Shown one piece after another: positions 1 to 64,000 of a stretch of 64,000 bases of DNA. Numbering within the stretch: position 1 is the first letter of the stretch; each line of letters opens with the position of its first letter. The notes beneath the pieces were generated by a model, which saw nothing but the letters and a program-made list of their open reading frames with translations, did not search any database and had not been told where the DNA came from. The translations under genes were made by a program, and so were the position numbers. The stretch is from Bolinopsis microptera (lineage: Eukaryota; Ctenophora; Tentaculata; Lobata; Bolinopsidae): the NCBI RefSeq assembly GCF_026151205.1, contig NC_087078.1, forward strand, positions 12,135,118-12,199,117, read 5' to 3'.

Positions 1-589
1 GATCTTTCGGTTTCAGCTTAACCCACTAGGCCCTAGGTCATGAGTAGAACCGAAGGATCAAAATATGTGTTGCTTGTTGCTCATATAAACTATAAAATAT
101 CAATTTTGAGGGATAATGAAATGTTTATAGGTTCTGAAACCTAGTTAAATCGATTTCTCGTGCAATTTTAGGTCAAGAATAGTTATCAGAATGAGTCAAT
201 AACAAGGATGATTTCTCGGTTATTTTTGAGCTTTCGTTCAGAAAATAATTCGGGACCTTCAAAGGGAGGTAACAAGAAGGAGTTACAAGCGTTACAAGCG
301 TTCCATAATACAAAATGTGCATCACCTCTCTCCTCTGCTGAACGGGTACTTACTATTAAAGTAATCAAATTTACCTCACCTCCCCACGAGAATCCACATT
401 ATACTTTCAGGATTAATTAAAACTTGAAGATTGACAAATTTACTTGATTAACTTGGTTTCCATTATTTGCTAATTTTGTCTCACAGATTGTCTTCAAATT
501 CAATCTTAATTACATATATATATGTAATTAAGTATATATACTTAATTAATTAAGTACATATACTTAATTACATATACTAAATTTGTCAG
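1..589. other. Upstream intron sequence of the RasGAP gene, no exon seen
   Basis: No coding exon was recognised here. The stretch ends in a 3' splice site (ATTTGTCAG) leading into the first visible RasGAP exon at 590. It holds an AT-rich TATATA/TTAATTAA tract around 510-580. The first 60 bases contain an imperfect inverted repeat (ttcggtt near 6 and aaccgaa near 49). The short open frames here look fortuitous. Confidence 0.5.
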
Positions 590-2068
590 ATTGATACCAC
601 AAGAATAGTGGCAGGAGAAGATTTCGTAACAAACCAACAGAATATGAGGATGAAGGTGGACAAAGCATGGGCTCTCATCCTCTCTTCTTACCCCAAGTTT
701 CCTCCAGGTAAAATCATGTACTTCGCCAATCAAAAGTTTCCTGTTGCTATTGGTTTTCTGTATTTATACTGATAATTGCCTATATTTTGTTCAATTTTTC
801 AATCTTAAATATTACCCAGATTTGCGGGAACTATTTTCCCGGATCCGCCGTAGATGTGATAACTCCGGCCGGAGTGATCTGAGCAAGAAGCTGCTGAGTG
901 GGTCGATATTCCTGCGGTTTTTCTGCCCCGCCATCATGTCACCCAGCTTGTTTAACCTGACTGATGAGTATCCCGACGAGAGAATTAGTCGTTGTCTCAT
1001 CATCACCGCTAAAGTTATCCAGAACCTCGCTAATTTTACCAAGTGAGTTGATCTGTGTCTAATAAAACGCTACATTTTTGCGATTTTTTAGTTGATTGGG
1101 AGGTGCGGATTGCGGAATGAACTTAAATAAAAGCTTTTCTGCAGCTGAATGGACTGTAGCTGTTCATTACTTCGTTATAAAGTTATAACCATGATTCCTC
1201 AGGTTTGGTGGCAAAGAAGAGTACATGAGTTTCATGAACGAGTTTGTGGAAACAGCCACGCCCAACATGGAACTATTCCTCTCGAAAATATCAGTACGTT
1301 TTTTACCATAATTTTTGTTGATAAATAAAACACTCTGCTAAATTAAACAAATTTGCCAAAAAAACCATCATCTTAAAACATTATATGATATAACAGATAC
1401 GAATCCACGCAATTCCACCATTCAACTAAAACTGTCCTATGTTTTTTGCACGAGGTGGGTCTCTAAAAGAGGTGGATCTCTAAAAGAGCGTGATTTTTTC
1501 TGATCCCACCCTCATGTAGAGGTTCTCAAGAATGCGAGCCAGGAGAGAGGTTGCGGTGTAGAGATCCTGGGGCATGTCTTTTGGACATTCCTCAATGTGT
1601 GGAGCGAAATCGAGGCAAATCTGAGGGGTTATTGTATGTAAGGTGACTGTTTGGTTCAAGATTACTGTCAGAAAAAATCTTTCGAGATTTTAGTCATAAG
1701 TTACCAACTAATTTGTAGTTTTCAAGATCCGTAATTTATATTGGAGCACAAGGTTGCTTATAGAAATAGCTACGGTACGTTACTGGGATGGGATCAATAT
1801 GTGAATTAATTACCAGTGGATTGCCAGTTATTTCTGCGATGAGAATGTGAATCTGGTTGAGAAGGTCTATCTCAACTCTAGAGAGTTCCTTCATGTGAGC
1901 TACCACCAAACATCTGTCGGGAACTTAGATTAGATAAGAAAAATATCGGGGGTTTAACACTTCTTGCAAGCCTAACTGGTTCTTCGAGGTTGGACGGATC
2001 AAAGAATCCTTGCACTCTATAACATCATGCCATTAAAAAAATACTAAGTGGACTAGAATTGAGGCACT

Positions 2069-2113
<45 letters not shown>

Positions 2114-5100
2114 ATATTCCAGTCCGCGCCCTGTATATGGACCCGCACGGCCCCATCTGCCGTACCTGAGGTTGACGAATCCGCTAATCAGGTACCTCCC
2201 CATGTCCTTGATCTCTGATTTACCGTCCACATCAGCACAAGCACTAGCCACCGCTGCTCCGGTCTTGGCTAACATATCCTTCATTTCCGTCGTCCTCACC
2301 CAGGCGGCTTGAACAGACCTAAACAGGGGGTATGGCCGTGTATATTTCTGAGGAAATTTTCTGATATTGATTTTAATATTTTAACTTTAAATCCACAAAT
2401 TCAAGGACTTCGATTTGAAAGTCTGACCCAATAGCCTAAAAATTAAACAACGAATCGAACTTACGAGTTAAGGGGCTTGGGGAGCTCCGAACAGAATTTG
2501 CTGGTTACCAGAGATGCCTGCAACGAGTTCTGGAAAAGAGTTGCCGCGAACATTAACCACATTTTGGTCAACATCATGTTGTGAGAGTGAAATCAGTTTA
2601 TTGTTTAGCTGCTAAAACGACCCGTGATTTCTGAATGATTCTTAGACGGTCGTGCACCCCTCTTATATACTGACTTTCTCGACGTGTGTGGTGGTATTCG
2701 CAAGGTGGATAGGAGTATTCAGAGTTCTTTGGAACATCTAAAAAGTTTTATCTGTCCTTTGTCAATAGATGAACCTTCTTGTCTTCAACTCAAGCTGGCT
2801 GATTTCCTTCTTTGATCTTGAGATACAAACGGATCTATTTAGATCATTTTCAATAAAGTTGGCGTAGACGCCAGATTAGGTGGAAGAAATAATATTTCGA
2901 AGTTATTTAAAGTGCCCAAACAATCTTAATGTTTACCAGCTTTTAATCAATCTCAATCAGAGCAAAATTATTTAACGCTAAAATAAAGTCAGATAGAGCA
3001 TCAATCCTGACCATAATCTAATTCTTCTTATTCTTAAGAATCTGTAACATTTCATGCAACTTAGCCGGACAATCCTTCTCCCACAGGAACCGATGGAGAC
3101 GGAGTTTAAGACAGCAGAAATCTACAACTCTAATATTGGTCACAACCTCGCCTCACTCCACTCTTTTCTGACTGAGAAAATCGGACTTCTCTCCCCTGTT
3201 AGTTCTTTACATTAGATTTTGACATCTTATGGATGATAAAATTTGAGGAGCTATTTTTAATGATTGATGAATTAAATTGTATGTTATCCTGACCAGCGGA
3301 TGCTTTAAAACTTACAACGAAATTAGACCACACTGAAATTAGACCTGAACCACACTTTTCCTAAAATCCCATTCTAACCAGGAAGATCGACTACGTCTGG
3401 AAACCCTCCCAACAATCCTCCTCGAACTAGACGAACGGTGTGAGAACCTTCCAGAAAACTCCCAATTTCCCCTGCCAGAGCACCACTCTGTCAGTGTCGG
3501 CGGTGGCGGGGCCGAGTCTCCTGTGGAAGATCGCCGACGGAAAGCCGGTAGTCTGCCCGCTGTCAGTTTGAGCGATAGTCAGAGGTAAGATTTGTACAAG
3601 AAAATGCATTTTCTGTTCCATCTTTTATTGGTAAAGTAAGATCTTGTATAATGTACGATCACAAATTACCCCTCTTTTTGTATGATTATGCAGTAAGAGG
3701 TTTAAAACATTCGTATGCTGTCAGTTTCTTGCTATCTTAAATATGACAATATATTATACATATGTTATAGTCTCCCCGTCTAAATTGTTGACAATGAATT
3801 ACAAATTAGTTTTGGAGACAGATCTTGCTTAAGTTTACCATCATTTGTCCTTGATACTTAAATTATCTTTCATTTTACTGCAGTCTATATTCAATGATCG
3901 TATCCTGACAAATAAATGAAGGTCTGGTTTAAGCACTGCGATTTATAATATATATATATATATATCGCATATATAATATATGTATATATCCTGATCCTCT
4001 GATATCTAAGTACCCCGGCAATATTGGCAAATCTCAAGTTTACCTGTTGTTACGTTGTACCAGAAAAATTCGTATAATCATATCTCATATTGATTTTAGT
4101 TACACGCTTTACCATCGTAACAGATTGTACAGAAAAGTTATTCAGCAGTTTAAGTGAGTTTTTTACCTCGGAATTCAGACAAAAATCTGTTGATTAAAAA
4201 ATTCAATCGCTTAACTCAACCTTTCTTTTTTTTCTATCCGTCTTCTTTCTATGATCGTCTTTTCTTATTATTTTATCTTTTCATAATTGACAGAAACGTT
4301 TTAAGCTGAATTCTTTCATTTGAATTTTATTTTCTGAAAGTACAGCGCTGCAGATCTATCAATGTTTAAAAACACTAGTGGGGACTGGGAAGGTGAACCA
4401 TATTTGATATTTGTTTTGACACGTGACAGTGATTCTGGGTTTTCAATGCTGGAAGCTGATTTGGTTCATCGCTGTCATGTGTCAGGGAAAAAATATGGTT
4501 TACATCCCAACCACTATCCAGATCTATGGATATGCTGCCATGATTTTGTTAGGTTTTATGACCAGATGTTTTCTTATTTTCTACAAGGTGTTAATTTATC
4601 AAAGTGGTGGTTAAACAAAAATGTCCGGTACTTTGACATCCCTCATACATACTTTAAACTTAACGATGGTGGAAATTATCAGAGATTTATTCTAGGAGCA
4701 AGGTATGAACCGTGATTTTTTTTTCGAGCTGATTTTTAATCATGACTGGTATTTAAATGCCGAGGGGCGAGGAAATAATCTACATAGAGGGAGTTGGAAG
4801 GAAGCCAACAGAGCTACAGCTTGTTTCTTTTGTTAGCTTTCTTAGGAACGCTATACATTAGATTTGCGCGTACCTTTGTTCAATCAGTTATGTAAATTAT
4901 CAGATTTAATTCAAGTATAAACCCATCTAAACAATCAACACAAATAAATGATACATTGAATCGTCCCACATAACAAGAACGTATTTTCAAGCAAGATTCA
5001 TAATATTATATATTATATGATAAGAATTTAAGTAAAAAATCAGTCTTGCAGATAAAACATACCAGTCTCGCTACATGAAATGGTCACTGGAATGTGATAG

Positions 5101-8100
5101 CATCACTTCACAACAACTCCCCGAAATTCTCACGACTCTGTGGCCTCCTGCCGGGGCTCTGCTCTGGAAATAATCACCTTGTGTCCTTTTGTAGGCTTTA
5201 CAATCGTGAACCTGTAATCCCAGTCCATATCCTTCTCAGTACCGGGGACTGGGCGCATGTCGTGGTCACGAAGGGTGTGTATAATACTCATCTTCATGGT
5301 CATCATGGCCAGGTGTTTTCCCATACAGACCCGGGGCCCAGCTACAAAGGGCAGGTATGTGAAAGGGAGTGATATCCTTCGACCCTGACTCCCACCTCTC
5401 TGTGGAAATTCTATTTAAGTCGCGTGTCTATCAATTTTATTCGAACAACGCCCAATCAGAAATTTTCAGCACAAATAAATTCGGTAATATTTTGACCGCT
5501 TTACAAAGTCATTATTTTTAACGAACCTGGTCGGAACTCCAAAGGGTCTTTCCAATATTTGGGATGCTTGTGTAAGACTAGCTGTCCGAAAAAAATGAGA
5601 GTCTTCTTCGGCAAGTGCATGCCGTTAGCTAAGTTAGTTGGTTTCAGGGTTTGCCTGATCCCTCTCATTAGAGTTGGGTGTAGTCTCAGGATTTCTAGAA
5701 TTACCTGAATATAGAAGAGTTATACGCTTATTATAGGAATTAGAAATTTAAGGTTGTAAGCGATTATTCGAAATGCTGTTCGAGGTCCATAAGTAAGGCA
5801 AGCACGTCAGGTCATTCTCCATGATGCATACACTGTAAAACACATCAGATTTTAGATTTTTTTTCCACATTTCCTAACAAAAACCAAAATTAAGAAGATA
5901 CGGCCTTTACCATTTCCGTGTACTTCAACGATTTATCCATGGTCTGTAGAGAAGTCAAGTCCGCACTCCGCACTTCATCGCAAACTTTCTTGTATATCCG
6001 CTCATCTCGTATTAACCGCACGAACAATGTAGCTAATGTTTTGGCCATGTTGTCCTGCAGTATTGCAGGATATTGTGTTAATCGGTATATTATGACACGT
6101 GCAGCTATACTCATAAAGGCAATAGCAACATCATTGTGAGGTAATGCGGCTAGTGTGACAGGACTTGGAATGTTCCATTGTAAAGATATTAATTAAATTT
6201 GATTCATGAACATAAAAGGAAACTAAATTAATAATTTGATGGTATAGAAATAAAGGAGTAAAACGTACGATGACCAGGAATATGGTCATGACATCATCCA
6301 TCATGTACATAACCCTGTCCTCTCCAGCTGTCCCTGTTGGGGAGTAGTTCCTCTGGTTTGCTGTTATTACGTGGTGTATGATATCGTCTGGCTTGGGTCC
6401 GTCCTAAGGTGGTGTAATTGAATTTTAACACGTGGTTTAATTGAATTAGCACGTGGTGTGCTGAGTTTTACATTTGAGGAACTTATTTCTAATATGTAAG
6501 TGGTTCATTTACCCAACTTGAATGTAAATAATTTCACCAAATCTTACATCAGTTTTAAGACTATGCGATCAATCTCGTGAAACATCATTAATAAATAAAT
6601 TCACTCAAATCAGCTACAATTGATAGACCTTGCTGTAAGCAGAAGGCGACAAAAACTCCCTACTTCAGTATTTCTACCTACCTTCCCTATTTCAGTATTT
6701 CTACCTACCTTCCCTATTTCCACATACCTTCCCTATTTCTACCTACCTTCCCTATTTCTACCTACCTTCCCTATTTCTACCTACCTTCCCTATTTCTACC
6801 TACCTTCCCTATTTCTACCTACCTTCCCTATTTCTACCTACCTTCCCTATTTCTACCTACCTTCCCTATTTCTACCTACCTTCCCTATTTCTACCTACCT
6901 TCCCTATTTCACCTACCTTCCCTATTTCACCTACCTTCCCTATTTCCACCTACCTTCCCTATTTCTACCTACCTTCCCTATTTCTACCTACCTTCCCTAT
7001 TTCCACCTACCTTCCCTATTTCTACCTACCTTCCCTATTTCTACCTACCTTCCCTATTTCCACCTACCTTCCCTATTTCTACCTACCTTCCCTATTTCTA
7101 CCTACCTTCCCTATTTCCACCTACCTTCCCTATTTCTACCTACCTTCCCTATTTCTACCTACCTTCCCTATTTCTACCTACCTTCCCTATTTCTACCTAC
7201 ATTCCCTATTTCTAAGAAACTTCTATCTTCCCGCCCGATTATTTACCTTGTTGTACTCTTTCATCTTCTCGCTCAATATGTACCGACAGACGTTTCTTAG
7301 TTTTATCAGATGTGACAGTGCCTCGTTCACCTCCGGGTTTACCTATAAGAGAACAAAATGTTAACAATTCCGCTGATCGATGCAATCAAAATCTCAATCA
7401 CAGCACCAAGTAAGTAGGTACTGGCACTGGCAGTACCAGAGTATTTTCCTAACAGAATTGATATGAGCTTCGAATCAGAGGGAGTGGGCGGCTTATCATG
7501 GTCTATCAGCCAGATTATGAAATGACAATCTGCACATTAATTATACCCTCATTTGAAGTAACTTGGTGAGTCCTCCAAACTGTTGTGGGATCCAGCTGAG
7601 GAGAAGTTGGATCGTTTTGTTGTGGAACTTGGCATTTTTCGAGACAAACTCGCAGTCCAGGTCCAGTCCCAGAGCTCCTAATCGTGTTAAATTTTAATTA
7701 GCTTTTAAATCGATTAAACTTTTAAATTTCATTTCCAGATAATACAAATCAACTGCAGATTCCCTGTTATAAGATTATAATATAATATTAGGAATTTCCG
7801 TTTTTCCAATATTCGCGACCACAATTATCCCACTGGTAAAATGCTATAATACGTATATTATCAGGCTTTGTCATAACTGATCGAAACCAGCTGAGTAGTA
7901 AACATGCGAGGTACACACCTAAAAAGAACTGAAAGAGTTCTCCATAATACCACACTAAATCCACCTCCGTCTCCCCCATCTTAATCTCGCTCATCTGGGC
8001 CTGTAGACCCCGCTCTATGTACTCATGACACCTCTCAAACATGTCCGTCAAGTGGATCTTCGTGAAGTAGGGAGACATCACTTTACGCTTCATCGCCCAG

Positions 8101-11100
8101 TTACTTCCTGTTGTTGTTCAGGATTTAATTCTAAGTCAGTCATCGTGTTTAGGTCTTAAAATCGAGGTAATTTATTGAATAGTCGATTATAACATGATAT
8201 GTCGGACCGACATTGTCGGTGATGATGTAACATGTAAACTTCTCCTTAAGGACGTAGCCAGGGTTCAGCGTAGTACCCTCGCAAATCAGATAAGTACCAG
8301 CTGGTACGCCCTTAGAAGACTACTACTAATACTATGTCGGAACTAAGTCGGGTCGGACTTAGTTCCCTTAGAAGAGCTTTAATAAAATACTAACCATCAG
8401 TGACAGTAAGGAAACTGTTGGTCCCGGTGATGCGCTGCCCAAAAAGGGTGCGGTTAGGGATAGCGTCTACTTTTGTGAATATCGTTATCTCCGTTAGCAT
8501 TGATCTGATAATATCTGGATCCGCCGTGAAGAACTGAGATAATTTGAGAATGGAAATCAGCACAATATTTGAGTGCCTAACAAATAAGGTTGCCCTGAAT
8601 CTCGTTGAAATTTCATTAAGTTTATTTCTTTTAACTTTTCAAAATACAGGATTACTCACCTTGGGGCTGGCATTCCTCCAAAACACTATCGTGTCTCCAT
8701 ACTCAATAATCCAATCCCTCAACATGTCAAACAGCCTGGAATTAATTAATCACTGTTTAATGACTTATTAAATCACTCTATAATGACTTACTAATTGATC
8801 GCTGTAGTGTGAAATTTCTGCAAACTAAGTAAAGAGTATAAATTCATCTCAACTTCCACAACCCGTTTTAAACAGAAACAATGAACTAACTTATTTTGAG
8901 CCTGAGCCTCCCTCATCTGGCCATAGTTGCCCTCGAGAAAGCTCTCTCGAGGTGGACCAGGGTAGTCCTTAAACTGCTTGTGTTGGTACATCAGGAACTG
9001 CACGTGAGACAGGCAGAAGGCTACCATTCCAGAGAAGAGGAGTCCTGGAACTCCGTACTCTTTTATAGTCCTGGTGGGCAGGGTTTGTTAAGAATTGTGT
9101 GTAGAAAGTCCTGGTGGGGTTTGTTAAGAATTGTGTGTAGAAAGTCCTGGTGAGTTTGTTAAGAATTGTGTGTAGAAAGTCCTGGTGGGGTTTGTTAAGA
9201 ATTGTGTGTAGAAAGTCCTGGTGGGTTTGTTAAGAATTGTGTGTAGAAAGTCCTGGTGGGCGGGGTTTGTTAAGAATTGTGAGTAGAAAGTTGTTATCGT
9301 CCTGGTGGGTTTGTTAAGAATTGTGTGTAGAAAGTCCTGGTGGGTTTGTTAAGAATTGTGTGTAGAAAGTCCTGGTGGGGTTTGTTAAGAATTGTGTGTA
9401 GAAAGTTGTTGTCCTCTGGTGGTGAGGATTGTGGGTGGGAGTGCCAACTGATTGACTGTAACCGTTCTCTATTTTTCTGTATTACATGAGAAATAAAGAA
9501 AACTTCAAAAATGTACTCATAAATTTGAGACGTTTTGTCTGATCTTTGTGACCTGATTCTACTTACCCAAGTGTGTGGTGAACATCAAAGTTGTTGAAAC
9601 ACAGCACCGTAAATCCAAAAGTTGCAAGAACTGAAATATTGAACGATAAATTTCGAAATGAAGATATTGGTCTGGCCTTCATTTGCACCATGCTTCAGCT
9701 TCGAATGTGAAAATAAAGCCTCTGAGAATTAGATAGATATAGTAATATGTATATTAAAGTCACTATTGTGACGGTACATTAGAACTAGACAGAAACAAAG
9801 TGCGAAGGGCCTGAACGGAACCCCTCGGTTTCAGTTCCTTGTTTAACACTGCCGTACACTGTACAGCAAGGACATTCGCCGGGTTCTCCAAGGATGGGCA
9901 CATAGCTCACTACTACTACTACTTACTAAGTTTTAGAGGGCGATCTGTGAACAGACAACTACCTCATTCCCAACTATAGGAACCAGAATTCCTATACTAT
10001 CCCAACAAGTTACACCAAGCATAGTTGTACCTACCATAATAGTAGTGAAATGCATTAATTAACGGATGAAAATATCTGTACCTCCTAGAGTGATGAGTGC
10101 TTTTTCCTCTTTGTTGTTAATCTTCATACTCTGTTGGTTTAGAGTCCAGTTAACATCTTATCTTGTAAATTTAAATTAAGAACATAATACGGCTGCAGTG
10201 AGATTAACAAATAACCATTGAGAGATTTTCATAAATTTCTTAATTTGAGTCGCTGCCATGTTATTACTGTACGCTTTTGTCTTTCTTCATACAATTTTTA
10301 TAAGCGTTCTTATAACACTTCGAAACGTTCATACAATTTTTCAATTTTGCAGGCAGGATTTAAAGATGCGATCGTTCCAGAACTTCAGATCGGAGAAGTG
10401 TACAGAAGTTTACGGATATAGTTCCAACACACCCTCCAATTCTTCTCCAGAGGTCGAACAAGGTGAGTTGTATTTCTCAGACATGTGTAAACCTACTTCT
10501 AGTGTACCTACTTCTAGTGTACCTACTTCTAGTGTACCTACTTCTAGTGTACCTACTTCTAGTGTACCTACTTCTAGTCTACCTACTTCTAGTGTACCTA
10601 CTTCTAGTCTACCTACTTCTAGTGTACCTACTTCTAGTGTACCTACTTCTAGTGTACCTACTTCTAGTCTACCTACTTCTAGTGTACCTACTTCTAGTGT
10701 ACCTACTTCTAGTCTACCTACTTCTAGTGTACCTACTTCTAGTCTACCTACTTCTAGTCTACCTACTTCTAGTGTACCTACTTCTAGTCTACCTACTTCT
10801 AGTCTACCTACTTCTAGTGTACCTACTTCTAGTCTACCTACTTCTAGTGTACCTACTTCTAGTCTACCTACTTCTAGTCTACCTACTTCTAGTGTACCTA
10901 CTTCTAGTCTACCTACTTCTAGTGTACCTACTTCTAGTGTACCTACTTCTAGTCTACCTACTTCTAGTCTACCTACTTCTAGTATACCTACTTCTAGTCT
11001 ACCTACTTCTAGTGTACCTACTTCTAGTCTACCTACTTCTAGTCTACCTACTTCTAGTGTACTGTGTACCTACTTATAGTCTACCTACTTCTAGTCTACC

Positions 11101-14100
11101 TACTTCTAGTCTACCTACTTCTAGTCTACCTACTTCTAGTGTACCTACTTCTAGTGTACCTACTTCTAGTCTACCTACTTCTAGTGTACCTACTTCTAGT
11201 GTACCTACTTCTAGTCTACCTACTTCTAGTGTACCTACTTCTAGTGTACCTACTTCTAGTCTACCTACTTCTAGTGTACCTACTTCTAGTGTACCTACTT
11301 CTAGTCTACCTACTTCTAGTCTACCTACTTCTAGTATACCTACTTCTAGTCTACCTACTTCTAGTGTACCTACTTCTAGTCTACCTACTTCTAGTGTACC
11401 TACTTCTAGTGTACCTACTTCTAGTGTACCTACTTCTAGTCTACCTACTTCTAGTGTACCTACTTCTAGTCTACCTACTTCTAGTGTACCTACTTCTAGT
11501 GTACCTACTTCTAGTCTACCTACTTCTAGTGTACCTACTTCTAGTGTACCTACTTCTAGTGTACCTACTTCTAGTCTACCTACTTCTAGTGTACCTACTT
11601 CTAGTGTACCTACTTCTAGTCTACCTACTTCTAGTGTACCTACTTCTAGTCTACCTACTTCTAGTCTACCTACTTCTAGTCTACCTACTTCTAGTCTACC
11701 TACTTCTAGTGTACCTACTTCTAGTCTACCTACTTCTAGTGTACCTACTTCTAGTGTACCTACTTCTAGTCTACCTACTTCTAGTCTACCTACTTCTAGT
11801 ATACCTACTTCTAGTCTACCTACTTCTAGTGTACCTACTTCTAGTCTACCTACTTCTAGTCTACCTACTTCTAGTGTACTGTGTACCTACTTATAGTCTA
11901 CCTACTTCTAGTCTACCTACTTCTAGTCTACCTACTTCTAGTCTACCTACTTCTAGTGTACCTACTTCTAGTGTACCTACTTCTAGTCTACCTACTTCTA
12001 GTGTACCTACTTCTAGTGTACCTACTTCTAGTCTACCTACTTCTAGTGTACCTACTTCTAGTGTACCTACTTCTAGTCTACCTACTTCTAGTGTACCTAC
12101 TTCTAGTGTACCTACTTCTAGTCTACCTACTTCTAGTCTACCTACTTCTAGTATACCTACTTCTAGTCTACCTACTTCTAGTGTACCTACTTCTAGTCTA
12201 CCTACTTCTAGTCTACCTACTTCTAGTGTACTGTGTACCTACTTATAGTCTACCTACTTCTAGTCTACCTACTTCTAGTGTACTGTGTACCTACTTCTAG
12301 TCTACCTACTTCTAGTCTACCTACTTCTAGTCTACCTACTTCTAGTGTACCTACTTCTAGTGTACCTACTTCTAGTCTACCTACTTCTAGTGTACCTACT
12401 TCTAGTGTACCTACTTCTAGTCTACCTACTTCTAGTGTACCTACTTCTAGTCTACCTACTTCTAGTCTACCTACTTCTAGTCTACCTACTTCTAGTGTAC
12501 CTATTATCTAAGTTCAGAATCGATACAATCATTAAATCTTACGTGTACTTTCTACTCAGTAATCACTGATGGTTTACGAAAAACCAATCATCCTTGTTTT
12601 GCGTAAATCATTTAATCCCATTCTGTCTCATCAGAAATATAATAAAGTACTAATGAAGATCAGTCAATAATGCATATTATATAAATCCATATTGCATAAT
12701 TGACTGATCTTCATTACATTTGCAGCGCTTTATTTTCATAAAAGCACATTGACATACGCGTAGTACACTTCATAATTTATAAGTTATAAAGTGCACTGGA
12801 TATGGCCATATATCATTATCATATCATTTCTAATCCGGCTAATGAATCGTTCAGAAGGAGCCCCTCATCGTAAGGATATTCAGTCGGTTGTTGACAACAG
12901 TGAGGCAACAAGAAGAAGGTCACTTCCAGCTGTTCCAGAAGAAAATACTCCCATCGCCATAGGATTATTTCCTCCGGGGTAACTACTTTCATTTACTTTT
13001 TTATGTCACATTTCCTTTGGACGAAATTTCTTTTAATGTTTTTTAAGCCTGTTGTTTTGTTCGTGTTTTTCGGACTTTTGCGCTTAGTAATAGTAGTTCA
13101 GTTTCCTGTTGCAAATATGCTTCTTATCGTCATATTATAATTGTACTTGTAGCTAGTCGGCTATTTTGGTTATGTTCATATAATGACAACGAAAACATGA
13201 TAAAAGTCTACCAAAATCAAATAGGGATATGTTGAAAGGCTTTGGTAATATTTTTTAAATGATAGATCCAAATTATTATGGTAAAATTATCCCATGATCC
13301 ATCTTGTAAAATTATTGCAAATTTTCCATCAATGACTTTATTTTAATTTATTGGCATTTGATGGATGCAGATGGCTAATGGTTTCAAATTGCTACAGAAA
13401 GAAAAACTGCTGGGCTATCGCGAAATAATTATTTCAGTGTTATTTATTTTAATTTTGAACGGACATTAAAATTAACGCTCGAAGGCTTTCATAATCAGAA
13501 TTTAATTTGACTGACTTATCGGACTTTATTTGAACGGGCATTAAAATGAACGCTAGGGCATCCAGCATCCAATTAATATCCGTTCAAATGAAGTGTAAAA
13601 AAGTAATACACTCTCTTCACAGACTATACAAATACAATAAGCAGCAATCGACTTAATTTCCTATCTAAATTAAACAGAAATGTAAACACCCAAGCCCAAC
13701 TTGGAATTTTGAGAAATTAAATGTAAACATGCGCGATGTCCGCTTAAGTTTCCCACAAGATTCATCCCACGCAGTTTGGAATCACCTCACTTGTTTTTAG
13801 TATGGGTGTAAAACACACAAACATAATATGTATTAATTTCAAATTTTGCACCACGAAATTTGCTTGCTCAGAAAAAGACAAAATTTTGCTGAATTGAAGG
13901 ATCAAAATGAGATAAGCTTCAAAAGGTACGGTACATGAAAGGTAAAATATAAAATCATTTACAATTATCTTTTAGCCCTATCCATGGTCTTTCTCATTAT
14001 ATTTGTAAACAATTTTAATTGTTTATTTTACAGAAATCAAAACCTTTTCCGGCGCTTTCAACATCTCATTTTCAGCAGACAAATGTCGGATCCCACCAGC

Positions 14101-14931
14101 TACATGGGAGTGGTGAGTTCTTTAGCTAAGACAATATAACTGGAAAATAATCTTCCATCTAACTAAATCAAACTTTAATATATAAATATTTAACTGCAAT
14201 GATTCTAATAAAATGTCAATGTTCCATAATATCAATCGTATAAATCTCCAAATATCCAAACTCCCTACCCTTATCTGCCCGGAATCTGACCCTGCTCTTC
14301 CTACAGCGGCGACAGAAGACAGAGGTTCCAGGGGCAGCTCCCACTGAACCACAGGATCCGGATAACCAGTTGAACTTGGCTATGGACAAACTGGGCAACC
14401 TCCGCAGGGCTATCGGCACTTTCTTATTCACTCACACTGGCCGGAGCCCTAAGTCAGATGTAAGTGTTGTTTAACCTTGGTAATTTGTGGATTTGTTATT
14501 CTGTTCATCTAGATATTAAGGTCTATTTCAATATAACCAGAGCTAACATTCGTAATGTATATAATTTATAGTTGAATGTTTGTGATATTATAGGTTTAAA
14601 AAGTAGGAATTACCAAGTTCTCGCGATGTATCATGTAGTGTGATTGTAGTGCCCCCTTACATGAAATTATTTTATTTACGCCAAATCTAATCATTGAAAG
14701 TTTTGATTAATGGGATGCAATGATCCATTTTAAATTCTTTTTCTACCATAATGCTATTATCAAACCATCGTGATGACTAGATAGTAGATAATATATATAA
14801 TATATTGTACCAGTTGCTGTACTAGTTGCTGTACCAGTTTCTGTTATTGCTCTAAATTCCATAACATTCCATTTTCACAGGACGAAGTATTAGAGATGTT
14901 AGAAGCTCTAACAGTTGCCCTAAAGGAATGA
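590..14931 (+). CDS. SynGAP/DAB2IP/RASAL2-type Ras GTPase-activating protein, 3' portion (10 exons)
   Basis: Exons: 590-707, 820-1042, 1203-1293, 3087-3197, 3382-3584, 10353-10462, 12855-12978, 14034-14112, 14307-14459, 14881-14931 (TGA). All have GT..AG borders and matching phases, giving 420 codons plus stop. The 5' exons lie before the window. Exons 1-3 encode the C-terminal half of the RasGAP catalytic domain, including the family signature [12 protein letters not shown]. The catalytic arginine-finger region must lie upstream. Exons 4-5 resemble the segment after the GAP domain in SynGAP/DAB2IP ([16 protein letters not shown]). The last exons encode a polar tail and a short helix ([16 protein letters not shown]). 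The family stimulates GTP hydrolysis by Ras/Rap at membranes. Two introns host minus-strand genes (1480-2577 and 5130-9691), and another carries a 2-kb minisatellite. The GAP-domain call is firm; the C-terminal exons rest on phase continuity. Confidence 0.88.
1480..2577 (-). CDS. Small secreted protein of unknown family, nested in a RasGAP intron
   Basis: Four exons on the minus strand: 2465-2577, 2166-2318, 1814-1913 and 1480-1620. All have GT..AG introns with phases that join into one 168-residue frame. It starts with two adjacent ATGs (2577, 2574) and ends in TAG at 1480. The N-terminus ([21 protein letters not shown]) looks like a signal peptide. The mature part is mostly amphipathic helix and has cysteines in FCSEL, ASACADV, LRCLVV, ICLDF and EECPKD, which suggests a disulfide-bonded secreted protein. 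I do not recognise the family. The gene lies wholly within the 1294-3086 RasGAP intron, antisense to it. Its second intron contains a 44-bp C-run. Confidence 0.72.
2070..2113. repeat. Poly-C tract of 44 bp
   Basis: This is an uninterrupted C-run inside intron 2 of the nested secreted-protein gene, about 50 bp past the donor at 2165. On the minus strand it is a G44 run able to form G-quadruplexes. Similar G/C runs mark the ends of transposon-like elements elsewhere in the window, so it could be a remnant of one. Confidence 0.85.
3949..3990. repeat. AT-rich microsatellite
   Basis: A (TA)n-type stretch with interruptions lies in the large RasGAP intron. No gene sequence was recognised between 3585 and 4361. 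Confidence 0.6.
4362..4715 (+). CDS. Uncertain ORF of 117 codons in a RasGAP intron
   Basis: An open frame runs from ATG 4362 to TGA 4715. The predicted protein is rich in aromatic residues (Trp, Tyr, Phe) with several Cys and His, and has no domain I recognise. It lies on the same strand as the RasGAP gene, between exons 3382-3584 and 10353-10462. Those two exons join in phase without it, so it is not needed in that transcript. It could be an alternative exon, a transposon fragment or chance. Codon composition is not clearly coding. Confidence 0.2.
   Translation: MFKNTSGDWEGEPYLIFVLTRDSDSGFSMLEADLVHRCHVSGKKYGLHPNHYPDLWICCHDFVRFYDQMFSYFLQGVNLSKWWLNKNVRYFDIPHTYFKLNDGGNYQRFILGARYEP
5130..9691 (-). 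CDS. Cytochrome P450, 11 exons, nested antisense in a RasGAP intron
   Basis: Exons (minus): 9567-9691, 8891-9070, 8660-8735, 8395-8533, 7919-8107, 7547-7677, 7247-7342, 6269-6403, 5911-6054, 5527-5704, 5130-5399. The start is ATG 9691. Hydrophobic N-terminal segments are followed by a proline hinge ([11 protein letters not shown]), a helix-C region ([13 protein letters not shown]), the K-helix ExxR (EILRLHP), a PERF-type motif ([13 protein letters not shown]) and the heme loop [10 protein letters not shown] with the Cys ligand. It is expected to be a microsomal heme monooxygenase of about 555 aa; family and substrate are unknown. There are two oddities. The helix-I AGx(D/E)T motif is replaced by IDNMAKT. 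The last exon needs a one-base shift between ERWESGSKD and [11 protein letters not shown], because its 270-bp length does not fit the phase-1 join. The gene lies entirely in the 3585-10352 RasGAP intron. Confidence 0.85.
6655..7215. repeat. 19-bp minisatellite in a P450 intron
   Basis: About 29 tandem copies of a unit like CCTACCTTCCCTATTTCTA, with a C/T variant in some copies and two 18-bp units near 6905-6945. It fills the intron between P450 exons 7247-7342 and 6269-6403 and begins about 30 bp from the 5' splice site at 7246. The long frame across it ([12 protein letters not shown] repeats) is an artefact of the repeat. Confidence 0.9.
8309..8375 (-). mobile_element. 45-bp LINE 3'-end insertion flanked by an 11-bp target duplication
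   Basis: The direct repeat CCCTTAGAAGA occurs at 8309-8319 and 8365-8375. Between them, the minus strand reads a near copy of the 3' terminus of the LINE at 24446-27446 (CTTAGTTCCGACATAGTA followed by a TAG-rich tail). This fits an extremely 5'-truncated insertion made by target-primed reverse transcription. It lies in the P450 intron between exons 7919-8107 and 8395-8533. Confidence 0.6.
9066..9420. repeat. 35-36-bp minisatellite carrying nine copies of the P450 exon-2 acceptor
   Basis: Nine copies of a 35-36-bp unit plus a partial one. On the minus (gene) strand each unit contains TTCTTAACAAAC (branch-point-like) followed by CACCAG/GAC. The copy at 9071-9073 is the 3' splice site that joins in phase with exon 1 (CTTGG|G ACT ATA). 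The array therefore starts exactly at the exon 2 border and includes its first bases. Confidence 0.88.
9421..10352. other. P450 upstream region inside the RasGAP intron
   Basis: P450 exon 1 occupies 9567-9691. Upstream of it (9692-10352) lies the presumed P450 promoter. It contains a (TAC)n run at 9907-9925 that could be another LINE-tail remnant. I saw no other coding sequence before the RasGAP acceptor at 10350-10352. Confidence 0.4.
10491..12510. repeat. 15-bp minisatellite of 2 kb with higher-order structure
   Basis: About 134 tandem units of the type GTACCTACTTCTAGT or CTACCTACTTCTAGT occupy the RasGAP intron 10463-12854, starting 28 bp after the donor. Breaks (GTACTGTGTACCTACTTATAG) at about 11058, 11875, 12228 and 12278 divide it into blocks. 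The order of G/C/A variant units is the same at the start of the second and third blocks and at the ends of the first three. The long PTSSV and YLLLV frames are not genes. Confidence 0.93.
12651..12717. repeat. Short foldback hairpin
   Basis: An inverted repeat with arms of about 28 bp: TAATGAAGATCAGTCAAT at 12651 pairs with ATTGACTGATCTTCATTA ending at 12717, with an AT-rich loop. It sits in the RasGAP intron before exon 12855-12978 and could be a tiny MITE or an RNA hairpin. Confidence 0.7.
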
Positions 14932-16664
14932 CCCAGAGTACCGCGTGATGCCCATATAAGGAGTTAACACTTAACTTCACCCACCTGTCCCTGTTGACCT
15001 CCTGTCCTTCATCACTAACGTAGACCTGCATCACCGCCCAGATGAGTCATAATTCCTCACATTTTAGCGTTTATGAACCCTTTTAAAACCATCCCAGACA
15101 ATTACATTTAATTACATAAGTCATCATATCATTCTCTGTAATTATTTTAGTGGAGTATTTTATATACCTAATTGGCAATAATGTAGATCTTACTAAAAAT
15201 GTTCCTGATTTTTTACTTATCGACCCGTCCAAATTATGGCCATTCAAACTTTTTCCGCTGAATTAAGACTGGAAAAATTGTGAAACTGTACGTAATCTTT
15301 GGGTAAAGTTTTGGTTTTATAGTATTATCCATCAGGTTCAAAGGGATTTCAAGGGCAATTTTTAAGGAAAAATTCAATCCTTTCATAAGATAGTTTTTCT
15401 CAATTCTTTAATTTCCTTGAAATTGAATGTTGGAAGAGTCAGTTTGGTTATGCCAAAACCTAGGAATTTGCCAAAAGTTTGTGTTGCTTCAAGGATAAAA
15501 ACAAATTTTCTTGACCTAAAGTTCCCGTTCTTTTATCGCGACTAAATTATTGCCAACAAGGTAGCCATGCATATTTAAGAAATATTTATCATGTTGGTAG
15601 CAATTGCTATATCACACCACAAACTATTTGGTATCCTGTTCTTTTCTTTTATTTACAATCGCGTAATCGCAGTGTTCAAAAACACTGGTTTTGAAGTAAG
15701 TAATATGTGAAATATCATGAATTTGAATGAAATGTTAGCTATTGAATTGTGATTTTTGTGAATAGTTATTGTAGATCTCTTTCCTAACTTATTTATTTAT
15801 CTGTTCGTTTAATTTTAATGCCTCCATATATAGATTTGTTTGCCAATTATTCGTGAAAATTATGACATTTTGATTTGTAGTTGGGTATTGTGTTGCATAC
15901 TTATCTAAAAATTTCGTGTGCAGATTAAGCTATTGATATTTTGAGTACGTTGAACAATACATAGCTTTTATTAAAATTTCAAAATGGGAGCGATCGACAG
16001 CTTTTCGAAAGTCATACGTTACAAAAACATTTAATTAATGTTAATTTTATTAATATCCTTAGTGCGGTGAAACTTGATGTTTTTCGTTTACCTAATTCAC
16101 TTTTTCGATTAGTTCCTTGAATTTTTGGGATCGGAGCAGTAGGGTTTAAATTGGAACTCATGTTATCATTATTCATTGTATGTGTTCGTCGATTGTTCGC
16201 GCCGATCAAAAATTCCTTCTGAATGAATTTGTCTTCTTTCTTATGAATTTGAAAATGAATTTAGGAAATTTGGTTAGCCTCTTACTGTTAGGTCAATGTA
16301 ACGAATCTAACTTTATTTCTACGTTGATGAGCAACGTGCAATCAACAATTAAAATAAGAAAATGTTTGATTAATTAAGTAATGATCTTATAAATTCCACC
16401 ACAAAAAATCCTATACCACTTCCAGCGCAAAACTCATTCCCAAAACTGCAACTGTATCGCAAAAATGATAAAACAACTAACAAATTGTATTGTTAAACAT
16501 GGCTTAATTTTACCAAACCCGAATAATTAAGAAGAGTGAACCGGGCCGTGGTCATAATAATGTAATAGTGCTGTTCTGTGGTTATTATATTAATATACAT
16601 CGAACAGCTTCCATAGTCTATGTCTCGTGTTTGTATTTATGTGAGGCGCGTAGTGTATCCCTCC
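14932..16664. other. Convergent 3' flanks of RasGAP and anoctamin
   Basis: No coding sequence was recognised. The RasGAP stop is at 14931 (+) and the anoctamin stop is at 16665 (-), so both 3' UTRs fall here. TTTATT at 16312-16317 reads as AATAAA on the minus strand and is a candidate poly(A) signal for anoctamin. The short frames here look random. Confidence 0.5.
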
Positions 16665-19600
16665 CTATACTTTGGTATCTGCATCCTTTTGGATCTGTTC
16701 ATCACCCTTCTTCATTCCTTTCTGAGTATTAGTGCCCACAGATGTGAACTGAAGTAAGAAAATTTATTTATTAGTAATAATATTACCACAATCATGCGAC
16801 GGGGTAAAATAAAATGAGGTATCGACTGATAAATATAATATTCACTTTGGCAGCACTACTAAAAAATATATATATCAACAATGTCTCATAAACCATTCTC
16901 GAAGCATAATATAAATTCTGATAGCTGTAGGTTGACAATGAAATATACTAATAGCTTATATAGCTAATTGCTTGATGCATGATGCATTACTCACTTTTTT
17001 CTTGATGCTATCATCATCGTTGACGATATCGTTTGCGATAATCTCGTCAATGTCTATTCTGAGCTGTACAGAATCGGGCATATCCGGGATAAATATATCT
17101 ATCATCTTAACAACTCCTGAAAATTCTCTTGTCAATCTCAGTTTGACTTCTATAAATAGAATTGATAGGAAATACAACTTGAAACATCGTATTACAAAGT
17201 TCTTTCTGAAACATACGATAAACCGGAAAAAAGTAGGCATGTACAATAACATGCCAGCTGAGCTTCTACCTTACCTAAAACAACATGTATAATAACATGC
17301 CAGCTGAGCTTCTACCTTACCTAAAACAACATGTACAATAACATGCCAGTTGAGCTTCTACCTTACCTAAAACAACATGTACAATAACATGCCAGCTGAG
17401 CTTCTACCTTACCTAAAACAACATGTACAATAACATGCCAGCTGAGCTTCTACCTTACCTAAAACAACATGTACAATAACATGCCAGCTGAGCTTCTACC
17501 TTACCTAAAACAACATGTACAATAACATGCCAGCTGAGCTTCTACCTTACCTAAAACAACATGTACAATAACATGCCAGCTGAGCTTCTACCTTACCTAA
17601 AACAACATGTACAATAACATGCCAGCTGAGCTTCTACCTTACCTAAAACAACATGTACAATAACATGCCAGCTGAGCTTTTACCTTACCTAAAACAACAT
17701 GTACAATAACATGCCAGCTGAGCTTCTACCTTACCTAAAACAACATGTACAATAACATGCCAGCTGAGCTTCTACCTCACCTAAAACAACATGTACAATA
17801 ACATGCCAGTTGAGCTTCTACCTTACCTAAAACAACATGTACAATAACATGCCAGCTGAGCTTCTACCTTACCTAAAACAACATGTATAATAACATGCCA
17901 GCTGAGCTTCTACCTTACCTAAAACAACATGTACAATAACATGCCAGCTGAGCTTCTACCTTACCTAAAACAACATGTTCGAACACAATGACGAACAGTA
18001 GCCTAACAGTCGTGAGTTTCCAGAAGAAGAGATTGTAACTTCCCTGTTCGTCTCTATAAGCCCAGTACCTACAAGGTTCCGAGTAGCCTGTCATCTCCGG
18101 GGAAGCCACTGCCAAGCTGAAGTTAACATACCCTGACAGCATGTTCTTTCTTTTGGCATTCTTCTCCCTGAAATCCATCGCGAACAGCATCATCGGTAAG
18201 AAGTCGGAGGAGAATGCTATTATGAAGGCGTTGCACACCACCGCTATCTTACCCACTGCAGCTAGGATGTCAGACCAGATTCCGATGTCTTTACTCTTAA
18301 ATCCAATAGGTCTGCGGAGCTGAGCTACAAACTTGAAACTATCCAATCTCATTTCCAGGAGGTTATTCACCAGGGCTAGTAGGGGCGCTAAAGGGAATGC
18401 AGCTACGAAAATGGTCACGAACCCATACTGGATAACCATTTCCAAATACTCCGCAAATACATCGCGTGTCTCAGCTAGCTGGTAATCCCTCTCCCAGGGA
18501 GATTTCGTCTTCTTTGTTGGGTCTTTCTTCTTCTGTTTCTTCGGTTTTATCGCTTTTAGGCAGCTGTTCTTGTTGCTGATAATGATGGGGATGACGAATT
18601 GGGAGAAGGTGAAGATGAACTGTTTTCCAGCCAGAATGATGGCCATCTGTGTAGCCAGCTCAGAGATACAGCCACCTGGAGGGCAGTCTTCCATCTTTAC
18701 CCCAAAAACTCTTGGGTATTTCCCGGGGTACCTGCGACAGTACATCAGTGAAATTATATCATGATATGGTAATAAATAACAATCACACAACTCACTATGC
18801 AGTAAATCAATGACCATAGTTCCTCTTTATCTTGAGAAAGCTTCATTTTCTCCTCGATTATAAACGTTTGAGGTTACAGGCTCACTGAAATCGTGAAATG
18901 CCATATTGACTAATAAATGAAACATACCCATTTATCTTGCCTTTGAAGAAGCCAATGTAGACGAGAGTACTGTAGAAGTTGAACACTTCGAAAATATACC
19001 TCCTGATGGTCAGATTATTCTCGTACTCAAACTGAGTTTTGTGGTTTTCCCACTCGGTCATGGTAATAGCAAAGTAAGTGTAGTACTTGCTCATGATGAT
19101 GATCAGTGTCAAACTCATCACCCCAGCACTCACTGCTGATAACCACTTAGCGTACTTGGCTGTGTCTGGATTGTTGGAGAGAGCCAGGTAGACCGCCAGA
19201 TCGTAAACAATGACCGCCAGAGCGAATATGACCACGCACCCCAGGATTACGAGTATTGAAACGAAGGTTGTGATGTATCTGGGATACCGTTTCCGGCTGC
19301 TCATGCACGGCTCGTTGCGCTGTGATCTGGGGTTGAACTTCCACTTGTCGCAGTTCTGGGTGTAGGTGGGTCTTATTTGAGCGGTGGAGTGTTGTGTCTT
19401 GAGAGTTCCCCAAATGTGGCCCAGCATGGCCTCCTTTCTCTTCCACATTTCTAGAAAGTATGCCACCCAAATGGACATGAAGATGCAGAAGAGGAGAGTG
19501 GCGGGGTTGTTCACTGACGTTGCTTGCTGGGCTGTTTTGCAGATGTCTTTTATGAAGTACATTTCGCAACCTTCGTCCTCACACAAGGGACACATTTTGT

Positions 19601-20942
19601 ACTTTTTACCGCTCTCACAGATTTCAGTGCTTATGAAATCTTCTCCTCGAATGACAATTCCATATCCAAACACCAACGTTCCCATGATTGCTGGGATGAA
19701 GAGTGATTGAGTGTAAAAACCTGTCCACGCAAAATACATCCCGACTTTTTCCCCGAAGTAGTTTCTTATTTCGTTGAGAGGTTGATATTTGTTCCACTGT
19801 CGGAAACTGGCCCAGTAGAATCGTAGAAGCTGCCTGTGGTTCTTAGGTCGTTGAGTTCGGTCGATTTCATATGGTCCGTCATGTAGAGGGTAAGCTGCTT
19901 TGTAAGTTCCATTGGCTACCAATTCATCCACCCCAAATAGTTCTCTGTTTCCCTCTTTCAAGTAAACAGCCTGCTGCAGAATTCTGTAGACAACTATGCT
20001 TCTCTCAGCTGGACTGAAGAAGTCTCTCCTTTCAAAACCCAGGAACTTATCAGCATGGTGAACGACGAAAGGAGCTTTGACGATCTTTGGAAAAAAATTC
20101 TTCCTCATGTTGGCATAGAAGGTGTCTTTCCCGTGCAAGAAGTGAAATATCTTGTCCTTAAACCAGCTGAACAACCCTGACTTCTCGTCCCCCTCGTCAT
20201 CGTCATCACTGGACTCAGACTCTTCATCAGACATTTTCGGAAAGTCATCAAACATCCGCTTGTTCATCTTTTTTGTCTTCTTTTCGGCTGCACCTCGATT
20301 TCGTTCCAAATGAGCTTTTCTATCACATTTCAGAGCTTTCTCGAAGCCGAACTTCTCTGCCCACTTCATAAGTATCCTATTGGGTACACTCAGCTTCACA
20401 ACCCGCAAATGGTCACCAGACGCCCTGAACTCGTCTGTTTCTATAGCAATACCCATACCCTTAATATTCTTGTGAAAGTTTCTCCTGTATTTCACTTGTT
20501 TCTCTTCCTGCCTTCTCGCGTCTATCAGAATCTGATCTGCTCCAGACTGATCGAAAGAACTTTTCCTCCCGGCCAGTTTAACAGTTGGTTGAGGGGTCGC
20601 TGCTCCATCACCTCCAGTAGGGACCTGCAATGGAGTTGAATCTCCAGATTTTAGCTCTGGATCCTTCACATGTACAGGAATTTTATATACGAGAACAAAA
20701 TCAATGTCTAAACCTTTGTTTGGCTCTTTGCTGAACGTTCTGGCGGGATCTATTGGAAAAGCATAACTACCATCAGGTTGAAACTCTTGGTCTACCCCAC
20801 CCATCTCATAAGAAATGTAATCGTTGGTGTTTGCTCGAGGAGAGGCATCTTTTCCTAAATTTTCATCGGTGGTCAAACTATTTTTGAGCTGCTGCATAAG
20901 GAAATCCTGAGGCAGTTCCTCGTATTGGCCATTTGACTGCAT
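16665..20942 (-). CDS. Anoctamin (TMEM16 family) membrane protein, 4 exons, about 995 aa
   Basis: Exons (minus): 18928-20942, 17965-18731, 16995-17116, 16665-16748 (TAG), with matching phases. The start is probably ATG 20942; the frame is open for a short way upstream. The N-terminal cytosolic domain carries the anoctamin signature IDFVLVYK and an acidic run near residues 235-250. Membrane segments begin at YFAWTGFYTQSLFIPAIMG, followed by a Cys-rich extracellular loop and the conserved TM7-TM8 region (EYLEMVIQYGFVTIF, NNLLEMRLDSFKF, RRPI, DIGIW). Anoctamins are Ca2+-activated Cl- channels or lipid scramblases. The TM7 and TM8 acidic Ca2+ ligands are present, but the TM6 Asn/Glu pair appears lost (KQFIFTFSQFV). 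The short polar C-terminus continues after IPDMPDSVQL. The second intron starts with a 16-copy repeat of its own splice donor. Confidence 0.93.
17238..17965. repeat. 46-bp minisatellite carrying 16 copies of the anoctamin 5' splice site
   Basis: The exact period is 46 bp. The donor falls at 17965 in the real exon and at 17275 in the most distal copy, which is 15 periods away. On the minus strand each unit contains ACATGTTGTTTTAG|GTAAGG, the last 14 nt of exon 17965-18731 plus its donor. The units are nearly identical, with single C/T variants. Confidence 0.95.
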
Positions 20943-21458
20943 TTCTGCCAATCGTTTTTCATGAGATGTTATCAGTTATAAAGAAACTTTTAATGCTGCT
21001 AATCAGATACAATGCTATTAAATGCTAGTGCTTCTCTTACTAATTAAATTGGTTGATTACTAGGTCATTGAAGCACTTGACGTGTCCAAACGTCAGAACT
21101 GCTGGAGGTTAACGATATCGATTGGTTTAAATCATCACAAAGAAGAACAGCGGGAAACCTTGAAACTCTTAAAGTGTAAAACTAAAAAGAGCAGTTATAT
21201 TACCTGCAGCCAGTCCGTAATACCAACTGCTGTTGTAATTAACGAACCTATTCCTCTAAACTCCCCAAGTTCGGCTAATAGAAGCAGAACGTTATGATCA
21301 CGTGACAGGTATGACACGTGGGTAGTTGGCAATATCCGCTCATACTCTAGCGAGTTGAGACTGCCCGCACCTCATTAACTTCCTGGAGTTCTATTGGACG
21401 GTAAGCTCAGCTCACAAGCTCCGTTTTTACAGGTTCAGGTGTTGTGTGATGTGAAGGT
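20943..21458. promoter_or_regulatory. Anoctamin 5' flank with paired CACGTG E-boxes, possibly bidirectional
   Basis: This lies upstream of the anoctamin start and just before a possible plus-strand first exon at 21459. CACGTG occurs at 21299-21304 (context ATCACGTGAC, close to the TFEB/USF consensus) and at 21315-21320. No TATA box stands out. The regulatory role is inferred from position and motif only. Confidence 0.35.
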
Positions 21459-21521
21459 ATGGAAGAGGATACAATAGTGATAATGACTACAGCCCCCTAT
21501 AAAGAAGAAGAAGATTTGAAG
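21459..21521 (+). CDS. Candidate plus-strand first coding exon (21 codons), possible distal start of APPBP2
   Basis: ATG at 21459 opens a frame of 21 codons (MEEDTIVIMTTAP, then an acidic run) ending in AAG|GTAACA, a usable donor in phase 0. No partner exon was found nearby. The first recognised plus-strand exon downstream is APPBP2 at 41632, whose internal acceptor GTGCAG|GTT is also phase 0. Joining them would bring APPBP2 to about 590 aa, against 585 in human. The 20-kb gap and APPBP2's own ATG make this speculative. Confidence 0.25.
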
Positions 21522-22274
21522 GTAACATGACTTTAGGCACAAGAATATTGGTCATTGGAAATGGTCAAATGTTCCTTTTGTATAATTATAGGATGGAATA
21601 CCTCATATTTGGTATGATATTTATTCAAATGATTCATGGACACAAAAAACGATCGTATTGTGACAATAAATAATGTCAATATCAGATCTTGCGATGACAA
21701 TTTTCATTCATTTTCAATAATTCAACGTGAGTCAACATATATCATAACACTAGATACCGAAAACTAAAATTTTAGCTGACCAAATTTTTCGAATTTAGGC
21801 TTGTTAAAAGAGGCCAATAGTTATATTTCATGGTTTGTCATTATTTTATACTCAACAACTTAAAAAACAAGTTTAATCGTCTGTTATATTTATCGTATTG
21901 TAAGTCAGGCTGGAAATTCTAATGTATAAATACATATAATAATTTTCATTTAACGTTAGCCTTGCATCATCTAGATACCCAGGTAAAAACTGCATAGCCA
22001 TAAACATACTATTTAAATAAAATGCTGGTATTTATTACATTGACAGGGCACACATTGCTCGCGTCTTCTGATTACATAGACAAATGCATTTGTGAGATGC
22101 ATATCATTGGAATAATGTTTATCAGCGTCGTAACAATCCACATAACACTTACTTAAATTCCGTAATAATTAAACACTAAGCTCTATTAAATAAATATCTA
22201 ATTCCTGACTAATTAAACGTTAATTCTACACACACACATAACAACTATTCCCCACTAACACCACTAACAGCTCC
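21522..22274. other. GPHR 3' flank, no gene seen
   Basis: AT-rich sequence. TTTATT at 22031-22036 gives AATAAA on the minus strand, about 240 bp past the GPHR stop, and is a candidate poly(A) signal. There is a short CA run near 22229. Confidence 0.45.
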
Positions 22275-25200
22275 TCAATGAGCAGATGTAAACTTATGGG
22301 GAGAAGTCTGGTGAGTCACGTACAGCACTCCCATTGTAATAACCGCGGATACCAGGAATATAACATCAAACCACCTATGATAAAAGTTGAAATGGATGTT
22401 CCCGAGCACCTCCGTAATGATGACCCGGAAGTCAGGCGGCAAGTTCATCCTCATCAGCAAAACACACGAAACAAAGTACATTCCCATTATTTGAGCCAGG
22501 AACAGGACGAGGAGGTTGCTGGATTTGGCGCTGGAGATAGCGTAGAACCATTTGATGAGGTTTATGAGGAGACCCCGGATTGAGCAGACGATGATGATGC
22601 CAACGATGATGAAGCTGAGATGTTGTGCCCAGAATTGAGCGTCAAATTTGAAGCCCAACCAGTTTGCTGAGATCTCTAGTCCTCGGGAGATGGGGTCCTT
22701 TTTGCCGACTCTGTCAAACACAATGTTCACTGTGCTCATGAATATCTTGTATGCGAGGTAACCTGAAATTATGTGTTTTTAAAAAGCTGTTTTAATTGAA
22801 GTAACGAAATTATAGCAGGCAAATTGTTTTGCTGAAACCAAAATCATGTAATATTTATAGATAGTGCGGCCCTCTGGACCGGGCCAATAAAATAAAATAC
22901 AATAAATAAAAAGCAAGTCGCTATATTCACCTGAGAAAATGTGACCAGTAAAGTTGAAATATTTTCCCAACAGTGTCCTACTCATAGCTAGACGTTCTCT
23001 CATCGAGTTCATATCTACTATTTCCAAATACAGCTGAAAAGTTTCATCATTTAAAAGATGATAATTGCCTAAATGTGTTAAAATTTAGGGCTACAATTGC
23101 AGATCAATATGACAGATTTAAACAACTTTCCGAGATGGTCCCACAGAATATATAAGTGATTTAAACCTGTCTAGAAAGTTCCTCAAGAGATTCCACCTCA
23201 TCGTACAACAATGTTACTGTTTCATTTGTGCGGAGTGAAGAGGTTAGTCTTGACCACCAGCCTTGATCCTCTGAAAGGAGACACAAAGTAAGCAACCTGT
23301 TTCTCTGGGCCGCAATTGTAGAATTTTAATAGTACGATATCATTATTAGATCGGTTGAGTCCCTTAGCCACTATCAATAGAATTCGCAAGAAAACAATGC
23401 CTCTAGATCGTAATATTCCCATGGTAACCACAACTGTTAATAACATTAAATAACCCAAGTAGTAAGTACTTGGCTTCCACACTTGCATTCTACCGTCCTA
23501 CTGCACTCAGTCCTAGTTAGGTGTCAGCACTACACTACATATACCGGCCTATCATCCCACATCCTCACTTCCACACTTGCATTCTACCGTCCTACTGCAC
23601 TCAGTCCTAGTTAGGTGTCAGCACTACACTACATATACCGGCCTATCATCCCACATCCTCACTTCCACACTTGCATTCTACCGTCCTACTGCACTCAGTC
23701 CTAGTTAGGTGTCAGCACTACACTACATATACCGGCCTATCATCCCACATCCTCACTTCCACACTTGCATTCTACCGTCCTACTGCACTCAGTCCTAGTT
23801 AGGTGTCAGCACTACACTACATATACCGGCCTATCATCCCACATCCTCACTTCCACACTTGCATTCTACCGTCCTACTGCACTCAGTCCTAGTTAGGTGT
23901 CAGCACTACACTACATATACCGGCCTATCATCCCACATCCTCGTCTTTGATCAAATAATTTGAGGCACAGTGTGTAACACTATAACTATAGTTGGCATTT
24001 CTGTTGGGCAAGAACGTTTTGGCAATATATTGGCAGTTGGGATAGTGCTAAGCACTCTAAACTATAAAGGTGCATGGGAATGTTGGATTATGGTATGGTT
24101 GTCATATTGCTGGTGTGGCGTCCGCAATATTATCAGTCGCCTTTGAAAATCTACTACAGATTTTCTTTCTGTATATCACTATACAGTTCCTCTTTAGAAA
24201 AAGTGCATGTGACAAGTAACGAGACAAGGATGCTCTAGGATCAGGAGCGACAAATGATCAATTGTTCTAGACGTGAGGCTTTCTGCAGTAACGGCCCTAG
24301 CGAACAGGGGGATGGTTGTTCGCTTGAGTACTATGATGCGGTTATACAAGTCTGGCAAAACAATTTGTGACCTGCCTATTGGCCGGGCGCCGCCGTAGAC
24401 TCAACACATGGTGTGTGGGGTATTTACCTCGGGCACACACCTTAATCTCTCGACCGGCGGGTCACACCCAAATCTCCTGCTCCAACTCTTTCAAAGGCTG
24501 GTACCCTACTACTACGTGGCCAGAAGGAAATTCTTGTAGGAACTCTTAATGTACGAACAATAAGAGAACAATACAAGAGGGATGAGCTGGGTGTATGCAT
24601 GAGGGATAGTGGCGTACATATTTTGGGCATTCAGGAGCATCGGGTAGTACATAGCACTGAAATCGAGTATCAAGATCTTGGAAGCTCTCACCTCATAACA
24701 ACTTCGGCATGGAGAACCAGCAATGGGGCGGCTGCTGGTGGGGTTGGTATTGTCTTGGACAAAAAGACAGTATTCAACTCATTGATTAGTGTATACTCAC
24801 ATGACAGGAGGACGATGGTAGCCAACTTTGCAGGGAACCCGGTCACAACTGTTATTGTGACTTATAGCCCGACAGAGGGGGCGACTGTCGACGAAGCAGA
24901 AAACTACTACGACAGCCTTGGTGGTGCCATCGACCAGATACCAGCCCACAACTTACTATTCGTTGTAGGAGACCTCAATGCGCATGTCTCATCATCAGGA
25001 AACTGGACATCCTTCCACAAGGGTCCAGCAAACCGAAATGGTAGACTGCTAGAGGATATGCTGTTGGAGCGACAGCTAGAAATCACAAACACCAGATTTC
25101 AGAAGCGAAGAGGTAAACTCTGGACATATCTCTCAGATATGAGTCAAAGTAAATCTCAAATCGACTTCATCATTTGCCGGAAGAAATGGCGGAACTCCGT

Positions 25201-28200
25201 CAAGAACTCCGAAGCATATGGTAGTTTCCACAGTATTGGCTCGGATCACAGAGTAGTCGTAGCAAGGGTAAAGCTTAGTCTACGGATAAGCAAGACGGAG
25301 AAGAGGGCTCCGGTTCTGGACTGGTCTAAACTTAAAACTGATATCGCTCTACAGGAGAGGTACACAGTGGAAGTTAAAAACCGCTTTTCCATACTTGAAA
25401 AGGATGATCAGACGGCAACAGAAAGGTACCAATGCTTTATTGATGCGAATAGGACAACTTCTCGACTTTTACTACCTGAAAAGGAGAAAAAGAAAAGATG
25501 TAAAATCTCAGCGACTCCAAGTGTTGAAATTGCCAGGCTGAAGCTGAGGGAATGTAGCATAAAATACCACTCAGATGCTACAGAAGACAACCGAATAGCT
25601 GTCCAAGAGGGCAAACAGAAGCTAGGCGATGCTTATCAAGCAGCTAAAGAGCACCTGCTGGAGGGGCAGGTCCGGGAACTGGAGGAAGCAAGTTGGCAGG
25701 GCAGACATGCTAAAAGCTGGACCATGATCAACAAGATCACAGGTAAAGCTCCATCATATACTGGCAAAATCAAGGGAAACTCACCAACGGAAAGGGTTCA
25801 GAAATGGAAGGACTATTTTGCTACTCTTCTCGGCTCACCACCGACGGTAGAGAACGCGGAAGAGGATATTGATCCAGTCCACCCACCTCTGAATATCGGA
25901 ACACAACCGTTTACGTTGGATGAGTACAGAAAAGCAAAGTCCAGCATAAAGGAAGGGAAAGCATGGGGTGACGACAACATAGCCCCAGAAGTCTTAAAAC
26001 GATGCGACCTTGATCAAATTGTCTTAGACTTCTGTAACAATGCTCTATTGAAAGGTGAGAAACCAGACCAATGGTCAACTGCCAACATCATACCAATTCC
26101 AAAGAAGGGCGACCTTAGCGAACCAATGAACTATCGGGGAATAAGCTTGTCATCCCTAGTTGCCAAGTCTCTAAACAAGATGGTTCTAAACCGGTTGAAG
26201 CCAGAAATCGAGACAATTCTGCGTAGAAACCAGAATGGATTCAGACCAGGAAGGTCAACAACTCAACAGATATTGGTACTGAGACGTCTTATAGAGGGTG
26301 TCAAGAGTCGGAAACTGCCAGCTGTTCTGACATTTATAGACTTTAAGAAGGCTTTCGACAGTGTACATCGTGGGAAAATGCTAAAGATTCTAGAAGCTTA
26401 CGGCATTCCAGTCAAAATCGTGCAGCTTATACGGCTCATGTACGAGAAGACAATGGCCAAAGTCCTAACTCCAGACGGAGAAACTGAATTGTTCGAGATA
26501 CTTGCAGGTGTGTTACAGGGTGATACCTTAGCACCTTACCTCTTTGCAATAGTCATCGACTACTGTATGAGGCAAGCCATAGGCGATGATGCGGAGCGAC
26601 TTGGACTCACCCTCGAACGTAGAAAAAGCAGAAGAGTGGGGCCCAAGATCATCACCGATGTGGACTTTGCAGATGATATAGCACTTATATCTGAGGACAT
26701 GGACAAGGCTAACGAGTTCCTGCTCAGAGTAGAATCGGCGGCAGCAAGCGTGGGACTACACATAAACGAAGGCAAGACCAAGGTCATGACACTGAATATG
26801 GAGGATCGATCTAGCGACCTACAAAGTCGATCCGGGGAAGCCATAGAAAATGTAGATGATTTCATCTACTTAGGCTCCTGGATTGAGAGCACAGATAGGG
26901 AGATAAGGGTTAGAAAGGGAAAAGCGTGGGGTGCCCTACATAGACTGAAGGATATCTGGAAATCCAAACTCTCAAAGAGCCTAAAGATTAGATTGTTCAT
27001 AGCGGCTTGTGAATCAGTACTGCTCTACGGATCAGAAACCTGGACACTGACAAAGGCTCAAGAGAAAAGTTTGGACGGGACATACACAAAGATGTTGCGT
27101 ATGGTGCTGGGTATCTCATGGAAGGACAAGGTCAGCAATATAACTTTGTATGGTAGCCTCCCAAGGCTGTCAAACAAGTTACGAAGCAGGAGATTAAAAA
27201 TGGCGGGACACTGCATCCGACATCCTGAGCTACTTGCCAGTGATTTAGTCTTATGGGAACCTACGCACGGTAGAGCACAGCAAGGCCGACCAAGACAAAG
27301 CTACTTGTCTATGTTACTGAAGGAAGTTGGGACAAACTCTAAAGAGGAACTGCGAACCCTGATGCGGGACAGGGATATATGGAGGGGGTTTTCTGGCGTA
27401 GATCGGACTTAGCTCCGACATAGTAGTAGTAGTAGTAGTAGTAGTAAGTACTCACTGTCGCTGACTTGAGCTGTACTCTTTCTCTCCTCCAGTATCAGTT
27501 TCTTCTTCTTGTTGGCTATCATGTCCAGTGTCTGCAGCATTCTTTTCTCCATGTTCTGGGATATACTTGTTTTTATGATTCTGCTAACCACGCATCAGTG
27601 ATAACAATTATATAAAAATAAAAGTATGCCATTGGGCTACCGCCATTTTGCAGGTAATAATATTTTGAAAGTTAGTTATTTGCGTGCGGTTTAGCTCATA
27701 TTATCAAACTGACACAGAAAAATGGAAATGTCTAAGGCGATCAGTACTCACGTTTACATCCAGTGACGTGACAATCCTGGCAAAGTAGTCCATGTAAGTG
27801 TAGGGACAGTTCACGGCTCCAAACCCAGAGAGGATAGCCATCAGAGTCACTCCTACCACTCCTACTCGACTGGAAATATCATTCGTAAACAGAATAAAAC
27901 ATGTCGACGTGCAGATTGTAGAGATGGAGGAACAAAGTGTGGATAGGTTTGCCAGGGTGCGTTCAACTATACCCTGTCAAGTGACATGGTATAGCAGAAC
28001 TATAGGTCCCACTGACCCAGCTGATGGTCGTGTAGTGCGGTCAACTCTATCTTTATGATTCATTTTGCATGTTGATTCATTTGTAGTGCGGTCAATTCTA
28101 TCTTGATGATTCATTTTTCTTTTTGGTTACGTCCCGATCACACGATCGAATTGAAAATATATATGATAATTAGGTCTGGAGCGCTGAATACTCAAATAAG

Positions 28201-31200
28201 ATTTTTTCGCGCGTTCCGGTAAAATTTGCAGAAGACCGTTTACTTGTGCAGGAGTGGCGAAACTAGTTTTATAGTTGCTAGTTTTATAGTTGCTAGTTTT
28301 ATAGTTGCTAGTTTCATAGTTGCTAGTTTCATAGTTGCTAGTTTCATAGTTGCTAGTTTCATAGTTGCTAGTTTCATAGTTGCTAGTTTCATAGTTGCTA
28401 GTTTCATAGTTGCTAGTTTCATAGTTGCTAGTTTCATAGTTGCTAGTTTCATAGTTGCTAGTTTCATAGTTGCTAGTTTCATAGTTGCTAGTTTCATAGT
28501 TGCTAGTTTCATAGTTGCTAGTTTCATAGTTGCTAGTTTCATAGTTGCTAGTTTCATAGTTGCTAGTTTCATAGTTGCTAGTTTCATAGTTGCTAGTTTT
28601 ATAGTTGCTAGTTTTATAGTTGCTAGTTTTATAGTTGCTAGTTTTATAGTTGCTAGTTTTATAGTTGCTAGTTTTATAGTTGCTAGTTTTATAGTTGCTA
28701 GTTTTATAGTTGCTAGTTTTATAGTTGCTAGTTTTATAGTTGCTAGTTTTATAGTTGCTAGTTTTATAGTTGCTAGTTCTATAGTTGCTAGTTCTATAGT
28801 TGCTAGTTCTATAGTTGCTAGCTTTATAGTTGCTAGTTTTATAGTTGCTAGTTTTATAGTTGCTAGTTTTATAGTTGCTAGTTTTATAGTTGCTAGTTTT
28901 ATAGTTGCTAGTTTTATAGTTGCTAGTTTGAAATATTTGACGTTTCCATGGTGTTGGTGTCAATGAAGCCCCCACCCATGAAAACTTCGGTTAACTCTCA
29001 CGGGAAACTACGTAAGACTGTAGGATATAATTTATAGCAAAGTTTTTTTTCTTCTGTATTTCGACCAATCACTCGATTTAGTTAGCTACTTGCTACATTA
29101 CCAAGGGTTTTACAAAATTTACCAAGGATTTTGCCAATGGCCGGTTTATCGTATACACAGGACGACAGTTTATTCACAATGTTTGACACAGAAAAGGGTC
29201 TCAAAGTTAATATTCCTGAGATGCATCTACATTTCATACATTGCTCACACTACATTTCATACATTTCTCACACTACATTTCATACATTGCTCACACTACA
29301 TTGCTTAATTCAGTTATCCTGGATCCCACTCCGGTGTAACCAGTAAAACTGCTTCTGAGTAGAAAGTTATAGAACACTGCTGTAAACAACAAGAATACAA
29401 GGAAGCAAAATAAAATTTGTTATCCAGGGAATAAGAATTTATACATTTTCCAAGTTTACGATAAAATATCATTCCTGATAAGCATGCACATTGTATACAA
29501 CTTCTCCTTGCTATACAAATATTCCTGCCTTAGTTATTAAGCAGTTAAAAGATTTAATTAAAACAAAAGTCTTCTTGGGTGTCTCCCAGCCTGATACTAG
29601 AGGCACAAAACTATCAGAAAATCCAAAAATTGTGCGGCAGAATTGTTCTTTATAGTATATCATATCTTTATGTAGGGAATATAACGCAAATATCCCGGCT
29701 TCATGCGGCTGATATCAATTATCAGCTAATATCTCCAACTGTCAACTGTCTGTCTTGAGATTTTATCTTCTTTCCAATGTTACAAAGAAGAGGGAAGAAG
29801 TCGAAGAAAACACGGACGAGAAGGATCAAGACTGCGAGACAAAATACAAGAAGTCCAAGGGTAACTTCGGAAGACATAATTAGCTAATTAATTAACCAAT
29901 TAAGCAGGAGATGATTCCAGAGAAGAGGAACTTTTGCAAAGAACTACACGGACTATTGACGCAAACAATCACTACAATGGAATGCTACACAGCAAAGTTT
30001 GAGTTGAAGTTTGAATTAAAGTTTGAAAAAAGGGTGACAATGCTTTAGGAATTTACCATGTAAATTGTTATGAAACAAGCTTCCTATGCAATGTGGCAAA
30101 CATCTTAAAGATTTAGACCGGATATCATTCTGCCCAACAAATAGTGAAAATTCATCGGGTAGAGGGTGACACGTGACATGTGACATGTGACACATGACAT
30201 GTGACACGTGACATGTGACATGTAACAATCTGGAATGTCTATTATATTCTCTTAATTTTATCACATTGAAGTACTAACCTGATCATCTGCTCTATGCTGA
30301 ATATCCCTTGCTTAGGATTCATGATGGGAAATGGGTCACCAAGCTTCCAAAAGAAGTAGAAATAAACAGTCCAGGACAGGAAACAGAAAAGAGCTGTTAG
30401 TCTTTGTTGTTTTAATATTCTGAATATTAGTCCGTGATTTGATAAACACGCAAATGCAATGGTCGTCAAAAAGAAGAAGAAGAATCTTTGCAACTCAAAA
30501 AAAATTCCATAATAAAGATAAACAATATATACCTTAAACTGTTAAGAACAATGTAGCTCATGTACATAGGCAGTATAACGATCAACAGAACCAGAGCAAA
30601 GTAGAGATTAAGTTTCCAGTGGAAGAGGCGGGAGGAGAGGTCCATGACACCCAGTATCTCGAATATGATGAGCTCGAACATGCTGAGTGACATGGTGAAG
30701 GTCACTGCAAATAGAACCTGTACTCCTCTCTGGTGGATCTACGGGAAAGAAAAAGAGGATTAGATAAATATAATAATAAGTTATAACATTAATATAATAT
30801 CTATTGTACACGCTTCGACAATCGACAATAAAATATACCAAGGAAAGATACATTTAAGTCATTCAAGCGAGACTTATCCACAACAAGATAAGAATTATTC
30901 TGTCGTTACGAGTACATCCAAACACTTTTAACTGGCATGTCACTAGAATAGGGGGGGGGGGGGGGGGGGTCCAAGGGGAACTTTGGGGAACTTTTTTTTG
31001 GGGAACTTCAGAAATCTTGGGGGACTTTCCCAAAGTTCCCCAAAGTTCCCCTTGGACCCCCCCCCCCCCCCCCCTAGAATAACAGTACAAACCTCGTAGT
31101 TAGAGAAGAGTTGGAGCATGAAGAAGAGATAACCAAATATGAAGAAAAGCAGCTGAGTTGTGAACATGATTACCGTGTCCGCTACAAAACCTAACATCAT
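22275..31200 (-). CDS. GPR89: Golgi pH regulator (GPHR/GPR89), 8 exons, 455 aa
   Basis: Exons (minus): 31093-31200, 30533-30738, 30279-30419, 27752-27869, 27456-27555, 23167-23270, 22931-23033, 22275-22762, all phase-consistent. With ATG 31200 the protein is 455 aa, the length of human GPHR. An in-frame ATG at 31218 would add 6 residues. Recognisable conserved stretches are FFWKLGDPFPI, SIEQMI, LSGFGAVNCPYTYM, a Lys-rich segment before the coiled region, LEELSRQ, GKYFNF, NIVFDRVGKKDP, SIRGLL, AQIMGMYFVS and FNFYHRWFDVIFLVSA. It is a multipass membrane protein needed for acidification of the Golgi (anion conductance). Introns carry a LINE, a 94-bp array, a 15-bp array and a MITE. Confidence 0.95.
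23474..23943. repeat. 94-bp tandem repeat, five copies
   Basis: Copies start at 23474, 23568, 23662, 23756 and 23850, all beginning CTTCCACACTTGCATTC and virtually identical. It lies in the GPHR intron between exons 23167-23270 and 27456-27555, upstream of the LINE. Near-identity implies recent expansion. It has no spacers, so it is not CRISPR-like. Confidence 0.95.
24446..27412 (+). CDS. LINE endonuclease-reverse transcriptase polyprotein
   Basis: The frame is open from just after TAA 24443-24445 to the stop at 27412 (988 codons). The first ATG is 24599, but the conserved endonuclease N-terminus (ILVGTLNVRT, near 24533) lies before it, so an upstream or non-ATG start is needed. In order: AP-endonuclease (LGIQEHR, VVGDLNAHV, GSDHRVV), then RT motifs YRGISLSS, QNGFRPGRST, FIDFKKAFDSV, AGVLQGDTLAPYLF and the catalytic FADD (VDFADDIALIS), then a C-terminal LLYGSETWTL region and the AGHCIRHPE motif. 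No stop or frameshift interrupts it, so the copy may be recent or active. Confidence 0.93.
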   Translation, partial: SLDRRVTPKSPAPTLSKAGTLLLRGQKEILVGTLNVRTIREQYKRDELGVCMRDSGVHILGIQEHRVVHSTEIEYQDLGSSHLITTSAWRTSNGAAAGGVGIVLDKKTVFNSLISVYSHDRRTMVANFAGNPVTTVIVTYSPTEGATVDEAENYYDSLGGAIDQIPAHNLLFVVGDLNAHVSSSGNWTSFHKGPANRNGRLLEDMLLERQLEITNTRFQKRRGKLWTYLSDMSQSKSQIDFIICRKKWRNSVKNSEAYGSFHSIGSDHRVVVARVKLSLRISKTEKRAPVLDWSKLKTDIALQERYTVEVKNRFSILEKDDQTATERYQCFIDANRTTSRLLLPEKEKKKRCKISATPSVEIARLKLRECSIKYHSDATEDNRIAVQEGKQKLGDAYQAAKEHLLEGQVRELEEASWQGRHAKSWTMINKITGKAPSYTGKIKGNSPTERVQKWKDYFATLLGSPPTVENAEEDIDPVHPPLNIGTQPFTLDEYRKAKSSIKEGKAWGDDNIAPEVLKRCDLDQIVLDFCNNALLKGEKPDQWSTANIIPIPKKGDLSEPMNYRGISLSSLVAKSLNKMVLNRLKPEIETILRRNQNGFRPGRSTTQQILVLRRLIEGVKSRKLPAVLTFIDFKKAFDSVHRGKMLKILEAYGIPVKIVQLIRLMYEKTMAKVLTPDGETELFEILAGVLQGDTLAPYLFAIVIDYCMRQAIGDDAERLGLTLERRKSRRVGPKIITDVDFADDIALISEDMDKANEFLLRVESAAASVGLHINEGKTKVMTLNMEDRSSDLQSRSGEAIENVDDFIYLGSWIESTDREIRVRKGKAWGALHRLKDIWKSKLSKSLKIRLFIAACESVLLYGSETWTLTKAQEKSLDGTYTKMLRMVLGISWKDKVSNITLYGSLPRLSNKLRSRRLKMAGHCIRHPELLASDLVLWEPTHGRAQQGRPRQSYLSMLLKEVGTNSKEELRTLMRDRDIWRGFSGVDRT
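24446..27446 (+). mobile_element. Apparently intact non-LTR retrotransposon (APE-type LINE) in a GPHR intron
   Basis: The body contains one long EN-RT frame, followed within about 10 bp by a (TAG)n tail (27419-27446). A very short 3' UTR and a simple-repeat tail are typical of RTE-like LINEs, but clade placement needs a tree. The 5' limit is unknown; non-gene sequence from about 23944 to 24445 may be its 5' region. It is antisense to GPHR, and its tail ends only a few bases from the donor of GPHR exon 27456-27555. Confidence 0.88.
27870..28259. other. GPHR intron segment with short duplicated stretch
   Basis: No exon. A phrase beginning TGTAGTGCGGTCAA recurs at about 28030 and 28082, with ATGATTCATTTT after each. 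The rest is unremarkable intron. Confidence 0.4.
28260..28928. repeat. 15-bp minisatellite, about 44 copies
   Basis: Units of the type GTTGCTAGTTTTATA, with blocks of a C variant (GTTTCATA) at about 28310-28590 and three CTATA variants near 28775-28815, so the variants are clustered rather than scattered. It lies in the GPHR intron 27870-30278. The long FIVAS and NYKTS frames are repeat artefacts. Confidence 0.93.
29227..29302. repeat. Short tandem repeat, three copies
   Basis: Three copies of about 24 bp built on ACATTTCATACATT followed by CTCACACT, in the GPHR intron. Confidence 0.7.
30168..30227. repeat. (GTGACAT/CGTGACA)n short repeat
   Basis: A 60-bp run of ACACGTGACATGTGACATG-type units containing alternating CACGTG and ACATGT palindromes. 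It lies about 50 bp outside the GPHR exon 30279-30419, next to its 5' splice site. Confidence 0.75.
30951..31073. mobile_element. 123-bp MITE with G19/C17 ends and 8-bp target duplication
   Basis: The sequence runs G19 TCCAAGGGGAACTTTGGGGAAC ... and returns as the inverted copy ending in a C-run. CTAGAATA flanks it at 30943-30950 and 31074-31081. It is a near-perfect foldback. It sits in GPHR intron 1, ending about 11 bp from the exon-1 donor at 31092. Confidence 0.85.
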
Positions 31201-31218
31201 TGCTCCTCCTGTAATCAT

Positions 31219-32018
31219 GTAATATACAAACTATAAAAAGATTATTAACTTATTATCGTTTGTTCTGATGAGGGATGAGTAGATTTAAATTCATGACCTG
31301 GTAAATACATAATTCCTATATCTAGGACAAGAACTTTTGTATTTTAAATTAAAAACTATAGTAATAAACTTCGAAGAACGGTGAAATTCAATTACAACAA
31401 ATAACTTGTGTCTGTAAACAATGTATCAGGTACCCGCGGGAATAGGAAAGGAAACAAGGTAAAGTAAAATAAAAAGCTCGAATTATTATATGTTCAAAGT
31501 AAAGCAAAACTGTAAAAACGGTTTGAAATAACGCAATCTTAACTTAAAAGTAGTAATTATATTATATATACGAACATAAGTTTCTATTAATAGAATAATA
31601 ATACTGGTCACTGTCTCACACTATTCGGTTTTGTTGTTAATATACTAAAACCATTAAAACGAGAAAGTATTGCTAAAGACAAATATCAAACCACTCAAAC
31701 ATTTTATCACAATTTCATTATATATTTATGTGAAAGGTCAAAAATTTAAGTTGTAAATGAAAACATCAAAGTTCCCAACTTAATAACATTACTGCTGTAA
31801 CTGTATAACATAATGTCTTAAATTTCTGTTATTTGTCTCAACAGATTATAAAATACATCGTTATCAGCTTTGGTGAAATCTAAAAAATGTATAAAACCAA
31901 TGGAATAAGAAATAAAGATTGTATTAGGCTGTACAATTAAGTATGTGAACGTCCTAAAGTTCATGTTTATTAAATTAATTCTGTTGATGTTCATAACATC
32001 ACACAATGTTAACATCAT
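31219..32018. other. Spacer between GPHR 5' end and the PLCXD 3' region
   Basis: AT-rich sequence with no supported gene; it should hold the GPHR promoter. TTTATT-type motifs usable as minus-strand poly(A) signals for PLCXD lie on the 32-kb side. Confidence 0.35.
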
Positions 32019-32660
32019 ACTATGTTATCATCATACTATGTTAATATCTGACCACGTTAACATTTAACCACGTTAACATCTGACCACGTTAACATTTAAC
32101 CACGTTAACATTTAACCACGTTAACATCTGACCACGTTACCATCTGAACACGTTAACATTCAACCACGTTAACATTTAACCACGTTAACATTTAACCACG
32201 TTGACATATAACCACGTTAACATTTAACCACGTTAACATTTAACCACGTTAACATTTAACCACATTAACATTTAACCACGTTAACATTTAACCACGTTAA
32301 CATTTAACCACGTTAACATTTAACCACGTTAACATTTAACCACGTTAACATTTAACCACGTTAACATTTAACCACGTTAACATTTAACCACGTTAACATT
32401 TAACCACGTTAACATTTAACCACGTTAACATTTAACCACGTTAACATTTAACCACGTTAACATTTAACCACGTTAACATTTAACCACGTTAACATTTAAC
32501 CACGTTAACATTTAACCACTTTAACATCTGACCACATTAACATCTGACCACGTTAACATCTGACAACGATAACACTTAACATTTAACCACGTTAACATCT
32601 GACCAGTGACCACGTTAACATCTGACCAGTGACCACGTTAACATCTGACCACGTTAACAT
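32019..32660. repeat. 16-bp minisatellite directly after the PLCXD stop codon
   Basis: About 38 units based on ACCACGTTAACATTTA, each containing the palindrome GTTAAC. Degenerate units with CATCTGACC occur at both edges. The array starts about 6 bp beyond the PLCXD stop (32666), so it probably forms most of that gene's 3' UTR. Confidence 0.9.
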
Positions 32661-32665
32661 TAAGT

Positions 32666-34545
32666 TCAGGATAAGTTGAGGTTTACCAGCAGATTAATAA
32701 GGGACGGAGTCAGGAAGTCAACAATTGCAATGTTCAATTTAAGCCTTTTCTGGAAATCCTCAAACCACGCTGGTAGATGTGGAGTTAACAAGTCAGCCAT
32801 CTGAAAATATAGACCTTAAATTTAACAATCGAATTTTAAGTCTTGTTTCCCGACAAAGATGATGCCCGACGATGTGAACCTTACAATTTTATACATTTAA
32901 CAAACATTTAGCATTTATTAAAATCTATTCGTGCTCTACATTTTATATCGGCTTTACCTGTTTTAGGTTGCGAGGAGACTTGTATATTCCGTGTAAAGTG
33001 TCCCCAGTTTTAGGGGTTAGGATTGTTTGTGCCACGTGGAGTGAGTCTGGGGCTCTTTCTCGTGACATCGTTATCTGAAATATATCGTGATAAGAGATAC
33101 AGATTATTTTAGACATGATAGATTACAGTCAGGATTGTGAAGAAATGATTCCATGAAATAATCCAACATGAGTGATCAGCAACAAACTAACCAAACCAAG
33201 TAAAATACCGAAATACCTCCAAGAAATCTTTAAGATAAGAAACATCAGTCGTATCAGCCCACGGGGACACCACGTGACTCTCGCTACTCCACACCCAGTC
33301 AAACTGGCACTTTACCTCACTGTGCTTGTAGGTTGAAGTGAACATTTCCGGCTCCTCCGTCAGGGCTATGATAACACGTTTACCTGATTGTATCATTTCA
33401 CCGTACGTTTGTACACTCTGTAATGGATATGGGACTTTAGCTCTCTAGTCGTGGGGAGGCAGTGCGGCAAAATGCGGACAAATCCGTAGGACTCTGCTTT
33501 TAGAAAAGAGTCCTAGAGTCCTTATTTCCTTCAGATTTTATTACCCTTTTAATGTTACTCAAAATTAAATTACAAACACATACAGCATCTTGTGGAGGTG
33601 GTGGACACAGCTTGTCTCCAAACATTTCCTCAACTTTAACCAACATACTGCATATGTTACAGTCAGCACACCTTTAAAAGTAAGATTATTAGTTAGCTAC
33701 TTTAGGTTATCAGAATAACTGATATTATGATTAAATGAGAAGGGAAAATAGCCCCTGAAGTACTAATCATTCGCGATAGTAATGGTTGTCATATTACACT
33801 GACTTGTAAATATGGTTCATGTCCAGGATAACAATCTCCTCAGGATGGTTCTCAACAAACTCCGCAACACTCTCCAACTCTACCAGTAGCTCTCCTGCCT
33901 CAAACCCGTGCACCAGATACTTTGTGTTGGTGTTACTGTCCAGGAACACTCGTAGGTCTATGTACCGGACACCTAGTCTTAGTTGGTCCTGAAAATGTGT
34001 TTCATTACCTATATCTAATAGATTCATTATTTACGTTATCAAGCGAGGAGGTTTGATAAAGTGAACAGATTACAACTTTGAAATCATGAATTTATTCGGT
34101 ATAAATTTGACTGACTTACAGCAATGGAATAGTCTTGAGTTCTGGACCAAACTGATCCGACTCTGTCAACAACAGGGTTCAGGCAAAACAAGTTCGGTAA
34201 GAGGTATGTTCTCCTGTTGGATAAAATTAATTTGGGTCAGGTAGCCAAAAATAATTACGTCAGTTTTTAAAGTGAGCCCAGAAGAGTGGCAGAGACTTGA
34301 TAGGAATTGGTAAAATCAACAGTAAAATAACGTTAAGAATCATACTTTGACTTGCGGTTGATACAGTAACTCCCAGAGTCATGGCTCCCAGGTATAACAA
34401 TCTCACTCAACTTCTTATCTTTAATCTCCTCTTTTATACATCCCATCCAGTTTTCGAGATCCATCCCATTACTTGATCTGATCAGAGTGAATAAAATAAC
34501 AAAAACAACAAAATATCGCAAAGGCCAATTTTGATTATTCTGCAA
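32666..34545 (-). CDS. PI-PLC X-domain-containing protein (PLCXD type), 7 exons seen
   Basis: Exons (minus): about 34545-34346 (5' limit uncertain), 34213-34120, 33988-33804, 33671-33584, 33417-33217, 33074-32958, 32800-32666 (TGA), all in phase. The X-domain catalytic histidines are visible in PGSHDSGSY and YLVHGF, with GVRYIDLR and IVILDMNH between and after them. The C-terminal SLINLLVNLN matches the family ending. A hydrophobic stretch (YFVVFVILFTLI) precedes NWMG and may be a signal peptide. The first exon begins after TTGCAG with no upstream ATG in frame, so either an upstream exon exists or translation starts at the internal ATG before DLENW. PLCXD proteins are predicted phosphodiesterases that lack the Y and C2 domains of classical PLCs. 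Confidence 0.88.
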
Positions 34546-35664
34546 ATAAAGGTTATAATATACTGCAAATTAATGATACGTATAGTCATAGTCCAAACTC
34601 TGGTTGCTGTAAGAAGAGCACAAATACTATACTTTTGATTTTATCATTTTGTTCATTAAGTACTGAACTCAAATCAGAAACATTATTTTGTAATAAATTA
34701 TAAACTTACCAACTGATAAATTTACTGGTTCAATAAATACTAGTGAAAACAGTACATCTCTTAAATACAGAAATAAAAATCTTCCAATTCTACATTGTTA
34801 TAAATGCCCTAACTTTTAACATAAGTTCTGGAAGTTTCTCTTGTTCAACAAGAAATGCGGCCGCTTTTCTTTTGTGGATGGCCGCTCAATTTCCCGATCC
34901 GGGATGAAGTATTTTATCATATTCCATACCACCTGGGGACCCCAGTCTTTGCGGTTTATAAGCATGCAGATATGGCGGAGAGACAGGCCGAGCGCCGCCC
35001 AGTTGATATAATTCTATATTGAATTTGAAAATCGTGTATATTTCTATTTTCTATGTAACCATATGTTTATTGTTTATGCAACCTGACACGGATCTTTGCA
35101 AAATAGTAATACTAACTCAAAATAATAATACAATGCTATCAATTTGTCCCTAGCGGGATGCGTACATGGTGAAATTAACAATGTACTTGAACATTTCAGC
35201 ACCGCGCGCCAACAATTGTTTAATTCAGATGATCGCGCAAAATAAGTTTGCGCAGGCAGACACGTGGGCGATAACTAGACTGTCGACATGGGGGCGAGGG
35301 CACGCACGCACGCACGCACGCACGCACGGTCGCAAGCTACCATATACAAAAAAAAACCTCGATCGCTAACCCTTGTCCTTGACTCTTTTGTGCCTTCGGC
35401 ACTTTGAGTCATGGATCGGGAAAAAATCTCATGGATTCAGAATTGCTTGCCCCAACAACAAATAACCTCAAATCTAAGGTACCTGCTACAGTTAGCTGAC
35501 AATTGGACAGTTAATATCCATAACTTCATAGGAATTAATTATGAATTGTATACCTGATTTGTCTAGACAGAAATAGAGGTCGATTTTTCATCATTATGGA
35601 TTAAAAATAAATCTTATCAATTTTAGATAATATTTAAAACAATAAGGAACACTGGAGTACCCTA
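34546..35664. other. PLCXD 5' flank and repeat remnants
   Basis: No gene recognised. 34935-35006 shares a diverged segment (CCTGGGGACC ... GACAGGC.GAGCGC.GCCCAGT) with the opposite strand of about 38770-38845, so it is a dispersed repeat. A (CACG)n run lies at 35304-35329. The phrase TTTCCCGATCC near 34890 recurs inverted near 35410, which hints at transposon ends. Confidence 0.45.
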
Positions 35665-36333
35665 TCAGTCTTTTTTCTCTAATGCTCCTTTAGTTATCCA
35701 TGTTTTACCCTTGCCCCAATAACTCTTTATTTTACTTTCTTTAAGCTCTAATTCAAGATCAGTGTCTAGACTTTCCATAATTGATTCTTCAACGTCTTGC
35801 ATTTCAGCAATATGTTTACCATACTTAACAATAGTTCTTTGTGTTGTATCAGACTGTTTTGTGGTTTTCTTTTCTTCATAAGCCTCATCCTGATAGGGAA
35901 TAGCAACACCATTCTCTGTCACTCTCATGGGATCACCAGATGTGGTATATAAAATCTCAACTTTCTCAGCAGCATTGCCATTAATATCCAATAAAGTGAG
36001 CTGCTGAATAGGGATCTTTTTTAATACTGCCAAATGAGTTGGGGACTTGTCTGAAACTGCGGCTTTGGGTGGCATTTTCCTTAACATTCTATTAACATAA
36101 CTGACCTTGGCAAACTGTCCATCTGTACTTAGCCACACAATTCGTCCATCTGTTGTAGCATCTTCTGGAGCTTTCAACCACCGGCATATATCATTTTTTT
36201 CAATATACCTAAAAGGTTTTGAATTTGGTCCTTCCTCTAGAATTTGCTGTCTCACCAAGTCCCGATTGACGAACGTCTTGCCTACATATCGCCAGTTAAG
36301 CATGGCTGCTCCAACGTGAGCTTTTCTTATCAT
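35665..36333 (-). CDS. Single-exon protein, possibly mitochondrial ribosomal protein uL24m
   Basis: One uninterrupted frame of 222 codons runs from ATG 36333 to the stop at 35665. The basic N-terminus (MIRKAHVGAAMLNWRYVGKT) suits mitochondrial import. The order of motifs resembles the KOW protein uL24m/MRPL24: RYVGKT, an EKNDICRWL segment, IPIQQLTLLDINGN, then DPMRVTENGVAIP, and a helical C-terminus ending in KSYWGKGKTW. Each single match is weak. The alternative is an unrelated lineage-specific protein. Lack of introns next to intron-rich genes also allows a retrocopy, although the frame is intact. Confidence 0.5.
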   Translation of the reverse strand: MIRKAHVGAAMLNWRYVGKTFVNRDLVRQQILEEGPNSKPFRYIEKNDICRWLKAPEDATTDGRIVWLSTDGQFAKVSYVNRMLRKMPPKAAVSDKSPTHLAVLKKIPIQQLTLLDINGNAAEKVEILYTTSGDPMRVTENGVAIPYQDEAYEEKKTTKQSDTTQRTIVKYGKHIAEMQDVEESIMESLDTDLELELKESKIKSYWGKGKTWITKGALEKKD

Positions 36334-36745
36334 TTTACCTGCATTTACAATTGTCAGAAATGTAGTTAAACCATAGTTACTCCTGGAGTGTCTTATTTAC
36401 TAATTATTAGAAATCAGCTGACAGGCTTGTCAACTTATAATGTAAGAAGTCCAATGACCTTTGAATGGGTATGATAAATTAATGGGTCATAATCCAAAAG
36501 TGTGACCCCATTATGGTTGAAAGACTAGATGCAGTATGAGGATCTCAGAGGAAAACGCTAAACAGTTGAATTTGACCTTAAATAGGATAAAACATTCAAT
36601 TAGAAACAGTACAGCAAGCAAAATTGGTTTCAAAGTATAGCATTTTAGGGCCAAAGATGATAATCAACTGATACCAATCCCAGCAGCTTTTTTCACTAGA
36701 CTGGTAGAGCTAGCTACTGAAATGTGCATGATACTGACTTCAGAT

Positions 36746-36958
36746 CAGTGGCGTAATGTTGCCTGTTTGCGCCCCCGCTGAAAAAGCGCCCCTCCCGCTT
36801 TTGGTGCCCCTCCCTACAATTGGAAAAATTAGATGATTTTATAGGATACACCAGTAAAATCTCTAAAAAAGTGTGTTTCTAGAGCAAAACTTGCAGTTTT
36901 GCTAGTACTGTAGTTAAGTTTTTCCAAATTTTCCCACATTCAAATGACGATTTGACAT
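36746..36958 (-). mobile_element. Truncated hAT-like MITE, reverse of the copy at 37273
   Basis: It starts CAGTGGCGTAATGTTGCCTG and follows the reverse complement of 37273-37560 for about 210 bp, with diverged and deleted positions. It stops where a G-rich run begins. The distal terminal repeat is missing. Confidence 0.8.
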
Positions 36959-36962
36959 CCCC

Positions 36963-37052
36963 GGGGGAGGGGGGGGGTACTAATGGCATAAAATGGCATA
37001 AATGGCATACGTTTTATGGCATAAATGGAAATTTTTATTTCCATTTATGCCA
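36963..37052. mobile_element. Partial copy of the G-run foldback family
   Basis: A G-run followed by TACTAATGGCATAAAATGGC and an internal TTTTATGGCATAAATGGAAA stretch matches the left half of the element at 37212-37663. The C-run end was not found. Confidence 0.6.
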
Positions 37053-37211
37053 TGAATTTAGGTCTTCATATTTGACCTTTAGGATGACTTTAAATTCACA
37101 ACTTATTATCGGTACTTGAATAAGAGACATGTTTCATGCTTTATAACGCTTGGAATGATTGTTAAAGATTCATATGACAAATAAAGAAAATAGAAATGTA
37201 TTATATCAAAC

Positions 37212-37663
37212 GGGGGGGGGGGGGGGGGGGGGGGGTATCAATGGCATGGAATGTCATAAAATGGCATGGAATCAGTGGCGTAACGAAGGGCCCTGCTGAC
37301 CCCGCTGTGCAGGGGGGCGCCGTCTTATGGGGGCGCCAAATCGTCGTTTGAATGTGGGACAATTTCGAAAACTTAACTAAAGTACTAGCAAAACTGCGCG
37401 TTTTGCTCTAGATACACACTTTTTTAGAGATTTTACCGGCGTATCCTCTAAAATCACCTAATTTGTTCAATTTTAGGGAGGGGCACCAAAAGGGGAGGGG
37501 GCGCCAACAGGGGGGCGCATTTTCGGCAGGGGGGCGCCAACAGGCAACGTTACGCCACTGCATGGAATGTCATACGTTTTATGGTATAAATGGAAATTTT
37601 TATTGGCCAATTCTCCATTATGCCATTTATGCCATTGGTACCCCTCCCCCCCCCCCCCCCCCC
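37212..37663. mobile_element. G24/C-run foldback element, split by a hAT-like MITE
   Basis: It begins G24 TATCAATGGCATGGAAT and ends ATGCCATTTATGCCATTGGTACC followed by a C-run, so the ends are inverted repeats. Removing the nested element 37273-37560 and one 8-bp duplication leaves about 156 bp. No clear target duplication of its own was seen. Confidence 0.7.
37273..37560. mobile_element. Complete 288-bp hAT-like MITE
   Basis: Terminal inverted repeats are CAGTGGCGTAACG and CGTTACGCCACTG. It is flanked by an exact 8-bp duplication CATGGAAT (37265-37272 and 37561-37568). The CAGTGGCGTA-type end plus 8-bp duplication is characteristic of hAT elements. It has no coding capacity. A reversed, truncated relative lies at 36746-36958. 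Confidence 0.92.
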
Positions 37664-38091
37664 ACCCTCTAAAATGGCACCCCCTAAGATGGCACCCCCC
37701 TAAGATGGCAACCCCCTAAAATGGACAAAACATTTTCTGTCTAAGCAAATGTCGTCAATAAGATTTGATAAATTCAGAGTGGAAAGTTACAGCTTTAAAG
37801 GCTATGTTGTGGCGTGGGATATAAACTGACCATAAAATGTTAAATTAGCACAAAATGTCTCAGAACAAAGGAATTCGAATAAACTACCCATGGTGTATAA
37901 TTTTAGGAATTTATATTTATATTTACAAATTTCAGTGACTTCGTACAGTTAAATTGTTTCACAGTCAGTGGATCGTCAGCGAACATGTGACATGGCAAAA
38001 AGTTAGAAAAACAATATACACATAATATAGCAATGACCCTATATAAAATCAACCCTTTAAGAATTCAAAAATTTCCCTTAACAATCAAAAA
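37664..38091. other. Low-complexity flank, no gene
   Basis: Starts with several copies of (C)TAAAATGGCACCCCC, likely decay of the adjacent foldback end. The remainder is AT-rich with no supported feature. Confidence 0.5.
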
Positions 38092-38358
38092 TTACTCTTG
38101 GCCTTGTGGCTCCAAATTAAGATCTAGACTGTTTATATCAATTATGTTTTTTCTCGCACCTCTGTCTCCACGGAGAGAAATCACTGTTGTTCTACGGATT
38201 TCAAAGCGAAGGCGATTTCTAATGTATCCTACAGCGTCTGAGTACATCTGGCCAGTGTGGTACTCCATCTTACTGGCCAGCTTCTTGACCAGTCTCTCAG
38301 CTTCACCACCCATTCCACCAGAAGTCGAGAACACTTCGTACAGTACATAAAAAAGCAT
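38092..38358 (-). pseudogene. C-terminal remnant of a retroelement protein
   Basis: An 88-codon minus-strand frame contains FSTSGGMGGEAERLVKKLA, a YSDAVGYIRNRLRFEIRR helix and ISLRGDRG. This resembles the C-terminal end of retroelement polyproteins repeated across invertebrate genomes (S/T-GGMG ... Y..V..YIR.RL.F...R.....RG.R). No upstream domains accompany it, so it is a fragment. The element class is not assigned. Confidence 0.4.
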
Positions 38359-40319
38359 CAGTTAATGGCCTATTGTTGACATACGTTGCATGCCACTTTT
38401 CGCATAAAAAGTCAGGGGATCCCGGAAATTAAGTTTTAAAAGTTTTATGGTAGCAATCCACTTACAAACAAATTTTTAAAAGTGCGCAGCATAATATTTG
38501 TCATAAAAATACTAATTTCATTTTTTAAAATGGCAAAACGGTACACGTACTGAGCGCTGTCCTAAAATAATTGATTGACGATGTCAACAAAAAACTCTTC
38601 CAGATCGTTGCTCTGCGAAGCAAGAATGATTAAATTCCCGGGGTGCGTCAAAGCGGCGAAGTTCTCCAAAAAACATATTAGTTGATGCACAGCCAAATAG
38701 TGCATCGCGTGGTTGATTCACGATGTCAATATAAAATATTTTTGCCTTCTCAGCAAGGTTTGGCTTACTGGGCCGCGCTCAGCCTGTCATTCCGCCTAAT
38801 CTCTATCATGTTTATGAACATAATAGCCTGAGGTCCCCAGGTAAGGTTTGGCTAGCCCCGTTGCCAGAAGTGCATTTTGCCGAAGAATTTACCATTGTTA
38901 ATGGTATGGCCCAACGCGCGCAATATTTCAAGAAAAAAGGGGTGCGCGCTATTTTGTATTTCGAACAAATTCAGACGACTAACATCCGTCAACCGAATAA
39001 AAACAATATTTGATGCCCGGCGCAGCGCCTTATTATTTGATGCGCGGCGCGGCCCAGCTAATTTAAAAGTGTATTGCGCCAACAAATTGCGAGGCAAAAC
39101 AAATAACAATTTATCTATTACAAAAAATTAAATTTAAATCGTAAAAGTATTATATACATAATTGATAATAAAAGCGCACATTTAAAAATGTTTGATTTTG
39201 AGGAAATCGCCGCTTCGACGCGCCGCGCAAATTATTACTTTACATTTTTACTTTAACAATCAATCTTTAAATCAATTTTTAAATCAAAAATTTAATTGTA
39301 GCACTTACCTGATTTTAAAAAAAGTTTGTTGTTTTACTTGCTCATCAAAATTGCTCACTCGGTTCTTTTTAATGTTTCAATTATATAAAATGATATGCGA
39401 AAAGCTAAATAAAAGCGCTGCCGCGCGTGTCCGCGGTAATATCGCTAAGAATATGTTTTGCAGTGCTTGCCAGCATGTATCTTATTTAACAATGTAAACT
39501 CTTTACAGCTCGGCAAAGCCCCGTGGTGCATCTCGCCGATGTAACGAATGTGATTGCAAAAAGCATTATTGGATGAGCGCCGCCCGGCGACCCAGTAATG
39601 CATCGCGCTACAAACATGCATACATATATTGACCATTGTTAATGGTCTGGCCCGGCGCGCGCTACTTCATAGCATTTGCCGTCGGGCCAGTAATATTTCG
39701 AGAAGAAAGCGGCGCAAGCTACTTCGAAGAAATTTAGACAAGTAACATCCGTCAAACATACATAGCCTAGTACACCAATACCAATGCAATGCGCGGCGCT
39801 CTTCTCTTTTCTGTATTGTTTAACAACCCTGAACAAATTTTTTTGCATTTAAAATATTTTCTAGCTAGGTTTTATTTTTAGTTTTTTACATTTCCACCTT
39901 CAAAGTCCATTTGAATTTGGATGATCGCTCAGGTCTGGTGCATCCTAATTTTTCAAATCTCCCATTTTGTTTGCAATTGCATTTTGTCGGCAGTGCAGCT
40001 GCTTGTTGGTAGGTGATACACACTCTGGTAGGACTAACCCCCTACAGCTAATTTACTAGTATAACAAAGCCTTGGCACAGTATTATACAGATTGGCTTAG
40101 GGATACTGAAGAGGAGATATGCACCTCAGACAATTTTAACTCCGGGAGAGACTTACTGCTTACCCTTGTATCTTGTGTTGTGCTTTTCACCATATCGTTG
40201 TGTTTTTCACCATCATCATCATCATCATATTTTATAAATATCATCCAATAAGACATGAGAAGCACTATTTGTATATACCTTTTCTTCTATTGATATTCAT
40301 GATTGTAGTGTGACATTTT
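38359..40319. other. GC-spiked transposon debris
   Basis: Stretches rich in GCGCGC contrast with the AT-rich surroundings. A phrase CCATTGTTAATGGTATGGCC near 38893 recurs as CCATTGTTAATGGTCTGGCC near 39634, each followed by CGCGCGC and then TATTTC.AGAA. These look like old copies of one or more DNA elements. A (CATCAT)n-containing segment at about 40190-40320 is repeated at 40920-41035. No gene was recognised. Confidence 0.45.
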
Positions 40320-43300
40320 TGTAGTGTGATATTATACTGAACAAGACAGAGCAGCTCTCCTCATTCTTCTGTTAAGCGGTGACCTTTGCGTTCCTCTAGC
40401 TGTGGTGATCTGATTATCTTTGTGTTCTTATGGCAATCCAATAAGTTCTGAGACTTGGTTTCAATTTATGGCCCCATACTCTCTCCTCATTCGATTATAG
40501 TTGGGCTAACATAATCACAGTCACACTGATCTAATATTTTCTACAGTAGATAAAATTTAAGTTCATTTGTCTCAAAACTGTATAGTTGTAGAATTGTAAA
40601 AACATGTAACTGGTGACCTTTGCGTCCCAGTTGTAAGAGTTTTGAACTCTAAGGTAATCTAATAAGCAGGATTTTGCAGAATAGTCAGCTCTACAGAATA
40701 CTGTGATCCTATTGGCTAGTGAAAGGTTCACACTTCCTTCTCATTCGATTACGGGGTTAACATCATCACATTCCCACTGATCTAATTTCTGCTACAGTAG
40801 TTTAAAACATTCACCCTTCTGTTGTTGTTACGTAACGTTTCCCTCATCCTTTAGACCAGCTCTACTACTGAACCTAACTTTTGAACTTATTGAGAAGTTT
40901 AGAAGTAGGCTTCATCAGGCACCATATCGTTGTGTTTTTCATCATCATCATCATCATCATATTTTATAAATATCATCCAATAAGCACTATTTGTATATAC
41001 CTTTTTTCTATTGATATTCATGATTGTATATTGTGACATTTTGTAATTAGATCTAGTCGGAATTAGTCTGTTATGCTGCACGAAAATGATAAGAATTCAT
41101 ATGTATTTGACTGTTGAGCCATATAAGCTCCCAGTCACATTGTCTACGCTGTTTAGAGCTGCCTTATTAGGTTATTCCAAAGCCAGCGACCTCACATATG
41201 TTTACATGTAGGGATATATCATATGCGGTTGTTTTTGATGGAAAAAATCCATCAAGACCATAATTTCTGTCCTGTTATCTTACATATTATAATTCGAAAG
41301 TTTCTCTTTGTATGTAAAAACTATGTATAATGTGCAAATTAAAAATGTGCATAGTAATGCGGATACAAACTTTCAAAGAATTTGGATTGAAATTCTGATT
41401 GTTAATGTTGTTATTACGCTGTGTTCAGGCGGGTTACATTTTAATGGGCAGCATATTTTGTAGTATAAAAACTGAATTTCAAAAATATTATTTGTTTCCT
41501 CCCTGTGACCACGGGTTTTCTAGTAAGTATATATAAATGATATAATAGTGATGATAATAAATGATTTATATTTTACATCATTTTGATTAAGACACTATTT
41601 TTAGGGTTTTCAGTGTTTCACATCTTATGTAATGGTGCAGGTTCAACTACTTCAGAGGTTGTGTATTGAAAACATAATAAAACACTGGACCTACTTCACC
41701 AGTTTAAAAGATTTCACCCTACCAAAGCATTTTCTCATTGACTTCCTGGAATGCTGTGTAGAAAACAAGGAGATACCAATCATCCATCAGGTGCTCCTGA
41801 ATCCACAGGTACTGATTTTTAAAGACTTAATGCTCCTAAATGCTAATCATTGAAATTTATATTATATTATATTAGACATTTATATACATATATATATACA
41901 TTGTCAACGCAGTGCAGAATCATCTTACTTATAATTCAGAGAATTATCTTTGTACAATGTATGACCGCCCACGTGCAAATTATTAATTAGGTAAAAAATA
42001 GGAAGTTAGGTAAAACCAAAAGGTTGCATAGCAACAGTGTTGTAATGCACACGTACACGTGCAAAGATTGTTGGAACGGCATTTTGATCGGTTTTGTGGT
42101 AATTACGTTGTGTTTAAAGTGTTTAACATTTAAATCGACAGCATCTTTGGTTGGGATGGATATTTTTTGATGCGATTAAAACTTTCTTTCAAAGAATACT
42201 ACTAGCTTCATCCCTGTTACCACAGGCTTTCTAGTATTATATGTAATTCTAGTAATGGAGTGTAGCATCCAAGCACCAGAAGCCACAAATAAGAACAGAT
42301 TGTGTGTTTTGTTTCACTAAAATTTGTTTCACTATACCAGGCACCAGTTTTCAGAGGATATTTTACTATTATCAGCTTTAGAGTGGTCATAGCATATGTC
42401 AGGAACACAGTCACTGGTGCTAAAATTCAGCTGATATTATACTGAACAAGACAGAGCAGCTCTCCTCATTCTTCTGTTAAGCGGTGACCTTTGCGTTCCT
42501 CTAGCTGTGGTGATCTGATTATCTTTGTGTTATTATGGCAATCCAATAAGTTCTGAGACTTGGTTTCAATTTATGGCCCCCATACTCTCTCCTCATTCGA
42601 TTATAGTTGGGCTAACATAATCACAGTCACACTGATCTAATATTTTCTACAGTAGATAAAATTTAAGTTCATTTGTCTCAAAACTGTATATTTGTAGAAT
42701 AAAAACATGTAACTGGTGACCTTTGCGTCCCAGTGGTAAGAGCTTTGAACACTAAGGTAATCTAATAAGCAGGACTTAGCAGGATATTCAGCCTTGAAGA
42801 ATGCTGTGATCCTATTGGCTAGAAATGTTCACACTTCCTTCTCATTCGATTACGGGGTTAACATCATCACATTCCCACTGATCTAATTTCTGCTGCAATG
42901 TGTCCTTATTATTATTATAATTTTCGTTTAATAAACGCATATAACTGGTGACCTTTGCGTCCCTGTGGTAACCTAGGGAGCTTTGAACTTAAAGCTAATC
43001 TAACAAGCAGGACTTTGCAGAATAGTCAGCTCTACAGAATGCTGTGATCCTATTGGCTAGTGAAAGGTTCACACTTCCTTCTCATTCGATTACGGGGTTA
43101 AAATCATCACATTCCCACCGATCTAATTTCTGCTACAGTAGTTTAAAACATTCACCCTTCTGTTATTGTTACGTAACGTTTCCCTCATCCTGTAGATCAG
43201 CTCTAATACTGAACCTAACTTTTGAACCTATTGAGAAGTTTAGAAATAGGCATCATCAGGCAATCTGCGCACCACCTCCTTGACTGCACCAGTCGGTAAT

Positions 43301-43900
43301 AGAGTTAGAGTTTTCTGCACTGTATCCAGGAGTAGTGGGCTTATCTGGAAGGGTGTCTACTGTTGCAGTATATCCTCTTGTTAAGTGGTCACCTTTGCGT
43401 TCCTGTAGTAATATAATCTGATCATCTTTGTGTTCTTATGGTAATCCAATGAGTTCCAATTTAGTGTCTGGCGTTCTGCAGAGTACTGCAACCCTATTGG
43501 CTATTTAGGGCTCCATACTCTCTCCTCATTCGATAGTGATGCTAACATCATCAAAGCCACACCGATCTAATTGTTTCTGCAGTAGATAAAATTAAAGTTT
43601 ATTCATTTCAAAACTGTATATTTGTGGAGTAAACACAAATAACTGGTGACCTTTGCGTCCCAGTGGTAATCTAGGGATCCTTGAACTAATCTAATAAGCA
43701 GGACCTTGTAGAATAGTCAGCTCTACAGAATACTGTGATCCTATTGGCTAGAAAGGTTCACACTTCCTTCTCATTCGATTACAGGGTTAACATCCTCACA
43801 TTCCCACTGATCTAATTTCTGCTGCAGTAGTTTAAAATATTCGCCCTGCTGTTAATGTTACGTAACGTTTCCCTCGTCCTGTACACCGGCTCTAGTACTG
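40320..43900. repeat. Field of duplicated 250-280-bp units, partly inside the first APPBP2 intron
   Basis: The phrase CTGGTGACCTTTGCGTCCC recurs near 40611, 42715, 42950 and 43642, with a diverged GTGGTCACCTTTGCGTTCC at about 43387. Each is followed by shared blocks (TCTAATAAGCAGGA, TACAGAATACTGTGATCC, TTCTCATTCGATTACGGGG, GTTACGTAACGTTTCCCTC). A larger pair, 40325-40860 and 42430-43260, repeats the block order. APPBP2 exon 1 (41632-41808) lies between them. Confidence 0.75.
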
Positions 43901-46900
43901 AACCTACCTATTGAAGATGCATGCTAGTACCGTAAGGACACAGTAAAACTCAATTGAAGTTGCACAATCTTACTATATTATATATAAAGCGAGACGATAT
44001 TATATATGTGTTTATCCGTACCATTTTACTGACACCACGGCATCAACTTTAACGCGACTTTCCGCAAAAACCTTAAAAGATATACTTGAACTGAAACTTT
44101 TTTTACTGGGTCAAATACTTTAATGGCCTCCACATCAGCATGAAAAAATAAAAAATTGGCCAAGGAACAGAAATTTAAGTGCCCAAAATTTGGACCCCCA
44201 AGTGGTGTCAAAAACGCGAATTAAATAGGTAATAATTATTTAAGTCTCTTGAGTCTTGGGTTTGAAACCATTTTAGGGTTATACGGGTTCCTGCTAGTTA
44301 TTCTAACGTCTATTTGCTGTAATTATGGATCGAAGCAATATGTTCACTGTGGAGCGGTATCGCAAATCATGTCGATAACAGACAGAAGGCAATTAACAAC
44401 ATTTAGTAATCCCTAATCAATCTTTAATTTTCAGCTGTTACTTGACTTGGTGGAAACGAAGGACTATGACGTAAACCTTTACACAAGCACACGTCTCTTA
44501 GTCGACAACAACATTCCAATCCACAACGAAATATCCAAAATGTTTATTCAGGAAAAAACTTCTGGGACGATTCAAGGTAGCCTTTATTATATCATGTTTA
44601 TCTATTTACAATAGTATATTTATATATTGTTTACACCAGACAGTGAACTAGACCAGTTCTATTGTTAAAGAACGTTCATGACATAGAAACAAAGAAATAT
44701 GTAATATTGAACTTCACGTCTCAAACTTTTCCAGGTGGGAAAAAGGACAGCTCGAGACTAATCAAAGTGTGTGAGTTCCTAATAGACTGTGGATGGCACA
44801 AGGCTGCTGGCGAGCTTTTAAACCATCTTTACCAAACGATGAACCCATTATCAGAGAGACACAACGTTTTAGTTGTTCTTACCCATCTCATTTCAACACA
44901 CATTGCGGAATGCAAGTTTACTAAAGCAAAGGAAGCATTTGTAAAAGCGAGTACGTTCTATGATACGTCAAAAGACAAGCGGTTCAACGCTGGTTTATTG
45001 TATGCAGAAGAGGCATACAGGCACTATTGTCTGAGTAACTTTGCGGAGGCAGATGACTGGGCTGACAGGGCTTTACTCGAGGTATGTTTTAAAGTTAAAG
45101 AGTAGAATATTTACCCGGTTCACATTGTAATGAAATACCGAGTTAAACAATCGATCGTAAAATCAATCATTATAGTGAAATGTTAAATTAATGCTTACTC
45201 TACAATTATAATAATCCCTTCTCCAGGTCAACGAGAACCTTAACACAGCCTCCTGTATCACAGTCCTGCGTCGCACCGCTAAAGTCTACATCAATACGCG
45301 CAGATTTACGTGCGCGGAGGTACTGATAAAACACGCGGTGGAGTTGGCTGGCTCGCTCTACGGCAGCAACCACCCCCTCTACGCAGACACACTGCAAGAC
45401 TACGGGTTCTGTTTACTGCACCTTGATCTTGTTTCACAGTGCGTTGAGGTTAGTAGCACAAACTATTTTATTTCTTCTGGTATTAAAGTTTCTTAAATGT
45501 TTGATTGCTTAGCCTTAATCCTTTCGGTTTTTATCCGTACTTTTAAGCCCTTCTAGATGGTGATGATTTGTAAATGTTCGTAGATCAGTTATCATTCACA
45601 ATAAAGTGCAGTAAAACAATCATTTGCTATTAGTAGTCCAATGCAAATTTTCGAAATAGTTGCCTCTATGACACTATTACATCATAGACAACCTCTAGGA
45701 CTCAGAAGTTAAGCCTAGTCATGAACTAACAGTCAAAACACCGTTTCTAACTCTACAACAATATGCTATACATCGTATCTCCTTGGTTACTATATTAATA
45801 ACCTTGGTTACTATATTATGTAAAGCAATACGAGACCTTAAGACATCTAACTTCTTGACAGTTTATTCCTGTATTACCCGTTTATTCATCGATTGTATTA
45901 CTTGCTTACTAAGCTCAGTGATCATAGTGACTAATGTAATGTAGTTATAAGGTATTATATATATTATACTGTCTAGACTAGTCTACCTGTAGTTGTCTGT
46001 AAATAAGTTATTTAATACATAATAAAGAGTGAGGTTGTAATTTTAATCATTGATTATTATCAAATATTACGCATAATAATATGCGTAATTAATAATTATT
46101 ATAGTACAGTCAAATCGTCTGATTAAATCGATTTACCGACAAAACCAGCTTACAATTTAAAAGCTTAAATTGGTAATTAGATAATCAGATAAAAAGTGGC
46201 AAAAAGTGGCCTTAAGAAACGTGGAAAATTTGGACAGGCATAATATAATAAAGGACACACAAAAATGTAAAAAATCCTTTGTGAGTGGGTTGTGTCGGTA
46301 AATCGATTTGTCTGTAGACTGTAGTATGATAATATAAATCTCAAATGGTGAGGTGTGATAAATATTGAATGTATTAGGTATAAAGATTTATCTGTGATGT
46401 TACTCAAGTGTGACGAATGATCCAAATATTTGTATTGATTCTCATTCGGCGAATGCGTGCCCATGACACCTCGGTTCCAAATTACTTCTACAATTTCGGT
46501 TCAAAAGATTGTAATATATATTATTTTACAAATATGTTATGTTACAAATATATTATGTTACAAATATTGTCTGAGTGTAAACAATTTTGTGAATCGTCTC
46601 CCACTTATTATTCCCATTAAATCTAATTAGGCACATTCCATGGTAATAACGAAACTAACGAAAGCCTGTAAAGCTCCTAATTTTAGTTCTATAGGGTTTC
46701 ATCGAGCTCTACCCGAAATTCATCAAATTCTTTGAGCATCAATAATTGATGTATTAGCCAGAATTAGTTCACTTCAAATTTTACACACGATCTACAATCT
46801 ATTAGAAAGTTAGGACACCTATTAGAAGAAGTGTGATAGACAAATATAAAAGCTTATTGTAGCAAATATGTTGAGAAGAAGAATGCTGCTTTGAAACCTC

Positions 46901-49900
46901 AGCTCCAACGATCTTTGTTCTTGCGATGAAAGTGTTAAGGATATGTTATTTACTGTAGTTAGTGTAGTTGACTCTTGATAATTGGGCAACACTCCCGTAC
47001 TACCAACACTCTCGTACTATGCCTTACTGCCGTTTACAAAGTTTATCAGTATCCATGATCTATTTCTACTGTTTCTACTAGTTCTACTATTTCTACTATT
47101 TCTCTTGTTATGTAGCGGTCTAAGGTCTTCCAAAGTTTATGAAAGGACATGTATCAATACATATATGTGTAAATTAACACCAGACACATTGACATAAGGT
47201 GATAAGTTTCAAGTTCTACAGAATAACAAAACCTACATCAAGTTAACAAACTTTTAATTGAAATGCACCCATGCCACCCTCCTTATTTTGCAGTTCACTG
47301 TACTTCTTCAAAAGCAGGTCACACAGGATCTGAGTAAACGGATCCTGGTGTTACCGGATTTTGCTGCTTTTCTTATGAGCTTGCCATTCAAATTGAATTA
47401 CATGTATAATATTTTATTACTTGTTTAACAGGGCCACGTCCTGCAAAGAATATTCTTTCTTTCTGACAATATGTCCGCTATAATATTCTCATCCTAGTTT
47501 TTCTAACATAATCTGATTATAACTGTGGGTAATTCATAGTGCTGAAGTAAAACTCTGTAGTCAAACTCTGTAGTCAAACTCTGTAGTAAAACTTTAATCA
47601 AACTTTAATCAAATTCTCTAGTAAACCTCTGTAGTCAAACTGTAATCAAACTGTAATCAAACTGTAGTCACACCCATGTATTTACACACAGTTGATCACA
47701 AGTCACAACAACAGCTAATATAGCGACATTGTGTCACATTTGATGGATAACGTTATATTGTGATAGGTGGTGACACTATCAATTGCTTTGTGTTTATGCC
47801 TTAGATTAGCAAGATTGAGGAGATAATTATTGGTTAGAACTGATGTAAGACAATAGTATACCGGGTTGTAGTAAGTACAGAGACGTAATATGTCATCAAT
47901 AGTTTACTGGGAGGTCCTAATTCAGATCCTTACATTGAGTAGAACAAAACAATCAGTAGAACAAAAGTATCCTGATAAGATCCTTTTCCTTGTTATGTCG
48001 CAATAAACGGGAACAAAACAATCGTTTCATTTATCGAATCATTGCGAAAGCTAAATGGCTGCATACACATTTAATAGGTTACAATGATGGATCCAAATAG
48101 TACATACAATAATACCCTGTAAACTTGATACTGCGACGTAACAACCAAAATGCTCTCTCTTTTTATGCAGCTCTCCTTCTACCAGTTTCTTCTAAATCTG
48201 GTAAAACAGGATCTCAGTAGGGTGTATCCGTGTGATAACATTCTTCTAGTGAGCTTCTGTGGGCTTGGTTTCAAAATTGAATAACGTAAATATTATTAGA
48301 TTACGAGTTAAGCAGGATTTTTCCTCGTACAATTTTACATCCTAATTCCTATTATAGAAACATCTGGAGATATTCTTTGATATTGCCGTGTAAAAGCATT
48401 AAACATAGCTGAAATTCTTGCGACCGACATAATATCGTGTTAATTGGAGCAGCAGAGATTCTGTACCAGTTACCAATTATCTTGAATTCCTACTCACCAT
48501 ACCACTATTGTATTAGTTACTCAGAACTGCCGCTCGTGCACTAGTCTAGAGGAGGTGGGTCACCTATATTTACCTGTATTTACTGGACACTATAGCTGTA
48601 TCTACTTCCCACAAATTCGATTACTTAAGCGATGAACAGCAATCCGGTAAAACAGGCTTACACTCTTTACCTTAAATAGATTCCTGAGAGGCTCTCGGTG
48701 AGCTGCAACCTGCAACCTCTCAGTGAGCTGCAACCTGCAGCTTCATCTTGATTCTGGGCACTTGTAAGCGTGTCATTTAAATAATCTTACTACGCTTAAA
48801 TAAAGCGAAACAATGAATCTCTGTCACGTGTTCAAATAAATATGGTTCATTTCCCCAACAGTATTCAGGTATATAAGCCAACTATTAAATTATAAAAGTT
48901 CAGGATCAGTGGTTGTAGCTGCAAAATGTCCAAATTCTGAGTTGCTGTTAAATATTATAAATAATCATCGACAATTATTGTATTGACTCTGCGTTCCGAT
49001 TCATATCTTTTGTCTGTTAATTTGTCCGCCTAGTGCGTCCAACCACATATAGTTAAGAGTGGTAAAAAGTTGACAATTACTGATAACAAGCTTCCTTGTG
49101 TCCTCATACCGGACAATTACCTTAATTATTATGTGGGTAGACATGATAATATATATACTAAAGTCTTAATGGCATCATACAATTTGAATAGTATGCCCAA
49201 TGCGCTTTATATTATATCATAAAGCATTGAATAGCACGGGTAACAGCCAACGAAGATGTAGGCAATTGTAGGCATTAATAATTTTGCAAGGACATAATTA
49301 TTACTACAAGAGTTATTGCGCCGTGCTCGCTAATTGCTATTACGTCATTTTAGGGCTTCTTAGTATTAAAGGTGATGAATTTCTGGACCGTTCCAGCTAA
49401 ACGTTCCCCCATATATTCATGACTTATTGTCGCCTCAATGCGAGAACACCAAAATGAGAAGATATTTTCTAGACTATGGTTATAGATTTTCATAGGCTGA
49501 GTTAGTCGGGGAAGAATAAAAGTTATTTATCTAAAAACTGAATCTCTGATTCAAGAATATTTACACAAATGAAAGTTAACCAATACGGTGCACCAATACG
49601 GTGCACCAATACGGCACCTTCACGGCACCAATACAGCACCTTCACGGCACTTATACGGCACCTTCACGGCACCAATACAGCACCTTCACGGCACTTGTAC
49701 GGCACCAATACGGCACTGAAGTGTGACTCTGTATAATGTTTTTAACACGCTCTAAGTCTAACATTACTCCCATACTAACAGGTCTGCAATGTTAACACTA
49801 CGTTATAAATTTTAAAAATATGTTATTTTATTAAGTTCGTTTTTATTAAAATTTAGATTAAAAATTTTGTATGACAGTCAAATTTGAAATTCCGCACGTA

Positions 49901-52900
49901 ACTGTCAATTTTGTATTAAAGAAATAAAATTCTATATTGAAATGTTCAACCCTCGACCAGTAGCGGGTAACCTGCAGTGTAAAACATTATATTTGCAGTT
50001 TAAGTTTGCCGAAAGATAATTTTAAAATTCAGTTACGCCTGCTTTCGATATACCCAAACCAACATAATATTTACAACAAATAAATATTGCTAAAAGTAAG
50101 CTCAACTAACACAGCATGTATCTGTGTTATTACTTGTTTAACTATTCTGGAGCTAGGGTAAACAGGATTAGGGACCATGAACACTCACGTCAGGACTGTA
50201 ACTGTATGCGTATTGGGTACGTGACTGCTTTTTAAAAAATCATTCACATCAAAGCCCAAGTGAACTAGTTTTAATATTGAAATATTTGCTTTGATTTACC
50301 GAATTGTATCTAAATTTGTCCTGGTTGTCGGACTGGGGGTAGCTGGAGGATGAACGGACTTTTCTTTCTGACACGCTTCTTATCTACCCTATCTGTCCTG
50401 TATGTCAAACTATGCGTACTGTAATTAGATCTAATTATCTCTAGAGAATAAGACTTTTAACAAAGACTAACGACGCTGTATGAATAATGTAGACAGTAAA
50501 GTTCCTGTAATTATTGTATTGTAACCTTCTCCAGTCTCCACCCCATTTGCTACACCTACACAACACAGCAACACCTGCAAAGCCTACTGTAACTACAGTC
50601 TTTAAATCATAAACAACCTTTCCACATAAACCATCTAATAATTGTGGTCAACATGTGTGGATAACATTCTTCAGCTTGTTAATTCTTTAATTGTAATTAT
50701 AATTTAATTAATTATAATTTAATCAGGTGTACATGAAAGCAGTAGATATAATAGACAAAGTGTTCGGAGAGAATAACATCAAGACAGCAGTAGCACACGA
50801 AGACCTAGCTTACGCAACCTACGTTTACGACTACAACTACGGGAACTATGAGAAATCACTAGCGCACAGCAACATTAGCGTGCGCATTGTTAACAAACTG
50901 CTGGATCCGGATCATTTGTTGCACGCCAGCACGAGCAGGTTGCGTGCCCTGATCCTGGAGGAGCTCGCGTTCGATGAGACGAGTTCTAGGAAGAAGGAGA
51001 GACTGTTAAGAGAAGGTGAGATTATTGAAGTTTTAACTTCAGAATAAATTCTGACAGTATTTCATTAGCTTAATTTCATAGGAGAATTGTTATTGGGTGC
51101 CTTTTTTTGTTGGTTATTAGAGCTTATTATTCTTTTGATCAATACAAAAGTTAATAAAAACAACTAATAAACTCTGACCCAGCCCAAGAACTGCACAACA
51201 AGTCACTGAAGCTGTGTCGGTCTGTGCTGGGGGAGGACAACATCCAGACAGCAAAACACTACGGTAACCTGGGGAGACTTTATCAGAGCATGAAGATGTA
51301 CAAACCTGCTGAGAAGATGCATCGTAGAGCTATCAAGATAAAGGTCAGTGTAGTGCATCTTGGGGTACTCTTATGACCAATAAGGAATGTTTATACCGCA
51401 AGAATAAGTAGTGTTGGAGATAGCAGTTCTGAGTGTGGGCCCGGCTAAAAATCTTAAACTAAGGGCCAAAATTAGTCGCCCGTCAATATTTGTACTGTTA
51501 ACTGTAGGGGGGTAATGCAACGACCATTAATGTCAGTATTTGAGATTTTTCCGAAACTGACATTGTCATTAATGGTCATTAATGGTCATTAATGGTCATT
51601 AATGGTCATTAATGGTCATTAATGGTCATTAATGGTCATAAGATATCTCAAATTTTGAAATATCTGGCAGTAGCCTTGACTAATTGAGGGGAGAAATCAT
51701 GTTTCGTACGGAGATCAGCGGCTTAGGTCAATACAGATGAACGGATCAAAACAGCCAGTCAGAGCGAGCTGTCGAAGTGGGAGTACCCGCCAGTATTTTA
51801 CTTCAACAAAACAGGAGACTTTCCCATGCAGGACATCTGTCATGAGTTGAAAAAACTGGTTAACTGTCTCCATTACCTCAGTACTAGATTCATCATAATG
51901 GCCGATTCTGATTCGATCGAAGACACGAAATTCACCCTAAACTGGGGGATGATTCTTAAACTCGCTACGGAAAGTGAAGAATTCAGAGACTCTGTATCCC
52001 TTACAACTCTGCAGCACTCTGATAGACAAAACCCGCAGTGTGCTGCAGAGCTAACGGCTAAATGGGATGTTCTAAAACAAGCAGGATTTCTGAGCCTCTC
52101 GGCCTATCTTAAGGCCGGGTTTTTGCTCCTGGCAGCGTTTTATGACAAATCGCTGACTGTTTCAGAAAGAGCTGAAAATGCGTGGACTGTTTTCAGGTTC
52201 TTCACTCTGTGGGGAGAACACTCGAAGAAATTAAATACCAGCGAGAACTTCATAACTAGAGAAAGCTTCAAAGACTTAATATCCGCAGCTAACGGACTTG
52301 TCTTGTATTTTGTCGACTTGATTTGTAATCACCCCAAAGCACCAGTAGTACCGTGGTTTTTATCGTCTGATCAAAATGAACAACTCTTCGCTCGAATCAG
52401 GGTTGGACGGCACTCCGGTAGACGCACACAAATCGACTCTACAAGAGTCCCTGAAGCCATGGGTCGTTACAACCGACTATTAGAGGTGGAGAATACGCTT
52501 GATGTTGAATGTGGTACAAGTGTTCATAAAACCGCTCATACCCGGGGAAGACACTCTTTCGTTCTGAGTGGAGCAAACATCCAGAGAAAAAGATTGCTGT
52601 TGATTTTGGAGGTTCGGTCAAGATGAGTAACCTTATAATCCAAAGCTTAAAAAGAGGATCCAAGATTGGAGAGGAACTCTTTGTTTCCTCTTCTAGTTAT
52701 GGAAGTTCGTATCTTTCAGGTGATAATGGAAATGTTATTTCTGAAAGACGGCGGAGTCTCCAATTTCCACTCTCATATGGTAGTGAACAACAATCAGATG
52801 ATGAATCAGACCATGAGAGTGAAGACAATTTTTCTGATTATGAGGACGAAGAGCTGGTTGATAGCTCCACTAAGGTCGTGACCAAATATTGTAACCAAGG

Positions 52901-55900
52901 CAAGACCAACTTTGGTGCGAAAAGCCGAAGGAAAAGATTTTTTGGTCTTGCCTTGGATACAAGTATTGGGTTGTATCGCCCAGTCTGTAAAGGTTTAGCA
53001 GAACCAGAGCTATGCAACGCTCAAGAGGTGCAAGTTGGTGGAACAATAACTGGTATACTCATAACAGGCAAGGATGAAAAAAGAAGGCGCACGGTTGTGC
53101 AGGGCAAAGTGCTTTCTATATCTGTTAAGACATCTAAAGCATCACAAAGAAAAGGAAATGCTCGGTCGGGAGAGAGAAGACCTGCGGTGGCGATCTGTAT
53201 TGAGCACGATATGTCTTCCCAGTGTTGGGTGAAGACCCAGGATGGTTCAATAATAAGTTTAGATTGGGAGAACGTTGTTGTTATGGTATAATTGGGTTAG
53301 TTGTAATATGTAGTAATATCAGTGTTTGAGAAAGTTGTAAAATTAACTTTTCATCCTCTTCCAAGACGTAAAGTACCGTCTACTTATTGTTAGTTAACTT
53401 TAGGTAGGTTCTAAGTGGTCCTCGTGTCCGTCCTTCTTGTTCCAGGAAGTGCGGAAAAAAACATGACCATTAATGTCAGTATTCGAAATTTTGGCAAAAC
53501 TGACATTGTCATTAATGGTCATTAATGGTCATTAATGGTCATTAATGGTCATTAATGGTCATTAATGGTCATTAATGGTCGTTGCATCACCCCCAACTGT
53601 AGCAAGCTCAATTGACACTGCACTATCGGATTGATTTGATCTGGTTGTGTCTGCTTTGATACTGTAACAATAATTAATAAACCTTGTCGGAATATTTAAC
53701 CGTCATTTGTTTATAATATTACTCATCAATGCTTGCGCTTCCTCGCCAACGAGTCTCAATTTAGAGCATGTTTTCGATGATAAATTTCCAAATATCCACA
53801 ATATTTTGTTTGCTGTTTCTAACACGAGCACATGATTTCACGTTACTCTTTCTTCTTGTTAAACACATTTCATTACTCATGGTCATGCAGCTAGACTCCC
53901 GTGACGGTGTTTTCTCGTCACGTGATCTCATGCTACATACTGTTTAAAACCCTCACATGACATCAAAACAATGAATATCAATTGTCATGAGTTTTAGAGA
54001 AGATGTCATCATGTCCACCGCACCCCAACTATTTATATTCCAATTATTTAAGGGGGGGGGCCAATGGGTATTTTTTTGTGAAACTTGATTTCGAGATAGC
54101 AGTTGACCAACAAACTAGGACCAGTGACCGAACTTTTGAGGGGGTCCCGGACCCCAACCGCCAAACGGTGCGCGCAGGGCAGCCACGCCCATATTTGGTC
54201 CAAATTAGGCCCAATTTAGCCAAATACCCTGTACATGCCCAAAGCCAGGTTTATGGTGCTCTACTTGTAGCAAGTGGTCCCTTAAACTCGTATATGAATT
54301 TTCATCAAGATTGGACAAAAAATGACTGAGTTATGAGCCAAAAACCATATGCCCATATTTGGGCATACGCACCAAATTTGGTAGATTTCGTCCCATAAAT
54401 TGGTCAAATATCAATATTTTTGAATGAAACTTACTTTATATGAAAGGTAAGCCTAAACTACATATTCTCTGTAATTTATAGCTTTATATCTGTTTAAATG
54501 TGGATACTAAGGCGAAAAAACCACAAAAAATGAACTAAATTGCCCATATCTCGGTTCGCGATATTCGCGGAATTGATCTCACCAAAATTGTAACAACTCA
54601 ATCAGTTTTCAAAATTTTTGCATGAAATTTTTGGAATCGACTCGAAATCGCATTTCGACCTTATTTTAAGAACGGATTTTTGATTTAGGCCTCAAAAAAA
54701 ATTTGGCGGCCAAATTCCAAAATTATATTACAGAAATTCAGAATTTGGCCGCCAAATTTTTTTTGAGGCCTAAATCAAAAATCCGTTCTTAAAATAAGGT
54801 CGAAATGCGATTTCGAGTCGATTTCAAAAATTTCATGCAAAAATTTTGAAAACTGATTGAGTTGTTACAATTTTGGTGAGATCAATTCCGCGAATATCGC
54901 GAACCGAGATATGGGCAATTTAGTTCATTTTTTGTGGTTTTTTCGCCTTAGTATCCACATTTAAACAGATATAAAGCTATAACTTACAGAGAATATGTAG
55001 TTTAGGCTTACCTTTCATATAAAGTAAGTCTCATCCAAAAATATTGATATTTGACCAATTTATGGGACGAAATCTACCAAATTTGGTGCGTATGCCCAAA
55101 TATGGGCATATGGTTTTTGGCTCATAACTCAGTCATTTTTTGTCCAATCTTGATGAAATTTCATATACGAGTTCAGGAGACCACTAGCTACAAGTAGAGC
55201 ACCATAAACCTGGGTTTTGGGCATGTTCAGGGTATTTGGCTAAATTGGGCCTAATTTGGACCAAATATGGGCGTGGCTGCCCTGCGCGCACCGTTTGGCG
55301 GTTGGGGTCCGGGACCCCCTCAAAAGTTCGGTCACTGGTCCTAGTTTGTTGGTCAACTACTATCTCGAAATCAAGTTTCACAAAAAAATACCCATTGACC
55401 CCCCCCCTTAAGGAATTGTGAAGTTAGTCTGAAAAAGTTCGGAATGTGTCAGGAATATCTTGGGAATGTTTATTTGACAGGGAAAGTGGGCAAGTTGCCC
55501 ATTTAACAGATGTTCTTTTACCTTGGCACATCTACTTACCAATTATCTCATCATAACACATTGTATAATGTACAAGTAGCCACGAACTGCAGCCATATAA
55601 CGTCACTAATAATTTAATATATAAGGGTGTGAATGTGAATTAATAATTTATTAATGATATAATAATTGATTACGGTAACAGTAACCTCACTATTACAATC
55701 TGCCGTGATAAGTTGTAATTTATATTATATTGTCATGGAGACATGACAATGTCCTGCTTCAACAACAAACATTTGTTCTATGTAATAGAAGTGAAATATG
55801 ACGTAAATATTTGGCGTTGTAATGATCAACCATTAACGTGAGGTTAAGATTCATATGAGCACGGAATTATTAAGGACATGAACTGACAAATCTTACAGTG

Positions 55901-58900
55901 AGTATAGTGAACCACACATCTGTCTTGACCTTTTCTGACCATCAGTTCCAAACCCCAGCATATTATTCTCATGAGATAAAATTCCACGCGGTCACGAAAA
56001 ACAACAAAGGTTCTGTTTTTACCGGCTCTGAAGGAGGAGCAATTTTGCACCTCAAAAAGTTAAACCTTGAAATCCTGGTATTATTATATAGTAGTAACTA
56101 GTAGCCAACATTCCTAGAAGCTCTAAAATCAGTGCCTAATTTCTTTCGCTCCGATTCATATAGTTTTTATGCTGAGGTAAAGATAAAGTCTCGTAAGGAG
56201 ACTTTAACATAAGGATAAGCCCATATCCAAAAACCCGCATTCTCGCATTCTAAGAATGTAGGAAATTTTTAAAAGTAGGAAATTTTTGACAAAAAGTAGG
56301 AAATTCTAGAGCCAACTCTGAAAATTTTCGATAATATTTCAGTAGGAATTTAAGTGAAAGAGCAGACTAAAAGTTGCTGGACCGTTATTTAAATGTCCTC
56401 AGTCAGGGATCCACTGATCCAGTCTATCAAATTTCGTTTCACAGACCAAAGTTTGTTGCTATTAGCTACAAAATCTGTGCATCAAGTAACCACTAACCAG
56501 ATGCTAATTATTGGGGCATTTTCGCGTATACGACATAAATAGTTGTCATTATTACTTTATTTACATTTTACTATCTACTTATCTAGTCTATGAAACCGGA
56601 TATGTCTACAGTGTCACCCGATATCTGTATTGGCAAGCAGTAGCAATAGATATACACATCACGTCTTCAATGTGTGTATCACACTGCACACACCCAGCCC
56701 AAATTCGTGTGGCGTGAGAAAATATCAGAAAAACAGGGCGTTTTAACTAATCTGTACGATGATGCTAGAATGGGCGTGAGAATTGGACTTTTTCTAGTTT
56801 TTTAATTAGTCGCTCTGCCCGCTTGCTTTTGTTGCTTACATTGGGTTGTTGAACTTCCTATTTATCATGAATCGTCCAAAGTTCAAGTCTAAATCCGAGG
56901 TCCAATGCGGTATATGCAAAGAAGTTTGTACTCGAGCCGATAATCTAAAAGTTCATTTTAAGAGGTGTCACCCAGGGCATCAGCCCTATGAATTCATACC
57001 GAATCAACCTAAGTTGAGGTAGCTATCACATTAAGACATTAATCGGGTGGAAATCATTTTTGCATGAATTATCTTTACATGCTCCTGATCCTAGTTAGGT
57101 ATCACTTTGCTAAATATACATATCTTGGATTGATCTTGACTCAGAATTTATAAAACTGATCAAGAGCTTTAAGTATGAGCAAAATTTAAAATCCCGTATT
57201 TATCGTTAAAACATCGCATGTAACAGTTTTCAGAAAGCACGTGATACAACTAAAGTAACGTCAAACATTGACTTGAGTGCAGAAAATACAGGGTCTGGAC
57301 CAGGGTCTGAGCCAAGTGTTTAGGGATTCTAGAATCCAGACAATTTATCCCAATAAAAATTGAAAACAGAAAATAGTATGCTAAAATCGTTCTCCATTGT
57401 CAGATTCGTTCCAGGAGGCCAAATCTAGTTTAAATTTCCAAAATTTTCGGGGGCTTCGCCCCCAAAAGTAACCTAGGATTATCTATTAAAAAGCATTCCG
57501 GGCCCTAAAAAAGTAAAATTGAGAATCTGGAATCCGCCATGAAAAATCTTTGAACCGCGCGAATACAAAGACTTTTTATGCGAGCGAAGCGAGTGGGCCA
57601 CAGAAAACGAAAAAATTGAGAATGTAGGAAATTAAAAATTTTTTGGATATGGGAGGATAAGTCGCACTTGGCTGAATTCTCGTGTAAAAATCCCCAGTTT
57701 GTAAGATATATTGTAGTAAATATACAGATACTTCCTGAACCTGATTCACTCTAGTTTTTGATCCGGCTACTGCCTACGCCCTAGAGCTGCGGAAACTATA
57801 ATTAGAGTACGGAGCGTTAAAGAGACTTGCAGACTGTTAAATCAGCTTACTAAATTGGGTGGAGGGTGAGGTGGCTGCCCAAAAATAAAAAGCGAGAGCC
57901 AAATTTAGATATCAGCTTGTTTCTTTCTGTCGACTAGACTTTCATGTTTCCAATACTCAACTGACGAACATTTTCTAGACAAAATTCTCTAGTATTAACA
58001 TTACCCCCTGAACTCTAAAGTTTGTCAGATCACGTGACTAACTATCCTAAAGAATGTCACGTGACCAGACAACTTGCCAATAACTCCCAGTCTGTAACTT
58101 ATTAACGGGGTACTGAAGTGTTAACTTTACCACGTTCTACACTTCACCTACTTCCACCAGACTTCCACGTTAACACGCACTGTCTGCAAACTAGTCGTGC
58201 TAATAGTAATACCTCTTAGGATATTCGCTGACATATATGCTTAATATGCTTACTTATCGCTGAATTGTGAAAGACAAAGAACTATCGTCATTTCATATCT
58301 TCTTCCAGACTTGACGCGTTATTTCTCTTTCTTTACTTTCGTTTTTTTCTGCCGATTTTCGCCGCAACGCGTCGTCAGGTGTAACAATAGCGATACCACT
58401 CAACAGATCCAACGTGTTGAAATTATTCGGAGAAGTCTAGCGCAACTAGTAGCAGTGTCCAGCTGTACTTCACTGACTTCACATCAGGTTCCTGGGTATC
58501 TTTATATCACTAGTATAGGTACACTGGAACACACGTACGTGGTAAAATATATAGACTGGTGGACCTGCATGACCCTGGAACGGTCCTGCTGGAGACGTTT
58601 TAAACACTTTTTATTTTGTTAAAACCGGTGAGCTATTGTCTGTTACGCTGGTACCATGTTGGAAGTTGGACCTTTCGGCGCACTTAGCCTGCTTTAAGAC
58701 TATTGTTCATGCTTTAAGAATATTTTTCATGCTTTAAGACTACTGTTTCATGCTTTAAGACTACTGTTTCATGCATCCAGAAAGTATTGAAGGTGTCCTG
58801 TTCTCACTCATCATTAGAATTCAAATCCAGGAAGTTCTGTGGACAAACCACGACTAAAAAACCTAAGATTTACGACCATTAGGCAGCAAGTAACCTCGTG

Positions 58901-60640
58901 GTCCACGAGGTTATTTGCTGCCTAATGGTCGTAAATCTTAGGTTTTTTAGAGGATACGCTAGTAATTCATGAAACAATAAAAATTTAAGGTCTAAAATTC
59001 CCACTATTTTACAACAATAAAATGTCTTAACGTTATAAAATAATACATTCTTTCCAATTAACATATCCACTGGGTCTGTAATATCGCCATAAACTCTCAG
59101 TTATTTAGTTACTAACTTACTTTAATGTGACAATATCCATTATCCTGATATTTTAATAAAAACTGTGCTCTGCTGTGCTCACCTCCCCCATGATAATCGG
59201 TATAATTAAGATAACCCACCTGTAATTATGATAATTTTATGATAATTTTCACCAGGAATCCCTGCTCGGACCGGATAACTTTGAGCTGGCACTGTCTCTG
59301 GGCCACTTAGCGAGTCTCTACAACTATGACATGCGGCGTTTTGACGACGCACTGCCGCTCTACCTGCGCTCTATAGATATTGCGCTCAAGATGTTCGGGC
59401 CTGCTTTCAGTGGGTTGGAGTACGATTACCGGGGTCTTATTTACCTTTATACTGCTACCAATCAGGTAGGACACATTCCACGGATAACTTAGTTCAGTAT
59501 GTGGGCAATCTATTGAAATATTATACGTTATACAATGTTCATCGTACCGTAGAGTATTTATAGTATTTATAGGGGATATTTTATATATTAATTATATATT
59601 AACGTAAACTTATAAGACAATTATTTGACGCTTGTGTATATTATGCACATTATACAACCACAATGGTCGAAAGATAAAAGTCAAATCTATCAAGTGTCGT
59701 TAATTTGAAGATTTTATCAATTAAATTGACGCCACATGAATAAAAATGTGCATTCTAACACTGTTTCTATTGCGGTGTCTGACAGTTAGCCGCAATCGAA
59801 AAAATTAGAGCGATCTTCCTGTAACGATTTCACGCGACATAATTAAGTTACGAATATGGGAATTCCGAGCCCTATTCTTATATTAGTGTTTCCATGTGAT
59901 AGTATATGTGAAATGTTTTGACGATTAAGTCGGGGACACTATTCTTCCAATACACTCATTATGTACTGTTACTACTACAGAATATAATGGTATCATTTAA
60001 TTTAAATGTTATAATACGATATTATTATATTATATTATTAAGAATATGTAGGATTTACCTAAAAGTGATCTATAGTTGACTAAAATGCTCTTCTAAACTA
60101 GCACCCCCCTTCTTAACTAGCACCCCCTTCTAAACTAGCACCCCCTTCTAAACTAGCACCCCCTTCTAAACTAGCATCCCCTTCTAAACTAGCACCCCCT
60201 TCTAAACTAGCACCCCCTTCTAAACTAGCACCCCCTTCTAAACTAGCATCCCCTTCTAAACTAGCACCCCCTTCTAAACTAGCATCCCCTTCTAAACTAG
60301 CACCCCTTTCTAAACTAGCACCCCCTTCTAAACTAGCACCCCCTTCTAAACTAGCACCCCCTTCTAAACTAGCACCCCCTTCTAAACTAGCACACCCTTC
60401 TAAACTAGCACCCCCTTCTAAACTAGCACCCCCTTCTAAACTAGCACCCCTTCTAAACTAGCACCCCCTCCCCAGTCGGACGAGTGTATGAAGTACCTAA
60501 TAAAGCTACAAGACTGGATAGACCTCCGCCAGACAGGTTCAGCTAACCCCACTCCGGGTAGCTCACTTACAAGTGCTGCCCACTCAGGGCAGTCAACTAA
60601 ACAGGTGCTAAAGGCTGTGTTTGTGGAGGAGACTCAGTGA
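41632..60640 (+). CDS. APPBP2: APPBP2 (amyloid protein-binding protein 2) TPR protein, 8 exons, 570 aa
   Basis: Exons: 41632-41808, 44435-44576, 44735-45081, 45227-45448, 50727-51015, 51183-51343, 59256-59465, 60476-60640 (TGA), all in phase. The start is ATG 41632, unless an upstream exon joins at GTGCAG|GTT. Human APPBP2 is 585 aa. Conserved stretches include HPLYADTLQDYGF, TAVAHEDLAYATYV, LRALILEELAFDE, TAKHYGNLGRLYQSM, LGHLASLYNYDM and FSGLEYDYRGLI. These are tetratricopeptide repeats. APPBP2 binds the APP basolateral-sorting signal and is a substrate receptor for CUL2 ubiquitin ligase. The C-terminal tail is Ser/Thr-rich and divergent. The introns hold large repeats and at least three transposons. 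Confidence 0.93.
47548..47672. repeat. Degenerate short tandem repeat
   Basis: Repeats of about 15 bp on the theme AACTCTGTAGTCAAACT, decaying to AAACTGTAATC, inside the 5.3-kb APPBP2 intron. Confidence 0.7.
49587..49722. repeat. Alternating GGCACC tandem repeat
   Basis: Copies of ACGGCACCAATACGGCACC and TTCACGGCAC-type units alternate over 136 bp in the same intron. Confidence 0.75.
51727..52626 (+). CDS. Transposon ORF 1, candidate transposase C-terminal part
   Basis: The frame is open from just after a TAG at 51724 to TGA 52626 (299 codons). The first ATG is at 51826, but sensible coding begins earlier (LSKWEYPPVFYF), directly after CTTAG, so a 5' exon or truncation is likely. The protein is helical, with LTVSERAENAWTVFRFF and PWFLSSDQNEQLFARIRVG. 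The latter recalls the 'S.D..E..F..IR' segment near the C-terminus of P/THAP9-like transposases. That likeness is weak. No complete DDE core is visible, so this copy may be internally deleted. Confidence 0.5.
   Translation, partial: VNTDERIKTASQSELSKWEYPPVFYFNKTGDFPMQDICHELKKLVNCLHYLSTRFIIMADSDSIEDTKFTLNWGMILKLATESEEFRDSVSLTTLQHSDRQNPQCAAELTAKWDVLKQAGFLSLSAYLKAGFLLLAAFYDKSLTVSERAENAWTVFRFFTLWGEHSKKLNTSENFITRESFKDLISAANGLVLYFVDLICNHPKAPVVPWFLSSDQNEQLFARIRVGRHSGRRTQIDSTRVPEAMGRYNRLLEVENTLDVECGTSVHKTAHTRGRHSFVLSGANIQRKRLLLILEVRSR
52623..53291 (+). CDS. Transposon ORF 2, acidic/basic protein of unknown function
   Basis: The frame runs from ATG 52623 to the stop at 53291 (222 codons). The start overlaps the ORF 1 stop as ATGA, in a different frame. 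It contains a serine-rich start, a strongly acidic stretch (SDDESDHESEDNFSDYEDEE), a basic KSRRKRFFG motif that could be a nuclear signal, and a C-terminal part rich in beta-type residues. No family was recognised. It could be a downstream exon reached by splicing, or a separately translated accessory protein. Confidence 0.5.
   Translation: MSNLIIQSLKRGSKIGEELFVSSSSYGSSYLSGDNGNVISERRRSLQFPLSYGSEQQSDDESDHESEDNFSDYEDEELVDSSTKVVTKYCNQGKTNFGAKSRRKRFFGLALDTSIGLYRPVCKGLAEPELCNAQEVQVGGTITGILITGKDEKRRRTVVQGKVLSISVKTSKASQRKGNARSGERRPAVAICIEHDMSSQCWVKTQDGSIISLDWENVVVMV
53603..54047. other. APPBP2 intron between two elements
   Basis: AT-rich with no supported feature. A CACGTG lies near 53919. Confidence 0.35.
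54052..55407. mobile_element. 1.36-kb foldback element: almost complete palindrome with G9/C9 ends
   Basis: The left arm starts G9 CCAATGGGTATTTTTTTGTG and the right arm ends with its inverted copy and C9. The arms meet around 54725-54745 (TTTGGCGGCCAAATTC ... GAATTTGGCCGCCAAA), so each is about 670 bp with few mismatches. TTAA flanks both sides (54048-54051, 55408-55411), possibly a 4-bp target duplication. It has no coding capacity; the short frames are mirrored in both arms. Intronic transcription through it would give a long double-stranded RNA. Confidence 0.9.
56220..57653. mobile_element. 1.43-kb DNA transposon with CCCATATCCAAAAA ends and 8-bp duplication
   Basis: The left end CCCATATCCAAAAA is matched at the right by its inverted copy TTTTTTGGATATGGG, and a second inverted block (CATTCTAAGAATGTAGGAAATT / GAGAATGTAGGAAATT) lies just inside. 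The exact 8-bp duplication AGGATAAG is at 56212-56219 and 57654-57661. It contains a small zinc-finger ORF and no transposase, so it is probably an internally deleted copy. It sits in the same APPBP2 intron. Confidence 0.88.
56867..57022 (+). CDS. 51-aa C2H2 zinc-finger ORF inside the transposon
   Basis: ATG 56867 to TAG 57020-57022. The residues CGIC ... HFKRCH give a C-x2-C-x12-H-x4-H zinc finger preceded by a basic N-terminus. The reading ends at AAGTTGAG|GTAGCT, which is also a possible splice donor, so this may be the first exon of a DNA-binding transposase whose remaining exons are deleted. A second open stretch after TTTTCAG near 57232 could be a following exon. Confidence 0.5.
   Translation: MNRPKFKSKSEVQCGICKEVCTRADNLKVHFKRCHPGHQPYEFIPNQPKLR
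57662..58853. other. APPBP2 intron, no gene seen
   Basis: Ordinary intronic sequence. There are inverted CACGTGAC motifs near 58033 and 58059, and four copies of CATGCTTTAAGA(A/C)TA-type phrases near 58688-58765. Confidence 0.35.
58854..58950. repeat. 97-bp near-perfect hairpin
   Basis: CTAAAAAACCTAAGATTTAC at 58854 returns inverted at 58931-58950. The arms are about 48 bp with one or two mismatches and almost no loop (CGTGGTCCACG centre). No clear target duplication was seen. It is either a MITE or a small-RNA-type hairpin, 305 bp upstream of APPBP2 exon 59256-59465. Confidence 0.85.
60092..60470. repeat. 18-bp minisatellite of branch-point/pyrimidine units ending at the last APPBP2 acceptor
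   Basis: About 21 units of CCCCCTTCTAAACTAGCA. The array ends 5 bp before the 3' splice site (CTCCCCAG|TCG at 60475/60476). Each unit holds a branch-point-like TTCTAAAC and a C-rich run, the same signals the final acceptor needs. Confidence 0.93.
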
Positions 60641-60973
60641 TGTCCCTTTAACACAGAGACAATAACAGAGACTGTAAAAGCGCAGGCAGCTTGTGTGTGG
60701 TGTGGTGTGTGGATCTGCAGTGCTAGTGTGCAGTAGTGTGTGATAAATTAAGACAGTGTGTGAATAGTGGTGGAGGTTGGTTGGTTCTGACTTGTTGAAT
60801 TTCGTGAAAAAGTTCATGTAAAATGTAAATGTTGATGTAAAATGGGGCAGGAAACTGTTCTGAACCAACTGAATTTCATCAGAGTGACAGAATATATAGT
60901 GTGTGTTTTGAAAGGTTGGATTTAAGTTACTCTTGGAAAAGGCTTGGGTTTTCAATTATATGTCGTGTTTTTT

Positions 60974-60979
60974 AATAAA
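60974..60979 (+). terminator. APPBP2 poly(A) signal AATAAA
   Basis: The first canonical AATAAA after the APPBP2 stop at 60640, giving a 3' UTR of about 0.35 kb. A T/G-rich stretch follows. Confidence 0.6.
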
Positions 60980-62786
60980 ATGTTTTGTAAAAAACTGTAA
61001 GTGATGAAACAAACGGGCTATGTGCCACGGGTCTTGTATAATATTACCAATTCGGATAATATAAAAATATAGATATAATTTTTAAATTTTCCAAATATTT
61101 TACCCGTTGCAGACCCTGGTACAATTAATTGACTATAATCAGATGTTGTGAATGTTTTTTTAGAAAAGTTTACAACATGCGTAATACACGTTCATATTTT
61201 CCTTTAATAATAGTAGAATCTAGTAAGTAGCCGATAAGGAGTGTAAATATGTGACGACAAGTGACGAACTAATGTGCATATTTGTAGCATTAATAATATA
61301 CTTAGTTGAGCCACTAACGATAGAGAAACTGACGTTAAAACTATTTTCCTGAAATTTGTTCAAAATTTTTGATGTTTGTTTCCTTATCTTCGCATTCCTA
61401 ATATGAATAATATGTAATTTTTTCGTGTTAGATTGGATTGTTTGTAATAAATTTAGATTGTTTTCGATAATTGATTATTATTATTTACGCTTTAAAACTG
61501 AAGTAAAATAAAGCTATGCTTTGTTTTTAAAGTTAAATTATTATTATTAAATGTAGCAATTGGTTAAATGAACGTCAGTTTTAACCTTTTGTTTTTACTA
61601 CCTTGTTAAAATTGTTGTGTGAGCTTAATTATATGATGTTATTGACTCAACTCGAGAGATACTATTAGTACATTAAGCAGTTCAATCGGTATTTTAACAA
61701 AATATTAACATTATTCGTGGTTAAGCTACATTCCTTACAAGAAAAGTAGCAAATTGCATTCATGTTTAAACCGATTGAAGGGGAGACAGCAAGGATGGTA
61801 GCAATCTGTTCCGTATCTTCCCGGTTACTATTCTTGTTTCATATCAATAACAATTTAATCGAATATAGTAAACCTAATTGAACTGTTTATTGGAAAACTA
61901 GTTTACACTTTTCAAACGATCAAGATTTCAACGCCTGTTATCCTGGCTAATGACAATTACTAAAAAGGTCGATGTGTCAAGTGTCACATTCCTATGATAT
62001 ATTACAAAAATTTTATTTTAATTTTAAAACTATAACTCAATTTAAAATATAACGTTCTCAATTTCTTACATGTCAAAATTTGTAAAGCTTATTATACTTT
62101 AATGATGCTTTAAAAATAAATTAAACCATTCCTACGTGTGTGATTTTAATGACTTATAAAAAGGGTGTGGTCTGTGATTACAAATATTAAGGTGTTTACT
62201 GTTAATTGCTATTTGTAACAGCCAAGAATTGAGACATTAGATGTTTCCTATCTATACTCTGTAAGTAAGTGGAGACAAAAGATAATTTGAAACGATCAAC
62301 CAAATTACAAATAGGAAAACATCCATCTTCTTTCTCCCATATTGTGCAGATTTTTAGAGTGTGTTAGATGCGGTTTTAAGATCTCATGAAAATTGAAATA
62401 GGGCTAAAATATAATTCAATTAGGTGACAGTACGTGATGCCCAATTTGCAGAATATTTCACCTTTGATGGAACACTGACATTATTTCACGGTTACGGAAG
62501 GTATTTTGGCTAGAATTAGTTTGACATCACAGTGGTGATAATAACGTTGCAATTTAGGAACATCGAAAATATTGTGTCGTAAACGTATGGCGTCGACGCC
62601 AAACCGAATATTTATGTGATTGCGCACGCACGGTCTTATTTTATATGTGTAGAATTTGCCATCAAACGTGCCAGCGTGCCGGAGATAAGATGCGAATACA
62701 TCGCGTCGGGCCGTCCGATCCATTGACAGAGGATTTTCAATAATGTTAACCTCGTTGCTTGGTTACCTATAATATTTAGGATTGGG
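60980..62786. other. Intergenic, no gene recognised
   Basis: AT-rich sequence with no splice-linked coding frames. The short open frames near 62480-62720 have no recognisable domain. Confidence 0.45.
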
Positions 62787-63148
62787 CGACATCTGTCCGA
62801 ATCAGAAAATAGGTTATTCGGACAATAGTTTATATCAGATCCTACCGTGCGATTTTCTTGAAAATTTCCATAAAGTAGAATGGTTATAGGACGGATAATC
62901 TGTGTAAGTTTGAGCGAGTTTCTATGTGCCAAATTTGAGATATCACCTTAAACACAAAAAATATCTCCAATTCGGTGGTTTGCAGTGGTACCAAGGCATG
63001 TATCATATCCAACGATACGATTTTCTTGGAACTTTCTAGATAGTAAGCTTTAAGACAAATAATTTGTGCAAGTTTGGGTGAATTTCTATGTGCCAAATTT
63101 GAGATATCACTTCAAACACAAGAAAATAGTGCTGTCGGACAGATGTCG
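62787..63148. mobile_element. Possible small element with CGACATCTGTCCGA inverted ends and an internal duplication
   Basis: CGACATCTGTCCGA at 62787 is matched by TCGGACAGATGTCG ending at 63148. Inside, two imperfect direct copies of about 125 bp share GCCAAATTTGAGATATCAC (about 62823-62955 and 62985-63122). No target duplication was found, so the element call is tentative. Confidence 0.5.
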
Positions 63149-64000
63149 TGTTACCATTAACAGACAGTTTGAAAAGTTTCCAAATGGGTGCTACAATTCA
63201 GGTTATCTCGACAGCGGGTTTGATGTTTGAGCGAAATACATTTTAAAAAACTAAGTGACAAATAATACACGTAATCTTGCAGTAATCAGTAATTATCATG
63301 ATACGTGTAAATGTATGACAAGATTCTCTTAATTTTATCCGCACAACTTTTAATTCTTACTATTCATGGTGCCATTTCCATCACAAATACCATGGTATAG
63401 GTAAAAGGGACCTAGATTATTTGGTTATTTTATACGAATAACAGATAGCCTCTAGGAGTAGGAGCTATATAGAAGATTAAGGTAGAAGTAACGAGGGTAG
63501 TGGACACTGGACATGAGTAACTCTTCATACTTACTACCAGATTTAATTGTTCACAGTTAGTGAATTAGTATGGTTTCGATTAAGTACTATTCGATGGAAA
63601 GTGGCACCAGGATCAGTTAAAACGTAAAGAATGTCGGAGTTTCAGTTAATAGAAGAATGTTTGTTGTTTATGGTCAATATACTGATACTTGAAACAATAA
63701 CTTTAATTACATGCAGGCTGCTTCAGAAGCTAGGCTTTAATCCCGTAATCCACCTTTGTCCTTAAACCGAACATTTCACTGCAGCCTATAATTAGCCTCA
63801 TCGAGTTTGGTGGGAGCTCTTTCTGCACCTGACTTCATCGATCAACAACTTTATCATCCAAATCTCACGTAATCTTCTAACGAAAACGCTCGCACTACCG
63901 TCGATGAGGCTAATTCAAATTCCGTAATATGCTATAAAGAGCAATAATTGATGATTTAAAATTAATTTGTTACTATTTTTTTTCGCCAAAAATCACGTGA
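63149..64000. other. Window end, intergenic
   Basis: No gene recognised. An inverted repeat AATTAGCCTCATCGA (63790-63804) / TCGATGAGGCTAATT (63901-63915) encloses about 96 bp and could be the ends of a small foldback. Confidence 0.4.

Follow-up and report, generated by a model that had tools for sequence, protein, structure and literature searches.

The locus analysed here raises the question of how a gene keeps its message intact when the 5′ splice site of one of its exons is present many times in a row, and whether the surplus sites serve a purpose. Near its 3′ end, an anoctamin gene has an exon that runs into a minisatellite, and the repeat unit includes both the end of this exon and its splice donor. 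An earlier note on this DNA had offered two alternatives, namely that the donor next to the exon is always chosen or that the array is a switch of variable length for truncating the channel.

Structure of the array at the exon border

The window, which is the whole stretch of 64,000 nucleotides analysed, was searched for tandem repeats with TRF, which placed the array at 17238-17978 (period 46, 16.1 copies, 98% matches, score 1440). The features of the gene around it are the following:

18882..20975, minus strand: open frame containing the long anoctamin exon upstream, which encodes the dimerisation domain and the beginning of the channel domain
17965..18731, minus strand: 767-nt anoctamin exon, the third from the end; the final 14 nt are part of the repeat unit (Pfam and anoctamin-1 structures)
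17238..17978, minus strand: 46-bp minisatellite straddling the exon-intron border; 741 bp, 16.1 copies
17959..17964, minus strand: donor 1 (GTAAGG), the exon-border donor and the one expected to be in use (gap-free paralog alignment)
17269..17918, minus strand: donors 2-16, every 46 bp from 17918 to 17274; GTAAGG, save GTGAGG at 17780
17117..17964, minus strand: intron, 848 nt (158 nt with a single-copy array), with TTTTCAG at its end
16995..17116, minus strand: next exon, 122 nt, GVVKMIDIFIPDMPDSV...SIKKK (computed splicing and paralog alignment)
16665..16748, minus strand: last coding exon, FTSVGTNTQKGMKKGDEQIQKDADTKV and stop, placed by reading frame and splice signals alone

On the minus strand, the array covers 14 nt within the exon and the initial 727 bp of the intron (17978-17238). 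The far end at 17238 agrees with the earlier note, whereas the near end, which had been put at 17965, lies at 17978 and thus 14 nt inside the exon. The array is made up of 15 full units of the form GT...TTTTAG and a partial one with ACATG at its end. The exon (18731-17965) terminates with ...GAACATGTTGTTTTAG followed by GTAAGG, the context of the donor on the minus strand being ...TTGTTTTAG/GTAAGG. As the note had proposed, the unit combines the last 14 nt of the exon with the GTAAGG donor: the identity with the exon end is exact over 14 nt (ACATGTTGTTTTAG), 32 nt including the donor are intronic, and a donor is present in each unit. The claim that the intron presents 16 near-identical donors was borne out as well. 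Sixteen TTTTAGGT sites were identified on the minus strand, their GT positions extend from 17964 (first) to 17274 (last), and all 15 successive spacings are exactly 46. The donor sequence is GTAAGG in 15 of the 16 and GTGAGG in the remaining one (position 17780).

A chance likeness of 16 near-identical copies is ruled out. Because tandem repeats are difficult to assemble, a collapse or false expansion of the repeat in the assembly was considered, but it is very improbable: the 15 full units deviate from their consensus by scattered substitutions (6 in 690 nt), and similar arrays are present at unrelated loci (see below). Two of the variants were seen near both array ends (units 1 and 14 and units 3 and 13, numbered from 0), which would fit an outward growth of the array from its centre. 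When the whole genome (G000, 264.65 Mb) was searched at the DNA level, with very common words skipped, the unit matched at the anoctamin locus only, with seven matches, all inside the array. An introner element was rejected on the basis of this restriction to a single locus, with the limit that common words can be missed in such a search. An RNA folding test of the array gave no special fold (z = +1.37) and no structure hiding the distal donors.

Tandem arrays are frequent in the window (52 TRF rows), and some of its other features are recorded here as separate observations. A 15-bp array of about 136 copies (10491-12503) is open in several frames on both strands, including LEVGR repeats, and is possibly a coding repeat. 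A 94-bp array at 23474-23942 (5.0 copies), located approximately 700 bp away from an exon with a match to ABA_GPCR (22275-22778), has 100% identity among its copies, which suggests a very young expansion. A 35-36-bp array (9081-9406) lies immediately 5′ of an open frame resembling, by eye, the first exon of a cytochrome P450; this putative cytochrome P450 frame had no match in Pfam. On the plus strand, a 988-aa open frame (24446-27412) appears by eye to encode the endonuclease and reverse transcriptase of a non-LTR retrotransposon. A run of 44 C (2070-2113) may mark a trouble spot of the assembly. In the genome as a whole, probably that of a comb jelly, no nuclear-receptor zinc finger was found; this negative is weak, since the control genomes had none either.

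Predicted exon junction with the border donor

The exon bordering the array is delimited by the acceptor CGCAG/GTACC and the donor TTTTAG/GTAAGG. Its positions 17966-18730 matched the Pfam family Anoctamin (8.8e-64, residues 1-255) and anoctamin-1 structures (8.8e-56, the alignment reaching residue 254 of 255). The preceding open frame, 18882-20975, matched Anoctamin (2.2e-61) and Anoct_dimer (2.2e-43); by reading, the long exon within it ends near 18928 at GTATGT. The intron between these exons, the upstream neighbour of the array intron, measures about 196 nt and is near the 158 nt of the single-copy version of the latter. The exon downstream of the array, searched alone, had no match in Pfam.

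Joining donor 1 to the TTTTCAG acceptor yields FEHVVL/GVVKMIDIFIPDMPDSV (FEHVVL/GVVKMIDIFIPD as aligned). In a multiple alignment, this junction was gap-free against the paralogs L005 (LEHVILFMVAVIWITAPD) and L006 (LEHIILSLVVIMWLMVPE), which are both intronless and have a single open frame across the entire domain. With both paralogs reading gap-free through the junction, a constant choice of the proximal donor would be the better-fitting of the two alternatives mentioned above. Pairwise BLAST alignments to L005 and L006 ended short of the junction, reaching no further than query residue 178 of 296, and the paralogs L008, L010, and L011 aligned poorly at this site. In experiments with duplicated donors, the intron-proximal copy is often favoured when all copies are strong; donor 16 would win by this rule, which counts against the use of donor 1.

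Predicted outcome of distal donor use

The products of all 16 donors were computed. A premature stop, reached within 18 codons, was predicted for each of the 15 donors other than the one at the border, in accordance with the earlier claim that distal donor use truncates the protein. The stop had been placed inside the repeat after about 14 codons for the next donor; a stop is indeed met, but its position differs. Donor 2 adds 46 nt, and translation would run into the next exon and stop at its third codon, whereas with donors 3-16 a TAA follows after 16 added codons. This TAA lies in donor 2 itself (AGG/TAA). One donor in three preserves the frame, yet meets the TAA of donor 2 all the same.

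The computed truncation within 16 to 18 codons from any distal donor is what a switch would need in which distal donors are used on purpose and a channel without its C-terminal part is made, the number of copies setting its length. We regard such a switch as hardly credible. The extension peptide, GKVEAQLACYCTCCFR, is derived from the repeat, and a stop upstream of further introns should trigger decay of the message. Moreover, the type of array is common to unrelated genes (Wnt, dynein, Sdh5, sushi), with comparable arrays at exon ends and exon starts, a pattern to be expected if such mutations are tolerated as a class; since these genes have the same design, a function specific to the channel is disfavoured, and this part of the earlier proposal is not upheld.

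Arrays at other exon ends

Sister arrays were sought in the genome with three AGGTAAG words at a spacing of 27-57 bp and with a variant search in which the third word was mutated. Among the matches listed by both searches, 20 arrays were examined (the anoctamin array, L015-L018, and L019-L033). C1:1110504 (unit of L018), C1:1468596 (beside L019), and C2:1178831 (unit of L032) were left out, as were three arrays with periods of 7, 8, and 11 bp. An exon end was found at the array start in 13 of the 20, based on good homology in five, weak homology in two, and inspection by eye in six cases. The remaining seven comprise an exon start recognized by eye on the opposite strand (L031/L069), the peptide of which had no match in Pfam, and six arrays at which no exon was seen (L020, L021, L023, L024, L032, and L033).

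Exons at donor arrays matched dynein heavy chain (1.3e-8), Wnt (4.4e-7), and Sdh5, a succinate dehydrogenase factor (3.4e-6); in a sushi-domain gene, it was the exon following the array that matched (6.6e-6). Weak matches were obtained for exon ends of nucleolar GTPase 2 (E 0.33) and of a PDZ gene (E 0.31). The exon ends determined by eye (L017, L022, L025, L027, L028, and L030) were recognized by an open frame and splice signals, and their peptides had no match in Pfam; the array of L027 has only 3 nt in common with its exon, and that of L028 contains only two exact AGGTAAG copies. The sushi array has 44 copies, and the PDZ and Sdh5 arrays have more than 70 each (AGGTAAG counted over two overlapping pieces). 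For the GTPase array, about 65 copies were counted among the matches listed, or about 145 if it is unbroken through the last listed match.

Five further arrays (L064-L068) were fetched from a search for YYYYAGGTAAG triples. Three of them are located at exon ends (L065, L067, and, by eye, L068) and one at an exon start (L064, by eye), while L066 is without an exon. The exon ends from this search included a TPR (6.9e-4) and a WD40 exon (1.0e-4), both matches being under Pfam's own cut-offs. L068 (G000:C7:2965700-2967500) and C8:3955733 are distant loci with a near-identical 41-bp donor-bearing array, and this likeness suggests a duplicated gene or segment. In L016 (G000:C1:883500-887000), a 171-bp in-frame duplication (1360-1686, 1.9 copies, 100% identity) inside the dynein heavy chain exon adjoins the donor array; it is either a very recent exon-internal duplication or a doubling in the assembly.

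Arrays at exon starts

For the acceptor side, 15 TTTTCAG arrays were fetched from searches with TTTTCAG triples and with a mutated third word. Four of them adjoin an exon start (L038 and L044, L048 with weak homology, and L037 by eye). The Pfam matches of exon starts with arrays were TSP_1 (thrombospondin-1, 2.6e-15) and Peptidase_M1 (4.3e-16), besides the weak match of L048 to MFS (E 0.0068). No clear exon was found at the other 11 of the 15; in L039, L041, and L045, the array continued or its edge was unclear. No asymmetry between donors and acceptors is claimed: TTTTCAG triples were fewer, at 1,077 against 195 for the reversed word, and the corresponding counts with a mutated third word were 52 and 14, but the usage of the two words differs.

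Units of the array as potential mini-introns

AG/GT bounds both ends of the unit in all 15 complete units of the anoctamin array, each of which begins with GT, ends with TTTTAG (GTAAGG...TTGTTTTAG), and is followed by G. This arrangement would allow step-wise splicing, in which each internal AG/GT acts as acceptor and donor (dual-specific or recursive site) and the array is removed in steps. In a variant, splicing at a distal donor would create an AG at the junction, to which donor 1 of the same transcript would be joined in a second round. Both routes end in the identical mRNA, so that the copy number would be invisible. The motif resembles recursive splice sites, and YYYYAGGTAAG triples were counted 296 times genome-wide, the reversed pattern not once. 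However, an intron of 46 nt is very short for an animal, and the 3′-end triplet of the unit is AAG or GAG, a poor acceptor, in 10 of 15 sister arrays at exon ends as opposed to CAG or TAG; three of the five sister arrays with CAG or TAG had been picked for a pyrimidine-rich end. Since the 10 sister arrays with poor acceptors still exist, a good acceptor is not required for an array to persist, and for this reason both the step-wise route and its variant are judged improbable. The best-looking candidate for step-wise splicing is L064 (G000:C8:7268820-7269126), which has nine TTTCAG/GTAAGT joints at a spacing of 37 bp immediately 5′ of its exon start found by eye.

A bolder version would make the array a self-healing intron, whose units are complete GT...TTTTAG mini-introns, so that any first donor leads to the same mRNA and the copy number drifts freely. 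More broadly, the lineage would possess a stock of exons, each followed by tens of donors that are nearly identical and compete (more than 70 in at least two genes), and the choice among them would obey a rule, first transcribed or exon-defined, which copy number cannot break. We give this version little credence.

Frequency of arrays at exon borders

The existence of a class of border arrays is solid, but an enrichment over chance is not established. It is rather unlikely that exon ends are hot spots which actively promote the birth or survival of minisatellites in this lineage, so that donor arrays are far above random duplication. In favour of hot spots, 13 of the 20 AGGTAAG arrays examined begin at an exon end. 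AGGTAAG triples numbered 4,085 versus 35,462 single sites (11.5%), compared with 121 versus 27,883 (0.4%) for the reversed word, and with a mutated third word AGGTAAG gave 204 matches and its reversal 17. However, word-match counts are driven by long arrays and differ widely among words. The control word AGTAGAG reached 5,405 matches, above AGGTAAG, compared with 1,774 for the reversed word; AGTGAAG, searched with its third word mutated, matched 69 times and the reversed word 86 times; and AGGTGAG gave 149 against 84. The raw triple count (4,085 vs. 121) was therefore dropped as proof of donor enrichment, because the 5,405 matches were obtained with a word of the same letters, mostly from one dispersed family among the matches listed. 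This dispersed 28-bp minisatellite family (AGTAGAGTTCGGTAAACCCCTCCCTGCT; G000:C1:738633-748031) dominates the listed control matches.

Matches to Pfam were obtained for 3 of 20 arrays (anoctamin, Wnt, and Sdh5) and for 0 of 20 non-array AGGTAAG sites (p = 0.23). This comparison is a loose one, as the frames on the array side were picked by eye and the six exonless arrays were not submitted, while the non-array side consisted of 27 all-frame peptides from 16 of the 20 sites, four sites having given none of 20 aa. A test of codon usage in the flanks, in which 4 of 19 donor, 2 of 15 control, and 3 of 15 acceptor loci were above 90% of the null, did not separate coding from non-coding sequence. 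The control-array loci (L049-L059, n = 11) were used in this test and in the count of array density.

The density of arrays elsewhere, 15 in about 211 kb, predicts a number of similar order under neutrality, which also argues against hot spots. These 15 arrays (27-57 bp, at least three copies) comprise two in the window including the anoctamin array, three at paralog loci, and 10 at loci fetched around other arrays, so that the sample is not random. With units of about 40 bp, approximately 0.3% of positions would be covered by such arrays. If thousands of AG/GTAAG donors are assumed, tens of exon-end arrays are expected by chance; the real number, at a guess, is tens or several-fold higher.

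Proposed origin and splicing of the array

Taken together, we consider it likely that the array is a tolerated minisatellite straddling the exon border, of which an intact junction remains, donor 1 is used, and the other copies are removed with the intron. The array would be tolerated because the outermost junction stays intact. It may have started with the tandem duplication of a 46-bp stretch across the exon end, containing 14 exon nt, the donor, and the remaining intronic part, perhaps between the short ACATG repeats that flank a single unit, one of them exonic and one at the far end. Slippage or unequal exchange would then have expanded it. The spliceosome would pick the border donor, donor 1, and the remaining copies (2-16) would be removed as part of the intron, the length of which would have risen from approximately 158 to 848 nt. 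If a distal donor is used now and then, a premature stop and presumably nonsense-mediated decay would follow; the worst likely cost would be a small loss of message that depends on copy number, and the array may be neutral. A like process appears to have occurred at other exon ends and starts of the genome. The periods of the exon-end arrays give no sign of selection for frame or of translation, as expected of an intron: 4 of 16 are divisible by 3 (p = 0.60 vs. one third), a number that falls to 3 when the 55 bp reported by TRF is taken for the irregular dynein array.

The choice among identical neighbouring 5′ splice sites has been studied mostly in artificial duplications, with two or three sites each. 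The genome analysed here offers natural tests, since Wnt, dynein, Sdh5, anoctamin, and other genes have 5 to more than 70 near-identical donors, and there are counterparts on the acceptor side. The border arrays also illustrate one route to longer introns without damage to the message. The value of the anoctamin array thus lies in a natural experiment on splice-site choice, not in a switch.

Comparison with known systems

The closest known system is the 31-bp VNTR of the human CBS gene, which is located at the boundary of exon 13 and intron 13 (PMC5188458, PMC1395315) and is designated c.1444_1467+7(16_21), with 16-21 copies (PMC2630376). As in the anoctamin array, the unit spans the exon end and the start of the intron and is present in many copies (PMC2630376). 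According to its HGVS name, it consists of 24 exon nt and 7 intron nt and should include the donor (PMC2630376). Judged by the same features, the anoctamin array has a unit that holds the exon end with its own donor, in 16.1 near-identical copies. It differs in its 46-bp unit (14 exon and 32 intron nt) and in being known from one assembly; the CBS repeat is a known human polymorphism, whereas the anoctamin array has counterparts at other genes of the same genome. In a review, CBS activity is reported to be lower and homocysteine higher when the CBS VNTR has more copies (PMC5188458). By analogy, this suggests that copy number may matter, which counts against the reading of a tolerated array. 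A second variant of the human gene, CBS 844ins68, duplicates the junction of intron 7 and exon 8; one copy is strongly favoured, and the message is normal (PMC2630376). By position, this is an acceptor junction, although the paper writes of a splice donor, and it parallels the arrays on the acceptor side, with two copies only (PMC2630376).

Dual-specific splice sites in tandem repeats have been described for UBC and VCX3A (PMC10809524). These repeats and the anoctamin array both have AG/GT in every unit, which makes each unit potentially an intron. The UBC units code for ubiquitin (PMC10809524), whereas the units of the anoctamin array are intronic and their role as acceptors is putative. In duplicated human genes, minisatellites at exon-intron borders have been reported to alter gene structure (PMC2812944). 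These are described as creating novel introns (PMC2812944), whereas the anoctamin array lengthened a pre-existing one. The duplication of AGGT stretches into GT...AG units is discussed with the Rogers model, ATP2A1, and 24-bp repeats of fission yeast (PMC4974935). Unlike in such intron gain, no new intron arose at the anoctamin locus: the array occupies the donor side of an intron whose acceptor is not part of the repeat. An origin of this intron by AGGT duplication was accordingly rejected, as 121 nt on its acceptor side (17117-17237) are not covered by the array and an intron of 158 nt is left with one copy.

Among the open-licence papers listed in a literature survey, no genome-wide class of border arrays was found beyond the CBS, UBC/VCX3A, duplicated-gene, and intron-gain cases. 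The kind of feature is thus already known from the human CBS repeat; what is less ordinary is the number of genes that have it, some with more than 70 copies.
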